From Fimbriimonadaceae bacterium (GTDB lineage Bacteria; Armatimonadota; Fimbriimonadia; Fimbriimonadales; Fimbriimonadaceae), in assembly GCA_019638795.1 (NCBI GenBank), contig JAHBTB010000002.1:248001-312000 (forward strand): a DNA stretch of 64,000 nucleotides, given 5' to 3'. The position numbers and the translations under genes were made by a program. Within the stretch, counting starts at the first letter, position 1, and each line of letters opens with the position of its first letter. The notes beneath the pieces are model-generated. The model saw only the letters and a list, made by a program, of their open reading frames with translations, was not told the DNA's origin and ran no database searches. Below, in pieces: positions 1 to 64,000 of this stretch.

Positions 1-311
1 GGACAGAGCGTGTCGACGGCGTCATCCGTGTACCCATCGCCCATATGGAGGGCCGGTACGTCGCCGACGCCGAGACCCTGGCCCGACTGGAAGGCGAGGG
101 CCTCGTGGCGTTCCGCTATGTTTCGCCGGAGGGAGAGGTGGCCGACCAGTGGAACCCCAACGGGGCCACCAACGCCATCGCCGGCGTCGTCAACCCGGCC
201 GGAAACGTCCTTGGCATGATGCCCCACCCCGAGCGGGCGACGCGAAAACTACTGGGTTCTGACGACGGTCTGGCGGTTTTGGCGGCCTTTCGGACGTTGG
301 CACTGAACTAA
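1..311 (+). CDS. purQ: Phosphoribosylformylglycinamidine synthase subunit PurQ, 3' end only
   Basis: This is the C-terminal 102 codons of the glutaminase subunit of FGAM synthase, which supplies ammonia from glutamine for the fourth step of purine synthesis. The reading frame is open from base 3, so the start lies before the window. The class I amidotransferase end is clear: PIAHMEGRY carries the catalytic His and Glu (H-x-E), and [11 protein letters not shown] is the typical closing motif. One oddity is Met between His and Glu, where PurQ proteins usually have Gly. The gene stops at 309-311, about 40 bases before the next gene, which has its own promoter-like hexamer. Confidence 0.93.
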
Positions 312-330
312 CGCCGCCTCGAAAACGACC

Positions 331-336
331 TATAAT
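331..336 (+). promoter_or_regulatory. TATAAT -10 hexamer upstream of the NlpC/P60 gene
   Basis: This is a perfect TATAAT with 13 bases to the preferred ATG at 350, implying a leader of only 5-7 bases. An in-frame ATG at 335 lies inside the hexamer and is therefore unlikely to be the start. No -35 box is obvious. Confidence 0.6.
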
Positions 337-349
337 GTACGTGACGCCT

Positions 350-1153
350 ATGGAGATCCGACGCGCCCTCGGGTTCTTGGTGATGGCGGCCGCCACGGTG
401 CCGGCCTTTGCCCAAGACGCCACCGCCGCCCAGCAAGCCAAGCCCGACCCGAATGTCAAGGTCATCGGACGCTTGGGCCAGGTCGTCGACGCCACGAGGA
501 TCTTCCGCAACCGCAACATCAAATCGCGGACCCTGTCGAGCACCAAGCTGTACCAGTACCTGGTCGTCAACCCGACCGACAACCAGGAGTGGCTTGCGGT
601 CGTGATGTCGGACGGGAGCACGGGCTACATCCTTTCTGACCGTGTCGCCCAGCTACCGTATGACGTCACCGCCGCCGCGACTCCCCAGCGGGGGGGCAGC
701 TTGCCGAGCCGGAGTGGCTCGCCTGTCCGCACGGGCAACGGCCAAGACGCCCAGCTCAAGCAGGCGATGCTCAACTACAGTTTCAACTACATCGGCACCA
801 AGTACGTTTGGGGCGGCACCGACCTCAAGAACGGCATCGACTGCAGCGGCTTCGTGATGAAGCTGTTCGGCAAGATCGGGGTCGACCTGCCGCGCACCGC
901 CGACGAGCAGTCGCGGGTCGGCACGCCGGTCGAACGATTTGAAGACTTGCAACCAGGCGACCGGCTGTCCTTCTGGGAGTCCAAGCGCGGCAAGGTCGGG
1001 CACACCGGCATCTTCCTCGGATTCTTCCCGGACGGTGGCGCCTACTTCATCCACAGCAGCGGGACGCACCACGGGGTCGCGACCGACGACCTGCGGGAAG
1101 AGAAGTGGCGCAAGATCCTCGTCGCCGCCCGGCGGGACAAAGCAGGCAAGTAA
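350..1153 (+). CDS. Secreted NlpC/P60 cell-wall hydrolase with SH3-like domain
   Basis: This is a predicted peptidoglycan endopeptidase cutting stem peptides, exported to the envelope. The start at 350 gives a signal peptide of about 22 residues ending AFAQ. An SH3-like region spans about residues 35-100, followed by a Gly/Ser/Pro linker. The NlpC/P60 domain spans about 135-265, with catalytic Cys in NGIDCSGFV (about 165), His in VGHTGIF (about 218) and a third polar residue in YFIHSS (about 235). The length, 267 residues, is usual for such enzymes. An in-frame ATG at 335 and GTG at 341 exist, but both overlap or abut the TATAAT at 331-336. It is probably monocistronic; the next gene has its own promoter-like sequence. 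Confidence 0.88.
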   Translation: MEIRRALGFLVMAAATVPAFAQDATAAQQAKPDPNVKVIGRLGQVVDATRIFRNRNIKSRTLSSTKLYQYLVVNPTDNQEWLAVVMSDGSTGYILSDRVAQLPYDVTAAATPQRGGSLPSRSGSPVRTGNGQDAQLKQAMLNYSFNYIGTKYVWGGTDLKNGIDCSGFVMKLFGKIGVDLPRTADEQSRVGTPVERFEDLQPGDRLSFWESKRGKVGHTGIFLGFFPDGGAYFIHSSGTHHGVATDDLREEKWRKILVAARRDKAGK

Positions 1154-1187
1154 CCTATAATTGGTGGAAAATCCACCACGCTGTGGG

Positions 1188-1193
1188 TAATAT
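1188..1193 (+). promoter_or_regulatory. TAATAT -10-like hexamer, 6 bases before the GTG start
   Basis: TAATAT is followed by six bases and then GTG at 1200, the spacing expected for a leaderless transcript. A second hexamer, TATAAT at 1156-1161, lies 38 bases before the GTG and could drive a conventional leader instead. Both are read from sequence only. Confidence 0.45.
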
Positions 1194-1199
1194 TCCTCC

Positions 1200-2381
1200 G
1201 TGATCGAGCGGTTCGCCGAAACACGCGTCCGTGAGGCGCTTGCCGACACGCCAGTCGTCGCCTTGGTCGGCCCCCGGCAGTGTGGCAAGACGACCTTGGC
1301 CCAGGCGGTGCGACCCGAGCCGTACGTGACCCTGGACGACGACGTCGCCCTTGACCTGGCCCGCACCCGCCCGGCCGCTTTCGTGGCCAGCCATGCCCGA
1401 GGCGCCCTGATCGACGAAGTCCAACGCGCCCCCGGTGTGTTCCGCGCCCTCAAGTCGCTGGTTGACAAGGACCGCTCTCCGGGAAAGTTCCTCGTCACCG
1501 GTTCGGCGAACCTGCTGCTCCTTCCCAAGCTGGCCGAAAGTCTGGCGGGCCGGATGGAGACCATCGACCTCTGGCCCCTCTCGCAGGGGGAAGTAGAAGG
1601 CCGGCGCGAGGGTTTTGTCCCGTGGGCGTTTTCCGACGAACCGCCCGAACCCATTGACCCTGCCGTCGACTGGCGCGACCGCCTGAACCGGGGCGGGTTT
1701 CCCGAGCCGGCCCAGCGGGAAGGTGCCGCACGCCGTGAGGCATGGTTCTCGTCTTATGTCCGCGCCCTGGTGGAGCGTGACGTGCGCGACCTGGCCCGCG
1801 TGGACGGCGTCGTCCAGTTGCCGCGGCTCTTGCGGGCGGTGGCCACCGAGCCGTATGCCGTGGTCAACGTGACGTCGCTCTCCCGGGTGACCGCGATCCC
1901 GCCCTCCACCGTCAACCGGTACCTCTCTCTGCTGGAGGCCGTATATCTGGTGCGCTCGATCCCCGCATGGTCGGGAGGTGAGGCGAGGGTCGCCAAGTCG
2001 CCGAGGCTCGCCCTGGTGGACTCTGGTGTCGCCGACTACCTCGCTCCGGGCCAGCAGGAGGCCTTTTTGTCCAATTTTGTCTGCATGGAATTGGTGAAAC
2101 AATGTGCCTGGCTTGGGGCGGGGCATACCGTCTCGCACTTTCGCTCCGCACGCCAATACGCCTTGCCGGTGGTGGTCCAGGGGCCCGGGGGCAAGTGCGT
2201 CGGCGTGTCAGTGGTCGCCGACAAGGCGGTGGCGCCAGCCGACTTCCAGGCCCTGCGGTTCTTTCAGGCCATCGCCGGGCAGGCCTTGGCCCGGGGGGTG
2301 GTCTTCTATCTGGGCGACACGGCCCAGGCCGGAGGCGACGGCTTGTGGGCGTTGCCCTTGTCGGCACTGTGGCGGACCTGA
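1200..2381 (+). CDS. AAA_14/DUF4143-type P-loop ATPase
   Basis: This is a P-loop ATPase of the widespread family that joins an AAA_14 domain to DUF4143; its cellular function is not established. The Walker A motif is GPRQCGKTT near residue 25 and a Walker B-like LIDEVQ lies near residue 72. LVTGSANLLLL is the usual sensor region, and the winged-helix part follows (SLSRVTAIPPSTVNRYLSLLE). The C-terminal portion has the DUF4143 signature LALVDSGVADYL. The nuclease-like tail normally carrying an E-x-D motif reads instead as a divergent sequence without it, so this copy may lack that activity. The start is GTG, and the length of 393 residues is typical. Confidence 0.82.
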   Translation: MIERFAETRVREALADTPVVALVGPRQCGKTTLAQAVRPEPYVTLDDDVALDLARTRPAAFVASHARGALIDEVQRAPGVFRALKSLVDKDRSPGKFLVTGSANLLLLPKLAESLAGRMETIDLWPLSQGEVEGRREGFVPWAFSDEPPEPIDPAVDWRDRLNRGGFPEPAQREGAARREAWFSSYVRALVERDVRDLARVDGVVQLPRLLRAVATEPYAVVNVTSLSRVTAIPPSTVNRYLSLLEAVYLVRSIPAWSGGEARVAKSPRLALVDSGVADYLAPGQQEAFLSNFVCMELVKQCAWLGAGHTVSHFRSARQYALPVVVQGPGGKCVGVSVVADKAVAPADFQALRFFQAIAGQALARGVVFYLGDTAQAGGDGLWALPLSALWRT

Positions 2382-2390
2382 CCCGCCGGA

Positions 2391-2396
2391 TAGACT
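2391..2396 (+). promoter_or_regulatory. TAGACT -10-like hexamer, 7 bases before ATG
   Basis: TAGACT lies 7 bases upstream of the ATG at 2404, with no Shine-Dalgarno sequence between them. This spacing suggests transcription starting at or next to the start codon. Confidence 0.5.
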
Positions 2397-2403
2397 GACG
2401 AAG

Positions 2404-2964
2404 ATGGACCGCGCCGCCGCCTATGAGCTGATGTGCCAGCACACCCCCAGCGATTCGCTCCGGCGGCACATGTTGGGCGTGGAGTGTTGCTTGCGCTGGT
2501 ACGCCACCCGACTCGGCGCCGACGTGGAGCAGTGGGGGCTGGCGGGGCTCCTCCATGATTTCGACTACGAACAGCACCCCGACGAGCACCCGCTGTGGGG
2601 GATCAAGTTGCTGGAATCCATGGAGGTTGACCCGGCGGTCGTCCGGGCCGTCGCCGCGCATTATCCGCAGAAGACCGGCGTCGAACCGGAGTCTTCCCTG
2701 GAGCGCCATCTCTTCGCTTGTGACGAGCTGAGTGGGTTTGTGACGGCGGTCACCTACGTGAGGCCCAGTCGCAGTGTCCATGAGGTCGAGGTGAAAAGTG
2801 TCGTGAAGAAACTGAAGACACCCGCCTTTGCCGCCGGTGTAAGCCGCGACGATGTGGCCCGCGGGGCGGAACTGGTCGGCCTCCCGCTGGAAGAGCACAT
2901 CGCCAACGTACTGGCGGCGATGCAGGGCGACGCCGAGGCTCTGGGCCTGGCCGGACTTGCTTAG
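2404..2964 (+). CDS. HD-domain phosphohydrolase (HDIG-like)
   Basis: This is a 186-residue HD-superfamily metal-dependent hydrolase; the substrate is unknown. Metal-binding residues are visible as His in LRRHMLGVE, the HD pair in GLLHDFDYEQHPDEH, and later His in RAVAAHY. This is the layout of small HDIG proteins often annotated as hydrolases of nucleotides or related phosphates. The ATG at 2404 was chosen because an upstream extension of the frame runs antisense-like through the preceding gene and because TAGACT lies 7 bases before it. Its stop interlocks with the stop of the convergent LptC-like gene in TTAG at 2961-2964. Confidence 0.8.
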   Translation: MDRAAAYELMCQHTPSDSLRRHMLGVECCLRWYATRLGADVEQWGLAGLLHDFDYEQHPDEHPLWGIKLLESMEVDPAVVRAVAAHYPQKTGVEPESSLERHLFACDELSGFVTAVTYVRPSRSVHEVEVKSVVKKLKTPAFAAGVSRDDVARGAELVGLPLEEHIANVLAAMQGDAEALGLAGLA

Positions 2965-4367
2965 CCGCGCCGCCCGCCGCCGATCGGTCCGGTGACCGAG
3001 GGTGGTGCCCCTCCGGTTGTCCCGCCTCCCGACCCGCCACCGGGCTTCTCGGGCGTCTCGTCGTCGCGCACGGTGACGACCCCTTCTGGTTCCGACGCCT
3101 CCATCATGTCGTCGCCCTTCTTGGTCGAGACGAGCACATCGACGCACTGAAGGTCGTCGCCCAGGCTGTTCTTGATCCGGGCGTCCTTCTTGCCCTCGCG
3201 GCTGACGAGTTTGAGCCGGTCCTTTTCGCCGTCGTAGAACGCCTCATTGGCCCAGACCATGCGCCAGTGGTTGCCGGGAAGCTCTTGGCGGGCCTGGGGG
3301 TTGCCGGTGATGACCGCCCGCCGGCTGCCCTTCTTGTACCAATACTCGATGCGGTCGGCGACGACCGCGGCGGGGTATTGGCGCAAGTTCTCCCGGTCGC
3401 GGACGGCGTCTTCCTGGGACTTCCCGGCATCAGTGGCGGGTGCCGGGGGGCGGCTCTGGCTGATGGACTCAGGGACGACGGGGGCGAGGGGCGGTATCTG
3501 GACCTCGACCGGCTTGTTGTCGGTCTCCGGCTTGACCAACATGTGGACGTTGCCCTCGAGGACCGACCGGCCTTCCTTGCGGTAGATGGTCACCTTGTCA
3601 CAGGTCATGTTGGCGTCCGTGCCGTAGTAGCGGACGTCACCTGTGATGGTCAGGACGTCGTTCTTACGGTCGAGGGAAAGGGACTTCCCATAGGCGATCG
3701 TGTCGGACGACTCGGCGCGGGCGTTCTGGCTGGTCCAAAGGTCGTTGGTGAGGTGCGACTTCTCGCCCTTGATCTTCCATTCCTGCCGGCCCTGACCGCT
3801 GGCAGCGGCCTGGCCCTGCCAATCAAAGGTGTTGACGAGGAGTTCTTGCTTGGCGAGGTCGAGGGTGACGCCGGCCGCCACCATGGCCCCGTCTTCGAGC
3901 CGGCCACTGACGGCTCCGTCCACACGGAGGACCCGACTCGTGCCGTCGTAGCTGAACCGGGGTACCCCAAGGTCGAGGTGCTCGTTCCATATCCGGGCGC
4001 CCGACTCGGCGGTCAGCGACTTGTTGAACGTCCCATATGTGGCAGTCGTCGCCGAGAAATTGTAGACATCACCGGAATCAGACGTCAACTTTCCGTCGGT
4101 GAGCCCGACGAGGTCGAGGATCGAACGGTCACGGCGCGCGGTGGCTTCCTTCACGGACGCGTAGGCGACCAACCTCCCCCCGATAAAACTTCGGAGCTGA
4201 AACGCCCCTAGTTCAATGCCTTGCTCCGGCGTGTTGGCGGGACGGAAGTCCGCAAAGGGGTCGACGGAGAACAGTCTGACCGTGCCCCACCAGCAAGCCC
4301 ACGCCGCCCCCGCCATGACGGCGGCTCCGGCGGCGAAGCGGACTGACCGGTTACTGAAGGGTGACAT
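2961..4367 (-). CDS. LptC/OstA-like periplasmic export protein
   Basis: This 468-residue protein has one N-terminal transmembrane segment (about residues 10-30), as in LptC. It continues with long beta-rich stretches resembling LptC/OstA (LptA-type) beta-jellyroll repeats, for example VLTITGDVRYYGTD, SVLEGNVHMLV and RAVITGNPQAR. Such proteins carry lipopolysaccharide or a similar lipid from the inner to the outer membrane. The C-terminus is a Gly/Pro-rich tail. The gene is last in a minus-strand run and its start overlaps the preceding lipoprotein gene by 17 bases, so the two are probably co-translated. The family assignment is by pattern and the transported lipid is not known. Confidence 0.7.
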   Translation of the reverse strand: MSPFSNRSVRFAAGAAVMAGAAWACWWGTVRLFSVDPFADFRPANTPEQGIELGAFQLRSFIGGRLVAYASVKEATARRDRSILDLVGLTDGKLTSDSGDVYNFSATTATYGTFNKSLTAESGARIWNEHLDLGVPRFSYDGTSRVLRVDGAVSGRLEDGAMVAAGVTLDLAKQELLVNTFDWQGQAAASGQGRQEWKIKGEKSHLTNDLWTSQNARAESSDTIAYGKSLSLDRKNDVLTITGDVRYYGTDANMTCDKVTIYRKEGRSVLEGNVHMLVKPETDNKPVEVQIPPLAPVVPESISQSRPPAPATDAGKSQEDAVRDRENLRQYPAAVVADRIEYWYKKGSRRAVITGNPQARQELPGNHWRMVWANEAFYDGEKDRLKLVSREGKKDARIKNSLGDDLQCVDVLVSTKKGDDMMEASEPEGVVTVRDDETPEKPGGGSGGGTTGGAPPSVTGPIGGGRRG

Positions 4368-5229
4368 TGACGTTGGCAGTCTGGTTTGACGCGGTCAGGA
4401 CAAGGGGGGCCGACCCACTCTTGCCTCCCAGCGTGGCCTTGATCGTGTAGCTGCCGGCGGGAAGCCACAGCCGGGCCAGTCCGTTCCCGTCGGAGGTGGC
4501 GGTGCGGACCACGGTCGCCCCGACCAACGCCTGCACGGTCGCTCCGCCTCCGGTCGGGGTGACCGTCACCGAGACGTTGCCAGGCGGAGGAGGGGTGTCG
4601 TCGCTGCCCTGGGGTGTCAGGCTGACGTCGCCGACGTCGACGACCCCGCCCACCGCCGCGGCCGTCGGGGCGAAGAACTGGTTGAAGTAACCCGTTTTGC
4701 CGACGGTGCCTTGGAGCGAGTGAAAGATCGACTGGACAGTGTTGGAGTACGCGACACCGGTGAGGTTGAACGAGCCGTCGGCACCGGAGACGGCGTTCCT
4801 TCCCGCCAAGGAGACAGACGCCGCCGCGACGGGCGACCCCGTGGAGGAATCGACGGCGCGGCCACGGACGGTCACCGTGCTGGGGCCGATGAAGAGTTCA
4901 CCCAGGTCAGTGTCCGAGACGGCGGCAGCGAAGGTGAAAGTCTGGACGACCGGTGGTCCCGAGGCAGGTGTGTAGGTGACGGTCACGGAAGTTGTGCCGG
5001 AGGGCACGTCCAACGAGAAGAACCCGTCGGAGACCCCGGCCGCCGTCGACACCGACCCGGATCGGACGGTGGACGCCGGGTTGGTGCCTTCGCCGGTCTC
5101 GATCCAGACGACGTTGCCGACCAAGTTGACCGTGTCCGGCGTGGCGATACCCCCTCCTCCACCTCCCCCGCACCCCAGGGCGAGAAGAAGGACGAAAAGG
5201 ACGAACCAGGGAAGGACACCGTGTCTCAC
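4351..5229 (-). CDS. Lipoprotein with carboxypeptidase-regulatory-like domains
   Basis: This is a 292-residue surface lipoprotein of unknown role. The start is GTG, overlapping the stop of the upstream gene (GTGA). It gives a lipoprotein signal with lipobox LALGC followed by a poly-Gly run. Three beta-sandwich units follow that resemble CarboxypepD_reg/Ig-like folds: NLVGNVVWIETGEG, TVRGRAVDSSTGSPVAAASV with SGADGSFNLTGV, and a last unit containing LPAGSYTIKATLGG. Such domains are common in secreted bacterial proteins and usually serve as structural or adhesive modules. The long frame continues upstream through the neighbouring gene but is not coding there. Confidence 0.72.
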   Translation of the reverse strand: MRHGVLPWFVLFVLLLALGCGGGGGGGIATPDTVNLVGNVVWIETGEGTNPASTVRSGSVSTAAGVSDGFFSLDVPSGTTSVTVTYTPASGPPVVQTFTFAAAVSDTDLGELFIGPSTVTVRGRAVDSSTGSPVAAASVSLAGRNAVSGADGSFNLTGVAYSNTVQSIFHSLQGTVGKTGYFNQFFAPTAAAVGGVVDVGDVSLTPQGSDDTPPPPGNVSVTVTPTGGGATVQALVGATVVRTATSDGNGLARLWLPAGSYTIKATLGGKSGSAPLVLTASNQTANVNVTLQ

Positions 5230-7925
5230 TTGGCCGTCACCTTCAGGAAGAGGGTGCTGGTCGATGAAGCGAAGGTCACCGCCGACCATGGTGTGAGGGG
5301 CCGGACCCGCCCACCGGGAAGCTGGACGTTGAGGGCGACGGCCCCCGCGAGCTTGGGGGCCCGGAGGGTGCAGAGGACGCCAGGTCGGAGGCCGGTCAGC
5401 TTGAGGGTGAAAGACCGTCGGGACGCGGGCCACAGCTTGCGGTAATAGTCGCCGTTGCTTTCGACCGACATCTGGAACCCGCCGGGGGACGGTGGCAGTT
5501 TGTCGTCGAACCGGGGGTTGTCGTCCAAAGTACCTGCCGCCGAGGCCGCCGTCGTGCACACGGAATAGTTCCCCGCGCTCGACGTCGCGACAAGGTCGGC
5601 CGACCACTTGGTCGGCCACGCCCCGGACGTGGCCTCAGTCCCGGGGTGGAAGGCGCGGGTGCCCCGGCCACGGGTCTTAGGGGTGAAGACAAGCACGGCG
5701 CCGTCGGCGTCCAGGGCCCGGACAAAGTAGCCGACCCCGGGGTCGAAGGTCGTCGCGGGGACAAACGTGCCGAGGTCGGGGTTGACCGGGTCAGGCGTCC
5801 ACTTGAAGAACGTGTTGCCGAGCAATGTGCCTGCCGCCTGAGCCCATGTGCCGACGGATTGGGAGGTCTGGGTCACCTGGACGTCGGCGGTGCCGAGGCT
5901 GGCGTCGTCGGGGCAGGTCACCATGTTCCAACCGGGCCGGAGGGCCACCGACGTCGGGGTCTCGCGGTTGATCAGACCCTTGACCGTGACGGAGCCGGCC
6001 GTGGCCGGGCGGATGAAGAAGCCCAGCCCGGCGCGTACCTCGCCTTCGTCGGGATAGAGGTCGTACCGGGCCAAGACCGGGTTGTACCGGGCCACGAGGG
6101 CGGTGGAGTCAGGCATGCCGAATACGTCGGCCGCGTTGGTGCGGTAGGGTTCAAGCGGGAGGCCGACCAAAGCTTGCTTGGCCCCGCGGGTCAGGGTGAA
6201 AGTGGCGTCGCAGGCGGGTGTGCGCAGGTCGAGGGCCAAGGGGCCGAACCCCTTGTTGACGACCCTGCTGAAGAGCTCGGTGACCGACCCGCTGACGATC
6301 TTGAACACCTTGACGGTGACCGACTGCGCCTTCTCGAAGTTGGGGTCGGCGATCGTCATGCCAAAGGCGAGGTTCTGGGCTTGGACGCTGTTGGAGCCCC
6401 CGACCCAGTCGACGACGACACTGTAGACCGTCGCGTCGGCCGGGACGCCGGTGATGGTGCCGTAGACGTTCTTGGCCACCGGACTGTCTGCTGTTGCGAC
6501 GGCCCCGGCCGGCAGGACGACTCGGGCCACCTTGCCGCCAAAGGGAAGGTCGACGGTGACCCGGTACGGGCTGTTGGCAAAGAGGTCGGCCCCAAAGTTA
6601 GGCACGACCGAGCCGTACCCGTTGCCGACCTGGAGGATGTCGTCCTGGGCGGTCATGAAGAACCGGGTGAACTCGGGTCTCCAGTAGAGGGGGTAGCACC
6701 GTCCCGAAAGAAGGGTTTCGTTGCCGGCCGAGTCCACCTTGAAGGCGTTGAGGATGACGCCAAAGACACCGAAGTCGTCGCTCACCGAGGGCGGGACAGG
6801 GACGGCCTCGGCGACAAGTTTGAGGCCAGGGGAGAGCCGGGTGTCGAGGATCCACTGGCGCTGCGTCCAGTCCGCGAAAGAGCGGCCCTCCACGGTGGCG
6901 CCGGCGTGCCCGGCCAGGTCGTCGATGACTTGCTGGCCCAGCGCGGCCACCGCGGCCGGGGTTTGGTACGCGGCGGGGGCGGTCGCATAGTCGGTGTTGA
7001 AGCGGGCGATAAACGTCGGGTACTGGGCGAGCACCTTCGCCCACGCCGTCCCGGCCATCTTGAAACGCAACAGATAAACGCCGCCCGTGCTCCCTCCGAC
7101 GGGGAGAGGGGTGGAGACCAGGTTCGGCGCGATGAACGCCGGGCCGCCCAGGCCAGGCTGGTTCGACCAGTCGTACTCGGCGGACGCGTCGTAGAGGCCG
7201 TCCAGGACGGATTCGACGTCCTGCGCGGTCGGGTTGTTGGGGATGACCCCAGGGACCCGGCAAGCCGCCATGGTGGCGGCGCGGACAAACCCCTCCTCGT
7301 AGACGTCGCCGGGGTACGGCGTCGTGCCGGTGTAGGCCAGCAGCAAGGTGTGGATGAAATTGACCGCCGCCGCGATGTCGTTTTGATAGACCGGGAAATG
7401 GATCTCCATGCCCGCGGCCCCGTTGGGGACGAAGACACCGCCGCTCACCGCGGCGCGGTCGGGCAGGTCGGCGTCGTAGTTTTGGACTTTGACGACGCCC
7501 GAAGTCAGCGGTTGACCAAAGATGGTGTCGAGCGTCGGTGTCGCCGCAGCGAAGACCGACTGAAGGAACGCCTTGTAAGCGGAGGGGAACGCGCGGGAGC
7601 CGGAGGTCTCGAACTGAAGCGTGATCGGGCCACGGCCGCGGCCCCGACCCGTCGCCCTCCCGCGCAGCGGCTCACCGCCGACCGTCAGCCAGGCGCGTAC
7701 CGGCTGGGAGAAGACGACGTCCGACCGATGGAGTCGCCGGGAGCCCGCGCTCAACACGGCAAGGTTGTGGTTGTAGATTCGCGCCGCGCCTTCGACAAGG
7801 GTGGACACGTCGTCGCGAGACCGGCCACCGCCCACCTCGACACGCAGGTCGGCCAGGCAGAGCGCGCTGGCCGACAGGACGAGGGCGGCGAACGCCGCCC
7901 GGGCAAACGGATGTCTCATCAACAA
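5226..7925 (-). CDS. Large secreted protein of unknown function
   Basis: This is an 899-residue exported protein with a signal peptide (about residues 1-25, ending ALCLAD; start MLMRH, so ATG at 7925 or 7919). No enzyme motif is recognised. The first half has an alpha/beta character with a segment around FVPNGAAGMEIHFPVYQND reminiscent of protease-like or basic secretory-protein folds, but I cannot name it. The second half contains repeated beta modules, including RPGWNMVTCPDD and DPGVGYFVRALDADG, a type common in surface proteins of this bacterial group. The gene lies 9 bases after the upstream lipoprotein gene and overlaps the downstream one by 4 bases, so it is mid-operon. Confidence 0.7.
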   Translation of the reverse strand: MLMRHPFARAAFAALVLSASALCLADLRVEVGGGRSRDDVSTLVEGAARIYNHNLAVLSAGSRRLHRSDVVFSQPVRAWLTVGGEPLRGRATGRGRGRGPITLQFETSGSRAFPSAYKAFLQSVFAAATPTLDTIFGQPLTSGVVKVQNYDADLPDRAAVSGGVFVPNGAAGMEIHFPVYQNDIAAAVNFIHTLLLAYTGTTPYPGDVYEEGFVRAATMAACRVPGVIPNNPTAQDVESVLDGLYDASAEYDWSNQPGLGGPAFIAPNLVSTPLPVGGSTGGVYLLRFKMAGTAWAKVLAQYPTFIARFNTDYATAPAAYQTPAAVAALGQQVIDDLAGHAGATVEGRSFADWTQRQWILDTRLSPGLKLVAEAVPVPPSVSDDFGVFGVILNAFKVDSAGNETLLSGRCYPLYWRPEFTRFFMTAQDDILQVGNGYGSVVPNFGADLFANSPYRVTVDLPFGGKVARVVLPAGAVATADSPVAKNVYGTITGVPADATVYSVVVDWVGGSNSVQAQNLAFGMTIADPNFEKAQSVTVKVFKIVSGSVTELFSRVVNKGFGPLALDLRTPACDATFTLTRGAKQALVGLPLEPYRTNAADVFGMPDSTALVARYNPVLARYDLYPDEGEVRAGLGFFIRPATAGSVTVKGLINRETPTSVALRPGWNMVTCPDDASLGTADVQVTQTSQSVGTWAQAAGTLLGNTFFKWTPDPVNPDLGTFVPATTFDPGVGYFVRALDADGAVLVFTPKTRGRGTRAFHPGTEATSGAWPTKWSADLVATSSAGNYSVCTTAASAAGTLDDNPRFDDKLPPSPGGFQMSVESNGDYYRKLWPASRRSFTLKLTGLRPGVLCTLRAPKLAGAVALNVQLPGGRVRPLTPWSAVTFASSTSTLFLKVTAK

Positions 7926-7934
7926 TCGGGGCCT

Positions 7935-9242
7935 CTAGGGTTGGAGTGCTTCAATCTGGCTGATCGTTCGACTCGCCCCGCCGTCGGCCCGCCCTTCCAC
8001 GAACCAGTAGTACGTACGGCCTGACTGCAAGGCCGGGCCAGTGTACGTCACCGAACCGGTCGTGCTGGGGCTTGACTCGTTGTGCCACTTGGCCGTCGTG
8101 TTGACACTCGGGAAGGTGTCGAACAGGTAGACGACGTAGCTCGTCGCCCCTGAGTTGACCGTGTACTGGAACTTGTTGGTGCTGAAGTTAAACCCGCTTG
8201 TGTAGACACGTTCCAGAGTCCGCGCCCCGACGACCGGGCTGAAGTCGCTTTCGGTCACGTAGGGGTCGTCGGGGAACCAGGCCGACGCCGTGGTCAGCGA
8301 GTAGTAGTAGTCGCTGAGCGGCTCGAGCCCCGCGTCCAGGTAGGTCGCCCCCAGGGGGTCGAACACGAAGTCCCAGCTTGTGGGCGACTGGGTGACCGAA
8401 GTCGAGCGGTAGACGCCGTAGCCGAAGAGGTCGGGGAACTGGTCGACGTCCCAGTTCAACTCGACTTCGACATTGACGTCGCTGCGGAGCCGCCCCCGTT
8501 TAGAAACCGTGACCGTCCGCCCCTTGCGTTGCTTGGCGACATGGTTCTTGACCCAGTCCAACGCGGTCGAGGACGCCCCCCTCGTCGCGACCGGCTCGGA
8601 GGTATAGGCGGTGGCGGTGATGTTCTGCGGCGGTGTCAGGTCGGGCGAACCAGCGTCGTCGAGAATGAAGTTAAGCTGGCGGACCTCACCGACCGAGAGG
8701 TTCACGATCGCCTGGTCCGACCGGAACGTCCGGCCGCTCGCCGAGATCTTCATGCTCGTGTTGGCGGGCAGGTCGTCAAACTCGAAGTTGCCGTCTTCGT
8801 CGGTGAAGACCCGCTTGCTGTTACTGCCGCCGAAATAGGCGAAGACCGAGGCGTGGGCCAGGTTGTAGCCCGATCGGTCCTGCACGTTGCCTTGGACACG
8901 GGCCATGACCGCCTCCGGCGCGACGATGATGTTGCCGTTCGACTGGACGTCGGGGGTGGTCAGCACGGAGGTCGACCCGGCGTACCAGGTGCCCCCCTTG
9001 TTGACCCGGGCGTAGACACGGACCTCGCCGTCGCCGACCTTGGTCAAGGCGTATGAGCCAGCTGACGACGTGGTGGTCTGGCCGAACTCAGTCCAAACCT
9101 TGGCGTCTCGGACGGCCTGAAAGTTGAGGTCGAGGACAGTCCCGGTGATGACCGAGGTCTTGACGACGCTTGAACCTCCACAGCCCGCCAGGAGCAAGAG
9201 TCCGGCCGCGGCGACAGCGAAGGTGATTTTGTGGCGGCACAT
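7935..9242 (-). CDS. Lipoprotein with carboxypeptidase-regulatory and fibronectin-III-like domains
   Basis: This is a 435-residue lipoprotein with lipobox LLLAGC at about residues 17-22. The N-terminal half holds two regulatory-like beta domains: SVITGTVLDLNFQAVRDAKV with SSAGSYALTKV, then ARVQGNVQDRSGYNLAHASV with TDEDGNFEFDDLP. The C-terminal half resembles Fn3 units (VELNWDVDQFPDLFGYGVYR, LQSGRTYYWFVEG). It is probably anchored in the outer membrane and may bind partners or polysaccharide; no catalytic residue is seen. The ATG follows a TAGAAT hexamer by 8 bases, so this gene probably heads its own leaderless transcript within the larger minus-strand block. Confidence 0.75.
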   Translation of the reverse strand: MCRHKITFAVAAAGLLLLAGCGGSSVVKTSVITGTVLDLNFQAVRDAKVWTEFGQTTTSSAGSYALTKVGDGEVRVYARVNKGGTWYAGSTSVLTTPDVQSNGNIIVAPEAVMARVQGNVQDRSGYNLAHASVFAYFGGSNSKRVFTDEDGNFEFDDLPANTSMKISASGRTFRSDQAIVNLSVGEVRQLNFILDDAGSPDLTPPQNITATAYTSEPVATRGASSTALDWVKNHVAKQRKGRTVTVSKRGRLRSDVNVEVELNWDVDQFPDLFGYGVYRSTSVTQSPTSWDFVFDPLGATYLDAGLEPLSDYYYSLTTASAWFPDDPYVTESDFSPVVGARTLERVYTSGFNFSTNKFQYTVNSGATSYVVYLFDTFPSVNTTAKWHNESSPSTTGSVTYTGPALQSGRTYYWFVEGRADGGASRTISQIEALQP

Positions 9243-9250
9243 TGTGAACC

Positions 9251-9256
9251 ATTCTA
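9251..9256 (-). promoter_or_regulatory. TAGAAT -10-like hexamer, 8 bases before ATG
   Basis: On the minus strand TAGAAT ends 8 bases before the ATG at 9242. It sits in the 33-base gap after the barrel gene, so it could provide an internal start of transcription for the four downstream genes. Confidence 0.55.
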
Positions 9257-9275
9257 CGCGCCAAGCGACGTGGCG

Positions 9276-11819
9276 TTACTGACCGAAGTTGAACGCAAGC
9301 TCAACATGGAAGCCTCGTGACTGATAAGCGCCGGACGTGTTGGTGGGGTCGAGGTTCGTCACGTCGTGGAAGCGGTACGAGGCGTTGAGGGCCAACGACC
9401 GCCAGATTTGGTACCGGTAGGTCAGCGACGACTCGGTGTCCAGTTGGGGGTAGTAGCCTGTGGTGCGGGAACTGTTCCAGTTGAAGATCAAGGCATGACG
9501 GTCGGCAAGGCGGTAAGCCATCCCGAGCTCATACGACGCGTTGTCTTGGCCGAACTGGCCGCCTCCCCCGGTGAAAAGGCGGTAGACGCCTACGCGGAAG
9601 CTGAACCGTCCCGGCGGGGAACCGTCCAGGTAGAGCCCGGCGGTCGTGCTCGACGAGGTTTGGGGGAGGTCGATGAACTGGGTACGGCTGATGTCGGCGT
9701 TGGCCTCCAGCCGGAAGCCCTGGCCCATGTCGTACGACAGCATGCCGCCGACTTGGCGTGTCTCCGAGTTGCTTGAGACCGAGCCCGACGTCCGGTAGTA
9801 GCTCGCCGTCCCGGAGCCGGACAAGCGGTCGGAAAGGCGGGCGTCCGCCGAGACCGCCAGACGGCGGCCAGAGCTGGCCCCCACGATCGACGTGTCCGCC
9901 CCGTTGCTGAACCCGTTGCCCCCGTAGCCGTAGCCATAGCCGCCGCTGAACCCGCTCAGGGCGCTGACCCCGCCGTTGTCCGCGTCGGTGTAGGTCAGGG
10001 AAACGTTGAAGTCGGAGTTGGGGAAGTACCGGGCCCGGAAGTTGACGCTGCGCCCCGTACCCGACTCGTCACCCGACCGGACGTTGCTCAGAGCGAGGTC
10101 GAGGCTGGTTTGGAGCACCTTTGAAGCGAGGTAAGTGCTTCGGAGGGAGACACTGTCCACCGAACCGGAGCTGACCCCGCTGATCCGGCTGGAGTCGATG
10201 CCGAGGCTGGACGACAACTTGCCGAACGTCCGGCGTGTGGACACCGACGCGGTGTCCACCGTCGTCTCCCCTGCCGACGTGGCACTCTTGGTGTCGACCA
10301 CTGAAAACGTGAGGGGCCATGCCTTGGTCTGGTCAGCGGTCAGGGTGTGGCTGAACTCGTTCCGAGTGAACCTGGTGCGGTTGACGGTGGTCTGCGCCCC
10401 GTTCACCGACCGGACGGCGATGCTGTTGTTCGACGTGTTGAACGTGAAACTGCGCCACTGGTCCGGCTTGTACTCGACGCCGGCGTCGTATGACCTCTCG
10501 TTGCGGTTGAACCCGGTGGACTCGATGCTGACAAAGTCGTCGCCGACGTCCCGCCATGAGCCGCTGAACGTGTACTTGCCCGAGACGTAGCGCCCCTCGA
10601 CACTACGCGCCTGTCCGCTTTGAGGCGAGGTGGTGTTGGTCAGTCGGCCGAACGCCTGGCTGACGGTGAGGTCCCCGCCCTTGCCGAGGGGAAGGCGGTA
10701 ATCCAGGCCGAAGACCTCCCGGTCTCCTTGGACGTTGTTGGTGGGGGTCGGTGTGTAGACCACGTCCACCGTGCTGGTCGAAGGAACGAAACGGGTGATG
10801 TAGAAGACGGCCTTGTTGACCGGGTCGAAGTAGTAGTCGACCCCCTCGGCCTGCAAGACTCCGTCGATTCTGACCGTCAGGGGTTGGCCCGGGAGAGGGG
10901 TGAACTGGAGCGTGTAGGGGGTGCCCGGCGCCCCGTAGCCTTGGAACTTTTCCAGCCGTGACGAGAGCCGGCCTGACGAACCGGTGACCTGGCGCATCGT
11001 CGTGACCCCCAGCGTCCCCGCCCGGCCGCCCTTGCCGAAGCTGTACGTGGCCCCGATCCCTTCGATCGTGCCTGCCGGGCCGCCAAACCCGAACGACTCG
11101 TAGGTCGCCACGATGGTGCTGCTGGGCGGGATCAGGCGGCTGGACCCGGTCGCCCGGTTTTCAAAGGTGACCGCGCCCAGGTCGTAGTCGATCCAGTAGT
11201 CGACGCCGTACACCATCGTGACGCCGTCGACGGTGATGGATTCGGACCCGCGCACGACCTGGCTGCTTTGCAGGAAGTAGGGGCCGGGCGTGTTGTTGCC
11301 CTCGATGCTGACTGTACGGGCCTCGCCTCGTGCCTGCGACCGAAGGGCCTTCACTTGGAGAGGGCCGGAGCGGTAGCCCGCGCTGAGCCCGCGGAGCGTC
11401 TTGTTGAACCGGGCGAACCGGTTGGTGTTGAGCAGCCGGCCCTGGATGTCGCCTCCGCTGAAGCTCCAGGCGCCGGCGTCATAGTTGACGGTGAACTTCT
11501 CGCCCTGGGGGTCCTGAAAGCGGCTGTCCTGCAGGTTCACATCGAAGTCGAAGAGGCCAAGTACCTTGTTGCCGACGGCCCGGACGAAGCCCCGGTCGGT
11601 GAACCGCCGGTCCCCTTGGCCGCCGTAGTTGGTCTGGTCGAAGGCCTCGCCGTCACCGGTGACGGTCTCGACGTGGTAACCCAGGTCGCGGTACCCCGAC
11701 AGCCGGATGCGGCTGGCGATCTGCTCGCGGTACCACTTCTCAAATCTTTTGTCGGCCTGTCCCTGCGCTCCGGCGGCGAGGAGGGCCGCGACGACCACGA
11801 AGAGCGCCCTACTTCCCAA
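9276..11819 (-). CDS. Outer-membrane beta-barrel-like protein
   Basis: This protein of about 847 residues starts at TTG (11819), overlapping the csaB stop by 11 bases and giving a signal peptide ending AAGAQGQ. The mature part is a long series of alternating amphipathic strands rich in Gly, Ser, Tyr and Thr, as in outer-membrane barrels; it ends with YHVELAFNFGQ. Two copies of a motif that precedes strands in large surface barrels are visible: VDGVTMVYGVDYWIDYDLGA and IDGVLQAEGVDYYFDPVNKA. Unusual features are the Ser-rich strands and a Gly/Tyr-rich loop (GGYGYGYGGNGFSNG). The exact start is uncertain, since the frame stays open into csaB. Function is unknown, but the neighbours suggest envelope export or anchoring. 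Confidence 0.7.
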   Translation of the reverse strand: MGSRALFVVVAALLAAGAQGQADKRFEKWYREQIASRIRLSGYRDLGYHVETVTGDGEAFDQTNYGGQGDRRFTDRGFVRAVGNKVLGLFDFDVNLQDSRFQDPQGEKFTVNYDAGAWSFSGGDIQGRLLNTNRFARFNKTLRGLSAGYRSGPLQVKALRSQARGEARTVSIEGNNTPGPYFLQSSQVVRGSESITVDGVTMVYGVDYWIDYDLGAVTFENRATGSSRLIPPSSTIVATYESFGFGGPAGTIEGIGATYSFGKGGRAGTLGVTTMRQVTGSSGRLSSRLEKFQGYGAPGTPYTLQFTPLPGQPLTVRIDGVLQAEGVDYYFDPVNKAVFYITRFVPSTSTVDVVYTPTPTNNVQGDREVFGLDYRLPLGKGGDLTVSQAFGRLTNTTSPQSGQARSVEGRYVSGKYTFSGSWRDVGDDFVSIESTGFNRNERSYDAGVEYKPDQWRSFTFNTSNNSIAVRSVNGAQTTVNRTRFTRNEFSHTLTADQTKAWPLTFSVVDTKSATSAGETTVDTASVSTRRTFGKLSSSLGIDSSRISGVSSGSVDSVSLRSTYLASKVLQTSLDLALSNVRSGDESGTGRSVNFRARYFPNSDFNVSLTYTDADNGGVSALSGFSGGYGYGYGGNGFSNGADTSIVGASSGRRLAVSADARLSDRLSGSGTASYYRTSGSVSSNSETRQVGGMLSYDMGQGFRLEANADISRTQFIDLPQTSSSTTAGLYLDGSPPGRFSFRVGVYRLFTGGGGQFGQDNASYELGMAYRLADRHALIFNWNSSRTTGYYPQLDTESSLTYRYQIWRSLALNASYRFHDVTNLDPTNTSGAYQSRGFHVELAFNFGQ

Positions 11820-12876
11820 AGCACGCGTCCAAGATGTCGATGTTGCTTCGGGCCGAGGCCGCCAACTCGGCCCGGCGTCGTTCCAGCGACGCGGCCAGCC
11901 TTTCCCGGTCCTTGATGAAGGTCTGGAAGCCATCGAAGATCCTCTGGGCGGTGATCCCCTGCACTGATGGAGGGGCTGGGTAGCCCATCAGGTTCGAGAA
12001 AGCGGCGACTTTGGGGTCGTAGCTCACCATGTAGGCGGGCACGTCGACGGTCGCGGCAAGGACACCGGCATGGAGGCGCATGGCGACGACCCCTTCCATC
12101 CGCATCACCCGCTCCTGCAACTGCCGGGGCGTCGTGATGCCCTTCAACTCGGGCACCTTCCCCCCGTGGGCTTTGGCGATGTCGTCGAGGAGCTTTCGGT
12201 CCTCGACCTCGTCCATCGGCAGCATGACGGGGACGTAACCGGCGTTGTAGAGCATGCGGACAAGTTCGCCGAAGATGTTGACGATGTTTTTGTCACCGGC
12301 CACAGGACGGCAGTTGACGCCGACAGTCTTCATGTTGGCGACCCCGAACGAGGTGCCGTCGGCGGGCATCTCCGGCTTCGGGAGAAGGAAGGCCATGTCG
12401 GCGGTGACCCGGGGTGTCCCCTTGTAGCCGATGGATTTGAGCGTCGTCAGGCTCGCGGGGTCGCGGACGGCCACGACGTCGGCGGCGTTGAACGCCCCGC
12501 CGGCGCACCGCTTGCCGATGAAGCCCTTGAGAGGGCCGACACCTTGGCCCAAAAAGATCACTTTTTTCTTGGCCTTCTTGGCCATATCGACCAGTTTCGC
12601 GTAGTAGATGACGCTCTTGGTGCTGGTGACGTCCTGGAAGATGCTGCCGCCGGGAAAGACCAGGGCGTCGCTCTGCTCGACCGCGTCTTTGATCGCGCCG
12701 AAATCGACTTTGGGGACGCCGACCAAACCATAGTTGCGCATCAGGCGCTCGGGGCTGCCGGCGATCACGCGGACTTCATAAGGTTTATCCCGCAAACCAT
12801 GGACAAACCCCATGAGAATGGCGTCGTCGCCCAGGTTTCCGGACCCAAAGTAACCGGCAAGCAAGAGTCTTGGCAT
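11809..12876 (-). CDS. csaB: Polysaccharide pyruvyl transferase CsaB
   Basis: This 355-residue enzyme transfers pyruvate from phosphoenolpyruvate to a cell-wall-linked polysaccharide; the pyruvylated polymer is the usual ligand of S-layer homology (SLH) domains. The N-terminus LLLAGYFGSGNLGDDAILMG is the CsaB signature, and the rest fits the family (VFPGGSIFQD, FLGQGVGPL, VAMRLHAGVLAA). The length matches the family. It lies 4 bases after the DUF5693 gene, a pairing known from many Firmicutes and related genomes, and overlaps the barrel gene. No SLH protein is encoded in this window, so its surface partner must lie elsewhere. Confidence 0.92.
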   Translation of the reverse strand: MPRLLLAGYFGSGNLGDDAILMGFVHGLRDKPYEVRVIAGSPERLMRNYGLVGVPKVDFGAIKDAVEQSDALVFPGGSIFQDVTSTKSVIYYAKLVDMAKKAKKKVIFLGQGVGPLKGFIGKRCAGGAFNAADVVAVRDPASLTTLKSIGYKGTPRVTADMAFLLPKPEMPADGTSFGVANMKTVGVNCRPVAGDKNIVNIFGELVRMLYNAGYVPVMLPMDEVEDRKLLDDIAKAHGGKVPELKGITTPRQLQERVMRMEGVVAMRLHAGVLAATVDVPAYMVSYDPKVAAFSNLMGYPAPPSVQGITAQRIFDGFQTFIKDRERLAASLERRRAELAASARSNIDILDACFGK

Positions 12877-12880
12877 GGAT

Positions 12881-14701
12881 CTAGGCCGACTTCGCCGGCC
12901 GCTTGATGAACCGACTGGCCGCCCCCCACAAACAGAGGCCGAGTATACACCCGAGCACGTGGCCCGTCACGATGCGTTGCAGCGCCAGCTGGACGGGGGA
13001 ATGGGCGTGGCAGAGCGTGTTGACCACGCTGGTCTGGCCGACCGCGCCGACGGTGAGGAGCATCGCGGCCCAGCCCTGCAGACCGGGGAGCTCCTTCCGC
13101 CTCGTCCAGAGCATGAGGCCCAGAACCATGGCGGGGTGCCCCACCGCAAACTCCTTCGTCCGTGGCCGGGTCGAAAAGATGAAGTCCAGCATCGAGCGGA
13201 GCTTCAGTTCGAGCCCGGAGACCCCGGCAGGGTTGTCGTTGCCCGTGCGCGAGATCATAAACGCCATGGCGGCAAGGAACACCAGGCCGGTGACGAGGGT
13301 GCCCCATTTGACCGGTTGCCCGAAAATCTCCTTGACGCCGAACACCTGGTCGGCCAAGAGGGCGCCTACGGCGAGGACAGGGAGGAACACGGCGACCTTG
13401 ATGCCGGTGAACTGCTCGGCTTGGACCATGTACTTGAGGCCGACCAGTTGGCTTGCCACGACCAAGCCACCCACGAGGGTCACCGCCGAAACCACCAGGT
13501 AGAGGCGCCACCACGGGGCCTCAGACTTGCTCAGCCACAGGAACCCGAGCAATGGCGCCGTCGTCGCCGCGGCCAGGGCGACGTACGGACGGCCGGCTTC
13601 GACATAACAGGCGGCACCCGCGAGGGCCGCGAGGACAAGGAACGGCACGAGGAGCTTGGGGGACAGGAGCCGGGACCCGGTGTACGCGACAAACGGCGCG
13701 GCGAAAAGTCCGACCAAGACAAAGGCAAGCCGGTCCGTCTTGGGCTCGGTGAACGGCCTGGGGGCCCTGACCTGACCGCCTTCTTTGACGAGGGCCTTCT
13801 TGATGTCGTTGAGCATCAACGCCGCATCGCGGAGCGGTTGGGGAGAGGCCAGGGTCGTCGGCCGCAGGAGGAGCCAACGCATCCCGCGCTCTTTGTAGGC
13901 CTTTGCGTACCGTTCGACCACCGCCCCTGGCGACAGCAGGTTGGTCTCAGCCTGTTGCGCAGTGTGGAGGCGGACGGTGATGTCGGGGAATTTCTCCACC
14001 ATCTTCGAGTCGCCGGCGATCTTGGCGAACTCCGGGGCGCAGTACTGCATCCCCAACTCCTTGAGCTTGTCGCCAAGGTGAAGGCTGAGCCCCCGGTAGC
14101 CCAGGACTGAGTCGCCCACCGGGAGGTAGCCGACCGCCCCTCGTTCGCGTGAGGTGGCCAAGAGGTAGTCGAGGTACTCCCCGTTGATGCCGGGAAGGTT
14201 CGCGTGTCGGGCGATGATCTTGAGTCCGGCCCCGCGCACCTTGGCGGCGGCGTCCGGGTCGATCCCAATGGACAACGACTTGAGGGCGGTCGGGTCGACA
14301 CTTTGGAGGACGACGGCCTGGCCCGGAGCGGCGGAGCCGGTGTGAAACCTGGCCCGGGCAGCCCCGAGGACACGGGACGCAGACTCGGCGTCGGGGCAGA
14401 CGACCGTCGTCGAACCGCCCTGCTCGCGCACCTGCATGCCCCCGAGGCCGACTTCGTCACCCAGGACGTCGTCACTCATCACCACGGCGGTCAGGCCATG
14501 GTCGGCCAGATAGGCCAGCGACTCGGCATACGACTTGCCGTCGGCCAAGCCAAGCTGCCGGATGTTCTCGGCCTCCATGGCCAGGCCGACGGCCCGGTTC
14601 TCGCGCTCGGCCATGAAGCGGGGGACGATGGTGAGGAGGCTGGCCAGGGCGGTGAGCACCAAGCTGGCCCACACCCACTTGGGGACGGGTCGGTCATTCA
14701 T
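12881..14701 (-). CDS. DUF5693 multi-pass membrane protein
   Basis: This is a 606-residue membrane protein of the DUF5693 type that commonly accompanies csaB; its biochemical role is not established. An N-terminal transmembrane helix (about residues 9-25) is followed by a soluble domain of about 320 residues containing MEAENIRQLGLADGKSYAES and RGMRWLLLRP. The C-terminal 270 residues hold about eight transmembrane segments. It may act with CsaB in making or exporting the pyruvylated wall polymer, which is an inference from context. The ATG at 14701 overlaps the end of the rhomboid gene by 8 bases. Confidence 0.78.
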   Translation of the reverse strand: MNDRPVPKWVWASLVLTALASLLTIVPRFMAERENRAVGLAMEAENIRQLGLADGKSYAESLAYLADHGLTAVVMSDDVLGDEVGLGGMQVREQGGSTTVVCPDAESASRVLGAARARFHTGSAAPGQAVVLQSVDPTALKSLSIGIDPDAAAKVRGAGLKIIARHANLPGINGEYLDYLLATSRERGAVGYLPVGDSVLGYRGLSLHLGDKLKELGMQYCAPEFAKIAGDSKMVEKFPDITVRLHTAQQAETNLLSPGAVVERYAKAYKERGMRWLLLRPTTLASPQPLRDAALMLNDIKKALVKEGGQVRAPRPFTEPKTDRLAFVLVGLFAAPFVAYTGSRLLSPKLLVPFLVLAALAGAACYVEAGRPYVALAAATTAPLLGFLWLSKSEAPWWRLYLVVSAVTLVGGLVVASQLVGLKYMVQAEQFTGIKVAVFLPVLAVGALLADQVFGVKEIFGQPVKWGTLVTGLVFLAAMAFMISRTGNDNPAGVSGLELKLRSMLDFIFSTRPRTKEFAVGHPAMVLGLMLWTRRKELPGLQGWAAMLLTVGAVGQTSVVNTLCHAHSPVQLALQRIVTGHVLGCILGLCLWGAASRFIKRPAKSA

Positions 14702-15374
14702 CGGGGGTGTCGTCTTCGTCAGCGAAAGGCCGCTCCTTGAGGATGCCCTTGCGGCCGCCAAGGAGCAGGACCGTCGCCATGCCGGCCATGAAGCCGCCGA
14801 CATGCGCCCAGTTGGCGACCCCCTGCTGGGGGAAGAGTATCTGCCACACGAACCATGCGCCAAGAAGCAGCCAAGCCGGCACCGCCTCGGTCGTGATGTA
14901 GAGGAAGACCTCGATCTTGCTTGCCGGGAACAAGATGAAGAACGCGCCGAGGACGCCGCCGATCGCCCCCGAGGCCCCCAGGGTCGGGACGTCGGACGCG
15001 GGATTGACGAAGACGTGGGCGGCGGCCGCCACAACCCCCCAGAAGAGGTAGTACAGGGCGAACCGCGGGCCGCTAAGGGCGCGTTCGACGCTCGGTCCGA
15101 AGGTGTTGAGGAAGAGCAGGTTGCCGAGGAGGTGGGCCAGGTTCCCGTGCAGGAACATGCTGGTGAAGACCTTGCCTAAGGCCAGTGTCTCACCCTTACC
15201 TTGGAAGACGAAGACGATCTCCTGGGGCCGCATCGCCAAGTCGGTGAGGACGGTGCTGGTGCCCAAGACGTTGCCACCTCGGTCCCACACGTAGACCAAG
15301 ATGTTGAGGCCGATCAGCGTCCAAGTGAGGATGGGAAGGAGCCGCTGTGGCGGAGTCGTCGGAAGGGACGCCAT
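14694..15374 (-). CDS. Rhomboid-family intramembrane serine protease
   Basis: This is a 226-residue intramembrane protease with six or so membrane segments. The catalytic serine is in TLGASGAIGG (about residue 135) and the catalytic histidine in NWAHVGGFMAG (about residue 191). HGNLAHLLGNLLFLNTFG (about 76-93) is the conserved helix 2 motif. It cleaves membrane proteins within or next to their transmembrane helix; the substrate is unknown. It heads the run rhomboid, DUF5693, csaB, barrel. The short charged tail (DEDDTPDE) is cytoplasmic or periplasmic. Confidence 0.92.
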   Translation of the reverse strand: MASLPTTPPQRLLPILTWTLIGLNILVYVWDRGGNVLGTSTVLTDLAMRPQEIVFVFQGKGETLALGKVFTSMFLHGNLAHLLGNLLFLNTFGPSVERALSGPRFALYYLFWGVVAAAAHVFVNPASDVPTLGASGAIGGVLGAFFILFPASKIEVFLYITTEAVPAWLLLGAWFVWQILFPQQGVANWAHVGGFMAGMATVLLLGGRKGILKERPFADEDDTPDE

Positions 15375-15402
15375 CGACCCCGCACTTTTACCCCGCTTTG
15401 CC

Positions 15403-16179
15403 CTAGTCCCCGCGCTGGACGGAGGAAGCGCCCTTTGCTTCGGCCTTCACGTGCTCGGCCGGGCCGCTGTAGCGGATGTTGGAGGCGCCGTTTGCATCAG
15501 CGACCAGGCTTTCGGCCACGGCCAGCCGCACAGAGGAGGCCCCACTCGCTTCGACGGTGGCCTGCTTCGCACTGACGCCGGGCTTGACCTGGGTCGCTCC
15601 GCTTGCCTTGATCGACACACGGTCGACGTCGGCGACGACGGTGATGTTCGAAGCGCCGCTTCCTTCGATCGACAGCGAAGCGCCTTTGACGCCTTTGGCC
15701 AACGCCCTCGACGCCCCGGAGACTTCGAGGGTGGTGAGTCCCCCCGAGACTTCCAGGTTGCTGGCTCCGCCGACATGGGCGGCCAGGGGCCCCGCGACCG
15801 AACCGGTGACCTTGAACGAGCATGCCCCACCGATCTCAAGGGAAGTCAGGTTCGGCGACGAGATGGTCAGCTTGATCGGCTTGTCGGTGCTGACGTTTTT
15901 CGTCAACCGGACGGTCAGCATCCCTCGCTCGTTCCTGATCTCGGTGGCGTCGACGACCTCTCTCTGGGCGTCGAGCTTGGGGGTTGTGGCGGGGCCGACG
16001 GTGAAGTCCACCTGAAACGGACCCTGGATCAAGACTTTGTCAAACTCGCCGGCGGCAGCCTCTTTGGACACCACTGGTCCCGTGGCACGGGTCTCTTCGA
16101 GCAGGCTATGGCCGAGCACCGAACAACCGGCGGCGGCCAATGCGGCGAAGGCGGACGTGGCGAGAAGTGTTCTGTTCAA
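15403..16179 (-). CDS. Lipoprotein with GIN/DUF2807 adhesin-head domain
   Basis: This 258-residue exported protein has a lipoprotein-like signal (AALAAAGC). Its long beta-helical body is of the DUF2807 (putative autotransporter adhesin head, GIN) type. Repeats such as LEIGGACSFKVTGSV, HVGGASNLEVSG, LEVSGASRALAKG and IEGSGASNITV show the G-A-S turn pattern of that domain. The start is TTG at 16179, preceded at good distance by GGGAGG, one of the clear Shine-Dalgarno sequences in the window. It is probably an outer-surface structural or adhesive protein; GIN proteins lack a known catalytic role. Confidence 0.82.
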   Translation of the reverse strand: MNRTLLATSAFAALAAAGCSVLGHSLLEETRATGPVVSKEAAAGEFDKVLIQGPFQVDFTVGPATTPKLDAQREVVDATEIRNERGMLTVRLTKNVSTDKPIKLTISSPNLTSLEIGGACSFKVTGSVAGPLAAHVGGASNLEVSGGLTTLEVSGASRALAKGVKGASLSIEGSGASNITVVADVDRVSIKASGATQVKPGVSAKQATVEASGASSVRLAVAESLVADANGASNIRYSGPAEHVKAEAKGASSVQRGD

Positions 16180-16229
16180 CTCTATCCTCCCGTCCTTGGT
16201 CTACCCGACCAGAGTGGGGGATGGTTGCG

Positions 16230-18215
16230 TCACCGGTCGTAATAGATCCCAGTTTGTGTCTCCGACGGGTCTCCGCCCCGCCGACGCAGCTGGACCGAAC
16301 GTTGGGAGTTCTTGGCCCAGGCCACCGCGGCGGGGTAGGTGTCTCGCCCGGCAAGGTCAAGGAAGGCCCCGAGGGTCATGAACGGGGCACGAAGCGAGTT
16401 TCCCGGAGCTTCGGTGATGTCGCCGAGGGCCCGTCCCTTGGCTTCGTAGACGTCGTCGCCGTCCAAGTCGGCCGCCCAACCGACGCCGTTCAATGCGCCG
16501 AAACCGAGGGCCTCTGTACCGGTTGACCGCTTGTCAGCGCCGCCACTGTCGAGCATGACGCCGACACCAAAGTCTTGGCCGAATCCCAGGCCCTGCCCGC
16601 CGGCCAGTGTGTAGACGTCGTTGCCACGGAGGTCTTCGAGGCTGCCCAGGCCGAACTGGGTCGACGCGCCTTGGGCGTACCTTTGGGCCGCGTAGGTGTC
16701 GTCTCCGGCGAGGTCCCACAAGAGTCCGCAACCCTCCCAGTAGCCCACTCCCTGGCCATAGACCCCGCAAAAGTACTGGTCGTCTCCTTCGGTGTCGAGA
16801 AGCACCCCGACACCACCGCCCAGGCTCTTGCCGTTGACGACGTCCATCCGCAGGCCGACCCCGGCCCCTTGGGCAAAGCTGGCGTTATGGGTCTGGTCAG
16901 GCGCGGCGGGAAAATCGCGCGGCTCGTCTTCGGCGACGTAGGTGTCTTGGCCCTTGCGGTCGAGCAAGAGTCCGAGCCCGTTGGTGAGCCCGCATCCTTG
17001 GCCCTGGTTGAACACGCGGTAGGTGTCCTTGCCGGACAAGTCTTCCAGGATGCCGAAGCCAAACGTCGCGAACCCCTCGGAGCCCGCGTACGCGTCGTAA
17101 GTGTCGTCCCCCTCGGCGTCCACCAGCAACGCCACGCCGTCGGACGCTGAGCCGAACGCGGGACGGACGCTGCGGTAGAGGTCGTCGCCGTGCAGGTCGC
17201 TCAGGATGGTGATCCCGAACGACGCCGAGGCGCAACCGCCGACGAACCGTCCACCGGCCCGGTCGGGACGGCTCTTGACCTGCTTGTCCGCTCCGTCGGG
17301 CTCCGAGAGGTACTTGTCACTGCCCCTGCTGTCGATGACGACGCTGAGCCAATTCGCCGCGTTCTTGTTGGCGGGGAGGTTGACGTAGGTGTCGTCGCCG
17401 CCGGTGTCGACGGCCAGCAAGACGGGTCGGTCACTGTGGACGGTCTTTCCGCCGCCCGTCAGGACGATGTCACCCCACGCCGTAGTGACCCGCCATTCGT
17501 AGGCGGCGGTGTCGGGAACCGCGTCGATGATCTGGCCGGCGTGCTCGACGGCCCGGGCGAGGTCTTGGCTCGCGGCGAGGAGGTACGCCAAGTCGATTTT
17601 GTCGGCCGTCTCCAGGGCGCGGCGGTACTCCAGCGGGTCGCTCGCAAGGCCGTCGGGCCGGGCCCGCTTCATCTCCAGGTCAATGTCGGTCACGCCGGCG
17701 AACGCCGCTTGGCGCAGGGCCACCGTGTCGAGGGCGACTTCCAGCACCAGGGCGGCGGCCCGTTGGACTTCCCCCGGCACGTTGGCCACCGAGGGGACTT
17801 TGTCGCCAAACGCGCCGCGTTGGCGCATCCTTTCGAGGGCGATCTGCAGGGCCTGGGGTCGCAGGGCCCGGCCCTCGGCGGTCTCGATGGCGTCCTTCAC
17901 CAAGTCGCGCCGCACCCCGAGCCCGGCGAGGCGTCCGGCGGCGGCGAGCGTCGCCTCCGGTTGATGGGCGGTCGAGAGAAGCGGCTGGCGGTATGCCGCG
18001 GACATCGCGGGCCACCGCCAAACGTTTTGGCGCGCGACGGTGACGGTCGGGGGGACGTAGTCGGACGCGCGGAACAGGTCGACCGCCGAGGTCTCGACAC
18101 GAGTCGACGCCCGGTCGAGGCCGGCGCTTCCAAGCGCGGCGTCAAGAGCATTGTCTAAACTGGACGCCGTTTGGAGGGCAGCCATGCCAAACAGCAAGCT
18201 CGTCAGGGTCGTCAT
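16230..18215 (-). CDS. Secreted protein with about twelve GxDxY beta repeats
   Basis: This 661-residue protein has no assigned function. The first 240 residues are mostly helical after a weak signal-like N-terminus. From about residue 270 to 630 it carries roughly twelve copies of a 26-28-residue unit with the core L-x-D-x-x-G-x-D-x-Y (for example GDDTY near 273, 369 and 504; GKDTY near 395; GQDTY near 422; GNDVY near 531; GRDTY near 623). Most are followed by a Gly-rich strand such as GQGxGxxxGxG. The regular Asp/Gly turns suggest a calcium-stabilised beta-solenoid, like RTX proteins but with a different spacing. The start at 18215 overlaps the divergent hydrolase gene by 32 bases; ATG at 18185 is an alternative. 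Confidence 0.72.
   Translation of the reverse strand: MTTLTSLLFGMAALQTASSLDNALDAALGSAGLDRASTRVETSAVDLFRASDYVPPTVTVARQNVWRWPAMSAAYRQPLLSTAHQPEATLAAAGRLAGLGVRRDLVKDAIETAEGRALRPQALQIALERMRQRGAFGDKVPSVANVPGEVQRAAALVLEVALDTVALRQAAFAGVTDIDLEMKRARPDGLASDPLEYRRALETADKIDLAYLLAASQDLARAVEHAGQIIDAVPDTAAYEWRVTTAWGDIVLTGGGKTVHSDRPVLLAVDTGGDDTYVNLPANKNAANWLSVVIDSRGSDKYLSEPDGADKQVKSRPDRAGGRFVGGCASASFGITILSDLHGDDLYRSVRPAFGSASDGVALLVDAEGDDTYDAYAGSEGFATFGFGILEDLSGKDTYRVFNQGQGCGLTNGLGLLLDRKGQDTYVAEDEPRDFPAAPDQTHNASFAQGAGVGLRMDVVNGKSLGGGVGVLLDTEGDDQYFCGVYGQGVGYWEGCGLLWDLAGDDTYAAQRYAQGASTQFGLGSLEDLRGNDVYTLAGGQGLGFGQDFGVGVMLDSGGADKRSTGTEALGFGALNGVGWAADLDGDDVYEAKGRALGDITEAPGNSLRAPFMTLGAFLDLAGRDTYPAAVAWAKNSQRSVQLRRRGGDPSETQTGIYYDR
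18156..18161 (+). promoter_or_regulatory. TAAACT -10-like hexamer for the alpha/beta hydrolase gene
   Basis: TAAACT lies 22 bases before the ATG at 18184, leaving room for the GGAGG ribosome-binding site at 18173-18177. It sits inside the 5' end of the divergent repeat-protein gene. Confidence 0.4.
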
Positions 18216-19398
18216 CGCGTTAGTGCTGAGTGTAGTCTCAGGCCTGGCCTACGGCCAGGAACCTCCGCCGGTCGACGGGCCGGTACCCCCCGTCGAGTTT
18301 GGCGTCCTTCGCCAGGTTTCGACAGGAGAATTCACCGAGGAGTTCACGACGAGCTTCCCCAGCGTCGTGGCCTCAGGCGTGCCGGAGAACGACACCGTCA
18401 AGCTCCGCGTCATTATGCCGACCGAGCGGACGGGGCCGGTCCCGGTCGTCATCCTCCTCCACTTTTGGGGCGCGACCGACAACATGGTCGAGGTCGAGAT
18501 GGCCGAGCGGTTGGCCGTCCGAGGCATGGCCAGCGTGCTGATGCCGTTGCCCTACCACTTGAGCAGGACGCCCCGGGGGATGAAGTCGGGTGAACTGGCG
18601 GTCCAGCCCGACCCCGCCAAGCTGAGGCAGACCATGGCCCAGGCGGTCTTGGACGTCCGGCGCACCGTCGACTGGATCGCGACCCGGAACGAGTTCAAAC
18701 CGGGTGCCGTCGCCGTTGCGGGCACGTCGCTGGGTTCCCTGGTGGCCGAACTGGCCTACGCCGTTGAACCACGGTTCCGGGCCGGAGCCTTTATGCTGGG
18801 CGGTGCGGACCTCGCCGGCGTCTTGTGGTCGAGTTCGAGGGTCGTCCAGCAGCGCGAGGCGCTCCGCCGCCTGGGCTACACCGAGGACAAGCTCCGCCAG
18901 GAACTCGTCCCCGTCGAGCCACTCACCTTTCTCAAAAAGGACGACACGAGGCCGACCTTTGTCGTCCGGGCACGACAAGACACCGTCATTCCCCCTGACA
19001 CGAGCCAAGCCCTGATCGACCACCTCGGCAATGTGCAGGTCTTGGTTCTTGAAACCGGACATTATGGGGGGTTTCTCGTCCAAAGGCGGCTCATAGACAC
19101 CGTCGCCCGGTTTTGTGAGGCGTCGTTCAGCAACAAGTCGTTCACCGCACCGACGAAGTTTTACTCCCCGACCGTCCGCCTGGCGATGATGGCGGACACG
19201 GCCCGCGGCCTCCAAGTCGGCGTCGGCCTCGACGTCTGGCGGTCCAACGTGAACTCCGACGCCTTCGCCACCGTCATGCTTGCCCCCAAGGGCCTCTCGA
19301 TTTATTTGGGCCGAAGGGTGAACCAGGGTCTATCATTAGGGGTGGTGGCAATGCCGCGCCGTGCGGCACCGGCTTTGGTATGGAGCGTGGTCTTTTAG
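18184..19398 (+). CDS. Exported alpha/beta hydrolase
   Basis: This 404-residue protein starts at ATG 18184, which has a good GGAGG site and gives a signal peptide ending GLAYGQ. The alpha/beta-hydrolase core is clear: VVILLHFWGATDN with the oxyanion region, nucleophile Ser in VAGTSLGSLV, acid Asp in RARQDTVIPP and His in ETGHYGG. It is probably an esterase or related serine hydrolase acting in the periplasm or outside; the substrate is unknown. The last 80 residues after the catalytic His are an extra beta-rich segment. The end overlaps the start of the GNAT gene by 19 bases, so the two are likely co-transcribed. Confidence 0.84.
   Translation: MPNSKLVRVVIALVLSVVSGLAYGQEPPPVDGPVPPVEFGVLRQVSTGEFTEEFTTSFPSVVASGVPENDTVKLRVIMPTERTGPVPVVILLHFWGATDNMVEVEMAERLAVRGMASVLMPLPYHLSRTPRGMKSGELAVQPDPAKLRQTMAQAVLDVRRTVDWIATRNEFKPGAVAVAGTSLGSLVAELAYAVEPRFRAGAFMLGGADLAGVLWSSSRVVQQREALRRLGYTEDKLRQELVPVEPLTFLKKDDTRPTFVVRARQDTVIPPDTSQALIDHLGNVQVLVLETGHYGGFLVQRRLIDTVARFCEASFSNKSFTAPTKFYSPTVRLAMMADTARGLQVGVGLDVWRSNVNSDAFATVMLAPKGLSIYLGRRVNQGLSLGVVAMPRRAAPALVWSVVF
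18229..18234 (-). promoter_or_regulatory. TACACT -10-like hexamer for the repeat-protein gene
   Basis: On the minus strand TACACT ends 13 bases before the ATG at 18215, compatible with a leader of about 6 bases. It lies inside the hydrolase coding region, so the two divergent promoters and gene starts cross. Confidence 0.4.
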
Positions 19399-20165
19399 TC
19401 GATCTTGATCAGGCTGCGCGGGAAAACATCCTGGCGACCTACCTGGGCCTCGCGTCGTCCATGACCGAGGCCGTCCTCCGGTTTCGGGAGCCGTACACCC
19501 TCATTTCCGGGCCCACCGACCTCTCGTTTTGCAATTTCGCGGCGGGGTTTGACTTGGACAAGGACATTGACCGCCACCTGTCATGGTTGGCCCGCTATGC
19601 GTCGGAGACCGTCGGCTTCTGGGCCTTCGCGATGACCGGCGACTCGCCTGACGACCTGCCCGCCCGGCTGGAAGCCCATGGGTTCGAGCGGCGCCAGGCG
19701 ATGGTGCAGATGACCTGCCCGGCCCCGCCGCTCCGGCTGGTCCACCACCTGGACGAGGCCCGGTCTCCTTTCGACCGGCGGGAGACCGCGCGGTTCATGG
19801 CGGACCAGTTCTTTAGCCGGACGGGGGACGAAGGACGGGCGCGAATCGCGGCCGCGACAGCGGGCTCGTCCCACCGGTTGTTCGGTTGGCGGGACCGCGC
19901 CGGGGTCGCCTCGGCGGTGATGGTGTCGGTCTCGGCGCGGGCGTTCGGGCTCTACAACCTATGCGTCCGCAGCGACGTGCGCGAAGCGGGCCACGGCACC
20001 GACGCGGTCGAGTTCGTCAAGTTCATGGCCGCCGAGGCGGGCCGTCCGGTCGTGCTCCAATGCGCCGCCGAGCTCGTGCCCTGGTACCAACGGCGGGGAT
20101 TTGAGCCGAGCGGACGGATCGAGGCCTACACCTATCCCCGGACCGTGCCCTGGCCCGTCATTTAG
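19380..20165 (+). CDS. GNAT-family acetyltransferase
   Basis: This 261-residue protein has a divergent N-terminal half (about residues 1-120, containing FREPYTLISGPTDLSFCNFA) and a recognisable GNAT-like C-terminal half. The acetyl-CoA-binding region is around LYNLCVRSDVREAGHGTDAV (about 200-218), followed by the beta-bulge segment VVLQCAAELVPWYQRRGFEP typical of N-acetyltransferases. The acceptor is unknown. It overlaps the preceding hydrolase gene by 19 bases. Confidence 0.75.
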   Translation: MERGLLVDLDQAARENILATYLGLASSMTEAVLRFREPYTLISGPTDLSFCNFAAGFDLDKDIDRHLSWLARYASETVGFWAFAMTGDSPDDLPARLEAHGFERRQAMVQMTCPAPPLRLVHHLDEARSPFDRRETARFMADQFFSRTGDEGRARIAAATAGSSHRLFGWRDRAGVASAVMVSVSARAFGLYNLCVRSDVREAGHGTDAVEFVKFMAAEAGRPVVLQCAAELVPWYQRRGFEPSGRIEAYTYPRTVPWPVI

Positions 20166-20172
20166 GCTTACG

Positions 20173-20178
20173 TATACT
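20173..20178 (+). promoter_or_regulatory. TATACT -10 hexamer for malate dehydrogenase
   Basis: TATACT lies 13 bases before the ATG at 20192, predicting a leader of only about 6 bases without a Shine-Dalgarno sequence. Confidence 0.55.
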
Positions 20179-20191
20179 CGGGCCACCCACC

Positions 20192-21121
20192 ATGAAAGTC
20201 AGCATTATCGGCGGTGGCGGCCGGGTCGGCAGCGACGCCGCGTACGCCCTTCAACTCGGCGGCCTGATCAACGAGATCGCCTTGGTCGACGTCAACCAGG
20301 ACTTGGCCGCGGGCGAGGCCCTCGACCTTCGTCACGGCGCCAGTCTGATCGCGAACCAGACGTTCACGAGCGGTAGCTACGAGGCCTGCGCGGGTAGCGA
20401 CTGCGTCGTCATCACCGCGGGCCTGCGCCGCAAGCCCGACGAGAGCCGCCTCGACCTCATCAACCGCAACGTCGGCCTGTTCAAGGGCATCTTGGACGAG
20501 TTGAAGAAGGTCAAACTGGCCTCGGGCGCGACCATTTTGGTCGTCAGCAACCCCGTCGACATCCTCACCCACATGACCGTCGCCGACGGCACTTGGGAGG
20601 CGTCAAAGGTCCTCGGCCTGGGCACCGTCCTCGACACGAGCCGGTTCCGTTCGTTGCTCGCCGACCACTTCAAGGTCGGTGCGGCCGACGTGAAGGCGGT
20701 GATCTTGGGCGAGCACGGCGACTCGATGGTCCCCATCTGGTCGTCGGCGACGATCAACGGCGTGCCCCTCGCCTCGCTGCCGGGCTTCACCCAGGAGCTC
20801 GCCGACCAGCTGTTCGACGCCACCAAGAAGTCAGGCGCGACGGTCATCGCCCAGAAGGGCGGCGCGGGCCGGGCGGTCGGCGTGTCGATCAAGGAGGTCG
20901 TCGAGGCCATCGCCCTCGACAACCACAAGCTCCTTCCCGTGTCGTCGGCCCAGACCGGCGTCATGGGGATCAGTGACATCTCCCTCAGCCTGCCCACGTT
21001 TGTCGGCCGGGCCGGAGCCGTCAAGGTCTTGGAGCCCGCCGTCAGCGCGGCGGAGAAGGAGGGCCTGCTCAAGAGCGCCGAAGCGCTCAAGGCCACCTGG
21101 AAGCAAGTCCAGGGTTCGTGA
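20192..21121 (+). CDS. mdh: Malate dehydrogenase (LDH/MDH family)
   Basis: This 309-residue NAD-dependent 2-hydroxyacid dehydrogenase interconverts malate and oxaloacetate. The Rossmann start is VSIIGGGGRVGSDAA, with Asp at the end of beta 2 (LVDVNQ) favouring NAD. The substrate loop reads ITAGLRRKPDESRLDL; Arg sits where lactate dehydrogenases have Gln, pointing to malate. The loop has Asp where the family nearly always has Gly (KPG). The proton-relay His is in GEHGDSMVP (about residue 175). The length is usual. A lactate dehydrogenase cannot be fully excluded without assay. It stands alone between the GNAT and glycosyltransferase genes. Confidence 0.85.
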   Translation: MKVSIIGGGGRVGSDAAYALQLGGLINEIALVDVNQDLAAGEALDLRHGASLIANQTFTSGSYEACAGSDCVVITAGLRRKPDESRLDLINRNVGLFKGILDELKKVKLASGATILVVSNPVDILTHMTVADGTWEASKVLGLGTVLDTSRFRSLLADHFKVGAADVKAVILGEHGDSMVPIWSSATINGVPLASLPGFTQELADQLFDATKKSGATVIAQKGGAGRAVGVSIKEVVEAIALDNHKLLPVSSAQTGVMGISDISLSLPTFVGRAGAVKVLEPAVSAAEKEGLLKSAEALKATWKQVQGS

Positions 21122-21199
21122 CGGTCGTCTTGAGACATCCCTGACACGCGCCTGGTAACTCTCGTGGTTGCCAGGCGTAACATTTCTGGGAGGGGCAAG

Positions 21200-22210
21200 A
21201 TGGCGACGGTCAGCGTGATTGTGCCGAGTTACAACCACGGCCGGTTCTTGACGGCGTGCTTGGACAGCGTCCTTGCCCAGACCTTTACCGACTGGGACCT
21301 CCAGTTGATCGACGACGGTAGCGCGGACGACAGCGTGGCGACCGCACGGAGCTACGCCGCCCGAGACCCCCGCATCCGGGTCGCGGTCAACGACGCCAAC
21401 CTGGGCACCTACGCTACCCAGCAAAAATGCTTGGAAATGTCGTCGGGGCCGCTTGTCGCGGTGATGAACTCCGATGACTTTTGGCACCCCGAGAAACTGG
21501 CTAAGCAAGTGGCGGCCTTGGAGACTTCGCCCGAGGCGACGTTCAGCTATGTCCTCGGTTGGAAGGCCGACGACAAGGGTTGTCCCGACGAGGGGGAGGA
21601 CGTCCACGCCGGCTGGCCGACGACGCCGAGGCAAGACCTGCTGCCCTGTCTCTTGAACGAGAACCGGGTGCTCGCCAGCGGGGTCGTGTTTCGACGGAAG
21701 GGGCTCCGCTTCGAGACTTCATGCCGTTATTCGGGCGACCATGTCGCCCTGTTGGAGGCCAGTTGGCGAGGCCCGGCAGTCTGCGTGCCCGAACGCCTGA
21801 CCTATTGGCGGATGCACGAAAACAACTCGTTCACGGTCAGCGAGCGCCAAATGCTGGAGGAGGTGCGGCTACGCGAGGCGCTCCTTGCCCACGCGTCCGA
21901 CTGGCGGCGGGCCCGTCCGGGCAGCGGCGCCGTCGAGGAAGGGTTGGCCGCGAACGCCCAGAACTTGTTCGCCGTCTACGCCCTGCTGGGGTGTCGGGGT
22001 CGGGCGTGGCGGCTGGGACAACCCATGTTGGGCCACGGGCCGTCGCGTCTCCGTGGGTTGAAGAGGGCCCTTGGGCTTTTCTTGCCCCGTCGTGTCGTCC
22101 GAGACCATTTCTGGTCGGCCAACCCCCACGCGGCCGGGGTCTCGACCGACTTCAGGCGTCTTGACCGCGAGATCCGTGGCTTGGCGCCGCTGAAACTTGA
22201 CCTGGCTTGA
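21200..22210 (+). CDS. Family 2 glycosyltransferase
   Basis: This 336-residue enzyme has a GT-A fold. The N-terminus VSVIVPSYNHGRFLTACLDS and LIDDGSADDS bind the nucleotide-sugar, and the metal-binding D-x-D-like motif is MNSDDFWHPEKL. A C-terminal portion of about 100 residues is less conserved. It likely transfers a sugar to a surface glycan or lipid carrier; donor and acceptor are unknown. The ATG at 21200 has GGGAGGGG just upstream, preferred over an in-frame GTG at 21164. Its 3' end overlaps the convergent DapA-family gene by 59 bases. Confidence 0.87.
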   Translation: MATVSVIVPSYNHGRFLTACLDSVLAQTFTDWDLQLIDDGSADDSVATARSYAARDPRIRVAVNDANLGTYATQQKCLEMSSGPLVAVMNSDDFWHPEKLAKQVAALETSPEATFSYVLGWKADDKGCPDEGEDVHAGWPTTPRQDLLPCLLNENRVLASGVVFRRKGLRFETSCRYSGDHVALLEASWRGPAVCVPERLTYWRMHENNSFTVSERQMLEEVRLREALLAHASDWRRARPGSGAVEEGLAANAQNLFAVYALLGCRGRAWRLGQPMLGHGPSRLRGLKRALGLFLPRRVVRDHFWSANPHAAGVSTDFRRLDREIRGLAPLKLDLA

Positions 22211-23066
22211 GGCCCAGGCGTCCGCTGAGGACGGACTTCACTTCGACGGGGTCGAGGGTCGTCAGGGGGAGCCGGGCCCGCGGTGAACTGATGGCCCCGA
22301 GCCAGTGGAGCAAGGCTTTGTTGGTCGGCGGCTGGGGCGAGCCGCGCAGGGCGGCGATGACGGGGTCGAGCAGGTCGCGCAAGACGGCGCGCTGGTCGGG
22401 CTCGGCGACGGTCCGGACAAGCCACGGGGCCACCGTGTTGGCCGCGCCGGAGATCGTGCCGGTCCACCCTGCCTCCATGGCGGGCACCAGGAGCGACTCG
22501 TCTCCGACAAACAAGACCTTGTCGGGCCCGGCGGCCTGTCGGTAGGCGGCGATGTTGCCTTCCTCGCCGCTCGAGTCCTTGAGACCGGCGATGTTGGGGT
22601 GCTCCAGCAGCCTCCCCATTGTCGCTGCCGTCAACGGGATCCCCGTCGCCTTGGGAAAGTTGTAGGCCAAGAGGGGGAGCGGCGAGGCGTCGGCAAGGGC
22701 CTTGAACCAGGCGACGATCCCCTCCGTGTCGACCCATCGAAAGTACGCGGGTGGCATGACAAGGATTCCGTCAGCACCGGCCTTGCCCGCCTGAGTGGCG
22801 AGCCACTTTGCTTCGTCGAGGCTCGGCGTCGCCACCCCCAAGACCACCTTGAGCTTGCCTCGGCACGCGACGCCGAGGCGGACAAGGTCGCGCTTCTCGA
22901 CGGCCGAGAGCGACGGCCCTTCGCCGTTCGTGCCGGCCAGCACGACGCCTCGACACCCCTCTGCCTCAAACTTGGCCAGTAGCCGGGCAAGCGACTCCTC
23001 GTCGACCTTGTCGTCGTCCGTCAGCGGGGTGACCGAGGCGGGATAGACGCCTGGCTCCAAGAACAT
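22152..23066 (-). CDS. DapA-family class I aldolase (dihydrodipicolinate synthase-like)
   Basis: This 304-residue TIM-barrel protein is of the DHDPS/N-acetylneuraminate lyase family. The catalytic pair is visible as Tyr in AYNFPKATG (about residue 135) and the Schiff-base Lys in IAGLKDSSG (about residue 163). TNGEGPSLSAVEK matches the pyruvate-binding GTTGE motif, but reads TNGEG, so the substrate may differ from that of true DapA. The start at 23066 is chosen because the extra upstream residues are Pro/His-rich and non-family. It could be DapA itself or a sugar-acid aldolase. Convergent with the glycosyltransferase gene. Confidence 0.82.
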   Translation of the reverse strand: MFLEPGVYPASVTPLTDDDKVDEESLARLLAKFEAEGCRGVVLAGTNGEGPSLSAVEKRDLVRLGVACRGKLKVVLGVATPSLDEAKWLATQAGKAGADGILVMPPAYFRWVDTEGIVAWFKALADASPLPLLAYNFPKATGIPLTAATMGRLLEHPNIAGLKDSSGEEGNIAAYRQAAGPDKVLFVGDESLLVPAMEAGWTGTISGAANTVAPWLVRTVAEPDQRAVLRDLLDPVIAALRGSPQPPTNKALLHWLGAISSPRARLPLTTLDPVEVKSVLSGRLGLKPGQVSAAPSHGSRGQDA

Positions 23067-23095
23067 GGGTCGATGATGGCACGGGACGGTTCTGC

Positions 23096-23101
23096 TAGAA
23101 T
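23096..23101 (+). promoter_or_regulatory. Extended -10 TGCTAGAAT for the CNNM/CBS gene
   Basis: TAGAAT is preceded by TG at the extended -10 position. Transcription would start near 23108 and leave a leader of about 70 bases before ATG 23177, longer than is typical in this window. Confidence 0.4.
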
Positions 23102-23176
23102 CCAATTCGACTTGGACGACACTGCCAGTAGTAGTGCCGACGGACAGGCCCCGAAGCGCCGGGCCAGGCCACGGCG

Positions 23177-24460
23177 ATGAGCCCCTTGGTCCTTGCCCTG
23201 GCCACCTTGGCCCTGGTGCTCGCGAGCGCCTTCTTCGTCGCCGCGGAGTATGCCGTCGTCGGGGCCCGCAAAAGCCGTCTGGAGGCGCAGGCCAAGAAAG
23301 GCGACGCCGGAGCCAAACGGGTCTTGGCGGCCCTGGAGCACAAATCCACCTACGTCGCCGGCATCCAGACGGGGATCACCTTCGTGGGCATCGCCCTCGG
23401 CGCGTTTGTCGAGCCGCCGGTCACCGAGGGTCTTGTCGACCTGATCGGCCCCGTCGCACCGACCTCGGTGGTCAAGATCCTGTCGATCGTCCTCGTCTCC
23501 TATCCCCTCGTCGTCTTTGGCGAGCTTGTGCCGAAGTACTTCGTCCTTCGCGACCCGGAGCGGTCGGCCCGGTGGTTGGTCCGCCCGTTGCAACTGGTCG
23601 TCTTGGTCATGAAGCCGGTGGTGTGGCTCTTCCATGCCTCGGGGACGATGGTGTTGCGGGTCTTCGGTCTGGCCGGGTCGGGAGACGCCGACCGCGTCTC
23701 CCGCGACGAGTTGGCTTTGATCGTCCAGGCCGGCCAGGAAGAGGGGGCCTTCGACGAGAACCAGGCCGAGTTCCTGAGCAAGACGTTGCGCCTGGACCGG
23801 CTGGACGCCAACGACGTGATGGCCCACCGTCTGGACGTCAAGTGGCTGGACGTCACCACCCCGCCTGACCAATTGGTGGAGGCTCTGGCCGCGATCCCCC
23901 ACTCGCGCATCCCAGTCTGCGACGGGGACATCGACGAGGTGGTGGGGATCGTGTATATCCAAGACGTGCTCAAGGCGATGGCGTCGGGCGCGATGGACTT
24001 GCGCGCCGTGGCGCGGCCGGCGGTCTTTGTGCCGGAGAACCTCACCCTCGACCGGGCGGTGGTCCAGATGCGCGAGTCGAAGACCCAGATCCTGATCGTC
24101 CAGGACGAATACGGCGGCACCAGCGGTTTGCTCACCCTGGAGGACGTCGTCGAAGAGGTCTTCGGCGACCTGGAGGACACCTTGGAGAGCGAGCGGGCCC
24201 CCGTCGAACAGACCAGTCAGGTGCGCCTGAGCGCCCGCGGCGACGTGAGATACGACGAGCTGCTTGACTTCCTCGAAATGGACTCCGACGGAGCTTCGAC
24301 GGAAACCCTTGCGCAGATGGTGATCGACACGGTGCAGCGGATGCCACGGCTGGGAGACGCGGTCGAAACCGGCGTCGGCAAGTTACGTGTCGAGCAAATG
24401 ACCCGCAACCGAATCGTCCGCGTCGGGGTCTATCTGCGGCATCGCCGGCCGATGGAGTAG
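23177..24460 (+). CDS. CNNM/HlyC-CorC-family membrane protein with CBS pair
   Basis: This 427-residue protein has the standard order DUF21 (CNNM) transmembrane domain (about residues 1-195, with AEYAVVGARKSRLE), a CBS pair (about 210-335, with HSRIPVCDGDIDEVVGIVYI and ILIVQDEYGGTSGLLTLEDV) and a CorC/HlyC domain at the C-terminus (about 345-425). Family members are implicated in magnesium or other divalent-cation export and some were first called hemolysins. It is followed at 33 bases by an ABC exporter gene that has its own -10-like sequence. Confidence 0.9.
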   Translation: MSPLVLALATLALVLASAFFVAAEYAVVGARKSRLEAQAKKGDAGAKRVLAALEHKSTYVAGIQTGITFVGIALGAFVEPPVTEGLVDLIGPVAPTSVVKILSIVLVSYPLVVFGELVPKYFVLRDPERSARWLVRPLQLVVLVMKPVVWLFHASGTMVLRVFGLAGSGDADRVSRDELALIVQAGQEEGAFDENQAEFLSKTLRLDRLDANDVMAHRLDVKWLDVTTPPDQLVEALAAIPHSRIPVCDGDIDEVVGIVYIQDVLKAMASGAMDLRAVARPAVFVPENLTLDRAVVQMRESKTQILIVQDEYGGTSGLLTLEDVVEEVFGDLEDTLESERAPVEQTSQVRLSARGDVRYDELLDFLEMDSDGASTETLAQMVIDTVQRMPRLGDAVETGVGKLRVEQMTRNRIVRVGVYLRHRRPME

Positions 24461-24480
24461 GTCCGCGCCACCGGTGCTGG

Positions 24481-24486
24481 TAGCCT
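24481..24486 (+). promoter_or_regulatory. TAGCCT -10-like hexamer, 7 bases before ATG
   Basis: TG-G-TAGCCT (extended form) ends 7 bases before the ATG at 24494, the leaderless spacing seen repeatedly in this window. Confidence 0.45.
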
Positions 24487-24493
24487 CGCGCGC

Positions 24494-26305
24494 ATGCGTG
24501 AGGCCGCGATGATCCGGAAGCGGCGCGAGCGGCGGCGCGTGCCCGAGGGGTCGTCGCAATATGACAGTGTCTGGGTGGTCGCCAAGCGGTTGGCCAAGGA
24601 GCTCAGCCCGTTCTGGCGGCTCCAAGTCCTCGTCCTGTTCCTCACGATGCTCCAGGCCGGGTTCGGGTTTCTGCCCCCGGTCATCCTGGGCGACATTGTC
24701 AACAAGCTCCAGGGCGGCGAGCGTGTCGACACCGTCCTCTATTTCGTTTACATCCTGGCGTTTGCGACCATCGCCGGCTTGCTGAGTTACGCGGTCGGCT
24801 TCACCACCCAGCGCCTCTCTTGGTCGTTCCTTCTCGCCGTCAGGGAGAAGCTCTACGACCACATGCAGAGCTTGCCGATCGCCTACTTTGACAAGAACCC
24901 GACCGGCAAATTGGTCAGTAACGTGATGAACGACCCGAGCACGGTGCAGAACCTCATCACGGGCAACCTCAACACGATGGCCAGCGACGCCGTGCAGCTG
25001 GCCATCGTCCTTGTCGTCCTCTTTTCAATCTCCTGGAAGCTCGCCTTGCTGAGCCTCGTCGCCACCCCGGTCTACATCCTCAACATCGCCTGGACGATGA
25101 AGCCCTTGAACCGGAAGAGCGACGACATCCGCCGGACGCGCGACGAGATGTACGGCGACATGCAGGAGAAGTTGACCGGCATCCAAGTCGTCAAGGGGTT
25201 CGGCCGGGAGAAGTGGGAAGTCCGCAGCTTTTACTCCCTGACCCGTGGGCTGATGGGGCTTAACCTGGACATGAGCAAGATGGGCGCGCGGATGTGGACC
25301 TTTGCCGAGGCCCTCGGCGGTGTCGGGCAGGCCCTCGTGCTCTACTACGGCGGCATGATGTGCCTTCGCGGCGAAATGAAGGCGGGGACGCTGGTCATGT
25401 TCTTGCTTTACTCGGTGCACTACGTCTACGGGCCGATCGTCAGGTTCCTGCTGGTGCTCGACCCCATCTCACGGGCGCAGGCGGCGGTCTACCGGATATT
25501 CCGCACCCTAGACACGGTGAACAAGGTCAGCGACAAGGAGGGGGCGAAGGCGATGCCCGAGGTAGAGGGGCATGTCCAGGTGCAGGGCGTCTGGTTTGAA
25601 TACCTGCCGGACACGCCAGTCTTGAAGGGCATTGATTTGGACGTGCGCCCCGGCGAGATGATCGCCTTCGTCGGTTTCAGCGGGTCGGGCAAAACGACGC
25701 TCGCCAACCTGCTGATGCGCCACTTCGACCCGACTGGCGGACGGATCTTGGTCGACGGCCACGACTTGCGTGACATCCAGGTGCGGAGCTACCGCGAACA
25801 AGTCGGTTATGTGATCCAGGACAGCGCGCTTTTCAACACGACCGTCCTCGAAAATTTGCGCTACGGGCGCCCCGACGCGACTTTTGACCAAGTGGTCGAA
25901 GCGGCGAAGGCGGCCAACATCCACAAGACGATCGAAAACCTCTCGGACGGCTACTACACGCGGTTGGGCGAGAAGGGCGTCTCGCTCTCCCAGGGCGAGA
26001 AGCAGAGGATGTCGATGGCCCGTGCCCTGCTCGCCGACCCCCGTGTCCTTATCCTCGACGAGGCGACGAGCTCCCTCGACTCCCAGACCGAGGCGCTCGT
26101 GCAGGAGGCGCTGGACCGGCTTCTGAAGGGGCGGACGAGCTTTGTCATCGCCCACCGCCTGTCCACGATCATCAAGGCCGACCGGATCGTGGTCCTGGAA
26201 GGCGGCGTCGTGACCGCCACCGGGAAGCACGCCGACTTGATCATGGATGACGACGGCCTTTACGCCCGGATGTACCGGCAGCAGTTCGCCGCCGCCCTCA
26301 ATTAG
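24494..26305 (+). CDS. ABC transporter, fused permease and ATPase (MsbA/MdlB-like exporter)
   Basis: This 603-residue half-transporter works as a homo- or heterodimer exporting lipids, drugs or peptides. The transmembrane domain covers about residues 35-330. The nucleotide-binding domain has Walker A GFSGSGKTT (about 394-402), Q-loop VGYVIQDSALF, signature LSQGEKQRM (about 498-506), Walker B VLILDEA with catalytic Glu, D-loop SSLDSQ, and H-loop IAHRLST. No second half-transporter gene is adjacent, so a homodimer is likely. The substrate is not evident; an envelope lipid is possible given the diderm context. Confidence 0.9.
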   Translation: MREAAMIRKRRERRRVPEGSSQYDSVWVVAKRLAKELSPFWRLQVLVLFLTMLQAGFGFLPPVILGDIVNKLQGGERVDTVLYFVYILAFATIAGLLSYAVGFTTQRLSWSFLLAVREKLYDHMQSLPIAYFDKNPTGKLVSNVMNDPSTVQNLITGNLNTMASDAVQLAIVLVVLFSISWKLALLSLVATPVYILNIAWTMKPLNRKSDDIRRTRDEMYGDMQEKLTGIQVVKGFGREKWEVRSFYSLTRGLMGLNLDMSKMGARMWTFAEALGGVGQALVLYYGGMMCLRGEMKAGTLVMFLLYSVHYVYGPIVRFLLVLDPISRAQAAVYRIFRTLDTVNKVSDKEGAKAMPEVEGHVQVQGVWFEYLPDTPVLKGIDLDVRPGEMIAFVGFSGSGKTTLANLLMRHFDPTGGRILVDGHDLRDIQVRSYREQVGYVIQDSALFNTTVLENLRYGRPDATFDQVVEAAKAANIHKTIENLSDGYYTRLGEKGVSLSQGEKQRMSMARALLADPRVLILDEATSSLDSQTEALVQEALDRLLKGRTSFVIAHRLSTIIKADRIVVLEGGVVTATGKHADLIMDDDGLYARMYRQQFAAALN

Positions 26306-26311
26306 CAGACG

Positions 26312-27718
26312 TCAGCCGGCACGGCGAAGGCGGCTGCTCAACTGCTTGCTCTGGTCGCGGTACTTGTTGACGGTCCGCCGGGCCACCTTGACCCCCCGCT
26401 CGGCGAGCATCTGCGAGATGCGGTCGTCGCTGAGGGGGTTGTCCGGGTTCTCGTGGGCCAAGATTTCCTCGATGAGCTTCTGGACACGCAACGCGGGCTT
26501 GAAGAAGATGTCGAACGAGACCAGGTCGCCCGTGGCGATCTGGACGAACTTCCCGTTGGTCGCCCGGCTGACCGTGCTTTCATGGAGACCGAGGTCGCGG
26601 GCGACCTGCGTCCGGGTCAGCGTGCCGAGGAACCGGTACTCGCCGGTCTGGACAAAGCCGGTCTGGCACTCGACCAGGTGCTTGCCGATCAGGGCCAGGG
26701 TGCGGCGACGGTCGGAGATCGCGTCGATGAACTGTTCGGCCCGCTGGGAGAACTCGAAGACGTGGCGGCGCTCTGCGTTGCTCCACGGCTTGTCGTCTAG
26801 CTCGGCGCGCCGCCGGGCGTAAGCGGGGTCAAGCCGCAGGCTGAGGGCGTTCGGACCGGGCACCTCGACGATCCAGCCCGTGGGATCAAATCGGAGGACG
26901 ACGTCGGGACGAACGGTGGCGGGATCGTCCCGCCGGGTCCGCTTGTGTCCGTCGGCAAAGGCTTCGCCCGGGAAGGGTGAGAGCCGGAGGATCACGTCGA
27001 AGGCGGCGTCGACGGTCTCGCGGTCGACGCCATAGCACCGCATCACGGCCCGTGAGTCGCGGGAGACGAGGTCGTCCCAGTTGCGCTTGAGCATGGCGCG
27101 GGCCAACTTCTCCGCCTCGGTCGTGGCGTCCCGGGTCTGGAGCCACAGGCATTCGCGCAAGTCCGCCGCTCCGACCCCGGCCGGTTCGCAGGCCTTGAGG
27201 GCGGCCAGGACTGTCTCGGCGTCTTCGAGGAGGGCGTCGCAGTCAAGGGCGGCCTCTTCCACGGTGCAAGTCAGGTAGCCACGGTCGTTGATCGAACCGA
27301 CAAAGTAGGTGACGAGCGGCCACAGCCGGGCCGGCAGGGCGACGCGCAACTGCCCGAGCAGGTGGTCGAGCAGCGAGTCGTTTGTCCCCGCAAGGTCCGT
27401 CCAGTCCAGGTCGTAGCTGGCGTCTTGCGGAACCGACCTGGCCTGCTCATGGTCGTCGGTCTGCCGAGACCTGTCGCGCGGCGCGATCGACGAGACGATC
27501 TCGTCGAAGGTGACCGGCTCCTCAAAGTCGTCGATCCGTTCGAGGGCCGGGTTTTCCTGGAGTTCCGCCTCGATCGCCTGCTCCAGTTCGATCTGGCTGA
27601 CCTCCAGAAGGTGGCTGCCCAAGACGACCTTGGGATCGACGCGCACCTGGGTGCGCAACCCTGTCCTGACCGCTGTCCCTAGCCTGTTTGCCACGTCCTT
27701 TCCCTTCCGCCCCGTCAT
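26312..27718 (-). CDS. rpoN: RNA polymerase sigma-54 factor
   Basis: This 468-residue sigma-54 directs RNA polymerase to -24/-12 promoters and needs an AAA+ activator. The C-terminal RpoN box is ARRTVNKYRD (about residues 446-455), and the helix-turn-helix segment is DLGLHESTVSRATNGKF. Region I is present but divergent: the Gln-rich start is replaced by a basic stretch before LLEVSQIELEQAIEAELQEN, which keeps the core-binding character. The gene is divergent from riboflavin synthase and convergent with the ABC transporter. No activator gene lies in the window. Confidence 0.93.
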   Translation of the reverse strand: MTGRKGKDVANRLGTAVRTGLRTQVRVDPKVVLGSHLLEVSQIELEQAIEAELQENPALERIDDFEEPVTFDEIVSSIAPRDRSRQTDDHEQARSVPQDASYDLDWTDLAGTNDSLLDHLLGQLRVALPARLWPLVTYFVGSINDRGYLTCTVEEAALDCDALLEDAETVLAALKACEPAGVGAADLRECLWLQTRDATTEAEKLARAMLKRNWDDLVSRDSRAVMRCYGVDRETVDAAFDVILRLSPFPGEAFADGHKRTRRDDPATVRPDVVLRFDPTGWIVEVPGPNALSLRLDPAYARRRAELDDKPWSNAERRHVFEFSQRAEQFIDAISDRRRTLALIGKHLVECQTGFVQTGEYRFLGTLTRTQVARDLGLHESTVSRATNGKFVQIATGDLVSFDIFFKPALRVQKLIEEILAHENPDNPLSDDRISQMLAERGVKVARRTVNKYRDQSKQLSSRLRRAG

Positions 27719-27803
27719 TCATGGTCGGTATGCGTCCGGCCCGGTACACAGGCAATGTCGCTGGGAATGGGTGCCTTGCCCACCCTGCCAGCCCGGGCCG
27801 CCG

Positions 27804-27809
27804 CATAAT
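27804..27809 (+). promoter_or_regulatory. CATAAT -10 hexamer, 6 bases before ATG of riboflavin synthase
   Basis: CATAAT ends 6 bases before the ATG at 27816 with no Shine-Dalgarno sequence, which is the leaderless arrangement. I see no FMN riboswitch in the 97-base gap to rpoN. Confidence 0.55.
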
Positions 27810-27815
27810 CGGTCC

Positions 27816-28421
27816 ATGTTCACGGGGATCGTCCAGGCGGTCGGCCGGGTGGCCGAGACTGCTGCCCTCAAGACCGTGGTCGACATCGGCGACGCTTGGC
27901 CCGGCGACCCGGTGGCGTTGGGCGAGAGCGTGGCGGTGCAGGGGGTCTGCCTGACCGCGGCGACGACGGGACGGAGCATCACTTTCGACTTAAGCGAGGA
28001 GACCCTTCGACGCACCACCCTTGCCCAGTTGGGCAAAGGCGCTGAGGTGAACTTGGAGCGGGCCATGCGGCCAAGTGACCGGTTCGGCGGGCACATCGTC
28101 CAGGGACATGTGGACCGGGTCGGCACGGTACTGGCGGTCGAGGACCGGAAAGGCTGGTGGGAGTTCGTCTTTGACGCGGGCCTAGGCGGCGGGCGCTACC
28201 TGGTCGACAAAGGCTCGGTCTGCGTCGACGGGGTCAGTCTGACTGTCGTCGAGCCCGACGGCGACGTCTTCAGGGTCGCCGTGGTCCCCCACACTTTTGA
28301 AGTCACGACCCTTGGCAGACGCCAGGCAGGTGACAAAGTGAACATTGAGTTCGACGTGCTTGCCAAGCACGTCGAACACCTGCTGGCTTACCGCCCGGCC
28401 GGATCTGCGACCGAGCGGTAA
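27816..28421 (+). CDS. ribE: Riboflavin synthase alpha chain
   Basis: This 201-residue enzyme dismutates two 6,7-dimethyl-8-ribityllumazines to riboflavin. The N-terminus MFTGIVQAVGRV is diagnostic, and the internal duplication is plain: GESVAVQGVCLTA in the first half corresponds to GSVCVDGVSLTVVE in the second. FGGHIVQGHVDRVG is the conserved linker region. The start is taken at this MFTGIV, although the frame is open further upstream. No other riboflavin gene is nearby, so it is regulated separately or the pathway is scattered. Confidence 0.95.
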   Translation: MFTGIVQAVGRVAETAALKTVVDIGDAWPGDPVALGESVAVQGVCLTAATTGRSITFDLSEETLRRTTLAQLGKGAEVNLERAMRPSDRFGGHIVQGHVDRVGTVLAVEDRKGWWEFVFDAGLGGGRYLVDKGSVCVDGVSLTVVEPDGDVFRVAVVPHTFEVTTLGRRQAGDKVNIEFDVLAKHVEHLLAYRPAGSATER

Positions 28422-28434
28422 GTCGACCAAATGG

Positions 28435-31400
28435 TCAAATGATGCCCATCGACCGGACGATGGGATAGTGGCAAGACTTGAACTTCTTGCCGCTGCCGCA
28501 GGGGCAGGCGTCGTTTCGGCCGACCACTTTCCAGTCGACCTTGTCGATGTCAAACCCGGGGGCCGTCGTGCCGTTGGCGACACTCGGCTCGACAGAGCCG
28601 TCGTCTTCCATGCGCATCATCGCCATGGGTTCTTCCGGCGTCGGAGCGGGGTCCTCGAAGCGGATCTGGGCCTGGAACAGCATGTTCACCGCCTGGTCCC
28701 GGATGGCTTTCAGGGTGTGCTGGAAGAGGTCGTAGGTCTCCTTTTTATAGGCGACCAACGGGTCGACCTGACCGTATCCGCGCAGGCCGATGCCCTCGCG
28801 GATGTAGTCGATCATCTGCAGGTGCTCCATCCACCGGTCATTGACGGCGCGGAGCATGACGTGCTGCTCAAGGCGCCCCATGACGTCTTCGCCATAGGCT
28901 TCCACCTTTTGGTCGTATGCCTTCAGGGCCGCTTCAGTGGAGTAGGTGAGCAACTGCTCGCCGGGCTCATATGACTCAAACTCACTGAGTGTGGCTTGGT
29001 CGACCAGCGGGAAGAGGTTGTTGAGCTTTTCGTACACCTCGTCGCTGGCATAGCCGGTACCTTCCTCGTCTTGGAACCAGCCTGTCTGGACGATCTCGCC
29101 GACGACTTCCACGACGCCCTTGCGCAGCTCGTCGCGGCTTGATTCTCCCAAGAGGATCTCGCGCCGCATACCGTAGATGTGCTCGCGCTGGCTGTTGAGG
29201 ACGTCGTCGTATTCAAGGACGTGCTTGCGGGCCTCGAAGAAGTGGTTCTCGATCCGCTCCTGAGTCTTCAGGATCATGTTCGAGATGAACTTGGCCCGGA
29301 CCTCTTCTTGCTCAGGCCATGCCTTGAGGACCGGGTTTTCAAGCATCTTCGCGTTAAAGATCTTCCACAGCTGGTCTTCGAGGGAGACGAAGAACCGGCT
29401 GACCCCCGGGTCGCCTTGGCGGCCGGCCCGGCCACGGAGCTGGTTGTCGATGCGACGGCTCTCGTGCCGCTCGGTGCCGAGGATGTAGAGCCCGCCCAGG
29501 GCGCGGACTTCTTCGGCCCGTTCGCGGCGCTCGGTGTCGTCGAGGGGCAGCGGCGGCGCGGCACGTTCGGTGCCTCCGCGGCGGAAGCTGAGGAAGGTGT
29601 CGGCGTACTCGCTGGCCAAGCCGCCGTCCTCCAACTCCTGGTTGCGGGCCAATTTGACGATGTCGTCCTCGACACGACCGCCGAGGAGGATGTCGACGCC
29701 GCGGCCGGCCATGTTGGTCGCGATCGTGATCGCGCCCTTGCGGCCCGCCTCGCTGATGATCAGGGCCTCTTTTTCGTGGTACTTCGCGTTAAGGACGTTG
29801 TGCGGCACACCGTGGTGGAGGGCCTCCTTCAGGAAGGTGAAGTTCTCCGACCTCTCCTGGTCCGTCCCCGTGGGAAGGTTGTGCTTGGCCAAAAACCACT
29901 CCGCGACCTCGTCGGCGAAGGGGTCGGGCGGCAGGCTTGCGGCCCGCATGGTGTCCTTCAGCTGGGCCACGGGGAGCTCGTCCAGGCTGGTGGCGAACAC
30001 CGCCTCGGCGTCCTTCTTGGCCGTCTTCGGGAAGCTCTTTTCGTTGGTGTACTTGTCCAGGAGCATGTCGGCGAGGATCAGCTTCTGGAGGGCTTCAGGT
30101 TGAAGCCGGGCAGAGACCGTCTCGGTCATCTCGATCGAACGGGTGCCGACGAGGGTGGGTTGCTGCTTGGCGTAGAGGCGCAGGAGTTCGCGGCCGATGC
30201 CACGGAACTTGGCGTCCATGGTCTTGTAGACCACGTCCTCTTGGTCGTCGCGCAGCATGGGCCGGTTGGTGGGGATGGTGACGACGTCGAGGCCGTAGAT
30301 CTTGCGGAACTCGTCTTCCTCGGTCTTCGCCGTGCCGGTCATGCCCGACAGCTTGTTGTACATGCGGAAGAGGTTTTGGAAGGTGATGACCGCGATGGTC
30401 TGGCTCTCGCGTTGGACGGTGACGCCTTCCTTGGCCTCCAATGCTTGGTGCAGGCCGTCGCTGAAGCGGCGGCCGAACATCAGGCGGCCGGTGTTTTCAT
30501 CGACGATGACGACCTCGCCGTTGCGGACCACGTAGTGGACGTCTTTGTCGAACAGTCCGTACGCTTTGATCGCAGCCCCGGCGTGGTGGAACATGCGCGG
30601 GTCGTTCGCGATGTTGTCGATGCCCAGGGCCTGTTCCAGGTAGTCCATGCCCTCTTCCGTGAAGCTGGCGCTGTGGTTCTTCTTGTCCGCCGTGAAGTGC
30701 TCTTCGATCTTCATGTGGCGGACGATGGCGTCGATCTCCTTGTAGACGCTGACGTCTTCCATCGAGGGGCCGCTGATGATGTGGGGGGTGCGGGCCTCGT
30801 CGACGAGGATCGAGTCGACCTCGTCGATGATCGCGTAGTTCAGCTCCCGCATGGACAACTGCTCCATGTCGAAGGCCATGTTGTCGCGCAGGTAGTCGAA
30901 TCCGAACTCGTGGTTCGTGCCGTAGGTGATGTCCTGCAGATACGATTCCCGGCGGCTGCACGGGCGAAGGTGCATATACCGCGGGTCCTCGTGCTCGTAG
31001 CCTGGGTCATAGACGTAGCTACCCCCGAGCTCGTCACTGTCTTCGCCTTGGCCCTGGACGACGCCGACGCTCAGGCCGAGGAAGTGGTAGATCGGCCCCA
31101 TCCAGACCGCGTCGCGTCGGGCGAGGTAGTCGTTGACGGTGACGAGGTGGGCGCCTTTGCCGCTCAGGGCGTTGAGGACCATGGGGGCCACCGCGACGAG
31201 CGTCTTGCCTTCACCGGTCCGCATCTCGGCGATGCGGCCGTGGTGGAGCACCACGCCGCCGATCAGCTGGACGTCGAACTGGCGCATGCCCAGGGTGCGC
31301 CGGCTGGCCTCCCGGACGGCGGCGAACACTTCGGGGAGGACCTTGTCCAGGCTCACGCCGTCGTCAAGGGCTTTGCGAAAGTTCTGGGTCGTCTCGCGAA

Positions 31401-31521
31401 TCGTCTCGTCGTCCATCGCCTTGAACTGGTCCTCAAGGGCGTTGATCTGCTCGACGATCGGCATGATCGTCGCGATGTCGCGGTCGCTGGTGTCGAATAG
31501 TTTGCGGAGAAATTGGATCAT
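28435..31521 (-). CDS. secA: Preprotein translocase ATPase SecA with an extra internal insertion
   Basis: This 1028-residue SecA drives post-translational export through SecYEG. It has Walker A MRTGEGKTLVA (about residues 100-110), ATPase motif IIDEVDSILVDEARTP, ATNMAGRGVDILLGG, GTERHESRRIDNQLRGRAGRQGD (as separate conserved blocks) and the C-terminal zinc/SecB-type tail CPCGSGKKFKSCH. Two segments are longer than in E. coli or Bacillus: about 30 residues near 155-190 and about 85 residues at about 475-560, before VLNAKYHEKEA. There is neither a convincing -10 nor a Shine-Dalgarno sequence at the ATG, so expression probably depends on the upstream small gene at 31610-31930. Confidence 0.96.
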   Translation of the reverse strand: MIQFLRKLFDTSDRDIATIMPIVEQINALEDQFKAMDDETIRETTQNFRKALDDGVSLDKVLPEVFAAVREASRRTLGMRQFDVQLIGGVVLHHGRIAEMRTGEGKTLVAVAPMVLNALSGKGAHLVTVNDYLARRDAVWMGPIYHFLGLSVGVVQGQGEDSDELGGSYVYDPGYEHEDPRYMHLRPCSRRESYLQDITYGTNHEFGFDYLRDNMAFDMEQLSMRELNYAIIDEVDSILVDEARTPHIISGPSMEDVSVYKEIDAIVRHMKIEEHFTADKKNHSASFTEEGMDYLEQALGIDNIANDPRMFHHAGAAIKAYGLFDKDVHYVVRNGEVVIVDENTGRLMFGRRFSDGLHQALEAKEGVTVQRESQTIAVITFQNLFRMYNKLSGMTGTAKTEEDEFRKIYGLDVVTIPTNRPMLRDDQEDVVYKTMDAKFRGIGRELLRLYAKQQPTLVGTRSIEMTETVSARLQPEALQKLILADMLLDKYTNEKSFPKTAKKDAEAVFATSLDELPVAQLKDTMRAASLPPDPFADEVAEWFLAKHNLPTGTDQERSENFTFLKEALHHGVPHNVLNAKYHEKEALIISEAGRKGAITIATNMAGRGVDILLGGRVEDDIVKLARNQELEDGGLASEYADTFLSFRRGGTERAAPPLPLDDTERRERAEEVRALGGLYILGTERHESRRIDNQLRGRAGRQGDPGVSRFFVSLEDQLWKIFNAKMLENPVLKAWPEQEEVRAKFISNMILKTQERIENHFFEARKHVLEYDDVLNSQREHIYGMRREILLGESSRDELRKGVVEVVGEIVQTGWFQDEEGTGYASDEVYEKLNNLFPLVDQATLSEFESYEPGEQLLTYSTEAALKAYDQKVEAYGEDVMGRLEQHVMLRAVNDRWMEHLQMIDYIREGIGLRGYGQVDPLVAYKKETYDLFQHTLKAIRDQAVNMLFQAQIRFEDPAPTPEEPMAMMRMEDDGSVEPSVANGTTAPGFDIDKVDWKVVGRNDACPCGSGKKFKSCHYPIVRSMGII

Positions 31522-31545
31522 TGGTTATGTCACGTCGCCTGGAAT

Positions 31546-31587
31546 CGTCCGTGCCGGGCCCGCCGCCCGAAGATCCTGGGCACGGGC
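31546..31587 (-). promoter_or_regulatory. Inverted repeat in the leader between the small secreted gene and secA
   Basis: The 88-base gap contains CCGTGCC (31579-31585 on the minus strand) and GGCACGG (31549-31555), able to form a 7-base-pair stem about 28 bases before the secA ATG. In E. coli a secM-secA hairpin controls secA translation. Here the position and effect are inferred only. Confidence 0.35.
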
Positions 31588-31609
31588 AAGCCGGCAAATG
31601 AAGAGGGGG

Positions 31610-31930
31610 TCAGACGAGGGACGGGCCGTCCCGAGACCGGGACGAGGTGATGAAAGCGTCTTCAGGCAGAGCCTGGTCGACCCCAGACGTCGGCCGGGTC
31701 GCCACCGGGAGCAGGGCCTTGGCGGCCGGGGCCGCCGCCGCTTCCGCCTGCGCGGCGTAGCGGACGATCAGCCGAAACGTCGCGGCGAGGCCCGGCCCAT
31801 GGGCGCGGCTTTGGGCCGCCTGGACAATCGCCACGGCGTCCAGAGGCAGACGCGTGTCACGGACCGTCCCCTCGGGGACGGCCGCGCCGTGCATCAGCAA
31901 CAGGAACAGGGCGGGAATCCAGTTCAGCAT
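31610..31930 (-). CDS. Small secreted protein upstream of secA, SecM-like arrest-peptide candidate
   Basis: This 106-residue protein has a hydrophobic signal-like N-terminus (MLNWIPALFLLLMHGAA), an Ala-rich helical middle (YAAQAEAAAAPAAKALL) and a C-terminus AFITSSRSRDGPSLV. It lies 88 bases upstream of secA on the same strand, the position held by secM in enterobacteria. The E. coli SecM arrest motif ends WISQAQGIRAGP followed by four residues; here F-I is followed by R-x-G-P and three residues before the stop, with near-identical spacing. The central Ala of SecM is Asp here and the Trp is Phe. A role as a translation-arresting secretion monitor is therefore an inference; it might be an ordinary small exported protein. 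Confidence 0.55.
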   Translation of the reverse strand: MLNWIPALFLLLMHGAAVPEGTVRDTRLPLDAVAIVQAAQSRAHGPGLAATFRLIVRYAAQAEAAAAPAAKALLPVATRPTSGVDQALPEDAFITSSRSRDGPSLV

Positions 31931-32056
31931 GGGCTGCAGATAGTGGGAATTATGGCCAGCCTGCCACGCCGGCAGAAGGTCCCTGGCGCGACATAGGCAT
32001 TTAAGAAACGAAAAAATTGTGGAACGTCTGTGCAAGTCCACCGGTATCCACCGTTG

Positions 32057-34012
32057 ATGTTTTGGGGTGCACGTGTCTTGACCCTGGCTGCCGTGGCAGG
32101 GTTTGCGGTGTCGAGCCGGGGGGCGGGCCCGCGGAGCCTGCCCGGGGTGAAAACGGCGACGCCACCGGTCGTCGATGGCGACTTGGCCCCGGGAGAATGG
32201 GCCCGGGCCGCCCACGGAGAAGGTTTCTTCGACCAGAACTCGGGACAGGCATGTGCCGAACGGGCCGAGTTCTGGATCATGTACGACGCCAAGTTCATCT
32301 ACTTTGCCGGCCGTGCCTACACCGACCCCAAGAAGATCGTCGCCGACGAATACCGGCCGAATGTCTCCCTTGCCGGAAACGACGGCTTTCTCTTTGCCAT
32401 CGACGCGGCCGCTTCGGGCCAGGACATCGACCTCTTCCGGGTCAACGCCCAGGGGGCGACCAATCTCCGGTTGAGCGGGGGGCGGGCCGCCAAGACCGAG
32501 TGGCTCGGGGAGTTTGACGCCAAGGGCAAGATCACCGCGGACGGCTGGCAAGTCGAGGCGCGGGTGCCGTGGCGGCTCATCAACCGGCCGAAGCCGCAGA
32601 CCGCCGACGTCGTCTTCAACATGATGTGGCTGCGGTCGGCGGACGGCCGGGGATATGAGTGGGAGTACACGAAGGGCGGCTACGAGAACTTTCCCAAGCT
32701 GACCGGGGTCGAGATCCCCTTGGTACCGCCGGACCGCTCGGTGAAGCTCCTGCCCTACGGCTACGCCGGGGTCGATGACGACGGAAGGGCCATCTTCAAC
32801 GGAGGACTTGACTTCAAGACCAGCGTGCGCGACTCCCTCACCCTGGTCGGCACGGTCAATCCCGACTTCCGCAACATCGAGAACAATATCTTGAACCTCG
32901 ACCACTCGTATTTCGAGAGGCTGGCCGACGACGCCCGCCCGTTCTTCCAGGAAGGGTCTCGGTTCCGGACGTTCGGGTTTGGGTTCAACACCTTCACGCC
33001 CCAGCGGGTACATGACTTCGATTTCGGCGTCAACCTCTATGGCTCGCCGGGGTCCCGTTCCCAGCTAAGCGTCCTCTCCACCTTCGACTTCGGCAACCAA
33101 GGGGTCTTCGCCGGAGCGTTCCAGCAAAGGGTCGACGAATACTCGTTGTGGAACGTCGGATACGTCCGTGACGACATGGGGAAGGTCCGTAACGACGCGG
33201 TCAACGCCCTCTACGACTGGCGCGCGGGAAACACGGAGTACTACGTGGGGGGCATGTTCACCCACGACAGCGAGGTGCAGAGCGGCTCACGGTTCACCGC
33301 CGGGGCGTTCAACCAGTCGCCCGGCTCCAACTGGTCACTGGAGTATTCCCAGGTGACCCCTTCTTTCTTCCCCCGGCTCGGGTTCGCCCCCGAAGCCGAC
33401 CTCCGTGGCGTCTCGGGGGGTTACGGCGTGAACGCGCAACCAAAGTCGGGGCCGTTCAGTTCGGTGGTCGACAATGTCAACGCCCAGTACTACACTCACA
33501 TGGACGGAAGCCCCTACCGCTGGGAAGTCCAGAACCAGTTTGCCGTTGATCTGCGGTCGAATTGGTCGGGTGTGGTCGTCGCCGACGTCTCACGGTTTGA
33601 GGGCTCCGACGACTACTACGTCCAGTTCCAGGCTGGACACCCCATTGTCAACGTGTACCGCGGCTTTAGTTTCGGCGGGACGGTCGGCCGCTTTGGCGGG
33701 CGTCCCTTCCGGTCGCTCCAATTGGGGGTCAATTACCGGCCCGTCAAGCGGATGCAACTCAACGCCCGGGCCCAGTGGGTGTCGTTCACCCCTGACCAAA
33801 AGCAGTTCGTCCTCACCGCAAACTATGACCTTGGCCACTTTGACGCCCTCGCCGGGCGGGTCGTGCTCCAAGACTCCGACTGGAACTGGTACCTCTCGTA
33901 CCGCCTGAGCGGCAAGAAGGGCAACGAGTTCTTTGTGATCTTGGGCGACCCCAACGCCACGCACTTCAAGAAGTCGCTCGTTCTCAAAGCGGTGGTTCCG
34001 GTGAGTTTCTAG
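32057..34012 (+). CDS. DUF5916 outer-membrane barrel with CBM9-like domain, paralogue A
   Basis: This protein of about 651 residues starts at ATG 32057 with a signal peptide ending in SSRGAG. The N-terminal domain (about 25-215) resembles carbohydrate-binding family 9 (VDGDLAPGEWARAAHGEGFFD, FWIMYDAKFIYFAGRAYTD). The remaining part is a DUF5916-type barrel with the hallmark VNPDFRNIENN and YFERLADDARPFFQEGS and the terminal residue Phe expected of an outer-membrane beta-signal. Family members are thought to be outer-membrane proteins of unknown function, possibly linked to polysaccharide or membrane-protein handling. A second, clearly homologous gene follows 84 bases later. GTG at 32030 is an alternative start. 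Confidence 0.82.
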   Translation: MFWGARVLTLAAVAGFAVSSRGAGPRSLPGVKTATPPVVDGDLAPGEWARAAHGEGFFDQNSGQACAERAEFWIMYDAKFIYFAGRAYTDPKKIVADEYRPNVSLAGNDGFLFAIDAAASGQDIDLFRVNAQGATNLRLSGGRAAKTEWLGEFDAKGKITADGWQVEARVPWRLINRPKPQTADVVFNMMWLRSADGRGYEWEYTKGGYENFPKLTGVEIPLVPPDRSVKLLPYGYAGVDDDGRAIFNGGLDFKTSVRDSLTLVGTVNPDFRNIENNILNLDHSYFERLADDARPFFQEGSRFRTFGFGFNTFTPQRVHDFDFGVNLYGSPGSRSQLSVLSTFDFGNQGVFAGAFQQRVDEYSLWNVGYVRDDMGKVRNDAVNALYDWRAGNTEYYVGGMFTHDSEVQSGSRFTAGAFNQSPGSNWSLEYSQVTPSFFPRLGFAPEADLRGVSGGYGVNAQPKSGPFSSVVDNVNAQYYTHMDGSPYRWEVQNQFAVDLRSNWSGVVVADVSRFEGSDDYYVQFQAGHPIVNVYRGFSFGGTVGRFGGRPFRSLQLGVNYRPVKRMQLNARAQWVSFTPDQKQFVLTANYDLGHFDALAGRVVLQDSDWNWYLSYRLSGKKGNEFFVILGDPNATHFKKSLVLKAVVPVSF

Positions 34013-34096
34013 CTCCATACGGGGAGCGTGGTAGTCTCCCGCACCGCTGGTCGGCGGCGCGGAACCCTTGGCGCGCGCTGACACGTAGTGACCGCC

Positions 34097-36055
34097 ATGG
34101 TTCGATTGTCTTTGTCCGCGTGTGGACTCTGCTTCTTGGCCCTGCTTGGCCAGGCCACACCAGGTGACCCGGTCCCCCAGTTGCCGGGCGTCAAGGTCGC
34201 CGTCGCCCCGCGCCTCGACGGTGTCCTCAGCGATGGCGAGTGGCCCGGGGCCGGTCACGGGGAGAACTTCTTCGACATGGACGTCTATGTCCCGAGCCGG
34301 GACAAGGGCGAGTTTTGGTTGGCCTATGACGAGAAGTTCGTGTACTTTGCCGCCCGGGCCGCCACGGACCCTTCCCGGCTTGTCAAAGACGAGTACCGCA
34401 AGAACGTCGACTTGGACGGTAACGACACGTTCATTCTCGCCATCGACGCCAACCGATCCGGCCAAGACTCCGACCGGTTCGGCATGAACCCCCAGGGAGC
34501 GACCAGCCTTCGGCTGAGCGGCGGCCGGGCGGCCAAGACGGAGTGGCTGGGTGAGTTCGACTGTGTCGGCAAGGTGACCGCGACGGGCTGGCAGGTCGAG
34601 GCCCGAATCCCCTGGGCTCTGGTCAGCCGTCCGGCGCCCGGCAAACACGACCTGACCTTCAACGTCTTGTGGTACCAGTCCGCCCAGACCAACACCTTCG
34701 AGTGGACGGTCACCAAGGGCGACTTCCGCAACTTTCCGACTTGGACGGGGGTTGACGTGCCGTATGTCGCCAAGGACCGGTCCATCAAGATGTTGCCCTA
34801 TGTCTATGCGGGCGTCGATGAGAACGGGCGCCACATCACCAACGGCGGGTTGGACCTGAAGAGTGAGGTGGGTGACAGTCTGACCGTCGTCGGCACGGTC
34901 AACCCCGACTTCCGCAACATCGAAAATAACATCCTCTCCCTGGACCACAGTTACTTTGAGCGGCTGGCCGACGACGCCCGTCCCTTCTTCCAGGAGGGCA
35001 GCCGCTACCGCAACTTCGGGTTCGACCAGAGGATCTTTGCTTCGCAGCGGATCACCGACTTCGATATCGGCGTCAACGCCTACGGTCGCCTGGGCGCCAA
35101 GACCCAGATGGCCGTCCTCTCGACCTTCGATTTTGGCAACGAGATGACCTTTGCCGGGTCGATGAGCCACCGCTTCGACAACTCGCGGACGCTGGAGTTC
35201 AGCGTCGCCCACCGGGGCCGCCGGGGCATGGACAACGACGCGTTCAATATGTTCTTTGACCAACGCATGGGGGACTGGGACGCCTACTTGGGTGTACAGG
35301 GCACCAACGACCAAGTGACCAAGACTGGCTCCCGTGTCAATGCCGGCCTGTTCAGGGAGAGTGGTGGCTTCTCCGGCGGCTTTGAACTCGTCCAAGTCAC
35401 CCCGGACTTCAACCCCACCCTCGGTTTTTCGCCGGAACAGGACCTCCGCGGGTTCAACTTCAACGCGGGGGTCCAGCGACAACCGAAAGGAGGGGCCGTC
35501 CGCCAGTACGAGGTAGGTCTGTCCGGGGCCAACTACTGGCACTTCGACGGCCGCGCCTACCGCCGTGAAGTCAGCCTCCGAAATGAGATCTTGTTCCGCA
35601 GCGACATCGGGGTCGGCTACGAGCTGACATCGTCGCGGTTCGAGGACTCGGACGACCACCTCGTCTCGGTCCAGACCCAATATCCTTTGTCCAACACGTA
35701 CCGCAACGCCCGTGCCTCGTTCGCGTGGGGACGGTTTCAGGGTGTCCCGTACCGGCAAGTCGGCCTCCAAGTGAACTACCGGCCTGTCTCACGCGCCCAG
35801 CTTGCTGTGCAGACGCAGTTCGTCGAGTTCGACGGTTTTCAGCGACAAGTCGTCTTTTCGGCCAACTACGACCTCGGCAAGTTTGAGGCCCTAGGGGGCC
35901 GTCTGGTCAACCGGGGCTCCGACTGGAACTGGTACCTGAGCTACCGGATGAGCGGCAAGCGCGGCAACGAGTTCTTCGTGATCCTCGGCGACCCCAACGC
36001 CACCGAGTTCAAGAAGACCCTGGTCCTCAAGGCGGTCTTCCCGGTCAGCTTCTGA
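34097..36055 (+). CDS. DUF5916 outer-membrane barrel with CBM9-like domain, paralogue B
   Basis: This 652-residue protein has the same architecture as the preceding gene: signal peptide (ending LLGQATPG), CBM9-like domain (LDGVLSDGEWPGAGHGENFFD) and DUF5916 barrel. Long blocks are almost identical to paralogue A, such as VGTVNPDFRNIENN, SYFERLADDARPFFQEG, WNWYLSYRMSGK and FVILGDPNAT, and both end in PVSF. The middle barrel strands and loops differ strongly, as expected after duplication and divergence of surface loops. ATG 34097 is preferred over an in-frame GTG at 34088. It is convergent with the ARC ATPase gene, 10 bases apart. Confidence 0.82.
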   Translation: MVRLSLSACGLCFLALLGQATPGDPVPQLPGVKVAVAPRLDGVLSDGEWPGAGHGENFFDMDVYVPSRDKGEFWLAYDEKFVYFAARAATDPSRLVKDEYRKNVDLDGNDTFILAIDANRSGQDSDRFGMNPQGATSLRLSGGRAAKTEWLGEFDCVGKVTATGWQVEARIPWALVSRPAPGKHDLTFNVLWYQSAQTNTFEWTVTKGDFRNFPTWTGVDVPYVAKDRSIKMLPYVYAGVDENGRHITNGGLDLKSEVGDSLTVVGTVNPDFRNIENNILSLDHSYFERLADDARPFFQEGSRYRNFGFDQRIFASQRITDFDIGVNAYGRLGAKTQMAVLSTFDFGNEMTFAGSMSHRFDNSRTLEFSVAHRGRRGMDNDAFNMFFDQRMGDWDAYLGVQGTNDQVTKTGSRVNAGLFRESGGFSGGFELVQVTPDFNPTLGFSPEQDLRGFNFNAGVQRQPKGGAVRQYEVGLSGANYWHFDGRAYRREVSLRNEILFRSDIGVGYELTSSRFEDSDDHLVSVQTQYPLSNTYRNARASFAWGRFQGVPYRQVGLQVNYRPVSRAQLAVQTQFVEFDGFQRQVVFSANYDLGKFEALGGRLVNRGSDWNWYLSYRMSGKRGNEFFVILGDPNATEFKKTLVLKAVFPVSF

Positions 36056-36065
36056 CGACCGCTGG

Positions 36066-37721
36066 TCAGATGACGCTTTTGCGGGCGAGGTCTTCGCCTT
36101 TGGCTGCCTTGACGGGCCGGACATTGGCCACCGCTTCGGGCTCGAAGTCCAGCAGCTTCAACCAGTCCTCGGCCGCGTCGGACTTCGGAAAGATTTCGTT
36201 CTCCCGGTACTCCGCTTCGACGGCAGCTTTCAGGTCGTCCAGGGTCAACCCGTGCGGTGTGCCCGGGTCGGCGACGGCCCGCCGGATCGCCGCGTCCTTG
36301 GCTCGGTCTACGATCGACTTCAGCAACGCGCCGCTCACCATGTCGCGCCAGTGCAGAGTCTCCGTCGTCCCGTTGCGTAACTGGATCTTGAGGAACTCGG
36401 TGTGCTTGTTGGCCCGCCACAGGTGCTCCAGGGCGGCTTCCACGAGGTGCGCCCGGGCGCACTCTTCGCCGCCGTGCTCCTTGACGAGTCCCGGATCCAT
36501 GGGCAGCCGCTCGTGAAGATAAATCGAAAGGATCTCACGACTTGACTCCTTGTCCGGGCGGACCACCTTGACCTTGCGGTCGATGCGTTCCGGCCGCAGG
36601 ATGGCGGGGTCGATGTAGTCGGGGCGGTTCGAGGTGATGACGAGCACCACGTTCTCGAGTTCGACCAGACCGTCCATCTCGGCGCAGAACTGGGGCACCA
36701 CCGTGTTGCTGATGTTCAGCCAACGGCCACTTGACCGGGTGCGGAGGATCGCCTCGGCCTCGTCGATGAAAACGACGACAAGCTGCCCCTCCTTCGCCTT
36801 GGCTCGGGCGGTGGCAAAGATCTCGCGGACCATGCGCTCGGTCTCGCCCAGCCACATGTTCAGCACCTTAGGGCCGCTGATGTGGAGGAAGCATTCCTTC
36901 ACGTCTTTGCCTAGGCGTTGGCTATAGTCCTTGGCCAAGTTGTAGGCCGTGGCTTTGCCGATCAGGGTCTTGCCGCAGCCGGGCGGCCCGTAGAGGAGGA
37001 TGCCCTTGACCGGCTTCTTGTCAAACCGCTCATAAATCTCCGGATAGAGCAACGGGTGCTCGATCGTCTCGCGAATGATGCGGATCGCCTCGTGCTGTCC
37101 GCCCACCTTTGACCACGGGGTCTCGGGAACCTCTTCGACAAAGTAGTCCCGCGCCGCCCGCTTGACAAAGTGCTCGACCGCCATTCGGCCCGCCGCGTCG
37201 AGGCGGACCTCGTCGCCTGCCTTGATGGGTAGGTAGGCGAGGGCGGCGGCCCGGCCGACGAGCCGTCCGGGAGAACCGGGGGCGTCGTTTCCCACCCGGA
37301 GCCGTCCGTCGGCGAGCACGTCGCCGACGTTGACGAGCGGGCCGGTGTCCCCTTCGGGGACTGTCCCCACCACCACATAGGCTTCGTTGAGCCTCACCTG
37401 GATGCCGGGCTCGAGGGTTTCGGGATCGACGCTGGAGTCGACGAGCGTGATGTAGTCGGTGTCGCCAAGGACGACCTGCACCTCGTCGTCGTCCATCAGC
37501 CGCGTGAGGACGGCGATCCGGTTGGCAGGCTGGGTCAGCTTTTGGTACGCCTCCTCGTACTGGGAGATGAGCTCCCTGTGCTCACGGGCGTCACCCTCCA
37601 TCCGTTGCAACTCCTGGCGCAAGGCCGCCAGCAAGTTGGCGGCCTTGGCGTCTCCGGCCGGAAGTTTTTCCTCGAGCCGGGCGATCAGTTGCGACAAGCG
37701 GTCGCCCAGTGGAGAGTTCAT
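36066..37721 (-). CDS. arc: ARC/Mpa-type proteasome-associated AAA+ ATPase
   Basis: This 551-residue ring ATPase resembles Mpa/ARC, which unfolds substrates for the 20S proteasome in Actinobacteria. The N-terminal coiled coil spans about residues 5-65, and the double OB region about 70-190 (VQVVLGDTDYITLVDSSVD). The AAA+ module has Walker A GPPGCGKT (about 245-252), Walker B VVVFIDEAE (about 315-323) and an arginine-rich RPERIDRKVKV. The C-terminus ends ARKSVI and lacks the GQYL/HbYX tail that docks Mpa onto the proteasome. No prcBA, pup/UBact, dop or pafA gene is in the window. The ATG follows TAGTAT by 8 bases. Confidence 0.88.
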   Translation of the reverse strand: MNSPLGDRLSQLIARLEEKLPAGDAKAANLLAALRQELQRMEGDAREHRELISQYEEAYQKLTQPANRIAVLTRLMDDDEVQVVLGDTDYITLVDSSVDPETLEPGIQVRLNEAYVVVGTVPEGDTGPLVNVGDVLADGRLRVGNDAPGSPGRLVGRAAALAYLPIKAGDEVRLDAAGRMAVEHFVKRAARDYFVEEVPETPWSKVGGQHEAIRIIRETIEHPLLYPEIYERFDKKPVKGILLYGPPGCGKTLIGKATAYNLAKDYSQRLGKDVKECFLHISGPKVLNMWLGETERMVREIFATARAKAKEGQLVVVFIDEAEAILRTRSSGRWLNISNTVVPQFCAEMDGLVELENVVLVITSNRPDYIDPAILRPERIDRKVKVVRPDKESSREILSIYLHERLPMDPGLVKEHGGEECARAHLVEAALEHLWRANKHTEFLKIQLRNGTTETLHWRDMVSGALLKSIVDRAKDAAIRRAVADPGTPHGLTLDDLKAAVEAEYRENEIFPKSDAAEDWLKLLDFEPEAVANVRPVKAAKGEDLARKSVI

Positions 37722-37729
37722 GTCACTCC

Positions 37730-37735
37730 ATACTA
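37730..37735 (-). promoter_or_regulatory. TAGTAT -10-like hexamer, 8 bases before the ARC ATG
   Basis: On the minus strand TAGTAT ends 8 bases before the ATG at 37721. It lies in the 43-base gap after the GGDEF gene and allows independent, leaderless transcription of the ATPase. Confidence 0.5.
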
Positions 37736-37764
37736 CGCCAGCGTTTGGCCCGGACCACCAGGGC

Positions 37765-38994
37765 CTAGTTACGGTTGCCCTTGGCGGTGGCCGCGGTCAC
37801 CGGAGAAAGGGCGGCGAGGGTGGCCCGGGCGACGGAGAGGTCGGGGTCGCCTTCGCTCCCGACCGTCCCGGCCAGCGACCGTTCCTCCCCCGCATCGTCC
37901 CAGCGGCCGACGACGGTGACGTGCTTGGCGTCGTCGGCGTCGAGGTGAAAGAAGACATCGTCGACCCGTACCCGGGCGCCCGACGCGCCGACCACCGCCT
38001 CGACCGTGGCGCGGGCGACCGCCATCGCCATGGGCCCGCGGCCCTTGAACGCGGTGCCGACCCCGGTCGTACCGTCCCGCACCGCCTCGACCGTCGCCAC
38101 CGCCGGCTCGGTCGACTCGACCATGACCCGCAACCCCTCGGGGAAGCCCTTCGTCACGGCCCCCTTCTTAACGGACTTGTTCTCCGTCATCGCCTTGCTG
38201 GCCAGGTTGATCAGGTTGTCAAGGGTCGACTGGGCGTGGAGGTGCGACGACTCGTCGGTGCGACTGGGCGACCGACCGCGCTTGCCTCCCGCGATGCCAT
38301 GGGAGAACGTCACCCTTTCGTCCAGCCCCTTGACCACAAGCGGTTTGCGCAGAAGGCCTTGGACGAAGGCTTCCGTGTCGGCCCGGTTTCGCCTTGTCGC
38401 GATCACAAACTCGTCGCCGGCGTAACGGACAAGGACGTCCCTTTCTGGGTCGATGCTGGTCTTCAGGTGGTCGGCCAAGGCGCAGACGACCCGGTCGCCG
38501 AATATGTGCCCGTGCTTCTTGTTGAACCGGCCAAAGTCGTCGATATCGAAGAGCACGACGGTGATCTCGTTGTCCGCCTCTAGCTGGCTGACGCCCCATT
38601 CCCGCAGAGCGTCGCTCCAACTCAGGCCGGTCATGGGGTCCCAGGAACGGCCGAGTTCGATCAGCAAGCCGAGAGGGGACAAGAGACCGAGGAACTGGTC
38701 GCCGTCAAAGACGGCGGCCACGGCGCTCTGGCTTCCCACGAAGTCCTTCGCCGCGTCCCGGACCGGTTGGTCAGGCGAGAGGTCCAGACGGCGGCCCTGC
38801 ATGGCCTCCTTGACCGTGGCCTCGGCATCGCTGAGAATCGCCGCTTCGATCGTGACCACGCCCAAGAACTTGCCGTCGTCGACGACGGCGACCGCAGACT
38901 GTCCCGACCCGGCCATCAGGGTGAGCGCGGCCGAGAACGTGCTGTCGGACGACACCGACAGCCGGTTCAGCTCTAGGTCGCGGACGCGTCGCAT
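37765..38994 (-). CDS. CBS-pair diguanylate cyclase with an unclassified C-terminal domain
   Basis: This 409-residue signalling protein contains a CBS pair (about residues 1-110), a GGDEF domain (about 120-275) and a C-terminal domain of about 120 residues. The active-site loop reads RYAGDEFVIA, an AGDEF form that is usually still active, with VVLFDIDDFGRFNKKHGH as the metal-binding part. No inhibitory RxxD lies in the usual place. The C-terminal domain looks duplicated: VARATVEAVVG and VARATLAALSP end similar halves. CBS domains may sense nucleotides. The start has a clear GAGGTGA Shine-Dalgarno site, and the gene lies 63 bases after the DnaA-like gene. Confidence 0.82.
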   Translation of the reverse strand: MRRVRDLELNRLSVSSDSTFSAALTLMAGSGQSAVAVVDDGKFLGVVTIEAAILSDAEATVKEAMQGRRLDLSPDQPVRDAAKDFVGSQSAVAAVFDGDQFLGLLSPLGLLIELGRSWDPMTGLSWSDALREWGVSQLEADNEITVVLFDIDDFGRFNKKHGHIFGDRVVCALADHLKTSIDPERDVLVRYAGDEFVIATRRNRADTEAFVQGLLRKPLVVKGLDERVTFSHGIAGGKRGRSPSRTDESSHLHAQSTLDNLINLASKAMTENKSVKKGAVTKGFPEGLRVMVESTEPAVATVEAVRDGTTGVGTAFKGRGPMAMAVARATVEAVVGASGARVRVDDVFFHLDADDAKHVTVVGRWDDAGEERSLAGTVGSEGDPDLSVARATLAALSPVTAATAKGNRN

Positions 38995-39057
38995 TCTTGG
39001 GTCACCTCTCGGTCGAATTGACGACCCGCACGGTCCAGGATGGCACTGGGTTTTGTC

Positions 39058-40047
39058 TCATTCGGCACAGAACCGGTCAAAAACGGCATTCTTGCAAGCC
39101 TGTACGGAGGCGGAAGGGCGACCTTCACCCATCCTCTTGGCGACGGCAGAGGCCATGGCGAAGGCCCGCGCCGGTTGGACGTCCAAGAAGCTGGCGACCT
39201 CGCGTTCGGAGAGGCCGACCTCGTGTAAGAGGATATACGCGCAGACGTCGCTGACGCTTCTCTTTGTGGGCCTACCCCAGTCGGCAAGCGTCTGGCTCAC
39301 CGCGTCATGCACCTCGTCGCGGGGGTCCCAACCGTTTTCCCCGATCAAATAGGGCATCAGGACGCCGCACGCCCGGCACGCGTCTTCGACCCCGGTCCAG
39401 TTGTGCTTGACCAGGGTAAGGCGCTGGAGGGCGCCGCGGACCGACCGGCCGTTGCCGCGGAGGTGGCGGGCGATGAGCCGGACGACGGCCGGGCCTAGGA
39501 GGACACCTTCGGCCCGGGCCAGGGACCGGACCACCGCTTCGCGTTCGGGTCCCTCCGGTTCACCCATGGTGCCGACCGTCCATTCGCGGGACGCCAGCCA
39601 GAGCGGCGGCCGCATCCGGTGCCCAGGGGCGACCGTAAAGCTGAGCAGTGTCGGACGGTGCAACCGGAGCCGGCTTTCCAGGGCTTGCCGCAACTTGTGG
39701 GTCGACCGCGGGTTCTTCGTCGCGTCCTGGGCGTCGTCGACGACGACCGGGCCGATGTCTCCGACGAGGGCCTTGCTCTCCACCCAGCGGGTCGCCGGGA
39801 CGACAAAGACACCTCGCCCCGTGGTTTCGCAGAGTGCGCGGGCCGTCGCCTCCAGCAGGGTCGTCTTGCCCCAGCCTGAGGGACCGACGATGACGATATG
39901 GCGCGAAGGGTCGGTGGAAAACTCCCTGGCCAACTCGACCGCCCCTTGGTTGCACGCCAAAGTCACGACAGGATTGGTGCCGGTAGCGTCAACTCTGCCG
40001 CCCAAAGGCTGTGCACATGAAGGTGGACGCAATGCGGTTCCGGCCAT
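39058..40047 (-). CDS. DnaA-like AAA+ ATPase with a divergent DNA-binding domain
   Basis: This 329-residue protein resembles DnaA domains III and IV. Walker A is GPSGWGKT (about residues 55-62), Walker B VVVDDAQD (about 101-108, compare IDDIQ in DnaA), and sensor II-like RSVRGALQRL (about 201-210, compare VRELEGALNRL). The C-terminal helical part (about 260-306, SVSDVCAYILLHEVGLSEREVASF) follows DnaA domain IV, but the RDHTTV signature that reads the DnaA box is replaced by DVQPARAF. DnaA domains I and II are absent. It could be a regulatory DnaA paralogue (Hda/DnaA-like) or a transcriptional ATPase. The 209-base gap upstream has a perfect DnaA box. Confidence 0.7.
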   Translation of the reverse strand: MAGTALRPPSCAQPLGGRVDATGTNPVVTLACNQGAVELAREFSTDPSRHIVIVGPSGWGKTTLLEATARALCETTGRGVFVVPATRWVESKALVGDIGPVVVDDAQDATKNPRSTHKLRQALESRLRLHRPTLLSFTVAPGHRMRPPLWLASREWTVGTMGEPEGPEREAVVRSLARAEGVLLGPAVVRLIARHLRGNGRSVRGALQRLTLVKHNWTGVEDACRACGVLMPYLIGENGWDPRDEVHDAVSQTLADWGRPTKRSVSDVCAYILLHEVGLSEREVASFLDVQPARAFAMASAVAKRMGEGRPSASVQACKNAVFDRFCAE

Positions 40048-40256
40048 TTCGAGGAGTCTCGTCCCAACGGACTGGGAACCTCATTGTCCCGGTCCGGACG
40101 CGGACGGTTCAAGACCGGGCATGCAAAAATAACGACAAGTACAAGGCTAGAACCTGTAGTAAACGTGTCTTGCAAGCCTATATTCAAGCTGGGTCGCGAA
40201 GGTCAGGAAGATTGCCGATCTTTCAACCGCTTATCCACACCGGCCGGTGAACTCCT
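40048..40256. other. AT-richer intergenic gap with a DnaA box
   Basis: This 209-base gap lies upstream of the DnaA-like gene and downstream of the cytochrome gene, both on the minus strand. Bases 40120-40190 are markedly richer in A and T than the surroundings, with runs such as CAAAAATAA, and it contains the palindrome CTTGCAAG at 40169-40176. Short open frames here look non-coding. It could be a regulatory region or an origin-like element. Confidence 0.45.
40231..40239 (+). promoter_or_regulatory. Perfect DnaA box TTATCCACA
   Basis: The sequence matches the E. coli consensus TTATCCACA exactly. I found only this one perfect box in the gap, where an origin would normally show several. Confidence 0.55.
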
Positions 40257-41453
40257 TCAGTGGGCGATCTTCGGCCAGGCCTTCGCGAAGTCGAACCCCG
40301 GGCTGTGTTCCAGGTTGTGGCATTTGGCGCACGTGTCTGGGCCGACCCGGGCTGGTTTTTCCGTTGCCGGGGCGGTGGCGTGTTTTTGCAGTGGGCCATG
40401 GCAAGACTCGCAGCCGACGTCGGCAAGGCCTGGCGTCGTCACCCGGTCACGGAAGCCGACTTTGCTGTCCAGGCCGACGACATGGCAGGGAAGGCACTCG
40501 GGGTCCCGCCCTTGGCCCTTGTCTTCCAGTGTCTTCAGGGCGTGGGCGTGGCCCGACTTACGCCAGGCCGCGTCGGCGGCCGCGTGACAGGGGGCGCATG
40601 CGGCCGAGCCGGCGTACGAGGCGGAGTCTGTGCGGGGCAGGGCTTCGACCAGCTTCTCACCCTCCACACGCTTGAGGTAGCGCCGAAACACACCGGCGAC
40701 TTCCTGGGCGGCTGGGCTGGGTCGGGAGACGTCGAAGCCAGGCCCTAACTCAATCCCCGTCGCCGACTTGAACGACCCACCGGACCACTCGGCCCGCACC
40801 AGCGCCTTTCCCCGCTCGCCGCAACTGACGAGCAGGGTCTGGCCGACCTTGACCGGCTTGGTCGTCAACGAAGAACTGCGGTAGGCGACCAATCGGAGGG
40901 ACGGGTGCTCGGTGGCGAGCTTCCTGGCCCGGTCTTGCCCCCCGGTGGTGAGGACGATGTTGGTGCCTGGCTGGACCGCCACCGGCTGGCTCGGGTCGTC
41001 CACCGTGACGCCGAAGGGGCCCTTCGCCATGTCGGTCAGGATCTCCATGCCCGGGCCGGTGAAGACCCGCCCGATCCAGCGGAACTTGCCGAGGGCCGCC
41101 AGGTTCCCGGCGAACCCGGGGCCGCTTCTCAGGTCTTCCTCGGACAAGAGCGCGGCGTCGACGCGGTAGTAGGCCATCGATTCAGCGAGGGCCTCGGCCT
41201 TGAGTTGGTCTTGGCGGGTCAGCCCGCCCGAGAGCCGACCCATGTCCAGCACGAGCGACCGGGCGGGGTCAAGCCCGTCCAACGCCTGGGCCCGGCGCAC
41301 GATTCCTCCCGTCATGGGCGAGGTGCAGCCACATGGGGACAGGTAGCCCTGGGTGTCGCCCATGATGACGACCGTCCAGGTGTCGGCGGGTCGTGGCGCG
41401 GCGACGCCGCAACCCACCGCCAAAGCCGCGACGAGCCAAAGAAGGAGTTTCAC
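40257..41453 (-). CDS. Tetraheme cytochrome c with metallophosphatase-like N-terminal domain
   Basis: This is a 398-residue exported protein with a signal or lipoprotein-like N-terminus (ALAVGC). The first 230 residues resemble the 5'-nucleotidase/metallophosphatase-type domain that precedes multiheme cytochromes, with the conserved GDTQGYLSPCGC (about 32-43) and GGIVRRAQALD. The C-terminal part carries four CxxCH heme-binding motifs: CAPCH (286), CLPCH (320), CESCH (348) and CAKCH (375), like the cytochrome c554 family. It probably moves electrons in the periplasm; the partner is unknown. The GTG start overlaps the stop of the DUF1573 gene (GTGA), so the two are translationally coupled. Confidence 0.82.
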   Translation of the reverse strand: MKLLLWLVAALAVGCGVAAPRPADTWTVVIMGDTQGYLSPCGCTSPMTGGIVRRAQALDGLDPARSLVLDMGRLSGGLTRQDQLKAEALAESMAYYRVDAALLSEEDLRSGPGFAGNLAALGKFRWIGRVFTGPGMEILTDMAKGPFGVTVDDPSQPVAVQPGTNIVLTTGGQDRARKLATEHPSLRLVAYRSSSLTTKPVKVGQTLLVSCGERGKALVRAEWSGGSFKSATGIELGPGFDVSRPSPAAQEVAGVFRRYLKRVEGEKLVEALPRTDSASYAGSAACAPCHAAADAAWRKSGHAHALKTLEDKGQGRDPECLPCHVVGLDSKVGFRDRVTTPGLADVGCESCHGPLQKHATAPATEKPARVGPDTCAKCHNLEHSPGFDFAKAWPKIAH

Positions 41454-43063
41454 CGCACCTCGGCCGCCACGGGGACCTCGATGAGTGGCTGGGCGTTGTC
41501 GTCCGTGCGGATCTTGATCGTGCCGCTCAAGCTACCGGTCAGGGCCTTGCCGTCAAACTCGGCGACGACCCGCCAGGTGTCGCTGGACACCCTCTCCGGC
41601 CACACCTTCAGGTGGTCGTTGTCAACGCTGGCGCCCTTGACGGTGAAGGGGCGGCCAGGTCGTGTGACAAAGACGGCGTAGCGCCGCGGTGCCTTGTCGA
41701 TGAGTCCCAGGTAGAGCTGGCCCGGGTCGGCGGCGATGCCGCGCTGGACGTTGAAAGCGTGGTAGAGGTGATGCCACACCTTGTCGTCGGTTTCGACGAC
41801 AAGGGTCGCCAGCATGCGACCGGTGACCGACCCTGGGCTGATCAGGAGGTCGATCTTGTAGCCGTGTCGGTCCTCGGTGGGGCCGCCGAGTTCGGGGTCG
41901 GCCATCTTGCCCGACCAGGGTTCGAAGGCCACGGCGGCGTTGAGACCCTGGACATAGACCCGCTTGACTTTGAGGTCCACGCCTTTGGCGAGGGCCAGAT
42001 AATAGGTCGCCTTGCCGCTGTCGTCTTCCATGTAGACCAGGCCCCGGCCCTTGTCGCGCAGGAACCGGTAGGCCGGCTTGACGTTGCCTTTGACCTCGAC
42101 GATCGTCATCGGCCGGTCGGGGTCACTGGTGGTGACATAGAGCTGCTTGTGGAACGGGCCGGGGAACATCGTCGTGTCGGCCCCGAAGGTGACCCGGGTG
42201 TTTTCGCCCGGTGAAAGGATGCTGGTCGCGCGGATGGAGAAGCAACTGCAGTCAGGGACCACTTGGAGGGCGCTCCGCCCGTCACCCAGGTTCGTGACCT
42301 CGAAGACTCCGTACGCCGGTTGCCCCTGGGTCACCTCGCCAAAGTCAACGACGGTGGGATTGACGCGGGTATGGGCTTTGCCGGCGTACACCTGCTTCCG
42401 GTCCTTGACCGCTTTGCGCAGGAACGCGGCGAGTTCAAGGTCGCCGACCGCGGCGCCCTTCTCGGCACCGTTGACCGCATGCGGGTAGTTCGCGATGGTG
42501 TCAGCCCGGGCCATAGCCGACGTGCCGGGTGGCAGTTGGCCAAGCCCCAGGTACTGGCCGATGAGGAACACGGTCTCGTTCTGGACGTGGATGTCGTCGA
42601 TCGAGGTCGTGTCGTTCACCCGGTGCAGAGCGACGACGCCCTCCACCCGTGGGTCGGCCGGGTCGTCGCTGACAAACGACACGAGACCCTTGGGGAGTTT
42701 GGTGGTCTCGTCAGGCGGAAGCTTGTCGACGAAGCCGATCTTGATCTGACCCTTCTCCGCCACGGTCACGGTGAAGTGAGGCAGGGCGGCCTTCCACACC
42801 TCGACGGCCTTCTGGACGGCGGCCCGGAAGCCGGGCCGACGGATTTCGGGGACACCGGCGAAGTCAAGTTGGATCGCGACCTTGTCCTCAGGCAGCCTGT
42901 CCGCCAGGCGGGCCGCCTTCTCCCAGTCTTTGGCGTTGGTGGCGTCGACAACCTTCTGGACCGTCGCCTGGAACGTCCGGTCGGCACCGGCGGGGACCAC
43001 CGGCATCGGCTGCTGGCCGATCCGGTTCAGCGCGCAGGCGAGGACAAAGGCGGTCAGCATCAT
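41450..43063 (-). CDS. Exported protein with degenerate metzincin-like region and DUF1573 domain
   Basis: This 537-residue protein has a signal-like N-terminus and its ATG at 43063 within GTG-ATG-ATG (any of these could start). About residues 85-190 resemble a matrixin/metzincin fold, but the zinc motif HExxHxxGxxH is replaced position for position by FLIGQYLGLGQ, so no metal site remains. A DUF1573 Ig-like domain follows (about 236-330, VVDFGEVTQGQPAYGVFEVTNLG, CSCFSIRATSILSPGE). The last 200 residues are further beta-sandwich-like. It is coupled to the tetraheme cytochrome gene and may serve it as a periplasmic partner; that is an inference. Confidence 0.68.
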   Translation of the reverse strand: MMLTAFVLACALNRIGQQPMPVVPAGADRTFQATVQKVVDATNAKDWEKAARLADRLPEDKVAIQLDFAGVPEIRRPGFRAAVQKAVEVWKAALPHFTVTVAEKGQIKIGFVDKLPPDETTKLPKGLVSFVSDDPADPRVEGVVALHRVNDTTSIDDIHVQNETVFLIGQYLGLGQLPPGTSAMARADTIANYPHAVNGAEKGAAVGDLELAAFLRKAVKDRKQVYAGKAHTRVNPTVVDFGEVTQGQPAYGVFEVTNLGDGRSALQVVPDCSCFSIRATSILSPGENTRVTFGADTTMFPGPFHKQLYVTTSDPDRPMTIVEVKGNVKPAYRFLRDKGRGLVYMEDDSGKATYYLALAKGVDLKVKRVYVQGLNAAVAFEPWSGKMADPELGGPTEDRHGYKIDLLISPGSVTGRMLATLVVETDDKVWHHLYHAFNVQRGIAADPGQLYLGLIDKAPRRYAVFVTRPGRPFTVKGASVDNDHLKVWPERVSSDTWRVVAEFDGKALTGSLSGTIKIRTDDNAQPLIEVPVAAEVR

Positions 43064-43093
43064 CACTCCGTAGACGGGCCCAAGGGGCCCGGA

Positions 43094-44213
43094 TTACTCG
43101 ACATAGTCGTCTTCTGATGCCGGCGGCCTCTTAAGGAACGCCTCGATGAAGCCGTCGATGTCACCGTCCATCACCGCCAGGACATTCCCCGTCTCGTGGC
43201 CGGTCCGGTGGTCCTTCACCATCGTGTACGGTTGCATGACGTAGCTCCGGATCTGGCGGCCCCACTCCGCGGGGCCGATGTCGCCCTTCAGGGCCTTCAG
43301 CTTGGCCGCGTCCTCGGTCTGTTGCAGGGCGGCGAGGCGCGACGTGAGCACCTTCAACGCGGCCGCGCGGTTCTTGTGCTGGCTCCGTTCGCTCTGGGCG
43401 AAGACGACGATGCCGGTCGGGATGTGCGTCATGCGCACCGCACTCTCGGTCTTGTTGACGTGCTGTCCGCCAGCCCCTCCGGCGCGGAGAGTCTCCTCCT
43501 TGACTTCGGACATGTCGATCTGGAACTCGGCTTCCTCGACTTCGGGCAGGACTTCGACGCGGACGAACGACGTGTGGCGGCGTGCGGCGGCGTCATAGGG
43601 CGAAATGCGGACGAGGCGGTGGACACCGCCCTCACACTTCAGGTAGCCGTAGGCGTTCGCGCCGGTGACCTCGAAGCTGACGTTGCGGTAGCCGGTCACG
43701 TCGCCCGGGGTCTCGCTGACGACTTCGATCTTGTAGCCCTTGGTCTGGGCCCAGCGCGAATACATCCGGAAGACCATCTCGGCCCAGTCACAGGCCTCGC
43801 TGCCTCCGGCTCCGGCACTGATCTCGACCAAGGCGTTGTTGCCGTCGTGCTCGCCGCTCAGCAGAGTCTGGAGCTCGTAGGCGTCCAAGTCTTTGATGAA
43901 CTGCAGGGCGTCTTTGTCGGCGAGGGCCTCCAGTTCGGGGTCCTCTTCGCCGGCGAGAAGCTCGTAGTTGTCACGAACCTCCCCCTCCCTCTTGGCGAGG
44001 GCCTTGAAGGGGTTGATCATGTCTCGGAGCCGGGCTGCCTTTTGGAGTTCCTTCTGTGCGGCCGAAGGATCGTCCCAAAACCCAGGCTCTGCTTGCCTTT
44101 CTTCTAGTTTTTGAAGCTGGGATTCCAAGCGGGGCAGGTCAAAGATGCCCCCTGATAGCGTCCAGGCGGGCCTTCGCCTCGGACAGCGCTTGATGCTGCT
44201 CCATGGTCAACAT
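43094..44213 (-). CDS. prfB: Peptide chain release factor 2, with programmed +1 frameshift
   Basis: RF2 ends translation at UGA and UAA. The gene is split by an in-frame TGA: 24 codons from ATG 44213 (MLTMEQHQALSEAK) run to CTT at 44142-44144, then TGA; a +1 shift continues as DLPRLESQLQKLEE to 43094. The product is about 372 residues. The site AGGGGG-CAT-CTT-TGA-C is nearly identical to that of E. coli, where RF2 shortage favours the shift. The catalytic GGQ loop is GAGGQHVNKTESAVR. The codon-recognition tripeptide reads S-P-Y (RISPYDAAARRHTSF) where RF2 normally has S-P-F. Confidence 0.95.
44138..44153 (-). promoter_or_regulatory. RF2 programmed frameshift site
   Basis: On the minus strand it reads AGGGGG, CAT, CTT, TGA, C. 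The purine block acts as an internal Shine-Dalgarno, and CTT-T slips +1 at the poorly read TGA. E. coli has TAT in place of CAT. It is autoregulatory: scarce RF2 raises RF2 synthesis. Confidence 0.93.
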
Positions 44214-44236
44214 GGGGCTGGTTGTACCCGGCGGGC

Positions 44237-44575
44237 TCAGCCGCGGCTGTCCAACAGTCCGCCTTGGCGACCCGAGGCGGCGTAGCGGGCCAGGCCGCGC
44301 CGGTCGCGGTAGGCGGCCGCCATCTCTCCGACGAGGTCGCCCTGGGCTTCGGCGATCGCCTGTTCGACGGCCCGCTCGCAGGACCGCGCGGCTTCCAAGA
44401 CCGCAGCCGACTCCCGGTCAAGTGGCGCGCTGGCCAGGCTCAAGATCGCCGATTCCCGGGCACGCAGTGTCTCGGCGAAATCGTCCCAGTCGCCCCGCCG
44501 GGCCGCGGCGAGGAGGGCGTGGGTGAGCACAAGCACCTTTTCGGCGCACTTCAGTTGGCTGGTCTCAAGCGGCAC
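44237..44575 (-). CDS. fliT: FliT-like flagellar protein
   Basis: This 112-residue helical protein is rich in Arg, Glu and Ala (VLVLTHALLAAARRGDWDDF, LRARESAIL). Its size, helix pattern and position just after fliS, overlapping it by 11 bases, match FliT, the chaperone of the flagellar cap protein FliD. The sequence match is weak and the assignment rests largely on context. A helical coiled-coil protein of unrelated function is possible. Confidence 0.55.
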   Translation of the reverse strand: MPLETSQLKCAEKVLVLTHALLAAARRGDWDDFAETLRARESAILSLASAPLDRESAAVLEAARSCERAVEQAIAEAQGDLVGEMAAAYRDRRGLARYAASGRQGGLLDSRG

Positions 44576-44984
44576 TTTGCCCCTCCCCGACGGTCAGCAG
44601 TTGGGGCGCCTTGTCTTGGGCGGTCAGCCGTGACCAACCCTCGCGCAGGTCGCTCATCACCTTGATTGCTTGGTCGATATAGCTCGACTGGTCGGTGACG
44701 TTGGCCTGGACCAGACGGTCGTAGACGAAGGAGTAGAGCGCGGCGAGGTTTTGGGCGATTTCGCCCCCCTTCTCCAAGTCGAGGGTACCGGTCAGTTCGG
44801 CGACAATCTTTTGCGCGCGTTGAAGGTTTTCGTTCTGTTTGTAGAGGTCACCGGTCTCCATGGCGTGCTTGCCGGCCTCCATGAAGCGGAGGGCGCCGTC
44901 ATAGAGCATCACGACGAGTTGGAGGGGGGAGGCGCTGGTCACCGCAGCCTTGCGGTATTGGTCGATCGACTTGCCGTACGTCAC
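44565..44984 (-). CDS. fliS: Flagellar export chaperone FliS
   Basis: This 139-residue four-helix protein binds the C-terminus of flagellin before export. Family features are the start YGKSIDQYRKAAVTSASPLQ, LVVMLYDGALRFMEAGKHAM and NLQRAQKIVAELTGTLDLEKGGEIA (as consecutive blocks). The GTG at 44984 is chosen: AAGGA lies at suitable distance and the upstream TTG adds residues foreign to the family. No flagellin, hook or motor gene lies in the window, so this pair is detached from the main flagellar cluster. Confidence 0.85.
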   Translation of the reverse strand: MTYGKSIDQYRKAAVTSASPLQLVVMLYDGALRFMEAGKHAMETGDLYKQNENLQRAQKIVAELTGTLDLEKGGEIAQNLAALYSFVYDRLVQANVTDQSSYIDQAIKVMSDLREGWSRLTAQDKAPQLLTVGEGQSAA

Positions 44985-45038
44985 TCGGTCGGTCCTTGGG
45001 GGCTGGTGGCCCAAGGAGATTGTCGGCCCGAGCCGGGC

Positions 45039-45506
45039 CTAACTTGATGGCTGTTCGGGGCGGCGCGGATAGGTGGCCAACCCGACGAGAATGATCCAGG
45101 CCAGCCAGCCGAGGGGGACCATCACGACCCAGCGTTCCGGGTACTCCGGCATCGGGAGGTCTTGGGCATAGCGCCCCAGGTTCGATTGTTGGAGGCGCAG
45201 AAAGACAAACACCCCGGCGGCCATCGCTCCGCCCATGAAGGCGGCCAAGCCGGCGGCCTCAAGCTTGCGGATGACGACGACGCCAAAGACGGTGGCCGGG
45301 ACACCGCCAAAGACGGCCATCTGACCCAACCCCGAGACGGCGTACTCCTTGAAGACGAACCAGGGCCAGACGACCATGGCGTAGGTGATGAGGCTCCCGA
45401 CCAGGACGACCATGCAACCGCCCAGCAACTGCGTCTCAAGGTCGCGTTTGCGTCGGGGATACCCCCCTTCGATCTTTTCGTCGGTCTGAAGCGGTTCAAA
45501 TGGCAT
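45039..45506 (-). CDS. Small membrane protein of unknown function (about 4 TM segments)
   Basis: This 155-residue protein has a charged N-terminus of about 25 residues followed by roughly four hydrophobic segments (about 28-52, 58-76, 84-104 and 126-145). I do not recognise the family. It lies between fliS and gap on the same strand. A TATCCT -10-like hexamer (45519-45524) sits 12 bases before the ATG. Confidence 0.6.
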   Translation of the reverse strand: MPFEPLQTDEKIEGGYPRRKRDLETQLLGGCMVVLVGSLITYAMVVWPWFVFKEYAVSGLGQMAVFGGVPATVFGVVVIRKLEAAGLAAFMGGAMAAGVFVFLRLQQSNLGRYAQDLPMPEYPERWVVMVPLGWLAWIILVGLATYPRRPEQPSS

Positions 45507-45518
45507 GGCCGCCCCGAT

Positions 45519-45524
45519 AGGATA
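45519..45524 (-). promoter_or_regulatory. TATCCT -10-like hexamer before the membrane protein
   Basis: TATCCT on the minus strand ends 12 bases upstream of ATG 45506, implying a very short leader. Confidence 0.4.
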
Positions 45525-45561
45525 CGCGACGACACGGGCGTTGTCGCCGAAGATGTGTGCG

Positions 45562-45593
45562 GACCGGCCCCCTCGAAGAGCAGGGGGCCGGTC
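45562..45593 (-). terminator. Hairpin after gap
   Basis: A perfect 12-base inverted repeat (GACCGGCCCCCT and its complement with an 8-base loop) lies just past the gap stop at 45601. No T-run follows, so termination may be factor-assisted or the stem may protect the mRNA end. Confidence 0.6.
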
Positions 45594-45600
45594 GTCGGGG

Positions 45601-46611
45601 TCAGAAGCCCTTGGCGGCGATGAAGTCGCAGATGTCGGCGATGCGGCAGCTGTAACCCCATTCGTTGTCGTACCAGGCGACGATCTTGCACATGTCGTCG
45701 AGGACGATCGTGTCCACCGCCGAGAAGACCGAACTGTGGGGGTTGCCCTTCAGGTCGCTGCTGACCAACGGCTCGTCGCTGTAAAGGAGGATCCCCTTCA
45801 TCGGGCCGTCGGCGAACTCCTTCATCGCCGCGTTGATCTCGTCCGCGCTCGCCGCGCGTCCCAGGTGGGCGGTGAAGTCGACGACCGAGACGGTCGGCAC
45901 AGGCACCCGGAACGCCATGCCGGTGAACTTGCCCTTGAGCTCGGGGATGACGAGGCCGACGGCCTTGGCGGCGCCGGTGCTGCTTGGCACGACGTTCTCG
46001 GCGGCGGCGCGGGCGTCGCGCAAGTCCTTGGCGGCGGTGTCCACCGTGCGCTGGCTGTTCGTGTAGGCGTGGACAGTGGTCAGCAGCCCCTTCTCAATCC
46101 CGAACTTTTCGTGCAGCACCTTAGCGACCGGAGCGAGGCCGTTCGTGGTGCAACTCGCGTTGCTGATGACGCTGTGTTTGGCCGCGTCGTACATGCCGTC
46201 GTTCACGCCCAGGACGATGGTGACGTCCTCGTTCTTGGCCGGTGCGCTGATGACGACCTTCTTCGCGCCGCCCGAGGTGATGTGGGCCCGGGCCGCGTTG
46301 GCGTCGGTGAAGCGGCCGGTGGACTCGATGACGATGTCACACCCCAGGTCGCCCCACGGGATTTTCGCGGGGTCGGTCTCGGCAAAGACTTTGAACTTGT
46401 CGCCGTCCACCGTGATCGACCCTTCTGCGGACTCCACGCCCCCCGCCCAGGGCCCGTAGGTCGTGTCGTACTTGAAGAGGTGGGCGTTTGTCTTTGTGTC
46501 GGTCAAGTCGTTGATCGCGACGACGTCATGCTTTCCCTTGTAGTGGGTCAGCAGGGTGCGTAGGCTGAGCCGCCCGATCCGTCCAAAACCGTTGATGCCG
46601 ATCCTTGCCAT
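45601..46611 (-). CDS. gap: Glyceraldehyde-3-phosphate dehydrogenase
   Basis: This 336-residue glycolytic enzyme converts glyceraldehyde 3-phosphate to 1,3-bisphosphoglycerate with NAD. The Rossmann start is [11 protein letters not shown] with INDLTD (Asp favouring NAD). Catalytic Cys is in [12 protein letters not shown] (residue 154) and His in [11 protein letters not shown] (about 181). [12 protein letters not shown] is the conserved C-terminal motif. The start has GAGG upstream and a TAGACT hexamer 21 bases before the ATG. No pgk or tpi gene follows. Confidence 0.97.
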
Positions 46612-46632
46612 TGAATGCCTCGTGACCCGGCC

Positions 46633-46638
46633 AGTCTA
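46633..46638 (-). promoter_or_regulatory. TAGACT -10-like hexamer for gap
   Basis: On the minus strand TAGACT lies 21 bases before the gap ATG, giving a leader of about 14 bases that contains GAGG. It directly follows the hairpin at 46639-46655, so termination and restart abut. Confidence 0.45.
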
Positions 46639-46655
46639 CCGGTGCGAGGCACCGG
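46639..46655 (-). terminator. Hairpin after the antiporter gene
   Basis: CCGGTGC and GCACCGG form a 7-base-pair stem with a 3-base loop, 9 bases after the antiporter stop. There is no T-run. It separates the antiporter from gap. Confidence 0.45.
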
Positions 46656-46663
46656 GGGACTGG

Positions 46664-47947
46664 TCAGGCGGGCTCTCCGGCGGGGACCCCGGGCCGCTTC
46701 TTCTCCATGATCCAACTGTAGAGCGGTGAGGCCATGAGGGTCGTGATGACGGCCATCAGGACCAAGACCGTGTACAGCCGCTGGGTGATGACCCCTTGTT
46801 GCAAGCCGATGTTGAGGATGATCAACTCCATCAGGCCGCGCGAGTTCATCAGGGTGCCGATGGCGAAGCTTTCGCGCCACGGTTCCTTGTTGGCCCGCGC
46901 GGCAAGGGTGCAGGAGACACCTTTCCCGAACACCGCGACGCCCAGGGCGGCCAGGGCGAACGTCCAAAGCTCTGGCGAGTCGATCAGGCCCATCTTGGTG
47001 TTGAGGCCGCTGAAGACAAAGAAGAGCGGGAGCATGAACGAGACCACGAACGGCTCGATTTTCTCCTTGAGGCCTTCTGCCAGCGCACCTTTGGGGATGG
47101 CCGTGCCGCAAATGAACGCGCCAAAGACGGCGTAGACGCCGACAAGGTCGGTGAACCACGACCCCAGCATCACGACGATGAGGACGACCGCGAAGGCGTC
47201 CGCGCTCATCTCATTGGCCTTTTCGACGGCTTGGGCGACCTTTCTGAACAGGGCCTTGCCGACCGTCAGCATGAAGATGGCGTACAGGATGCCGCCGCCG
47301 ATGGCCAACCAGGCGTACGACGGGTTGGATTTCGTGCTGGCGACGACGACGGCGAGTCCGACCCACGCCACGACGTCGTCCATCGCCCCCGCCGACAGGG
47401 CGAGCGTCCCCATGGACGTGCCGGAGATGCCTTTCTCACGGATGATCCGGGCGAGCATCGGGAACGCGGTGATGCACATGGCCGCGCCCATGTAGAGCGC
47501 CGCTTGGTCGACTCCGACGTGCGGCTCAAAGAGGCCGAACCGGGGATAGACCAGGTGGACCAGTCCGATGCCGAGGATGAACGGGACGACGATGCCGCTT
47601 GCTGAAACGGCGAGGGCGCCCTTGGCCCTCGACCGGAGGAGGTTGATGTCCAAGTCGACGCCGACGAGGAACATGTACAGCGACAGGCCGACCTGGCTGA
47701 TCGCGTAGACGACTTGGATGGTCGGATGCCGCCCTCCACCGGGCAAAGTGAGCGGGAAGAGCGCGTCCGACAGTTGAGGGGCGACCGCGCCCAGGAGCGA
47801 CGGGCCGAGGCACACGCCCGCGATCATCTCGCCGACCACCTGCGTCTGGCCCAGGAACCGGCGCCCGAGCCAACCGATGAGGCGGCACACCGCCAGGATG
47901 ATCGCAATCTGCAAGAAGACGTGGATACCGAGCTGAAGGTCGTTCAT
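46664..47947 (-). CDS. CPA2-family sodium or potassium/proton antiporter
   Basis: This 427-residue membrane transporter has about 12 hydrophobic segments. Family features are GEMIAGVCLGPSLLG, FLVGVDLDINLL, MCITAFPMLARIIREKG and LALSAGAMDDVVAW, the last with the conserved acidic pair near mid-protein. It exchanges Na+ or K+ for protons. The KTN/TrkA nucleotide-binding domain found on many Kef proteins is absent, so the protein ends with the membrane domain and a short tail. The ion is not evident from sequence. Confidence 0.88.
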   Translation of the reverse strand: MNDLQLGIHVFLQIAIILAVCRLIGWLGRRFLGQTQVVGEMIAGVCLGPSLLGAVAPQLSDALFPLTLPGGGRHPTIQVVYAISQVGLSLYMFLVGVDLDINLLRSRAKGALAVSASGIVVPFILGIGLVHLVYPRFGLFEPHVGVDQAALYMGAAMCITAFPMLARIIREKGISGTSMGTLALSAGAMDDVVAWVGLAVVVASTKSNPSYAWLAIGGGILYAIFMLTVGKALFRKVAQAVEKANEMSADAFAVVLIVVMLGSWFTDLVGVYAVFGAFICGTAIPKGALAEGLKEKIEPFVVSFMLPLFFVFSGLNTKMGLIDSPELWTFALAALGVAVFGKGVSCTLAARANKEPWRESFAIGTLMNSRGLMELIILNIGLQQGVITQRLYTVLVLMAVITTLMASPLYSWIMEKKRPGVPAGEPA

Positions 47948-48071
47948 GCCAAACCGCCCCTAGACGTGCCTTGAACCGTCAGAAAGCACACTGGATTCGC
48001 CTCGTCCCTCGTCCTGACCATTGTCAGGCCACGCCGAGACCAGTCGAAATCGCATGATACGCCAACTTGCA

Positions 48072-49139
48072 ATGCGGAACAAGAATTACATGAAAGCGCT
48101 CGCCGCCCTGCTTGCGGCCATGGTGGTCGTCGTCGGTTGCGGCGGGGGTGGCGGCGGTACGGCGGCAAGCACTTCTGGTTCGACAGGGTCGACCTCGGGA
48201 GGGACGACGGGCGGCAGCTCGACGGGAGGCGGCACGACGGGCACGACCGGAGGCACGCCCGGCACTCCGGACCTCGGGCCGAACGCCAACTTACGGGGCA
48301 AACGGGTACTGCCTGCCGACGACCCCTGGAACACCCCGGTCGACACGATGCCGGTGGACCGCAACAGCGCCAACCTCATCGCGTCGATCGGGCTCACCAA
48401 AGGCTTGCACCCGGACTTCGGGGCGAATTGGAACGGCGGCCCGTTCGGCATCCCTTACATCGTCGTCGCGGGAAGCCAGGCCAAGGTGCCGATGAGCTTC
48501 GACTACGCCGACGAGAGTGACCCTGGCCCGTACCCGTTCCCGGCCGACGCGCCTATCGAAGGCGGGGCGGCCAGCGACGGCGACCGCCATGTCCTCGTGA
48601 TCGACCGCGACAACTGGACGCTCTACGAAACATGGGACAGCCACCCGCAGGGTGGGGGCGCGTCCTGGCACTGCGGTTCCGGGGCCAAGTTCAACCTGAC
48701 CACGGGCACGACCCGCCCGGCCGGGTGGACGAGCGCCGATGCGGCGGGCCTGCCGGTCTTTCCTGGGCTGGTGCGCTACGACGAGGTCTCGGCAGGTGAG
48801 ATCAACCACGCCTTGCGGTTCACCGTGGCGACGACCCGTCGCGCCTACGTCGCGCCGGCCCGCCATTGGGCGAGCAGCAACACCGACCCGGACCGCCCGC
48901 CAATGGGGATGCGGGTGCGGCTCAAGGCGTCCTTTGACATCTCGACCTTCCCGCCCCAGGCGCAGGTCGTGCTCCGGGCCATGAAGAAGTACGGGATGAT
49001 CGTCGCCGACAACGGTTCGGACTGGTACGTGTCCGGCGCGCCGGACTCCCGTTGGGACGACGAGCAACTGAACACGCTGAAAACGGTGCAGGGCTCGAAC
49101 TTCGAAGTCGTCCAGATGGGGCCGGTGACGAGCGGGTGA
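48072..49139 (+). CDS. Lipoprotein with Gly/Ser/Thr linker and unclassified secreted domain
   Basis: This 355-residue protein has a lipoprotein signal (AAMVVVVGC), then a low-complexity Gly/Ser/Thr linker of about 50 residues (repeated GSTGSTSGG-like units). The globular domain of about 280 residues contains DDPWNTPVDTMPVDRNSANL, HVLVIDRDNWTLYETWDSHP and RPPMGMRVRLKASFDIS. It belongs to a secreted family I recall from actinobacterial and other genomes without assigned function. ATG 48090 is an alternative start, and the frame is open upstream to 48021. It is divergent from the antiporter gene. Confidence 0.68.
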   Translation: MRNKNYMKALAALLAAMVVVVGCGGGGGGTAASTSGSTGSTSGGTTGGSSTGGGTTGTTGGTPGTPDLGPNANLRGKRVLPADDPWNTPVDTMPVDRNSANLIASIGLTKGLHPDFGANWNGGPFGIPYIVVAGSQAKVPMSFDYADESDPGPYPFPADAPIEGGAASDGDRHVLVIDRDNWTLYETWDSHPQGGGASWHCGSGAKFNLTTGTTRPAGWTSADAAGLPVFPGLVRYDEVSAGEINHALRFTVATTRRAYVAPARHWASSNTDPDRPPMGMRVRLKASFDISTFPPQAQVVLRAMKKYGMIVADNGSDWYVSGAPDSRWDDEQLNTLKTVQGSNFEVVQMGPVTSG

Positions 49140-49159
49140 CCGGCCTGCTTCGGGCCACA

Positions 49160-49642
49160 ATGCCGCTGATGCACAAAAACACAATTTGCCTGTGGTTTGA
49201 CGACGACGCCGAAGCGGCGGCGAGGTTCTACGCCGAGACCTTCCCGGGCAGCTCGGTCGACGCCGTGCACCGGGCGCCGTCCGACTATCCCGGCGGCACC
49301 GCCGGCGCGGTGCTGACGGTCGAGTTCACCGTCTGCGGAATCCCATGCCTTGGTTTGAACGGCGGGCCTGTGTTCACCCACTGCGAGGCGTTCTCCTTCC
49401 AGATCGCCACGGAAGACCAGGCCGAGACCGACCGCTACTGGGACGCCATTGTCGGCAACGGAGGCGAGGCGAGCGCCTGCGGTTGGTGCAAGGATCGGTG
49501 GGGCGTCTCGTGGCAGATCACGCCGCGCGCCCTCACTTCCGCCTTGGCCCAAGGCGGCGACGTCGCCAAGCGCGCCTTTGAGGCGATGATGGAGATGGGC
49601 AAGATCGACGTCGCCAAGATTGAAGCGGCGGCCCGGGGTTAG
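49160..49642 (+). CDS. VOC/PhnB-like (3-demethylubiquinone methyltransferase-like) protein
   Basis: This 160-residue protein of the vicinal-oxygen-chelate superfamily resembles PhnB/YjdN: NTICLWFDDDAEAAARFYAETFPGS, LGLNGGPVFTHCEAFSFQI, and DRYWDAIVGNGGEASACGWCKDRWG (as consecutive blocks), plus GVSWQITP. Despite the common database name, these are not proven methyltransferases and the substrate is unknown. ATG 49160 or 49169 could be the start. The stop interlocks with that of the convergent J-domain gene in TTAG at 49639-49642. Confidence 0.88.
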   Translation: MPLMHKNTICLWFDDDAEAAARFYAETFPGSSVDAVHRAPSDYPGGTAGAVLTVEFTVCGIPCLGLNGGPVFTHCEAFSFQIATEDQAETDRYWDAIVGNGGEASACGWCKDRWGVSWQITPRALTSALAQGGDVAKRAFEAMMEMGKIDVAKIEAAARG

Positions 49643-50799
49643 TCTTCGATCTCGGGCGTGCTGAGCGACCAGACGCGGAGCGTCTTGTCCAGACCGCCTG
49701 CGGCCAAGGCCAGCCCGTCAGGGGAGAAGGCGACGCACGACACAGGCTGGTGCGAAGCGTCGATCTGGCCGTGACCGGTGCCGTTGCGGGCGTTCCATAG
49801 CCCGACGCGCCCGTCCCGGCTGCCCGAGGCGAGAAGCCAACTGCGCGGGTGGAAAGCCAGGGTCTCGACCGGCCGCTGGTGGCCGAAGAAAGTCTTCGTC
49901 AACGTGGCGTCGGCCAAGTTGAAGACCCGGATCGAGAGGTCGACGGCGGCCACCGCGAGTAGCCGCATGTCGGGGCTGAAGGCGAGGGCCGTCACCGTCG
50001 ACCGCACGTTGCTCAGGGCCAGTAACTCCCGGCCGGTCAATCCGCACCAAATCTTGACGGTCGCGTCGGCCGAACCGGTGGCGAGGCGGGCCGAGTCAGG
50101 GCTCCAGGCCAGGGCGGTCACCGACTCGGTGTGGGTGTGCCCGCTGAAGCGCACTTGGCCGTCCGAGACCCGGACGACCCGCATCGAACAGTCGACGCTC
50201 CCCAGGGCGAGGCTCTCGCCGTCAGGCGACGGGGCGAGGGTCACGACCCAGTCCTTGGGCTGGGTGCGCCAGACGTCCACGCGGCCTCCGTCCACCCGCC
50301 AGCAAGCGAGGTTCTGTTCGGTGCTCCCTGCGACGACGACCCTCTCGGGGCCCTGGACGCTCATAGCGCTGACCACGCCTCCCTCCAGCCTCACCCGCGA
50401 CTCGGGGTACTCGTAACTGGGTGACCAGAAGATCACCTCGTTGTCGAAGCTGGCCGTCGCGAGGCGGTTGGCGCCCGGCGCGAAGCCCATGGCGTAGACG
50501 GGGGTCCGGTGGTCGCGCAGACGCCGGGCGATGGTGGCGACCACCGCGCGCTTACGGTTCGTCTGCCGTTGCTCTGGCTCGGCATTGCCCGTCTCGCCGA
50601 TGCTGGCGTCGTACTCCATGCGACGGACGGGGTCGCTGAGCACCTCGAAGGCGACATTGATCTGGGCCATCCGCTCGTGAGCCTTGGGGTCCGGGTTCAA
50701 ATCCGGGTGGAAGGTGCGCGCGAGCTTGCGGTAAGCAGAGCGGACCTCCTTCTCGTCGGCTTTGGGAGGGACGCCCAAGATGTCGTACAGGGTGGGCAA
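49639..50799 (-). CDS. J-domain protein fused to WD40 repeats
   Basis: This 386-residue protein starts at TTG 50799, giving an N-terminal J domain (about residues 1-68: LYDILGVPPKADEKEVRSAY, HPD at 31-33) that stimulates DnaK ATPase. A basic linker of about 25 residues follows, then roughly seven WD40 repeats to the end (for example VTALAWSPDSARLATGSADA, VETLAFHPRSWLLASGSRDG, VSCVAFSPDGLALAAGGLDK). A J domain joined directly to a WD40 propeller is rare in bacteria. It may recruit DnaK to a client bound by the propeller. A CATAAT hexamer lies 9 bases upstream. The DnaJ Gly/Phe and zinc-finger domains are absent. Confidence 0.82.
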   Translation of the reverse strand: MPTLYDILGVPPKADEKEVRSAYRKLARTFHPDLNPDPKAHERMAQINVAFEVLSDPVRRMEYDASIGETGNAEPEQRQTNRKRAVVATIARRLRDHRTPVYAMGFAPGANRLATASFDNEVIFWSPSYEYPESRVRLEGGVVSAMSVQGPERVVVAGSTEQNLACWRVDGGRVDVWRTQPKDWVVTLAPSPDGESLALGSVDCSMRVVRVSDGQVRFSGHTHTESVTALAWSPDSARLATGSADATVKIWCGLTGRELLALSNVRSTVTALAFSPDMRLLAVAAVDLSIRVFNLADATLTKTFFGHQRPVETLAFHPRSWLLASGSRDGRVGLWNARNGTGHGQIDASHQPVSCVAFSPDGLALAAGGLDKTLRVWSLSTPEIED

Positions 50800-50808
50800 G
50801 GCAGGGTG

Positions 50809-50814
50809 ATTATG
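50809..50814 (-). promoter_or_regulatory. CATAAT -10-like hexamer, 9 bases before the TTG start
   Basis: On the minus strand CATAAT precedes the TTG of the J/WD40 gene by 9 bases, without a Shine-Dalgarno sequence. Confidence 0.4.
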
Positions 50815-50851
50815 ATTGCTCCCGGTCCCGTGACCGGGGCTAAGCGTCCCC

Positions 50852-50857
50852 CAGAAT
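50852..50857 (+). promoter_or_regulatory. CAGAAT -10-like hexamer, 5 bases before ATG
   Basis: CAGAAT ends 5 bases before the ATG at 50863. The two divergent starts (50799 minus and 50863 plus) are thus served by -10-like elements within one 63-base gap. Confidence 0.4.
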
Positions 50858-50862
50858 CGGCC

Positions 50863-51957
50863 ATGCGCAAAACTGCCGTGGGAATCGTCGGCTGCGGCAA
50901 CATTAGCGGCATCTACCTGCAAAACCTCACCGGATTCGCCCAGACTCGGGTCGCCGCCGTCGCCGACCTCGACCTCGACCGGGCGAAGGCCAAGGCGGCA
51001 GAGCACGGCGTCCCGAAGGCGTACGGCCTCGACGACATCCTTGCCGACCCAGAAGTCGAAATTATCCTGAACATCACCGTCCCCGACGCGCACCACGAGG
51101 TGGCGATGAAGGCGGTCAGCGCCGGGAAGCACGTCTACAACGAAAAGCCGCTGACGGTTGAGCGGGCTGAGGCCCAAGAACTCCTCGCCGCCGCCGAGGC
51201 CAAAGGGGTCCGGGTCGGTTGCGCGCCCGACACCGTGCTCGGGGCGGGGGTGCAGACGGCCCGCGAACTGATCGACCGAGGCGAGATCGGCCGGGTCGTC
51301 AGCGCCCAGGCCTGGATGATGGGGGCCGGGCCGGAAGGCTGGCACCCGAACCCGACCTTCTACTATGCCAAGGGGGGAGGGCCGCTCTACGACATGGGGC
51401 CTTACTACTTGTCAGCGCTCATGACCTTGGTCGGCCCGGTGGCCCGGGTCACGGGCTCGGCCCAGACCACCTTTGCCGAGAGGACCGCCAGCAGCGCCGG
51501 CAACGAGGGCAAGAAGATCCCCGTCATGACACCGACGCTGATCCACAGCGTCCTGGAGTTCGAGGGTGGCCCGGTCGCCCAGTTGACGACCAGCTTTGAC
51601 ACGATGGCCGACCCCGGCTACCCTCACATTGACATCTTCGGCAGTGAGGGCATGGTCCGCGTGCCCGACCCCAACGGCTTTGGCGGGCCGGTGCTCCTCA
51701 AGAAGAAGGGTGCGGACAGCTTCACCGAAGTCGAGGTGCGACGCCCCTATGCGGAGAACAGCCGTGGCGTCGGCGTGCTGGACATGGCCCTGGCCATCCA
51801 GTCCGGCCGGCCGCACCGGGCCAACGGGCAGATGGCGGCCCACCTGCTGGACGTCATGCACGCGGTGCACGAGTCGAGCACCCAAGGACGCCACATCGTC
51901 CCGGTCGTCCACGCCACCCGTCCGGACGCCATGCCGGACACCGAGCTCGACGCATGA
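50863..51957 (+). CDS. Gfo/Idh/MocA-family NAD(P)-dependent oxidoreductase
   Basis: This 364-residue sugar- or inositol-type dehydrogenase has the Rossmann start VGIVGCGNISGIY and the family motif YNEKPLT (EKP, about residues 95-97). The C-terminal domain includes GGGPLYDMGPYYLSAL and supplies the catalytic His or Tyr. The substrate is unknown. It leads an operon with a small membrane protein (ATGA overlap), a 149-residue exported protein and an M55 peptidase, so it could belong to breakdown of a sugar or peptidoglycan fragment. Confidence 0.87.
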   Translation: MRKTAVGIVGCGNISGIYLQNLTGFAQTRVAAVADLDLDRAKAKAAEHGVPKAYGLDDILADPEVEIILNITVPDAHHEVAMKAVSAGKHVYNEKPLTVERAEAQELLAAAEAKGVRVGCAPDTVLGAGVQTARELIDRGEIGRVVSAQAWMMGAGPEGWHPNPTFYYAKGGGPLYDMGPYYLSALMTLVGPVARVTGSAQTTFAERTASSAGNEGKKIPVMTPTLIHSVLEFEGGPVAQLTTSFDTMADPGYPHIDIFGSEGMVRVPDPNGFGGPVLLKKKGADSFTEVEVRRPYAENSRGVGVLDMALAIQSGRPHRANGQMAAHLLDVMHAVHESSTQGRHIVPVVHATRPDAMPDTELDA

Positions 51958-52517
51958 GCATCGACGACCGTCTGCCTGACGAGCCAAGGACCGGGCAGGG
52001 CCCGGGTGGTAAGGACTGGCTCTTCGCCCTGACGGTCACTGTCCTCTTGGGGACCGATTTGGCCTACCTGAAGAACCTGGAAGGCTTTCAGACGGCGGTC
52101 CGCTACTACAGCCAGGTGGGCGGCGTGGCCCAGACGCACGCCCTGGGGTTCGCCGTCGACGTCGCGGTGATCCTGACCATGGTCGTATGGTTCCTGCGGC
52201 CGTACCGGAGGTTTTGGCCCGAGACCGTGCTGGGGGCCCTTGCGATCGTCGGCCTCCTGAACTGCTGGGCCGAGGTCGTCGTGGCGCTCAGCGCCCGCCA
52301 CGGGGCGGTGTACCGCCTCGACGACATCCCTTTTCGGCCCATGAACAACTGGGGCCTGTTCGGTGCCTTCGTCTTCACGTTCTACATCGTCGCCAAGGCT
52401 GACCTGAAGCGTTTCTTTGGACGCCGGGTGGTGTGGGCGAAGCTGGCCCTGCTGGTGTTCTTGTCGGGGGCGCAGTGGGTGGCGTACCAGGCCCTGCAGG
52501 CCAAGTTGGGGTTATAG
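51954..52517 (+). CDS. Small membrane protein, about 4 TM segments
   Basis: This 187-residue protein starts in the stop of the preceding oxidoreductase gene (ATGA). Hydrophobic segments lie near residues 24-42, 63-82, 92-110 and 130-150, and a further one near 163-180. I do not recognise the family. Its tight coupling to a dehydrogenase gene and a peptidase gene suggests a role in the same membrane process. Confidence 0.6.
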   Translation: MSIDDRLPDEPRTGQGPGGKDWLFALTVTVLLGTDLAYLKNLEGFQTAVRYYSQVGGVAQTHALGFAVDVAVILTMVVWFLRPYRRFWPETVLGALAIVGLLNCWAEVVVALSARHGAVYRLDDIPFRPMNNWGLFGAFVFTFYIVAKADLKRFFGRRVVWAKLALLVFLSGAQWVAYQALQAKLGL

Positions 52518-52967
52518 ATGAACCAAAAGTGGAAAGTCGCGGGCCTGATGGCGTTCTTCCTGGGGTTCCCCTTGGCAGGGATGATGGTCGTTTGGGGCGA
52601 CGCCCACGGAAAGATCCGGGCGTCGGCGACGACGTTCGTCGCCCCGTTCGCGGATTCGGCGTTCGGCAAGTGGGACGGCTCCGGGGTCCTTGACGCCTGG
52701 AACGCCCAGACCAAGGAGGCGGCCCCTGACCAGGCGGCTTGGGCCAAGTGGAAGGCCACGTACGGTGAGGCGGCCGGGCCGGTGCGACTTGAGCCGTTCA
52801 GTTCTTACACCAGTGAACGCCAAGACCAGATGTGGCAGGTCGTCAAGATGCGGCTCCATGTGCCAGGCTCTCTGAAAGCCGCGGTCGTCGAGGTCGAAGT
52901 CGCCCGAAAGACGGTCGTGCCGATCTGGCACTTCGAGCACATCGAAGTGCGGGACGACAAGCCATGA
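52518..52967 (+). CDS. Small membrane-anchored protein of unknown function
   Basis: This 149-residue protein has one N-terminal hydrophobic segment (GLMAFFLGFPLAGMMVVW, about residues 9-26) as an anchor or uncleaved signal. The remaining domain is soluble (FADSAFGKWDGSGVLDAWNA, MRLHVPGSLKAAVVEVEVAR). It abuts the membrane-protein gene and its stop overlaps the M55 gene (ATGA). No family assigned. Confidence 0.58.
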   Translation: MNQKWKVAGLMAFFLGFPLAGMMVVWGDAHGKIRASATTFVAPFADSAFGKWDGSGVLDAWNAQTKEAAPDQAAWAKWKATYGEAAGPVRLEPFSSYTSERQDQMWQVVKMRLHVPGSLKAAVVEVEVARKTVVPIWHFEHIEVRDDKP

Positions 52968-53803
52968 AAGTTTATATCTCCGCCGACATCGAAGGGACGA
53001 CCGGGACAGTGAGCTGGGCTCAAACCGGTGGCCCCAACTCCGACTGCTACGACTGGGCGTTCGCCCGCCGCATGATGACCCACGACGTGAACGCGGCGGT
53101 CCGGGGTGCACGCGCTGGCGGGGCGGACATGATCTTGGTCAAGGACAGCCACGGCAACAGCAAGAACCTGCTGATCGACGAATTGGAGCCGGGCGTCGAG
53201 CTTATGAGCGGCCAGGGGAGCGGGGCCGACGGCATGATGGAAGGCATCGACGGGAGCTTCGATGCGGCCATGCTGGTCGGCTACCACGGGATGGCGGGGA
53301 CGCTCCATGGGATCATGGAGCACACGATCAGCGGGATGGTGCACCGCTGCTGGGTGAACGGCGTCGAGACCGGCGAGATCGGCCTCTCGGCGGCGACGGC
53401 GGGCCATTACGGTGTGCCCCTCGTCTTCGTCTCCAGTGACGCGGCGGGCTGTGCCGAGGCGGCCGGCCTGGTCCCGGGGGTGAAGACGGCGGTGGTCAAG
53501 CATGGGATCGGCCGGTACATGGGGCGGCTCCTCCACCCGTCGGTGACCGGTCCGCTCATCGAAGCGGCCGCGGCCGAGGCGGTGCGCTCGGCCGGGTCTG
53601 CGCCCACGGTCTTCACTTCGCCCGTGACGGTCAGGCTCGAGCACAACCGGAGCGAGGAGACGGACGCCGCCTGTTTGCTGGACGGGTGGAAGCGGCTCGA
53701 CGCTTTCACGATCGAATACACGGCGGCGGACTGGCCGACGGCCCACCGCGCGACGCGACGGGCGATGTCGGTCGCCGGACTGGGACGCGGGGCCCACGAC
53801 TGA
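52964..53803 (+). CDS. dppA: M55-family D-aminopeptidase (DppA-like)
   Basis: This 279-residue enzyme is a member of peptidase family M55, zinc-dependent D-aminopeptidases that cut D-Ala-D-Ala-like peptides. The start MKVYISADIEGTTG carries the Asp and Glu ligands, and further family residues are His in DSHGNSKN (about 63), GYHGMAGTLHG (about 108 and 115) and Glu in VNGVETGEIG. Substrates may be wall-derived dipeptides. It is the last gene of the oxidoreductase operon. An upstream frame extension is not used; the ATG overlaps the preceding stop. Confidence 0.9.
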   Translation: MKVYISADIEGTTGTVSWAQTGGPNSDCYDWAFARRMMTHDVNAAVRGARAGGADMILVKDSHGNSKNLLIDELEPGVELMSGQGSGADGMMEGIDGSFDAAMLVGYHGMAGTLHGIMEHTISGMVHRCWVNGVETGEIGLSAATAGHYGVPLVFVSSDAAGCAEAAGLVPGVKTAVVKHGIGRYMGRLLHPSVTGPLIEAAAAEAVRSAGSAPTVFTSPVTVRLEHNRSEETDAACLLDGWKRLDAFTIEYTAADWPTAHRATRRAMSVAGLGRGAHD

Positions 53804-53811
53804 CGGCGCCG

Positions 53812-54501
53812 CTAGTTCGGCGAGATCACGTCGTCGAAGTGTTGGGTGGTCAGGCGGAAATTGGTGGGTGACTCCACCCGGTCGGCTTCTTCGGCCTGGA
53901 CGATCTGTTGCTCTAGGATCGGGAGCATCTCGCTGAGCCGGTCGACCGTGTCGGTGGTCTCCAGCAGGTATTGCTTGCGGATGTTGTCGCAGTGCAGGAG
54001 GTTGGCGATGACAAACGAGAGGTCCGTCGCGTCCTGGGGCAAGTGGATCGACGTCACTTTGACGTCGAGCTTGGAAAACTGTTCTTCAAGCAGTTGGTGG
54101 ACTGTCCCGCGGACCTGGTCGATCAACTTCGTGGCCCATTCCTCGTCGGAGACCTCCAGCTCGACGACGGGCTCGACATGTCCCACGAGGTAGCTGCGTG
54201 ACTCGTCGAGCTTGCGGATTCTGAACCGGCGCTGGCCCCGGACGTGGACGTCCATTTTGCCGTCTTCGAAGGTTTGCACCTTGACGATCCGGACGGCGGT
54301 GCCCACCATGTATGGCTCGGCGCCTGGTCCGACTTCGCTCCCCGACCGGATGAGCACGACCCCAAAGCCGCTGTCGTACTGGACGCAGTCACGCACCATC
54401 TCGCGGTACCGGTCCTCAAAGACGTGGACCTGGAGGTCGGCGTGGGGGAACAGCACCGCGTTGAGGGGGAAGAGCGGCATTTCCTCCAGGTGCTCGGACA
54501 T
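53812..54501 (-). CDS. LON substrate-binding-domain protein
   Basis: This 229-residue protein corresponds to the N-terminal domain of Lon protease without the ATPase or protease parts. MPLFPLNAVLFPHADLQVHVFEDRY is the diagnostic start (seen here as two blocks), and GTAVRIVKVQTFEDGKMDVHVRG continues the pattern. Stand-alone LON-domain proteins are common; they may bind substrates or partners, but the function is not settled. The ATG is 6 bases after a perfect TATAAT. Confidence 0.9.
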   Translation of the reverse strand: MSEHLEEMPLFPLNAVLFPHADLQVHVFEDRYREMVRDCVQYDSGFGVVLIRSGSEVGPGAEPYMVGTAVRIVKVQTFEDGKMDVHVRGQRRFRIRKLDESRSYLVGHVEPVVELEVSDEEWATKLIDQVRGTVHQLLEEQFSKLDVKVTSIHLPQDATDLSFVIANLLHCDNIRKQYLLETTDTVDRLSEMLPILEQQIVQAEEADRVESPTNFRLTTQHFDDVISPN

Positions 54502-54507
54502 GGTTCA

Positions 54508-54513
54508 ATTATA
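54508..54513 (-). promoter_or_regulatory. TATAAT -10 hexamer, 6 bases before ATG
   Basis: This is a perfect TATAAT on the minus strand, 6 bases before the ATG of the LON-domain gene, the clearest leaderless layout in the window. Confidence 0.65.
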
Positions 54514-54639
54514 GCTAGGGGAGCCCTGACCTTGAGGTGTCAGAGCTGGCCGGGACTTCTGACGGGATGGTGGGACCGAAGGGCCCGCTGGGTATCCTTC
54601 CTCATTCGCGTTGAGCGGACTTGACCCCTGAGCGAACCA

Positions 54640-56382
54640 ATGAGCGAGATGCATGCACCGGACAGCAACGAGGGGTTGGAGTCTCTTCAAAGTCGGATCG
54701 CTGAGCTGGAGGCGGAGAACCAGCGCCTTCGCAGCAGCAGCGAACCTGACCGGCAGTCCAAACCGGCCGACAACGTGCCTGCCGCCGTGCCGATGGAGTC
54801 GGCCAGCGAAGTGGCCAGCATCCAAGAAGGGGACGTCACCCTTCGACGGCTGGTCCAACGCATCGCGATGATCCTCCAAGCGGAGAAGATCGTCATCATG
54901 TTCTACCAGGCCGAGGTCGGCGAACTGGTCGCCATTCCGCCCGCCTACGGCGTCGAAGAGTCGAAGCTGGAGAAGTTCAAGGTCCGCGCGACCCAAGGCA
55001 TCACCGGCCAGGTGTTCCGTGACGGCGAGCCGCTGATCTTCCACAACGCGGACGACGACCCCCGCACCCGCAAGGACTTGGTCGCCTTGATGCACGTCCA
55101 GAACGGCATCACCGTCCCCTTGGTCATCGAGCGGCGCGACGAAGAGAACCGGATCGTCGACCGCACCACCATCGGTGTCTTGCACGCCTTCAACAAGCGG
55201 CACGGCGAGGACTTCAACGACGAGGACGTCCGCCTGTTGGAGCGCATGGCCCGCAACGTCGGGTCGATCATCGCCAACCTGCAGCTGTATAAGAAGGTCG
55301 TCGAGGAGCGAGAAGAGCTTCTCCAGACTTTCGAGAGCTTGACGAGCGGCCTCGTGCTTGTCTCGCCCGACGCGCGGATCAGCCAGATCAACCAGAGCGC
55401 ACGGGCGATTTTCCGGCTGGGCGCCGACGTGGTCGGCAAGCATGTCTCCGAGGCGTTTCCCGAAGAGAGCTTGAACGCCTTCATGGTGATGGGCGCGGCA
55501 GGCAACGAACCAGATCCCTATGAGGTCAGCCTTGACTTCCATGGTGTCGAACGCATCTACACCGTGCAGGGCGCCTTGGTGAAGAACGAAGAGGCCAAAA
55601 ACCTGGGCTTCGTCGTCATCTTCAACGACGTGACCGAGGCCAAGAACATCGACAAGATGAAGTCGAGCTTTGTCGCGATGGCCTCCCACGAGCTCCGCAC
55701 GCCACTGACCGCCATCAAAGGCTTCAGCAGCACCCTGCTCGAGGGCTTGGACGACAACCTGTATTCCAAGGAAGAGAGCAAGGAGTTTCTTGGCATCGTG
55801 GTCAGCGAGTGCGACCGGTTGCGCCGTTTGATCGACGACTTGCTCAACACGGCCCGGATCGAGGCGGGCGAGTCGCTCAAACCCAACTACACCAGGTTCG
55901 CCGTCGTGCCGCTCGTAGAGAAAGTCGTGCGGGTCCAGAACCAGGCGTCGCACCGGCACGAGGTCAAGCTGCAGATCGTCCCCGAGGGCATCCCCGACAG
56001 CATCATTGGCGACGAGGACAAGCTCGACCAGATCCTGACAAACCTTCTCAACAACGCGATCAAGTACTCGCCCGAGGGTGGTGACGTCATCGTCCACCTG
56101 AAGCGTGAAGGGGACGAGGTCGTCTTCGGCATCGAGGACCACGGCATCGGCATCCCTGCCGACCACCTCTCCAAGGTCTTTGAGCGGTTCCACCGGGTCA
56201 ACAACGAGGACAACCGGAAGATCTACGGCACCGGCCTTGGCCTCTACCTCGTCAAGCACTTGGTCGAGACCGTCCATCTTGGCCGTGTGTGGGCAGAGTC
56301 CGAGGTCGGCAAGGGCTCGACGTTCAAGGTCGCGATCCCAGTGGAGCTCGACCTGGAAAAGGCGAAGGAACTCAACGACTGA
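54640..56382 (+). CDS. Sensor histidine kinase with GAF and PAS domains
   Basis: This 580-residue soluble kinase has no transmembrane segment. The order is N-terminal coiled coil (about 10-35), GAF domain (about 60-215), PAS domain (about 225-335), HisKA with phospho-His350 (ASHELRTPLTAIKGF), and HATPase_c with N box NNAIKYSPEGG (about 470), G1 EDHGIGIP and G2 GTGLGLYLVKH (about 530). It probably senses a small ligand or redox state in the cytoplasm. No response regulator gene is next to it, so it is an orphan kinase. ATG 54649 is an alternative start. Confidence 0.93.
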   Translation: MSEMHAPDSNEGLESLQSRIAELEAENQRLRSSSEPDRQSKPADNVPAAVPMESASEVASIQEGDVTLRRLVQRIAMILQAEKIVIMFYQAEVGELVAIPPAYGVEESKLEKFKVRATQGITGQVFRDGEPLIFHNADDDPRTRKDLVALMHVQNGITVPLVIERRDEENRIVDRTTIGVLHAFNKRHGEDFNDEDVRLLERMARNVGSIIANLQLYKKVVEEREELLQTFESLTSGLVLVSPDARISQINQSARAIFRLGADVVGKHVSEAFPEESLNAFMVMGAAGNEPDPYEVSLDFHGVERIYTVQGALVKNEEAKNLGFVVIFNDVTEAKNIDKMKSSFVAMASHELRTPLTAIKGFSSTLLEGLDDNLYSKEESKEFLGIVVSECDRLRRLIDDLLNTARIEAGESLKPNYTRFAVVPLVEKVVRVQNQASHRHEVKLQIVPEGIPDSIIGDEDKLDQILTNLLNNAIKYSPEGGDVIVHLKREGDEVVFGIEDHGIGIPADHLSKVFERFHRVNNEDNRKIYGTGLGLYLVKHLVETVHLGRVWAESEVGKGSTFKVAIPVELDLEKAKELND

Positions 56383-56384
56383 AG

Positions 56385-57044
56385 ATGCTGCAAGCGGTGG
56401 TCTTCGACTTCGACGGCCTTATCGCTGACACGGAGTCGAACGAGTACGCGGCGTGGCAGTCGGTCTATGCCGACCATGGGTGCGACCTTGCGCCCGAGGA
56501 CTGGGCCAAAGCGGTCGGAGCGGGCCCGACCGCCTTTGACGCTTTCGAACACCTGGTCGTCCTTTCCCGACAAGACCTGGACAGGGCGGCGACCATGGCC
56601 GAATGGGCTTCGCGTCGAGACCGGCTGAACGAAGGTCTGCTGCTGCTCCCCGGGGTCGAGGCCCTGCTCGACGCCCTGAGCGACGACGGCGTGTCGGTCG
56701 CGGTGGCGTCAAGCTCGCGGCGGGATTGGGTGGAGGGCCACCTGGCCCGGCTTGACGTGCTTGAGCGGTTCGCCGCCGTCGTCACCCGCGACGACCACGC
56801 ACCCAAGCCAGCCCCCGACCTCTACCTGGGCGCATGTTCTCGCCTTGGGGCGGAGCCAACTGCCTCTGTTGCGCTGGAGGACTCTTCGAACGGTGTCTTG
56901 GCCGCGAAGCGGGCGGGCATGGCCGCAGTCGCCGTGCCCAATGCGGTCACGAGGGACTATGACTTCTCCTTGGCCGACGTGGTGGTCGACTCACTCACCA
57001 AGGTCGACGTCACGCTGCTGCGGGGCTTGGTCACGCGAGACTAG
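56385..57044 (+). CDS. HAD-superfamily phosphatase or beta-phosphoglucomutase-like protein
   Basis: This 219-residue HAD hydrolase has the nucleophile motif DFDGLIADTES (Asp8, Asp10), motif II VASSSRRDW, and motif III/IV around PAPDLYLGACSRLG with VALEDSSNGVLAAKRAG. The cap domain is of the helical type found in phosphoglycolate phosphatase and beta-phosphoglucomutase. The substrate is not evident. It begins 2 bases after the kinase stop, so they are co-transcribed, and its stop interlocks with the convergent isomerase gene (CTAG, 57041-57044). Confidence 0.88.
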   Translation: MLQAVVFDFDGLIADTESNEYAAWQSVYADHGCDLAPEDWAKAVGAGPTAFDAFEHLVVLSRQDLDRAATMAEWASRRDRLNEGLLLLPGVEALLDALSDDGVSVAVASSSRRDWVEGHLARLDVLERFAAVVTRDDHAPKPAPDLYLGACSRLGAEPTASVALEDSSNGVLAAKRAGMAAVAVPNAVTRDYDFSLADVVVDSLTKVDVTLLRGLVTRD

Positions 57045-58111
57045 GCCGGCGCGTCGATCTTGGCCAACTCGGCCTTGAGCCGGTCGATCGCGACCATGGC
57101 GGCCGGGTCGCGTCCGGCCAACGCGGCCATGTAGACGGAGACGTAGTCGCCGAAATGGGCGAGGGACAGCATCCGCGCCAGCAGGCTCTCACCGAATCCG
57201 CTCGCCTTGGCAAACGAGGTCTTGCCTTCGATGAGTTCAAATGTCGCCGCGATCCGGGCGAGCATGCGCGGGCTCTCGTCGCCGCCGAGCATGAGGACGG
57301 TAACCCACGCGTCGACGCCTTGTTCGCCCGACCCCTCCCAACCAAGGATCTCGTTGTGGCAGAGCTCAGGGAAGACGTGGGTGAACACCATTTCTTTGGC
57401 GTTCTCGTTGATCTGTCCCTTCCAGCGGTTGGCGACCCCGGCCTGCCAGGCCCCCGCGGCGTACAGGAGGCCGACTTTGCCGCTGAGCTTTTCGGCGAGT
57501 AGCTTGGCTTCGTTCCCGGTGGTGGGACGGTCGAGACCGAACCGGTCGCGGGCTTCAAAGAGCGTGGCGACGACACCCTCGTAATCTTGCCGGGGCAGCA
57601 AGCCCAGTTTGTCGCTGATGAAGACGACCGGCACGAGCATGTAGCCGAGGGCGGTGCGGGGCGGCTGGCCTCCGGGGACCGTGACACACGTGAATCCGTC
57701 GGCCTTTGCCTTCTCTGCCAACTGGCCGCCGCTCGTCACGGCGACGACCGTGGCGCCGCGAGACTTTGCCTCGTCGTAGGCGGCGAGAGTCTCCTCGGTG
57801 TTGCCGCTGTAGCTGGTCGCAAAGACCAACGTCGACGGCCCGACCCAGTGGGGCAGGTGGTAGTCGCGGTTGACCTGGAAGGGGACGCTGGACTGGGCGT
57901 CGAAGAGACCTTTGGCAAAGTCTCCTCCGGCCGCGCTGCCGCCGAGGCCGGTGAGCACGACCGACGTGACGCCCGGCAGGGCGTCGGGCAAGTCGGCGCC
58001 CCGGACGATCTCCAAAGTGCGGAGGCACTGCTCAGGAAACGCCTCGACCAGCCCGACGAAGCCGGACGGGTCGTGCTGGGTGACGGCGGAGCGGTCGTCG
58101 AGGAGGGGCAT
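57041..58111 (-). CDS. Bifunctional phosphoglucose/phosphomannose isomerase
   Basis: This 356-residue SIS-domain enzyme interconverts glucose 6-phosphate or mannose 6-phosphate with fructose 6-phosphate. Family features are LTGLGGSAAGGDFAKGLFD, the sugar-phosphate loop ATSYSGNTEETLAAYDEA, PRTALGYMLVPVVF and FPELCHNEILGWEG with the catalytic Glu region. Its product feeds both glycolysis and mannose-based sugar nucleotides, matching the mannose-1-phosphate-guanylyltransferase-like gene at 62010. It begins directly after the ssb stop. Confidence 0.92.
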   Translation of the reverse strand: MPLLDDRSAVTQHDPSGFVGLVEAFPEQCLRTLEIVRGADLPDALPGVTSVVLTGLGGSAAGGDFAKGLFDAQSSVPFQVNRDYHLPHWVGPSTLVFATSYSGNTEETLAAYDEAKSRGATVVAVTSGGQLAEKAKADGFTCVTVPGGQPPRTALGYMLVPVVFISDKLGLLPRQDYEGVVATLFEARDRFGLDRPTTGNEAKLLAEKLSGKVGLLYAAGAWQAGVANRWKGQINENAKEMVFTHVFPELCHNEILGWEGSGEQGVDAWVTVLMLGGDESPRMLARIAATFELIEGKTSFAKASGFGESLLARMLSLAHFGDYVSVYMAALAGRDPAAMVAIDRLKAELAKIDAPA

Positions 58112-58528
58112 TTACTCGTCGGCGAAGGGGTCGTACTCGTTCTCTGCCGGGGCGGTCCCGGTGGCGCGGGCGGAGGAGCCGCCTCGCGGTGCGCCGTCGT
58201 CGTCACGCGGCCTGTCCAGCCCCTGGACGCTGTCGGCGACGATCTCGAAGGCTTCGCGGTTCTGGCCCTCTTTGTCGGTGTACTTGCGCGACTGCAGTCG
58301 GCCGTCGACGGCGACAAGCCGCCCCTTGGAGAGATAGTTGGCGACAAACTCGGCGGTCTGGCCCCAGGCGCTGATGTTGAAAAAGTCGGCGGTCGGCGAA
58401 CCGTCCGTCGGCTTGACCCGCTTGTCCACCGCGATCGCGAAGTTGGCCACCGACTTACCGGAAGTCGTCGACCGAAGTTCGGGGTCACGGGTCAGCCGGC
58501 CGATGAGGACGACGCGGTTCAGGCTCAT
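58112..58528 (-). CDS. ssb: Single-stranded DNA-binding protein
   Basis: This 138-residue protein has an OB fold (about residues 1-105, MSLNRVVLIGRLTRDPELRS, RLVAVDGRLQSRKYTDKEGQ) and a Gly/Ala-rich tail ending EYDPFADE. The usual acidic tip ends in DDDIPF; here the DPF is followed by three more residues, a modest departure. It protects single-stranded DNA and recruits partners through the tip. It overlaps rpsF (ATGA), the common rpsF-ssb arrangement. Confidence 0.95.
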   Translation of the reverse strand: MSLNRVVLIGRLTRDPELRSTTSGKSVANFAIAVDKRVKPTDGSPTADFFNISAWGQTAEFVANYLSKGRLVAVDGRLQSRKYTDKEGQNREAFEIVADSVQGLDRPRDDDGAPRGGSSARATGTAPAENEYDPFADE

Positions 58529-58848
58529 GCCTTGACCTCGGCGGGAGTCTCGGTCTCGGGGCCACGGGTGAGGATCGTGTGGCGGATGACCTGGTCGTTG
58601 ATCCGCATGAGGCGGTTGAGCTCGGCGGGGACGTTGCCGGGGGCCTCGAAGTGCATGAGGATGTAGTTGCCCTCGCGATGGTCGTTGATCTCGTAGGCAA
58701 GCTTCCGCTTCTCCCAAAGACCGGCCGACTCGACCGTCCCTCCGTTCTTTTCGACGACGCCTTTGAAGTTGTCGGCGACGGCCTGGACTTCCTCGCTGGT
58801 GAGCGAGGCGGGGACGATATAAAGCGCTTCGTACTTGGACGTCTTCAT
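58525..58848 (-). CDS. rpsF: 30S ribosomal protein S6
   Basis: This 107-residue S6 binds 16S rRNA in the platform. YEALYIVPASLTSEEVQAV and KLAYEINDHREGNYILMHFE are diagnostic. ATG 58848 is chosen with GGGAG 9 bases upstream. It heads rpsF-ssb-isomerase; rpsR and rplI, which usually follow, are absent here. Confidence 0.96.
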   Translation of the reverse strand: MKTSKYEALYIVPASLTSEEVQAVADNFKGVVEKNGGTVESAGLWEKRKLAYEINDHREGNYILMHFEAPGNVPAELNRLMRINDQVIRHTILTRGPETETPAEVKA

Positions 58849-59050
58849 GTTGTTTGGCTCCCTATGGCCTCTGTACAGTGCCCGGCCCACTGGCCTGGCA
58901 CAGAGAGCGTGAGACAGTGCGCCAAGATACCCGGACCGCCCGGTCGGCCCTGGGTTCCCTGATTTTCACCTTTCCTCAGGGACCATGGAACCTCCCGCAT
59001 CCTTCGTCCGGTAAGGACACTTAGCTTTGCTTTCGCAAGGTGGGGGATTC

Positions 59051-60358
59051 ATGAAGAATATCCGTTCTAAGCTGGTTGTAGCGGCTGGAGTAGCCGTTGC
59101 TGTGACAGGTGTCATGATCGCCAAGGCCCAGTTCGTCAGTCTTGACGGTAGTGCCATGCACGTGGCGTCCAACCCGGTCGATTCAGCCCAAAAGGTGACC
59201 AAAACCTTTGACCATGTGCCTGCCCGGGAGGTCGTGTCATGGGCACGCTCCCGCAATCTGCCCATCTCCATCGCCGACTCGGACATCCCGGACCGCGACG
59301 TCACCTTGACCCTGACCGACGTCGACCCCGCGGACGTCGGCCCGCTCCTCGCCAGCGCGATGGGCTTACAGGCGAAGAAGGAGGGGGACAAGTACGTCCT
59401 TTGCCCGGCTGGATTCCCGGAGATCGTGGCGGGCAACTTTGACATCCCCGAGGTCCCCGAAGTCCCGCAGTCGGCGGAGGCCGTCCCTGTCCCGCCGGTC
59501 GAGATGTTCGCGGAGATCCCCCAAGTCTTTGACAAGATCAAGAAGGAGATGGGGGTCAAGGACCTTAAGGACATCGAACAAGCCGACGAGAAGACAAAGC
59601 AGCGCTTCAAGGAACTTGTCGAAAAACACATGGGCGAGTGGTCCAAGCAGTTCGAGAAGAAGTTCGACTCCAAGGCCTTTGAGAAGCACATGGAAGCCTG
59701 GGGCAAGGACTTTGCCAAGAAGTTCGACTCGCCCGAGTGGAAGGCCAAGATGGAAAAGCTGGCCAAGGAGATGAAGGCCCATGCCGGTGAAATGAAGCTG
59801 GACGGTGAGGCTATGAAGAAGCTCCACCAACAGATGGAGCAGTTGCAGAAGGGCTTTGCCGACGGCAAGACGGGCCGCAGCTTCGGCTTTGACGCGAAGG
59901 CCTTGGCTGAACTTGGCCGACATAGCTGGCTCATTGGCCCGGGCGGCCAAGTGACCGTCGTCGGTCCGGACGGCAAGAAGCAGGTCATCGACCTTCGGTC
60001 AAAGGGTGGCGACGTTGTGATCACGATCGACAAGGACGGCACCTACAAGGTCACCCGCCCCGAGGTGAAGAAGGCGACGAAGGTCAAGTCAGGGTTCGAC
60101 GGTCACACGTTGGACATCGACCGCCACTTCACCATGGACCAAGACAAGGCCCGCAAGATCTTGGACAGCCTGACCGACGGCCAAAAGAAGATGATGGCGG
60201 ACCAGGGGTACCTGACCCCGGCCGACCTGACCCCCGCTCAGCGCGAGCTGCTGGGTGACATGGGTGACGGTGAGTTTGAGTTCGCGTTCTCGATCGACGG
60301 CAAGCACCTCCGCATCAAGAACAAGGAACGCAAGGCCGCTGGCTCCGTGGGTGTCTAG
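59051..60358 (+). CDS. Secreted protein with secretin-N-like domain and Lys/Glu-rich helical middle
   Basis: This 435-residue protein has a signal peptide (ending MIAKAQ) and a good Shine-Dalgarno site (AAGGTGGGGG). About residues 45-120 resemble an STN/secretin N-terminal domain (FDHVPAREVVSWARSRNLPI, VTLTLTDVDPADVGPLL). The middle (about 155-280) is a charged amphipathic helix with near-repeats such as KKFDSKAFEKHMEAW and KKFDSPEWKAKMEKL. Near the C-terminus two LTxxQ motifs occur (LTDGQKKMM, LTPAQRELL), as in periplasmic Spy/CpxP chaperones. Function is unknown; periplasmic chaperone or polymer binding is possible. Confidence 0.68.
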   Translation: MKNIRSKLVVAAGVAVAVTGVMIAKAQFVSLDGSAMHVASNPVDSAQKVTKTFDHVPAREVVSWARSRNLPISIADSDIPDRDVTLTLTDVDPADVGPLLASAMGLQAKKEGDKYVLCPAGFPEIVAGNFDIPEVPEVPQSAEAVPVPPVEMFAEIPQVFDKIKKEMGVKDLKDIEQADEKTKQRFKELVEKHMGEWSKQFEKKFDSKAFEKHMEAWGKDFAKKFDSPEWKAKMEKLAKEMKAHAGEMKLDGEAMKKLHQQMEQLQKGFADGKTGRSFGFDAKALAELGRHSWLIGPGGQVTVVGPDGKKQVIDLRSKGGDVVITIDKDGTYKVTRPEVKKATKVKSGFDGHTLDIDRHFTMDQDKARKILDSLTDGQKKMMADQGYLTPADLTPAQRELLGDMGDGEFEFAFSIDGKHLRIKNKERKAAGSVGV

Positions 60359-60379
60359 GCCCGGCCCCGCCTCGATGAT

Positions 60380-60421
60380 GTCCGTCCGGGTGCCTTGACT
60401 GGCCCCGGGCGGACTTCCTTT
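60380..60421 (+). terminator. Rho-independent terminator
   Basis: An 11-base-pair stem (60380-60390 with 60404-60414, one G-U pair) with a 13-base loop is followed by TTCCTTTACT. It lies 22 bases after the stop at 60358. Confidence 0.75.
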
Positions 60422-60422
60422 A

Positions 60423-61136
60423 CTATTCCAACGAGGTTCCGTTGACCGAGAGGGCGAACCGGTAGCCCATCATGTTCGCCGAGCGGCGGCACATGACCAT
60501 GCGGGACAGGAAGATCTCGAAGTACTCCATCACGGTAGCGAACGACGTGTCGATCTCCAGGGCAAGGAGAATGGTCTTGGCATGGGCGTCGAGCTCGACG
60601 CGGCTCTTCTGGACGGCGTAGTTCACGCGGTCGTGGATGTCGAAGGTCTCTATCACCGGGTTCTGGACACGACTGAAGTGGACGTCGCCCTTGTCGGCGA
60701 TGATCAGCGAGGCCGACATGATGCTGACGGGCTGGCCGACCAGTTCCTCATGGTTTCCGATCGCCCCCAGGATCGGCGTGATCTCTTCCGTCGGCATGCC
60801 CATCTCGTTGAGGACGTTGTAGGCCAGTCCGGCGCCGGAGATCGGGTGGTTGTTGCGGTTGATCGAGTTGCCGATGTCGTGGAGGTAGGCCGCGATGGTG
60901 GCAAGTTCGACTTGCCGAGGCGGCATCTCTAGTCCCTCCATGATGTAGCGTGTGATGCCGCTCACGACGTCAGCGTGCCGCTGGCCGTGTTCGGTGTAGC
61001 CCATCGCCCGCATGACGTCGTTGGCACCGGCGATCAACGCCCTGACCTTTGGGTTAGTCTTAACCCGCTTGAATGTCACTGTCCGACTCTCCGTTCTCTC
61101 GGTGGCCGGCACGAGGGTTTCTTCAGGGTTGGACAT
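60423..61136 (-). CDS. HD-domain phosphohydrolase
   Basis: This 237-residue HD protein carries metal ligands in EHGQRHADVV, YLHDIGNSINRNNHPISG and GNHEEL, a five- to six-ligand layout used by phosphohydrolases including some cyclic-nucleotide enzymes. The C-terminal 60 residues (DTSFATVMEYFEIFLSRMVM) form an extra helical domain. The substrate is unknown. It overlaps the deacetylase gene by 14 bases and is the last of the minus-strand operon ending here. Confidence 0.82.
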   Translation of the reverse strand: MSNPEETLVPATERTESRTVTFKRVKTNPKVRALIAGANDVMRAMGYTEHGQRHADVVSGITRYIMEGLEMPPRQVELATIAAYLHDIGNSINRNNHPISGAGLAYNVLNEMGMPTEEITPILGAIGNHEELVGQPVSIMSASLIIADKGDVHFSRVQNPVIETFDIHDRVNYAVQKSRVELDAHAKTILLALEIDTSFATVMEYFEIFLSRMVMCRRSANMMGYRFALSVNGTSLE

Positions 61137-62013
61137 AAGGTTTGTGCCTGCCGTCGGCGATCCGGTTCAACCAATAGGTCAGGCCGTGGTCCTTATCGTC
61201 AGCACCGACCCGGGCGATGTTGTAGGGGTTGAACTTCTTACTCTTGGGCGAGTAGGCGGGCTGGTCTCCGGCCAGGCACGCGTCGGTGTGCTTGTACCGC
61301 TTGCCCTTGTACTCAAACCCTTTGGTCAGCAACGTCATGTCTTTGGGCTTGATGCCGTAAGGGTAGCAGAACGAGTCTGCCTCCATGCCCAACGCCTCGA
61401 TCATGTCGATACAGGCTCCCATTTCCTTGACGACCTGTTCTTCAGAGAGCTTCTTGAGGTTCGGATGGGACATGGTGTGTGATCCGACCTGGCACCCCCA
61501 GGCCTTGAGCATCTCGATCTTTTTGGCGACCCACTTCTTTTGGCCAAACGGTCCGTTCGCGTTGACAAAGAATGTGGCCTTGACGGGGAAGTCAGGATGC
61601 TTGGCGGCAAAGGCCATCCAAATGCCGACGAAGCACTTGGGGTCGACGGTGCCGTCCTCGAGGATGTTGAACTGGTCGCGGTGGGAGTCGTCGAACGTCA
61701 TGACGACGGGAGACGCCCCGGGGGCGAGTTTCATGTCGTCATGGACGTACTCCCGCATGGTGACGGGGCGGAACCCCATCTTGTAAAAGCGCAGCAGGTC
61801 GTTGCGGAAGTGTTCGTACGACCGGAACATGTACTTCTCGGTCGGCCCGATGTGGTGGTACATCGGCACGATCACCGACCCTTCGGTGTTGCCCTTTCGT
61901 TCGGTGACCCGGGCAGGCTGGGTGAACACCTGGGCGGGCCGGGCGGCGACAGGGGTGTGGCTTGCCAGGGCTCCGACCAGAACAGCGGCGCTCAGAATCC
62001 GGGCCAGGGTCAA
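61123..62013 (-). CDS. Exported polysaccharide deacetylase (NodB domain)
   Basis: This 296-residue protein has a signal peptide ending in PVAARP. The NodB domain has motif 1 TFDDSHRDQ (catalytic base and metal Asp), motif 2 SHTMSHPNL (metal His pair) and later motifs around CYPYGIKPKDM. It removes acetyl groups from a polysaccharide or peptidoglycan in the envelope; the polymer is not evident. It overlaps the nucleotidyltransferase gene by 4 bases. Confidence 0.9.
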   Translation of the reverse strand: MTLARILSAAVLVGALASHTPVAARPAQVFTQPARVTERKGNTEGSVIVPMYHHIGPTEKYMFRSYEHFRNDLLRFYKMGFRPVTMREYVHDDMKLAPGASPVVMTFDDSHRDQFNILEDGTVDPKCFVGIWMAFAAKHPDFPVKATFFVNANGPFGQKKWVAKKIEMLKAWGCQVGSHTMSHPNLKKLSEEQVVKEMGACIDMIEALGMEADSFCYPYGIKPKDMTLLTKGFEYKGKRYKHTDACLAGDQPAYSPKSKKFNPYNIARVGADDKDHGLTYWLNRIADGRHKPYVQP

Positions 62014-64000
62014 CGTCCCGACCTCATCACGTCGATCTTTCCGGCGAACTCGTGCACCATGGCCTCACTGTTGTTCAGGGACGGGCTCTCGGCGAAGACG
62101 TGGAACACGGGCTCAAACGAGTCGGGTAGCACTAAGACCCAAGAGTCTTCGTCGTAGATTTTGATACCGTCAACCAATTCGACCCGGGCACCTTGGCGGC
62201 TCTCTTCGCTCAACTTGCGCATCACCGTGCCCTTCGTCTCCCAGGCGCAGGGTATCTGCCGGTACGCCAGGTGGAACTCCGGCAGGGTGTTGACCAGGTC
62301 GTTGAGCGGTGTGCCGGCCGCCTGGAGGAGCCTCGCGAAGTGGACGAGGGCGAACATCGCGTCGAAGCCGGGATGGAGGTTGGGGAAGATGAACCCCCCC
62401 GACTCGTTGCCGGCAAAGTCGACGTTGTCGGCCGCCGCGGCCATCAGGTCGCGCACGCCCGAGCGGCACCGGACGGTGGTCGCCCCATGCTTGGTGAGGA
62501 GCTCCTCGAGCCGGTTGGGGGCGGTCACGCTCATCGCGATCCGCGCCCCTGGTTTCGACCGGGCCACGAGAAGGCACATCGCGGTGAACAGGGTGTTGCC
62601 CACCACCCGAAGCCCCTTGTCGTCGACCAGGTGGAGGGATTCACCCTCTTGGGTGACGAGCACGCCCATGTCGTAGCCGACCGAAGGGACGATACGCGAC
62701 AGGTTGTCCAGGTGGCTGTCGATCTGGTCCCGCCGCCTCGGGGCCGACCGGGCGTCGTTGAAGGAGTTGAGGCTGATGACCTCGAAGCCGACCTGCGACA
62801 GGATCTCGGGGAAGATCGTGCTGACCGAGTTGAACCCATAGTCGACAACAAGGCGGATGCGGCGGTTTCCGGGTTCGGGCAACTTGAGTTTGAAGTCGCG
62901 GGTGTAGGCCTCCACCGGCTGGACCGCCTCGACCATTTGGCCGAGGTCGTCCATGTCGGCCCGCCGGAAGTCCTCGCGGAAGAAGCTGGCCTCGACTTTG
63001 CGTTCGACGGCGCGCGGCAGGTACGCCCCGTTGGAGTCAAAGACCTCCATGAGAGTCAGCTTGGTATTGCCGGGCAGCTTGCGCACGTTCACCGCTCCGG
63101 CCCCGCCCATGAGGCAGGTGTGATGCCTGGTGATGGGGACAGGGAGGCCGTGCAGGTCGACCACGCGGCATCCCGTGCTGAGCAGGCTCGCCATGACGCT
63201 CCGCTTGATCATCCGGGAACTGCGGCTGCTGTCGCGGCTGCTGACGACCAAGCTGCCGGGCGGGAGCACCGACCCGTAGGCCAAGGCGAACCGCGTGGCG
63301 AACTCCGGCGTCATCTCGATGTTGCTGATGCCGGCGACCCCCAGGTCGCGGAACAGGGTGCCGCGCCAACGGTTCCCGGTCACGAGCGACATCGTGACCG
63401 TGCTGCCCCGTTCGATCGTCTTGTCGGGCCAGACTTTGACCCGGGGCCGGATCGTGCAGCCGACGTCGATCAGACAGCGGTCTCCGACGACCGCGTCCTC
63501 GTTGATCCGTGACTCGCGCTTCACGGTGACCCGGCTGCCGAGGGTGGCGCTCTGGACTTCCACGTCCATGCTGATGTAGCACCGGTCCCACATCACGCTC
63601 CGCTCGATCTGGGCGCGCTCCTCGATAAGGCACGAGTCACCGACGACGCTGAACGGGCCGACCTTGGCCCCGCGTTTCACGCGGCAGTTGCTCCCGATGC
63701 ACACCGGGGCGACCAGCTCGGCAAGCGGGTCGACCACGGTGTCATGGCCGATGTGGATGCCGGGGGCGGTCCGTTCACCGGGGATGTTGAGCTTCGTCCG
63801 ACCCTGCAGGACATGGGCTTGGGCCTCGCGGTACTGCTCCAAGGTGCCGATGTCGGACCAGTACTCGCCCATGATGTAGCCGTAGAGAGGCTTGCCCTCG
63901 CGCAAGAGCTGGGGGAAGATGTCCTTGCTCCAGTCGTAGTTCTTCCCTTGCTCCATGTAGGCGAAGATCTCCGGCTCGAGGATGTAGATCCCGGTGTTGA
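62010..64000 (-). CDS. Mannose-1-phosphate guanylyltransferase/phosphomannomutase-like fusion, 5' end missing
   Basis: The reading frame is open to the window end; at least 663 residues are present, and the N-terminal nucleotide-binding part lies outside. The visible order is end of a nucleotidyltransferase domain (NTGIYILEPEIFAYMEQGKN), left-handed beta-helix hexapeptide region (PVCIGSNCRVKRGAKVGPFS) and a phosphohexomutase-like domain (about 430 residues). In the mutase the catalytic phospho-Ser loop (TASHNP, or VRxSPxDP in this fusion type) reads VRKLPGNTK with no Ser, and the DGDGDR metal loop is absent. It probably makes GDP-mannose or a similar sugar nucleotide; the mutase part may be non-catalytic. 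Confidence 0.82.
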   Translation of the reverse strand, partial: NTGIYILEPEIFAYMEQGKNYDWSKDIFPQLLREGKPLYGYIMGEYWSDIGTLEQYREAQAHVLQGRTKLNIPGERTAPGIHIGHDTVVDPLAELVAPVCIGSNCRVKRGAKVGPFSVVGDSCLIEERAQIERSVMWDRCYISMDVEVQSATLGSRVTVKRESRINEDAVVGDRCLIDVGCTIRPRVKVWPDKTIERGSTVTMSLVTGNRWRGTLFRDLGVAGISNIEMTPEFATRFALAYGSVLPPGSLVVSSRDSSRSSRMIKRSVMASLLSTGCRVVDLHGLPVPITRHHTCLMGGAGAVNVRKLPGNTKLTLMEVFDSNGAYLPRAVERKVEASFFREDFRRADMDDLGQMVEAVQPVEAYTRDFKLKLPEPGNRRIRLVVDYGFNSVSTIFPEILSQVGFEVISLNSFNDARSAPRRRDQIDSHLDNLSRIVPSVGYDMGVLVTQEGESLHLVDDKGLRVVGNTLFTAMCLLVARSKPGARIAMSVTAPNRLEELLTKHGATTVRCRSGVRDLMAAAADNVDFAGNESGGFIFPNLHPGFDAMFALVHFARLLQAAGTPLNDLVNTLPEFHLAYRQIPCAWETKGTVMRKLSEESRQGARVELVDGIKIYDEDSWVLVLPDSFEPVFHVFAESPSLNNSEAMVHEFAGKIDVMRSGR

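Follow-up and report, generated by a model that had tools for sequence, protein, structure and literature searches.

A DnaA-like gene and its neighbours

The window analysed here, a stretch of 64,000 nucleotides (G000:C2:248001-312000), comes from a genome (G000) of 2.70 Mb in 18 contigs, and its relevant features are collected in Table 1. A first, sequence-only reading had marked positions 39058 to 40239 as a divergent DnaA-like ATPase. The lower limit of this extent was correct, but the open reading frame, on the minus strand, reaches only to 40047, and the remainder is part of the gap, up to a DnaA box. The gap had been described as AT-richer and as carrying a perfect box, and both features were confirmed: its GC content is 53.6% compared to 65.2% for the window, and 0.39% of 1276 sliding 209-bp windows were as AT-rich.

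Table 1. Features at and around the DnaA-like gene (positions in the window)
Feature	Position	Strand	Basis or remark
Proteasomal-type (ARC/Mpa-like) AAA ATPase, next gene downstream	36066..37721	-	possible third operon member
CBS-GGDEF protein (AGDEF here), conserved downstream partner	37765..38994	-	locus comparison
DnaA-like AAA+ ATPase paralog of 329 aa, limited to DnaA domain III and a degenerate domain IV	39058..40047	-	ORF with ATG start; homology
C-terminal region (residues 240-329), lacking an RDHT-type motif, aligned to DnaA domain IV	39061..39330	-	weak when tested alone
Walker B, residues 101-105, VVVDD	39733..39747	-	family alignment; coordinates by arithmetic
Walker A, residues 55-62, GPSGWGKT	39862..39885	-	family alignment; coordinates by arithmetic
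AT-richer upstream gap, 209 bp, 53.6% GC, presumed promoter location	40048..40256	.	GC count
Perfect DnaA box TTATCCACA, reverse to gene	40231..40239	+	position and orientation recur in relatives
Cytochrome-like gene, upstream boundary	40257..41453	-	homolog immediately upstream in 24/37 other loci

CBS domains sense nucleotides and GGDEF domains make c-di-GMP. In 36 of 38 loci, a gene combining both lies 3' of the DnaA-like gene (hereafter the paralog) and in the same orientation. This count comprises 34 of the 37 other loci, in which the gap satisfied a fixed rule, L069, where a long ORF start overlaps by 277 bases, and the window itself; the partner was missing in L051 and L054. It was also present in all six loci from families f5 and f3, where homologs of the window's upstream genes were not seen. 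The GGDEF domain, the mark of a diguanylate cyclase, was recognised by PF00990 with 60.2 bits, and the active-site motif of the 36 partners reads GGDEF in 31, AGDEF in four, including the window, and GGDKF in one. In the window, the CBS domain of the partner is N-terminal, and about 120 residues in its C-terminal part are poorly conserved and have no Pfam match at E <= 0.01. The next gene in the window and in 17 of the 37 other loci is that of the proteasomal-type ATPase; some of the loci compared are truncated. Since the gaps between the three genes measure 63 and 43 bp in the window, it is plausible that the paralog, the GGDEF gene and possibly the ATPase gene share a transcript. On the other side, the cytochrome-like gene and a DUF1573 gene form a pair (40257-43066) next to prfB.

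Relationship of the protein to DnaA and Hda

Single-sequence searches with the window protein returned weak AAA+ matches, and its matches to the models of full-length DnaA (TIGR00362, 29.6 bits, cut-off 343.9) and Hda (TIGR03420, 28.6 bits, cut-off 194.8) were weak and remained far under the cut-offs. When a profile of 27 paralogs was compared with the PDB, DnaA of Thermotoga maritima ranked first (E 8.9e-21), and the alignment was collinear, with profile positions 21-313 lying on positions 98-421 of a chain of 440 residues. Using hhalign, 38 paralogs were aligned over 315 columns (99.3%, E 2.9e-20) with 14 DnaAs of the lineage, which were selected from 30 loci by requiring the RDHT motif and a Walker A motif. 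The domain III region alone gave 99.3% and an E of 2.2e-20 (reversed control, 0.3). The match of the C-terminal region alone to DnaA domain IV was weak (E 0.0032, probability 9.9%; reversed control, 0.21), so that a domain IV is probable rather than proven. PF08299 was neither among the 17 Pfam families matched by the window protein nor, for the paralogs as a family, among the 25 listed of 35. The roughly 90 residues beyond the AAA+ domain, which are aligned to domain IV in the full profile, form five helices in a low-confidence model, and the paralog has probably kept a degenerate helix-turn-helix domain IV. The AlphaFold models were poor (mean pLDDT 40 and 50), and the AAA+ proteins (RFC, RuvB, DnaA) retrieved by Foldseek with the second of them, at TM-scores near 0.2-0.3, were given no weight. 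As had been noticed from the sequence, domains I and II are missing: the alignment starts only near column 177 of the 532 in DnaA, and nothing in the paralogs matches the part before domain III.

At E <= 0.001, the NCBIfam DnaA model and the Hda model TIGR03420 were each matched by 26 of the 27 paralogs, and NF051883 (HdaA) by five. We also considered a helper ATPase of insertion sequences and rejected it, since two IstB models each matched one of the 27 paralogs (E <= 0.001) and PF01695 matched two (E <= 0.05). Like DnaA (TIGR00362; PF00308 and PF08299), the paralog has the motif order of the AAA+ domain III, a lid and a collinear helical C-terminal region. Unlike DnaA, it lacks domains I-II and an RDHT-type motif, stays below the cut-off and coexists with a true DnaA. 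Like Hda and HdaA (TIGR03420, NF051883), it is an AAA+ protein that derives from DnaA, lacks domains I-II and exists next to DnaA, but it differs from them in its additional domain IV-like region, its GGDEF partner and its upstream DnaA sites, and it scores below that cut-off, too. As a family, judged by profile comparison, the paralogs are clearly related to DnaA and align with its domains III-IV, without domains I-II and without the box-reading motif.

The Walker A, Walker B and sensor II motifs that had been proposed were confirmed as GPSGWGKT, VVVDD and GNGRS, and hhalign pairs R201 of the last with the sensor II arginine of DnaA. Across 38 aligned family members, the Walker A lysine is kept in 37, D104 and D105 of Walker B in 35 and 30, respectively, and the sensor II arginine in 28, while the arginine-finger region falls in a gap of the alignment with the lineage DnaAs. 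In the paralog of L044 (genome G030, 2856-3998), arginine replaces the lysine of Walker A (GPAGWGRT). Because of the incomplete retention of the sensor II arginine and of the second Walker B aspartate, together with the arginine-finger gap, it is doubtful whether some members can engage in ATPase cross-talk with DnaA.

In DnaA, domain I recruits the helicase and an RDHT-type motif reads the DnaA box. The claim that domain IV lacks this signature was borne out, since the window protein reads VQPARAF at the position of RDHT, and the residues that prevail in the equivalent columns of the family are P, G, V and Y. Other parts of the helix-turn-helix-like region are nearly constant (E281 in 38/38, A285 in 36/38), and the recognition region has changed to the type P-x-x-x-[YF] (P292 in 29/38, Y or F296 in 34/38). 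This pattern would suit a transcription factor that has left replication, in which the changed helix-turn-helix reads a new site and controls genes, perhaps for surface, motility or c-di-GMP functions, through nucleotide-dependent oligomerisation, and in which the upstream box merely places the gene in the DnaA regulon. The altered Walker B of some members, the adjoining GGDEF gene and a fliS gene about 4.5 kb from the paralog fit such a role. It is nevertheless somewhat doubtful, since the box is of the type also present in an oriC-like element upstream of recF (see below), which points to replication control.

A canonical dnaA with the RDHT motif is located elsewhere in the genome, at C5:217139-217615 (216.4 bits; ORF of 523 aa). 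Together with the homology to domains III-IV, this upholds the description of the window protein as a divergent DnaA-like ATPase. A joint dnaA-dnaN locus, for which a search had been advised, was not found: the full-length dnaA lies on C5 and dnaN on C15. A scan of the genome contigs revealed one relative. Bac_DnaA matches above the cut-off were obtained in 58 of 61 genomes, this one included, and some of the weaker additional matches are paralogs. Among the matches listed for 291 Armatimonadota genomes, the paralog (profile matches of at least 121 bits) was present in 80 of 85 genomes of family f1, to which the window belongs and which we infer to be the Fimbriimonadaceae, and, of two sister families, in seven of eight genomes of f5 and in the single one of f3, and it was found in none of 18 genomes of f2, not in the one of f4, nor in any other family; these counts cover the listed genomes and leave out 33 without a match as well as the weakest matches. 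The strongest match listed outside the carriers, of 88.1 bits, is a frame of DnaA length. The f1 genomes in which no paralog was found are G001 (the sole genome of the same genus, 93% complete, in 130 contigs), G004 (a fragment at a contig edge), G022 (72% complete), and G029 and G157 (both of 1.5 Mb). On this distribution, the paralog appears to be an order-restricted relative of DnaA that accompanies the normal DnaA. Among the matches listed from the open-licence literature, none described such a DnaA paralog in Armatimonadota, which does not prove its absence, and the paralog looks like an undescribed regulator.

DnaA boxes at the paralog and at recF

TTATCCACA occurs once as a perfect copy in the window and three times in the genome. 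Since a backwards control pattern occurs six times, one perfect box alone is not significant; it is more than chance because it recurs at the same place and in the same orientation in relatives. In 21 of 32 f1 loci, including the window and L032 (20 of 31 without the window), a site within one mismatch was present between 200 and 560 bp 5' of the Walker A codon. Of these 21 loci, 20 have such a site in reverse orientation, at 328-421 bp in 19 of them. By comparison, 300 permuted motifs in the same loci gave a mean of 1.63 and a maximum of 10. The six f5 and f3 loci were set aside in these counts, and L010 was omitted because L050 already represents its genome. With one mismatch allowed, sites in tandem at a distance of 10-12 bp were found in 16 of the 32 loci, a number reached by none of the 300 permutations; the window itself has a single box. 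With both results, an origin of the box by chance was rejected. A relaxed consensus, TTWTCCMCM, which was picked after the sequences had been seen, gave a reverse site in 23 of 32 loci (permuted mean 0.31, maximum 10), and fragments of the box make up the two most frequent 7-mers of the region (TGGAAAA in 18 and GTGGAAA in 17 of 32).

Exact TTWTCCACA was present at the upstream place in 12 of the 32 f1 loci and in two of 12 further genomes (G137 and G139, both of genus g19), and it was absent there from the g19 genomes G127, G131, G135 and G136. The 12 further genomes comprise 11 of 16 queried, among the matches listed, and G127, and a box about 0.8 kb upstream in G147 was not counted. Across the f1 loci, the upstream site recurs in position and orientation, but its sequence drifts. 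With both orientations and all positions within 700 bp admitted, four of the six f5 and f3 loci have a box with at most one mismatch.

The orientation and position of the box fit a regulatory site, and the promoter of the paralog is probably controlled by canonical DnaA. The proposal that the gene is a target of the true DnaA gains indirect support from the conserved predicted sites. A box belonging to the upstream cytochrome gene is disfavoured, since tandem sites are present in six of the seven f1 loci without a detected cytochrome homolog upstream, and since the four f5 and f3 loci mentioned above have a box as well. The locus can be compared with the dnaA promoter and with datA and DARS, the latter two being sites of DnaA titration or nucleotide exchange: as in these regions controlled through DnaA boxes, box-like sites, often in tandem and 10-12 bp apart, lie 5' of a gene of the DnaA family, but here they precede the operon of a paralog, and no box within one mismatch was found in the 20 kb around the canonical dnaA of this genome. 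We therefore considered whether the site cluster is mainly such a titration or nucleotide-exchange site, standing before the paralog by happenstance. The tandem spacing in half of the loci (16/32) is consistent with this, as are the negative result of a consensus promoter scan of the upstream gap and the distance of 127 bp from the start of the window box to the nearest TTGAAC element downstream. However, the sites accompany the paralog even where another gene lies upstream, as the six of seven loci mentioned above illustrate, and we regard a titration site as very unlikely.

Similar boxes were found upstream of recF. A box within one mismatch was present in 20 of 30 f1 recF upstream regions (200 permutations: mean 1.78, maximum 7) and tandem boxes in 19 of 29; one of the 30, L220, has almost no upstream sequence. 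An arrangement of box, spacer and DnaA-trio, the architecture being taken from PMC8287927, was recognised in 13 of the 29 regions, compared to a resampled mean of 0.07, and in none of the 32 regions upstream of the paralog. A stricter trio pattern without the box was found in seven (runs of at least 4) and five (runs of at least 5) of the 29 recF regions and again in none of the 32 paralog regions. In the source genome, the corresponding element, at about C2:235012-235048 upstream of recF (C2:233901-234965), consists of a DnaA box, a 13-bp spacer and a DnaA-trio-like repeat. It is separated from the paralog by about 52 kb and lies beyond the window by 13 kb. The neighbourhoods of dnaA and dnaN were rejected as oriC of this genome, since there was no box within one mismatch in 20 kb around either. 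The element upstream of recF is a candidate oriC for many f1 members.

GC skew was followed in samples covering about 14-17% of genomes G008 and G018, in a sample of G011 and, for the source genome, within the window. In G018, the skew switches between 869 and 1014 kb with recF at 931 kb, which supports an origin at recF; in G011, a noisy profile switches near 530-663 kb with recF at 459 kb, which gives rough support; in G008, the sampled skew gives none. According to PMC4072686, Fimbriimonas ginsengisoli has scattered dnaA, dnaN and recF genes and few boxes, and its recF lies at 1,929 kb and its skew-predicted origin at 5.13 Mb. The box positions that we obtained in G127 (4.34, 4.55 and 5.20 Mb) equal those printed there for F. 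ginsengisoli, on which basis f1 is taken to be the Fimbriimonadaceae, and no exact TTWTCCACA was found near 1.93 Mb in G127. Due to this discord and to the lack of an exact box near 1.93 Mb, an origin at recF may not apply to all f1 members.

It had also been suggested that the gap upstream of the paralog is a cryptic or alternative origin. The conserved box-like sites, the AT-richer gap, a shallow minimum of the cumulative skew at 38-40 kb, the proximity to recF in f5 and the unsettled recF origin in some relatives (the G008 skew, F. ginsengisoli) could be read in this way. Against it, the arrangement of box and DnaA-trio is confined to recF in this comparison (0/32 versus 13/29), and the sampled skew of G008 and G018 keeps one sign at the paralog locus, without a switch (the G011 sample is noisy). 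In the window, the skew dips from 1.25 to 1.11 within an overall rise to 2.03, and we read this dip as local. The sequence-only reading had named a distant skew minimum and a box not conserved in relatives as signs against an origin: the skew broadly points that way, apart from the shallow local minimum, but the box is conserved. Altogether, the paralog locus is probably not the replication origin, and an origin within the gap itself is highly improbable.

In four f5 genomes, a recF match was found near the paralog, at 0.7, 3.3, 6.6 and 6.7 kb, and in f1 the distance is 29-584 kb in 11 cases on the same contig. Given the closeness in f5, an ancestral position of the paralog near the origin is possible. 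In f2, a sister family without the paralog, exact tandem boxes are present in 12 of 14 genomes, compared to five of 37 in f1; this intriguing difference is, from the comparison of genomes, a single phylogenetic contrast. Six f2 loci of 20 kb (L201-L205 and L209; 16 kb in L205) each contain 9-11 exact boxes, mostly in dense arrays at places that resemble origins, while f1 recF upstream regions contain 0-3. These differences, and the recF proximity in f5, could mean that the paralog is an accessory initiator working with DnaA at oriC and, in the lineages that have the paralog, making up for an origin that is degenerate and poor in boxes. We consider this quite unlikely, because a single contrast is involved, the paralog lacks the helicase-recruiting domain I, and it was not found in G001, G029 and G157.

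A possible regulator of initiation

The reading that we favour, with a probability of about 0.42, is that the paralog is a DnaA-derived regulator, expressed together with a GGDEF enzyme from a promoter under canonical DnaA, which restrains or times initiation; this function is inferred. The regulator of replication put forward in the sequence-only reading would fit. Canonical DnaA would bind the upstream sites and thereby tie expression of the operon to the DnaA level or to initiation. The paralog, without domain I and unlikely to read DnaA boxes, would use AAA+ contacts to act on DnaA and, by a logic resembling that of Hda, would most likely restrain or time initiation. Metabolic signals would enter through its nucleotide state and through the CBS/GGDEF partner. 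In a more elaborate version, which is unlikely, the paralog and the CBS-GGDEF protein would form a signalling module that passes the nucleotide and c-di-GMP state through the DnaA-derived AAA+ protein to DnaA or to a box-poor oriC, with DnaA controlling the promoter of the module.

With domain III and a degenerate domain IV, and without the helicase-recruiting and box-reading parts, the paralog represents a natural experiment on DnaA-derived proteins, and the comparison offers a candidate origin upstream of recF for many f1 members. Should the paralog act on DnaA, it would add a regulator that is not of the Hda family, in a phylum where the control of replication has been little studied, and its link to a GGDEF protein would suggest a direct route from a second messenger to initiation.
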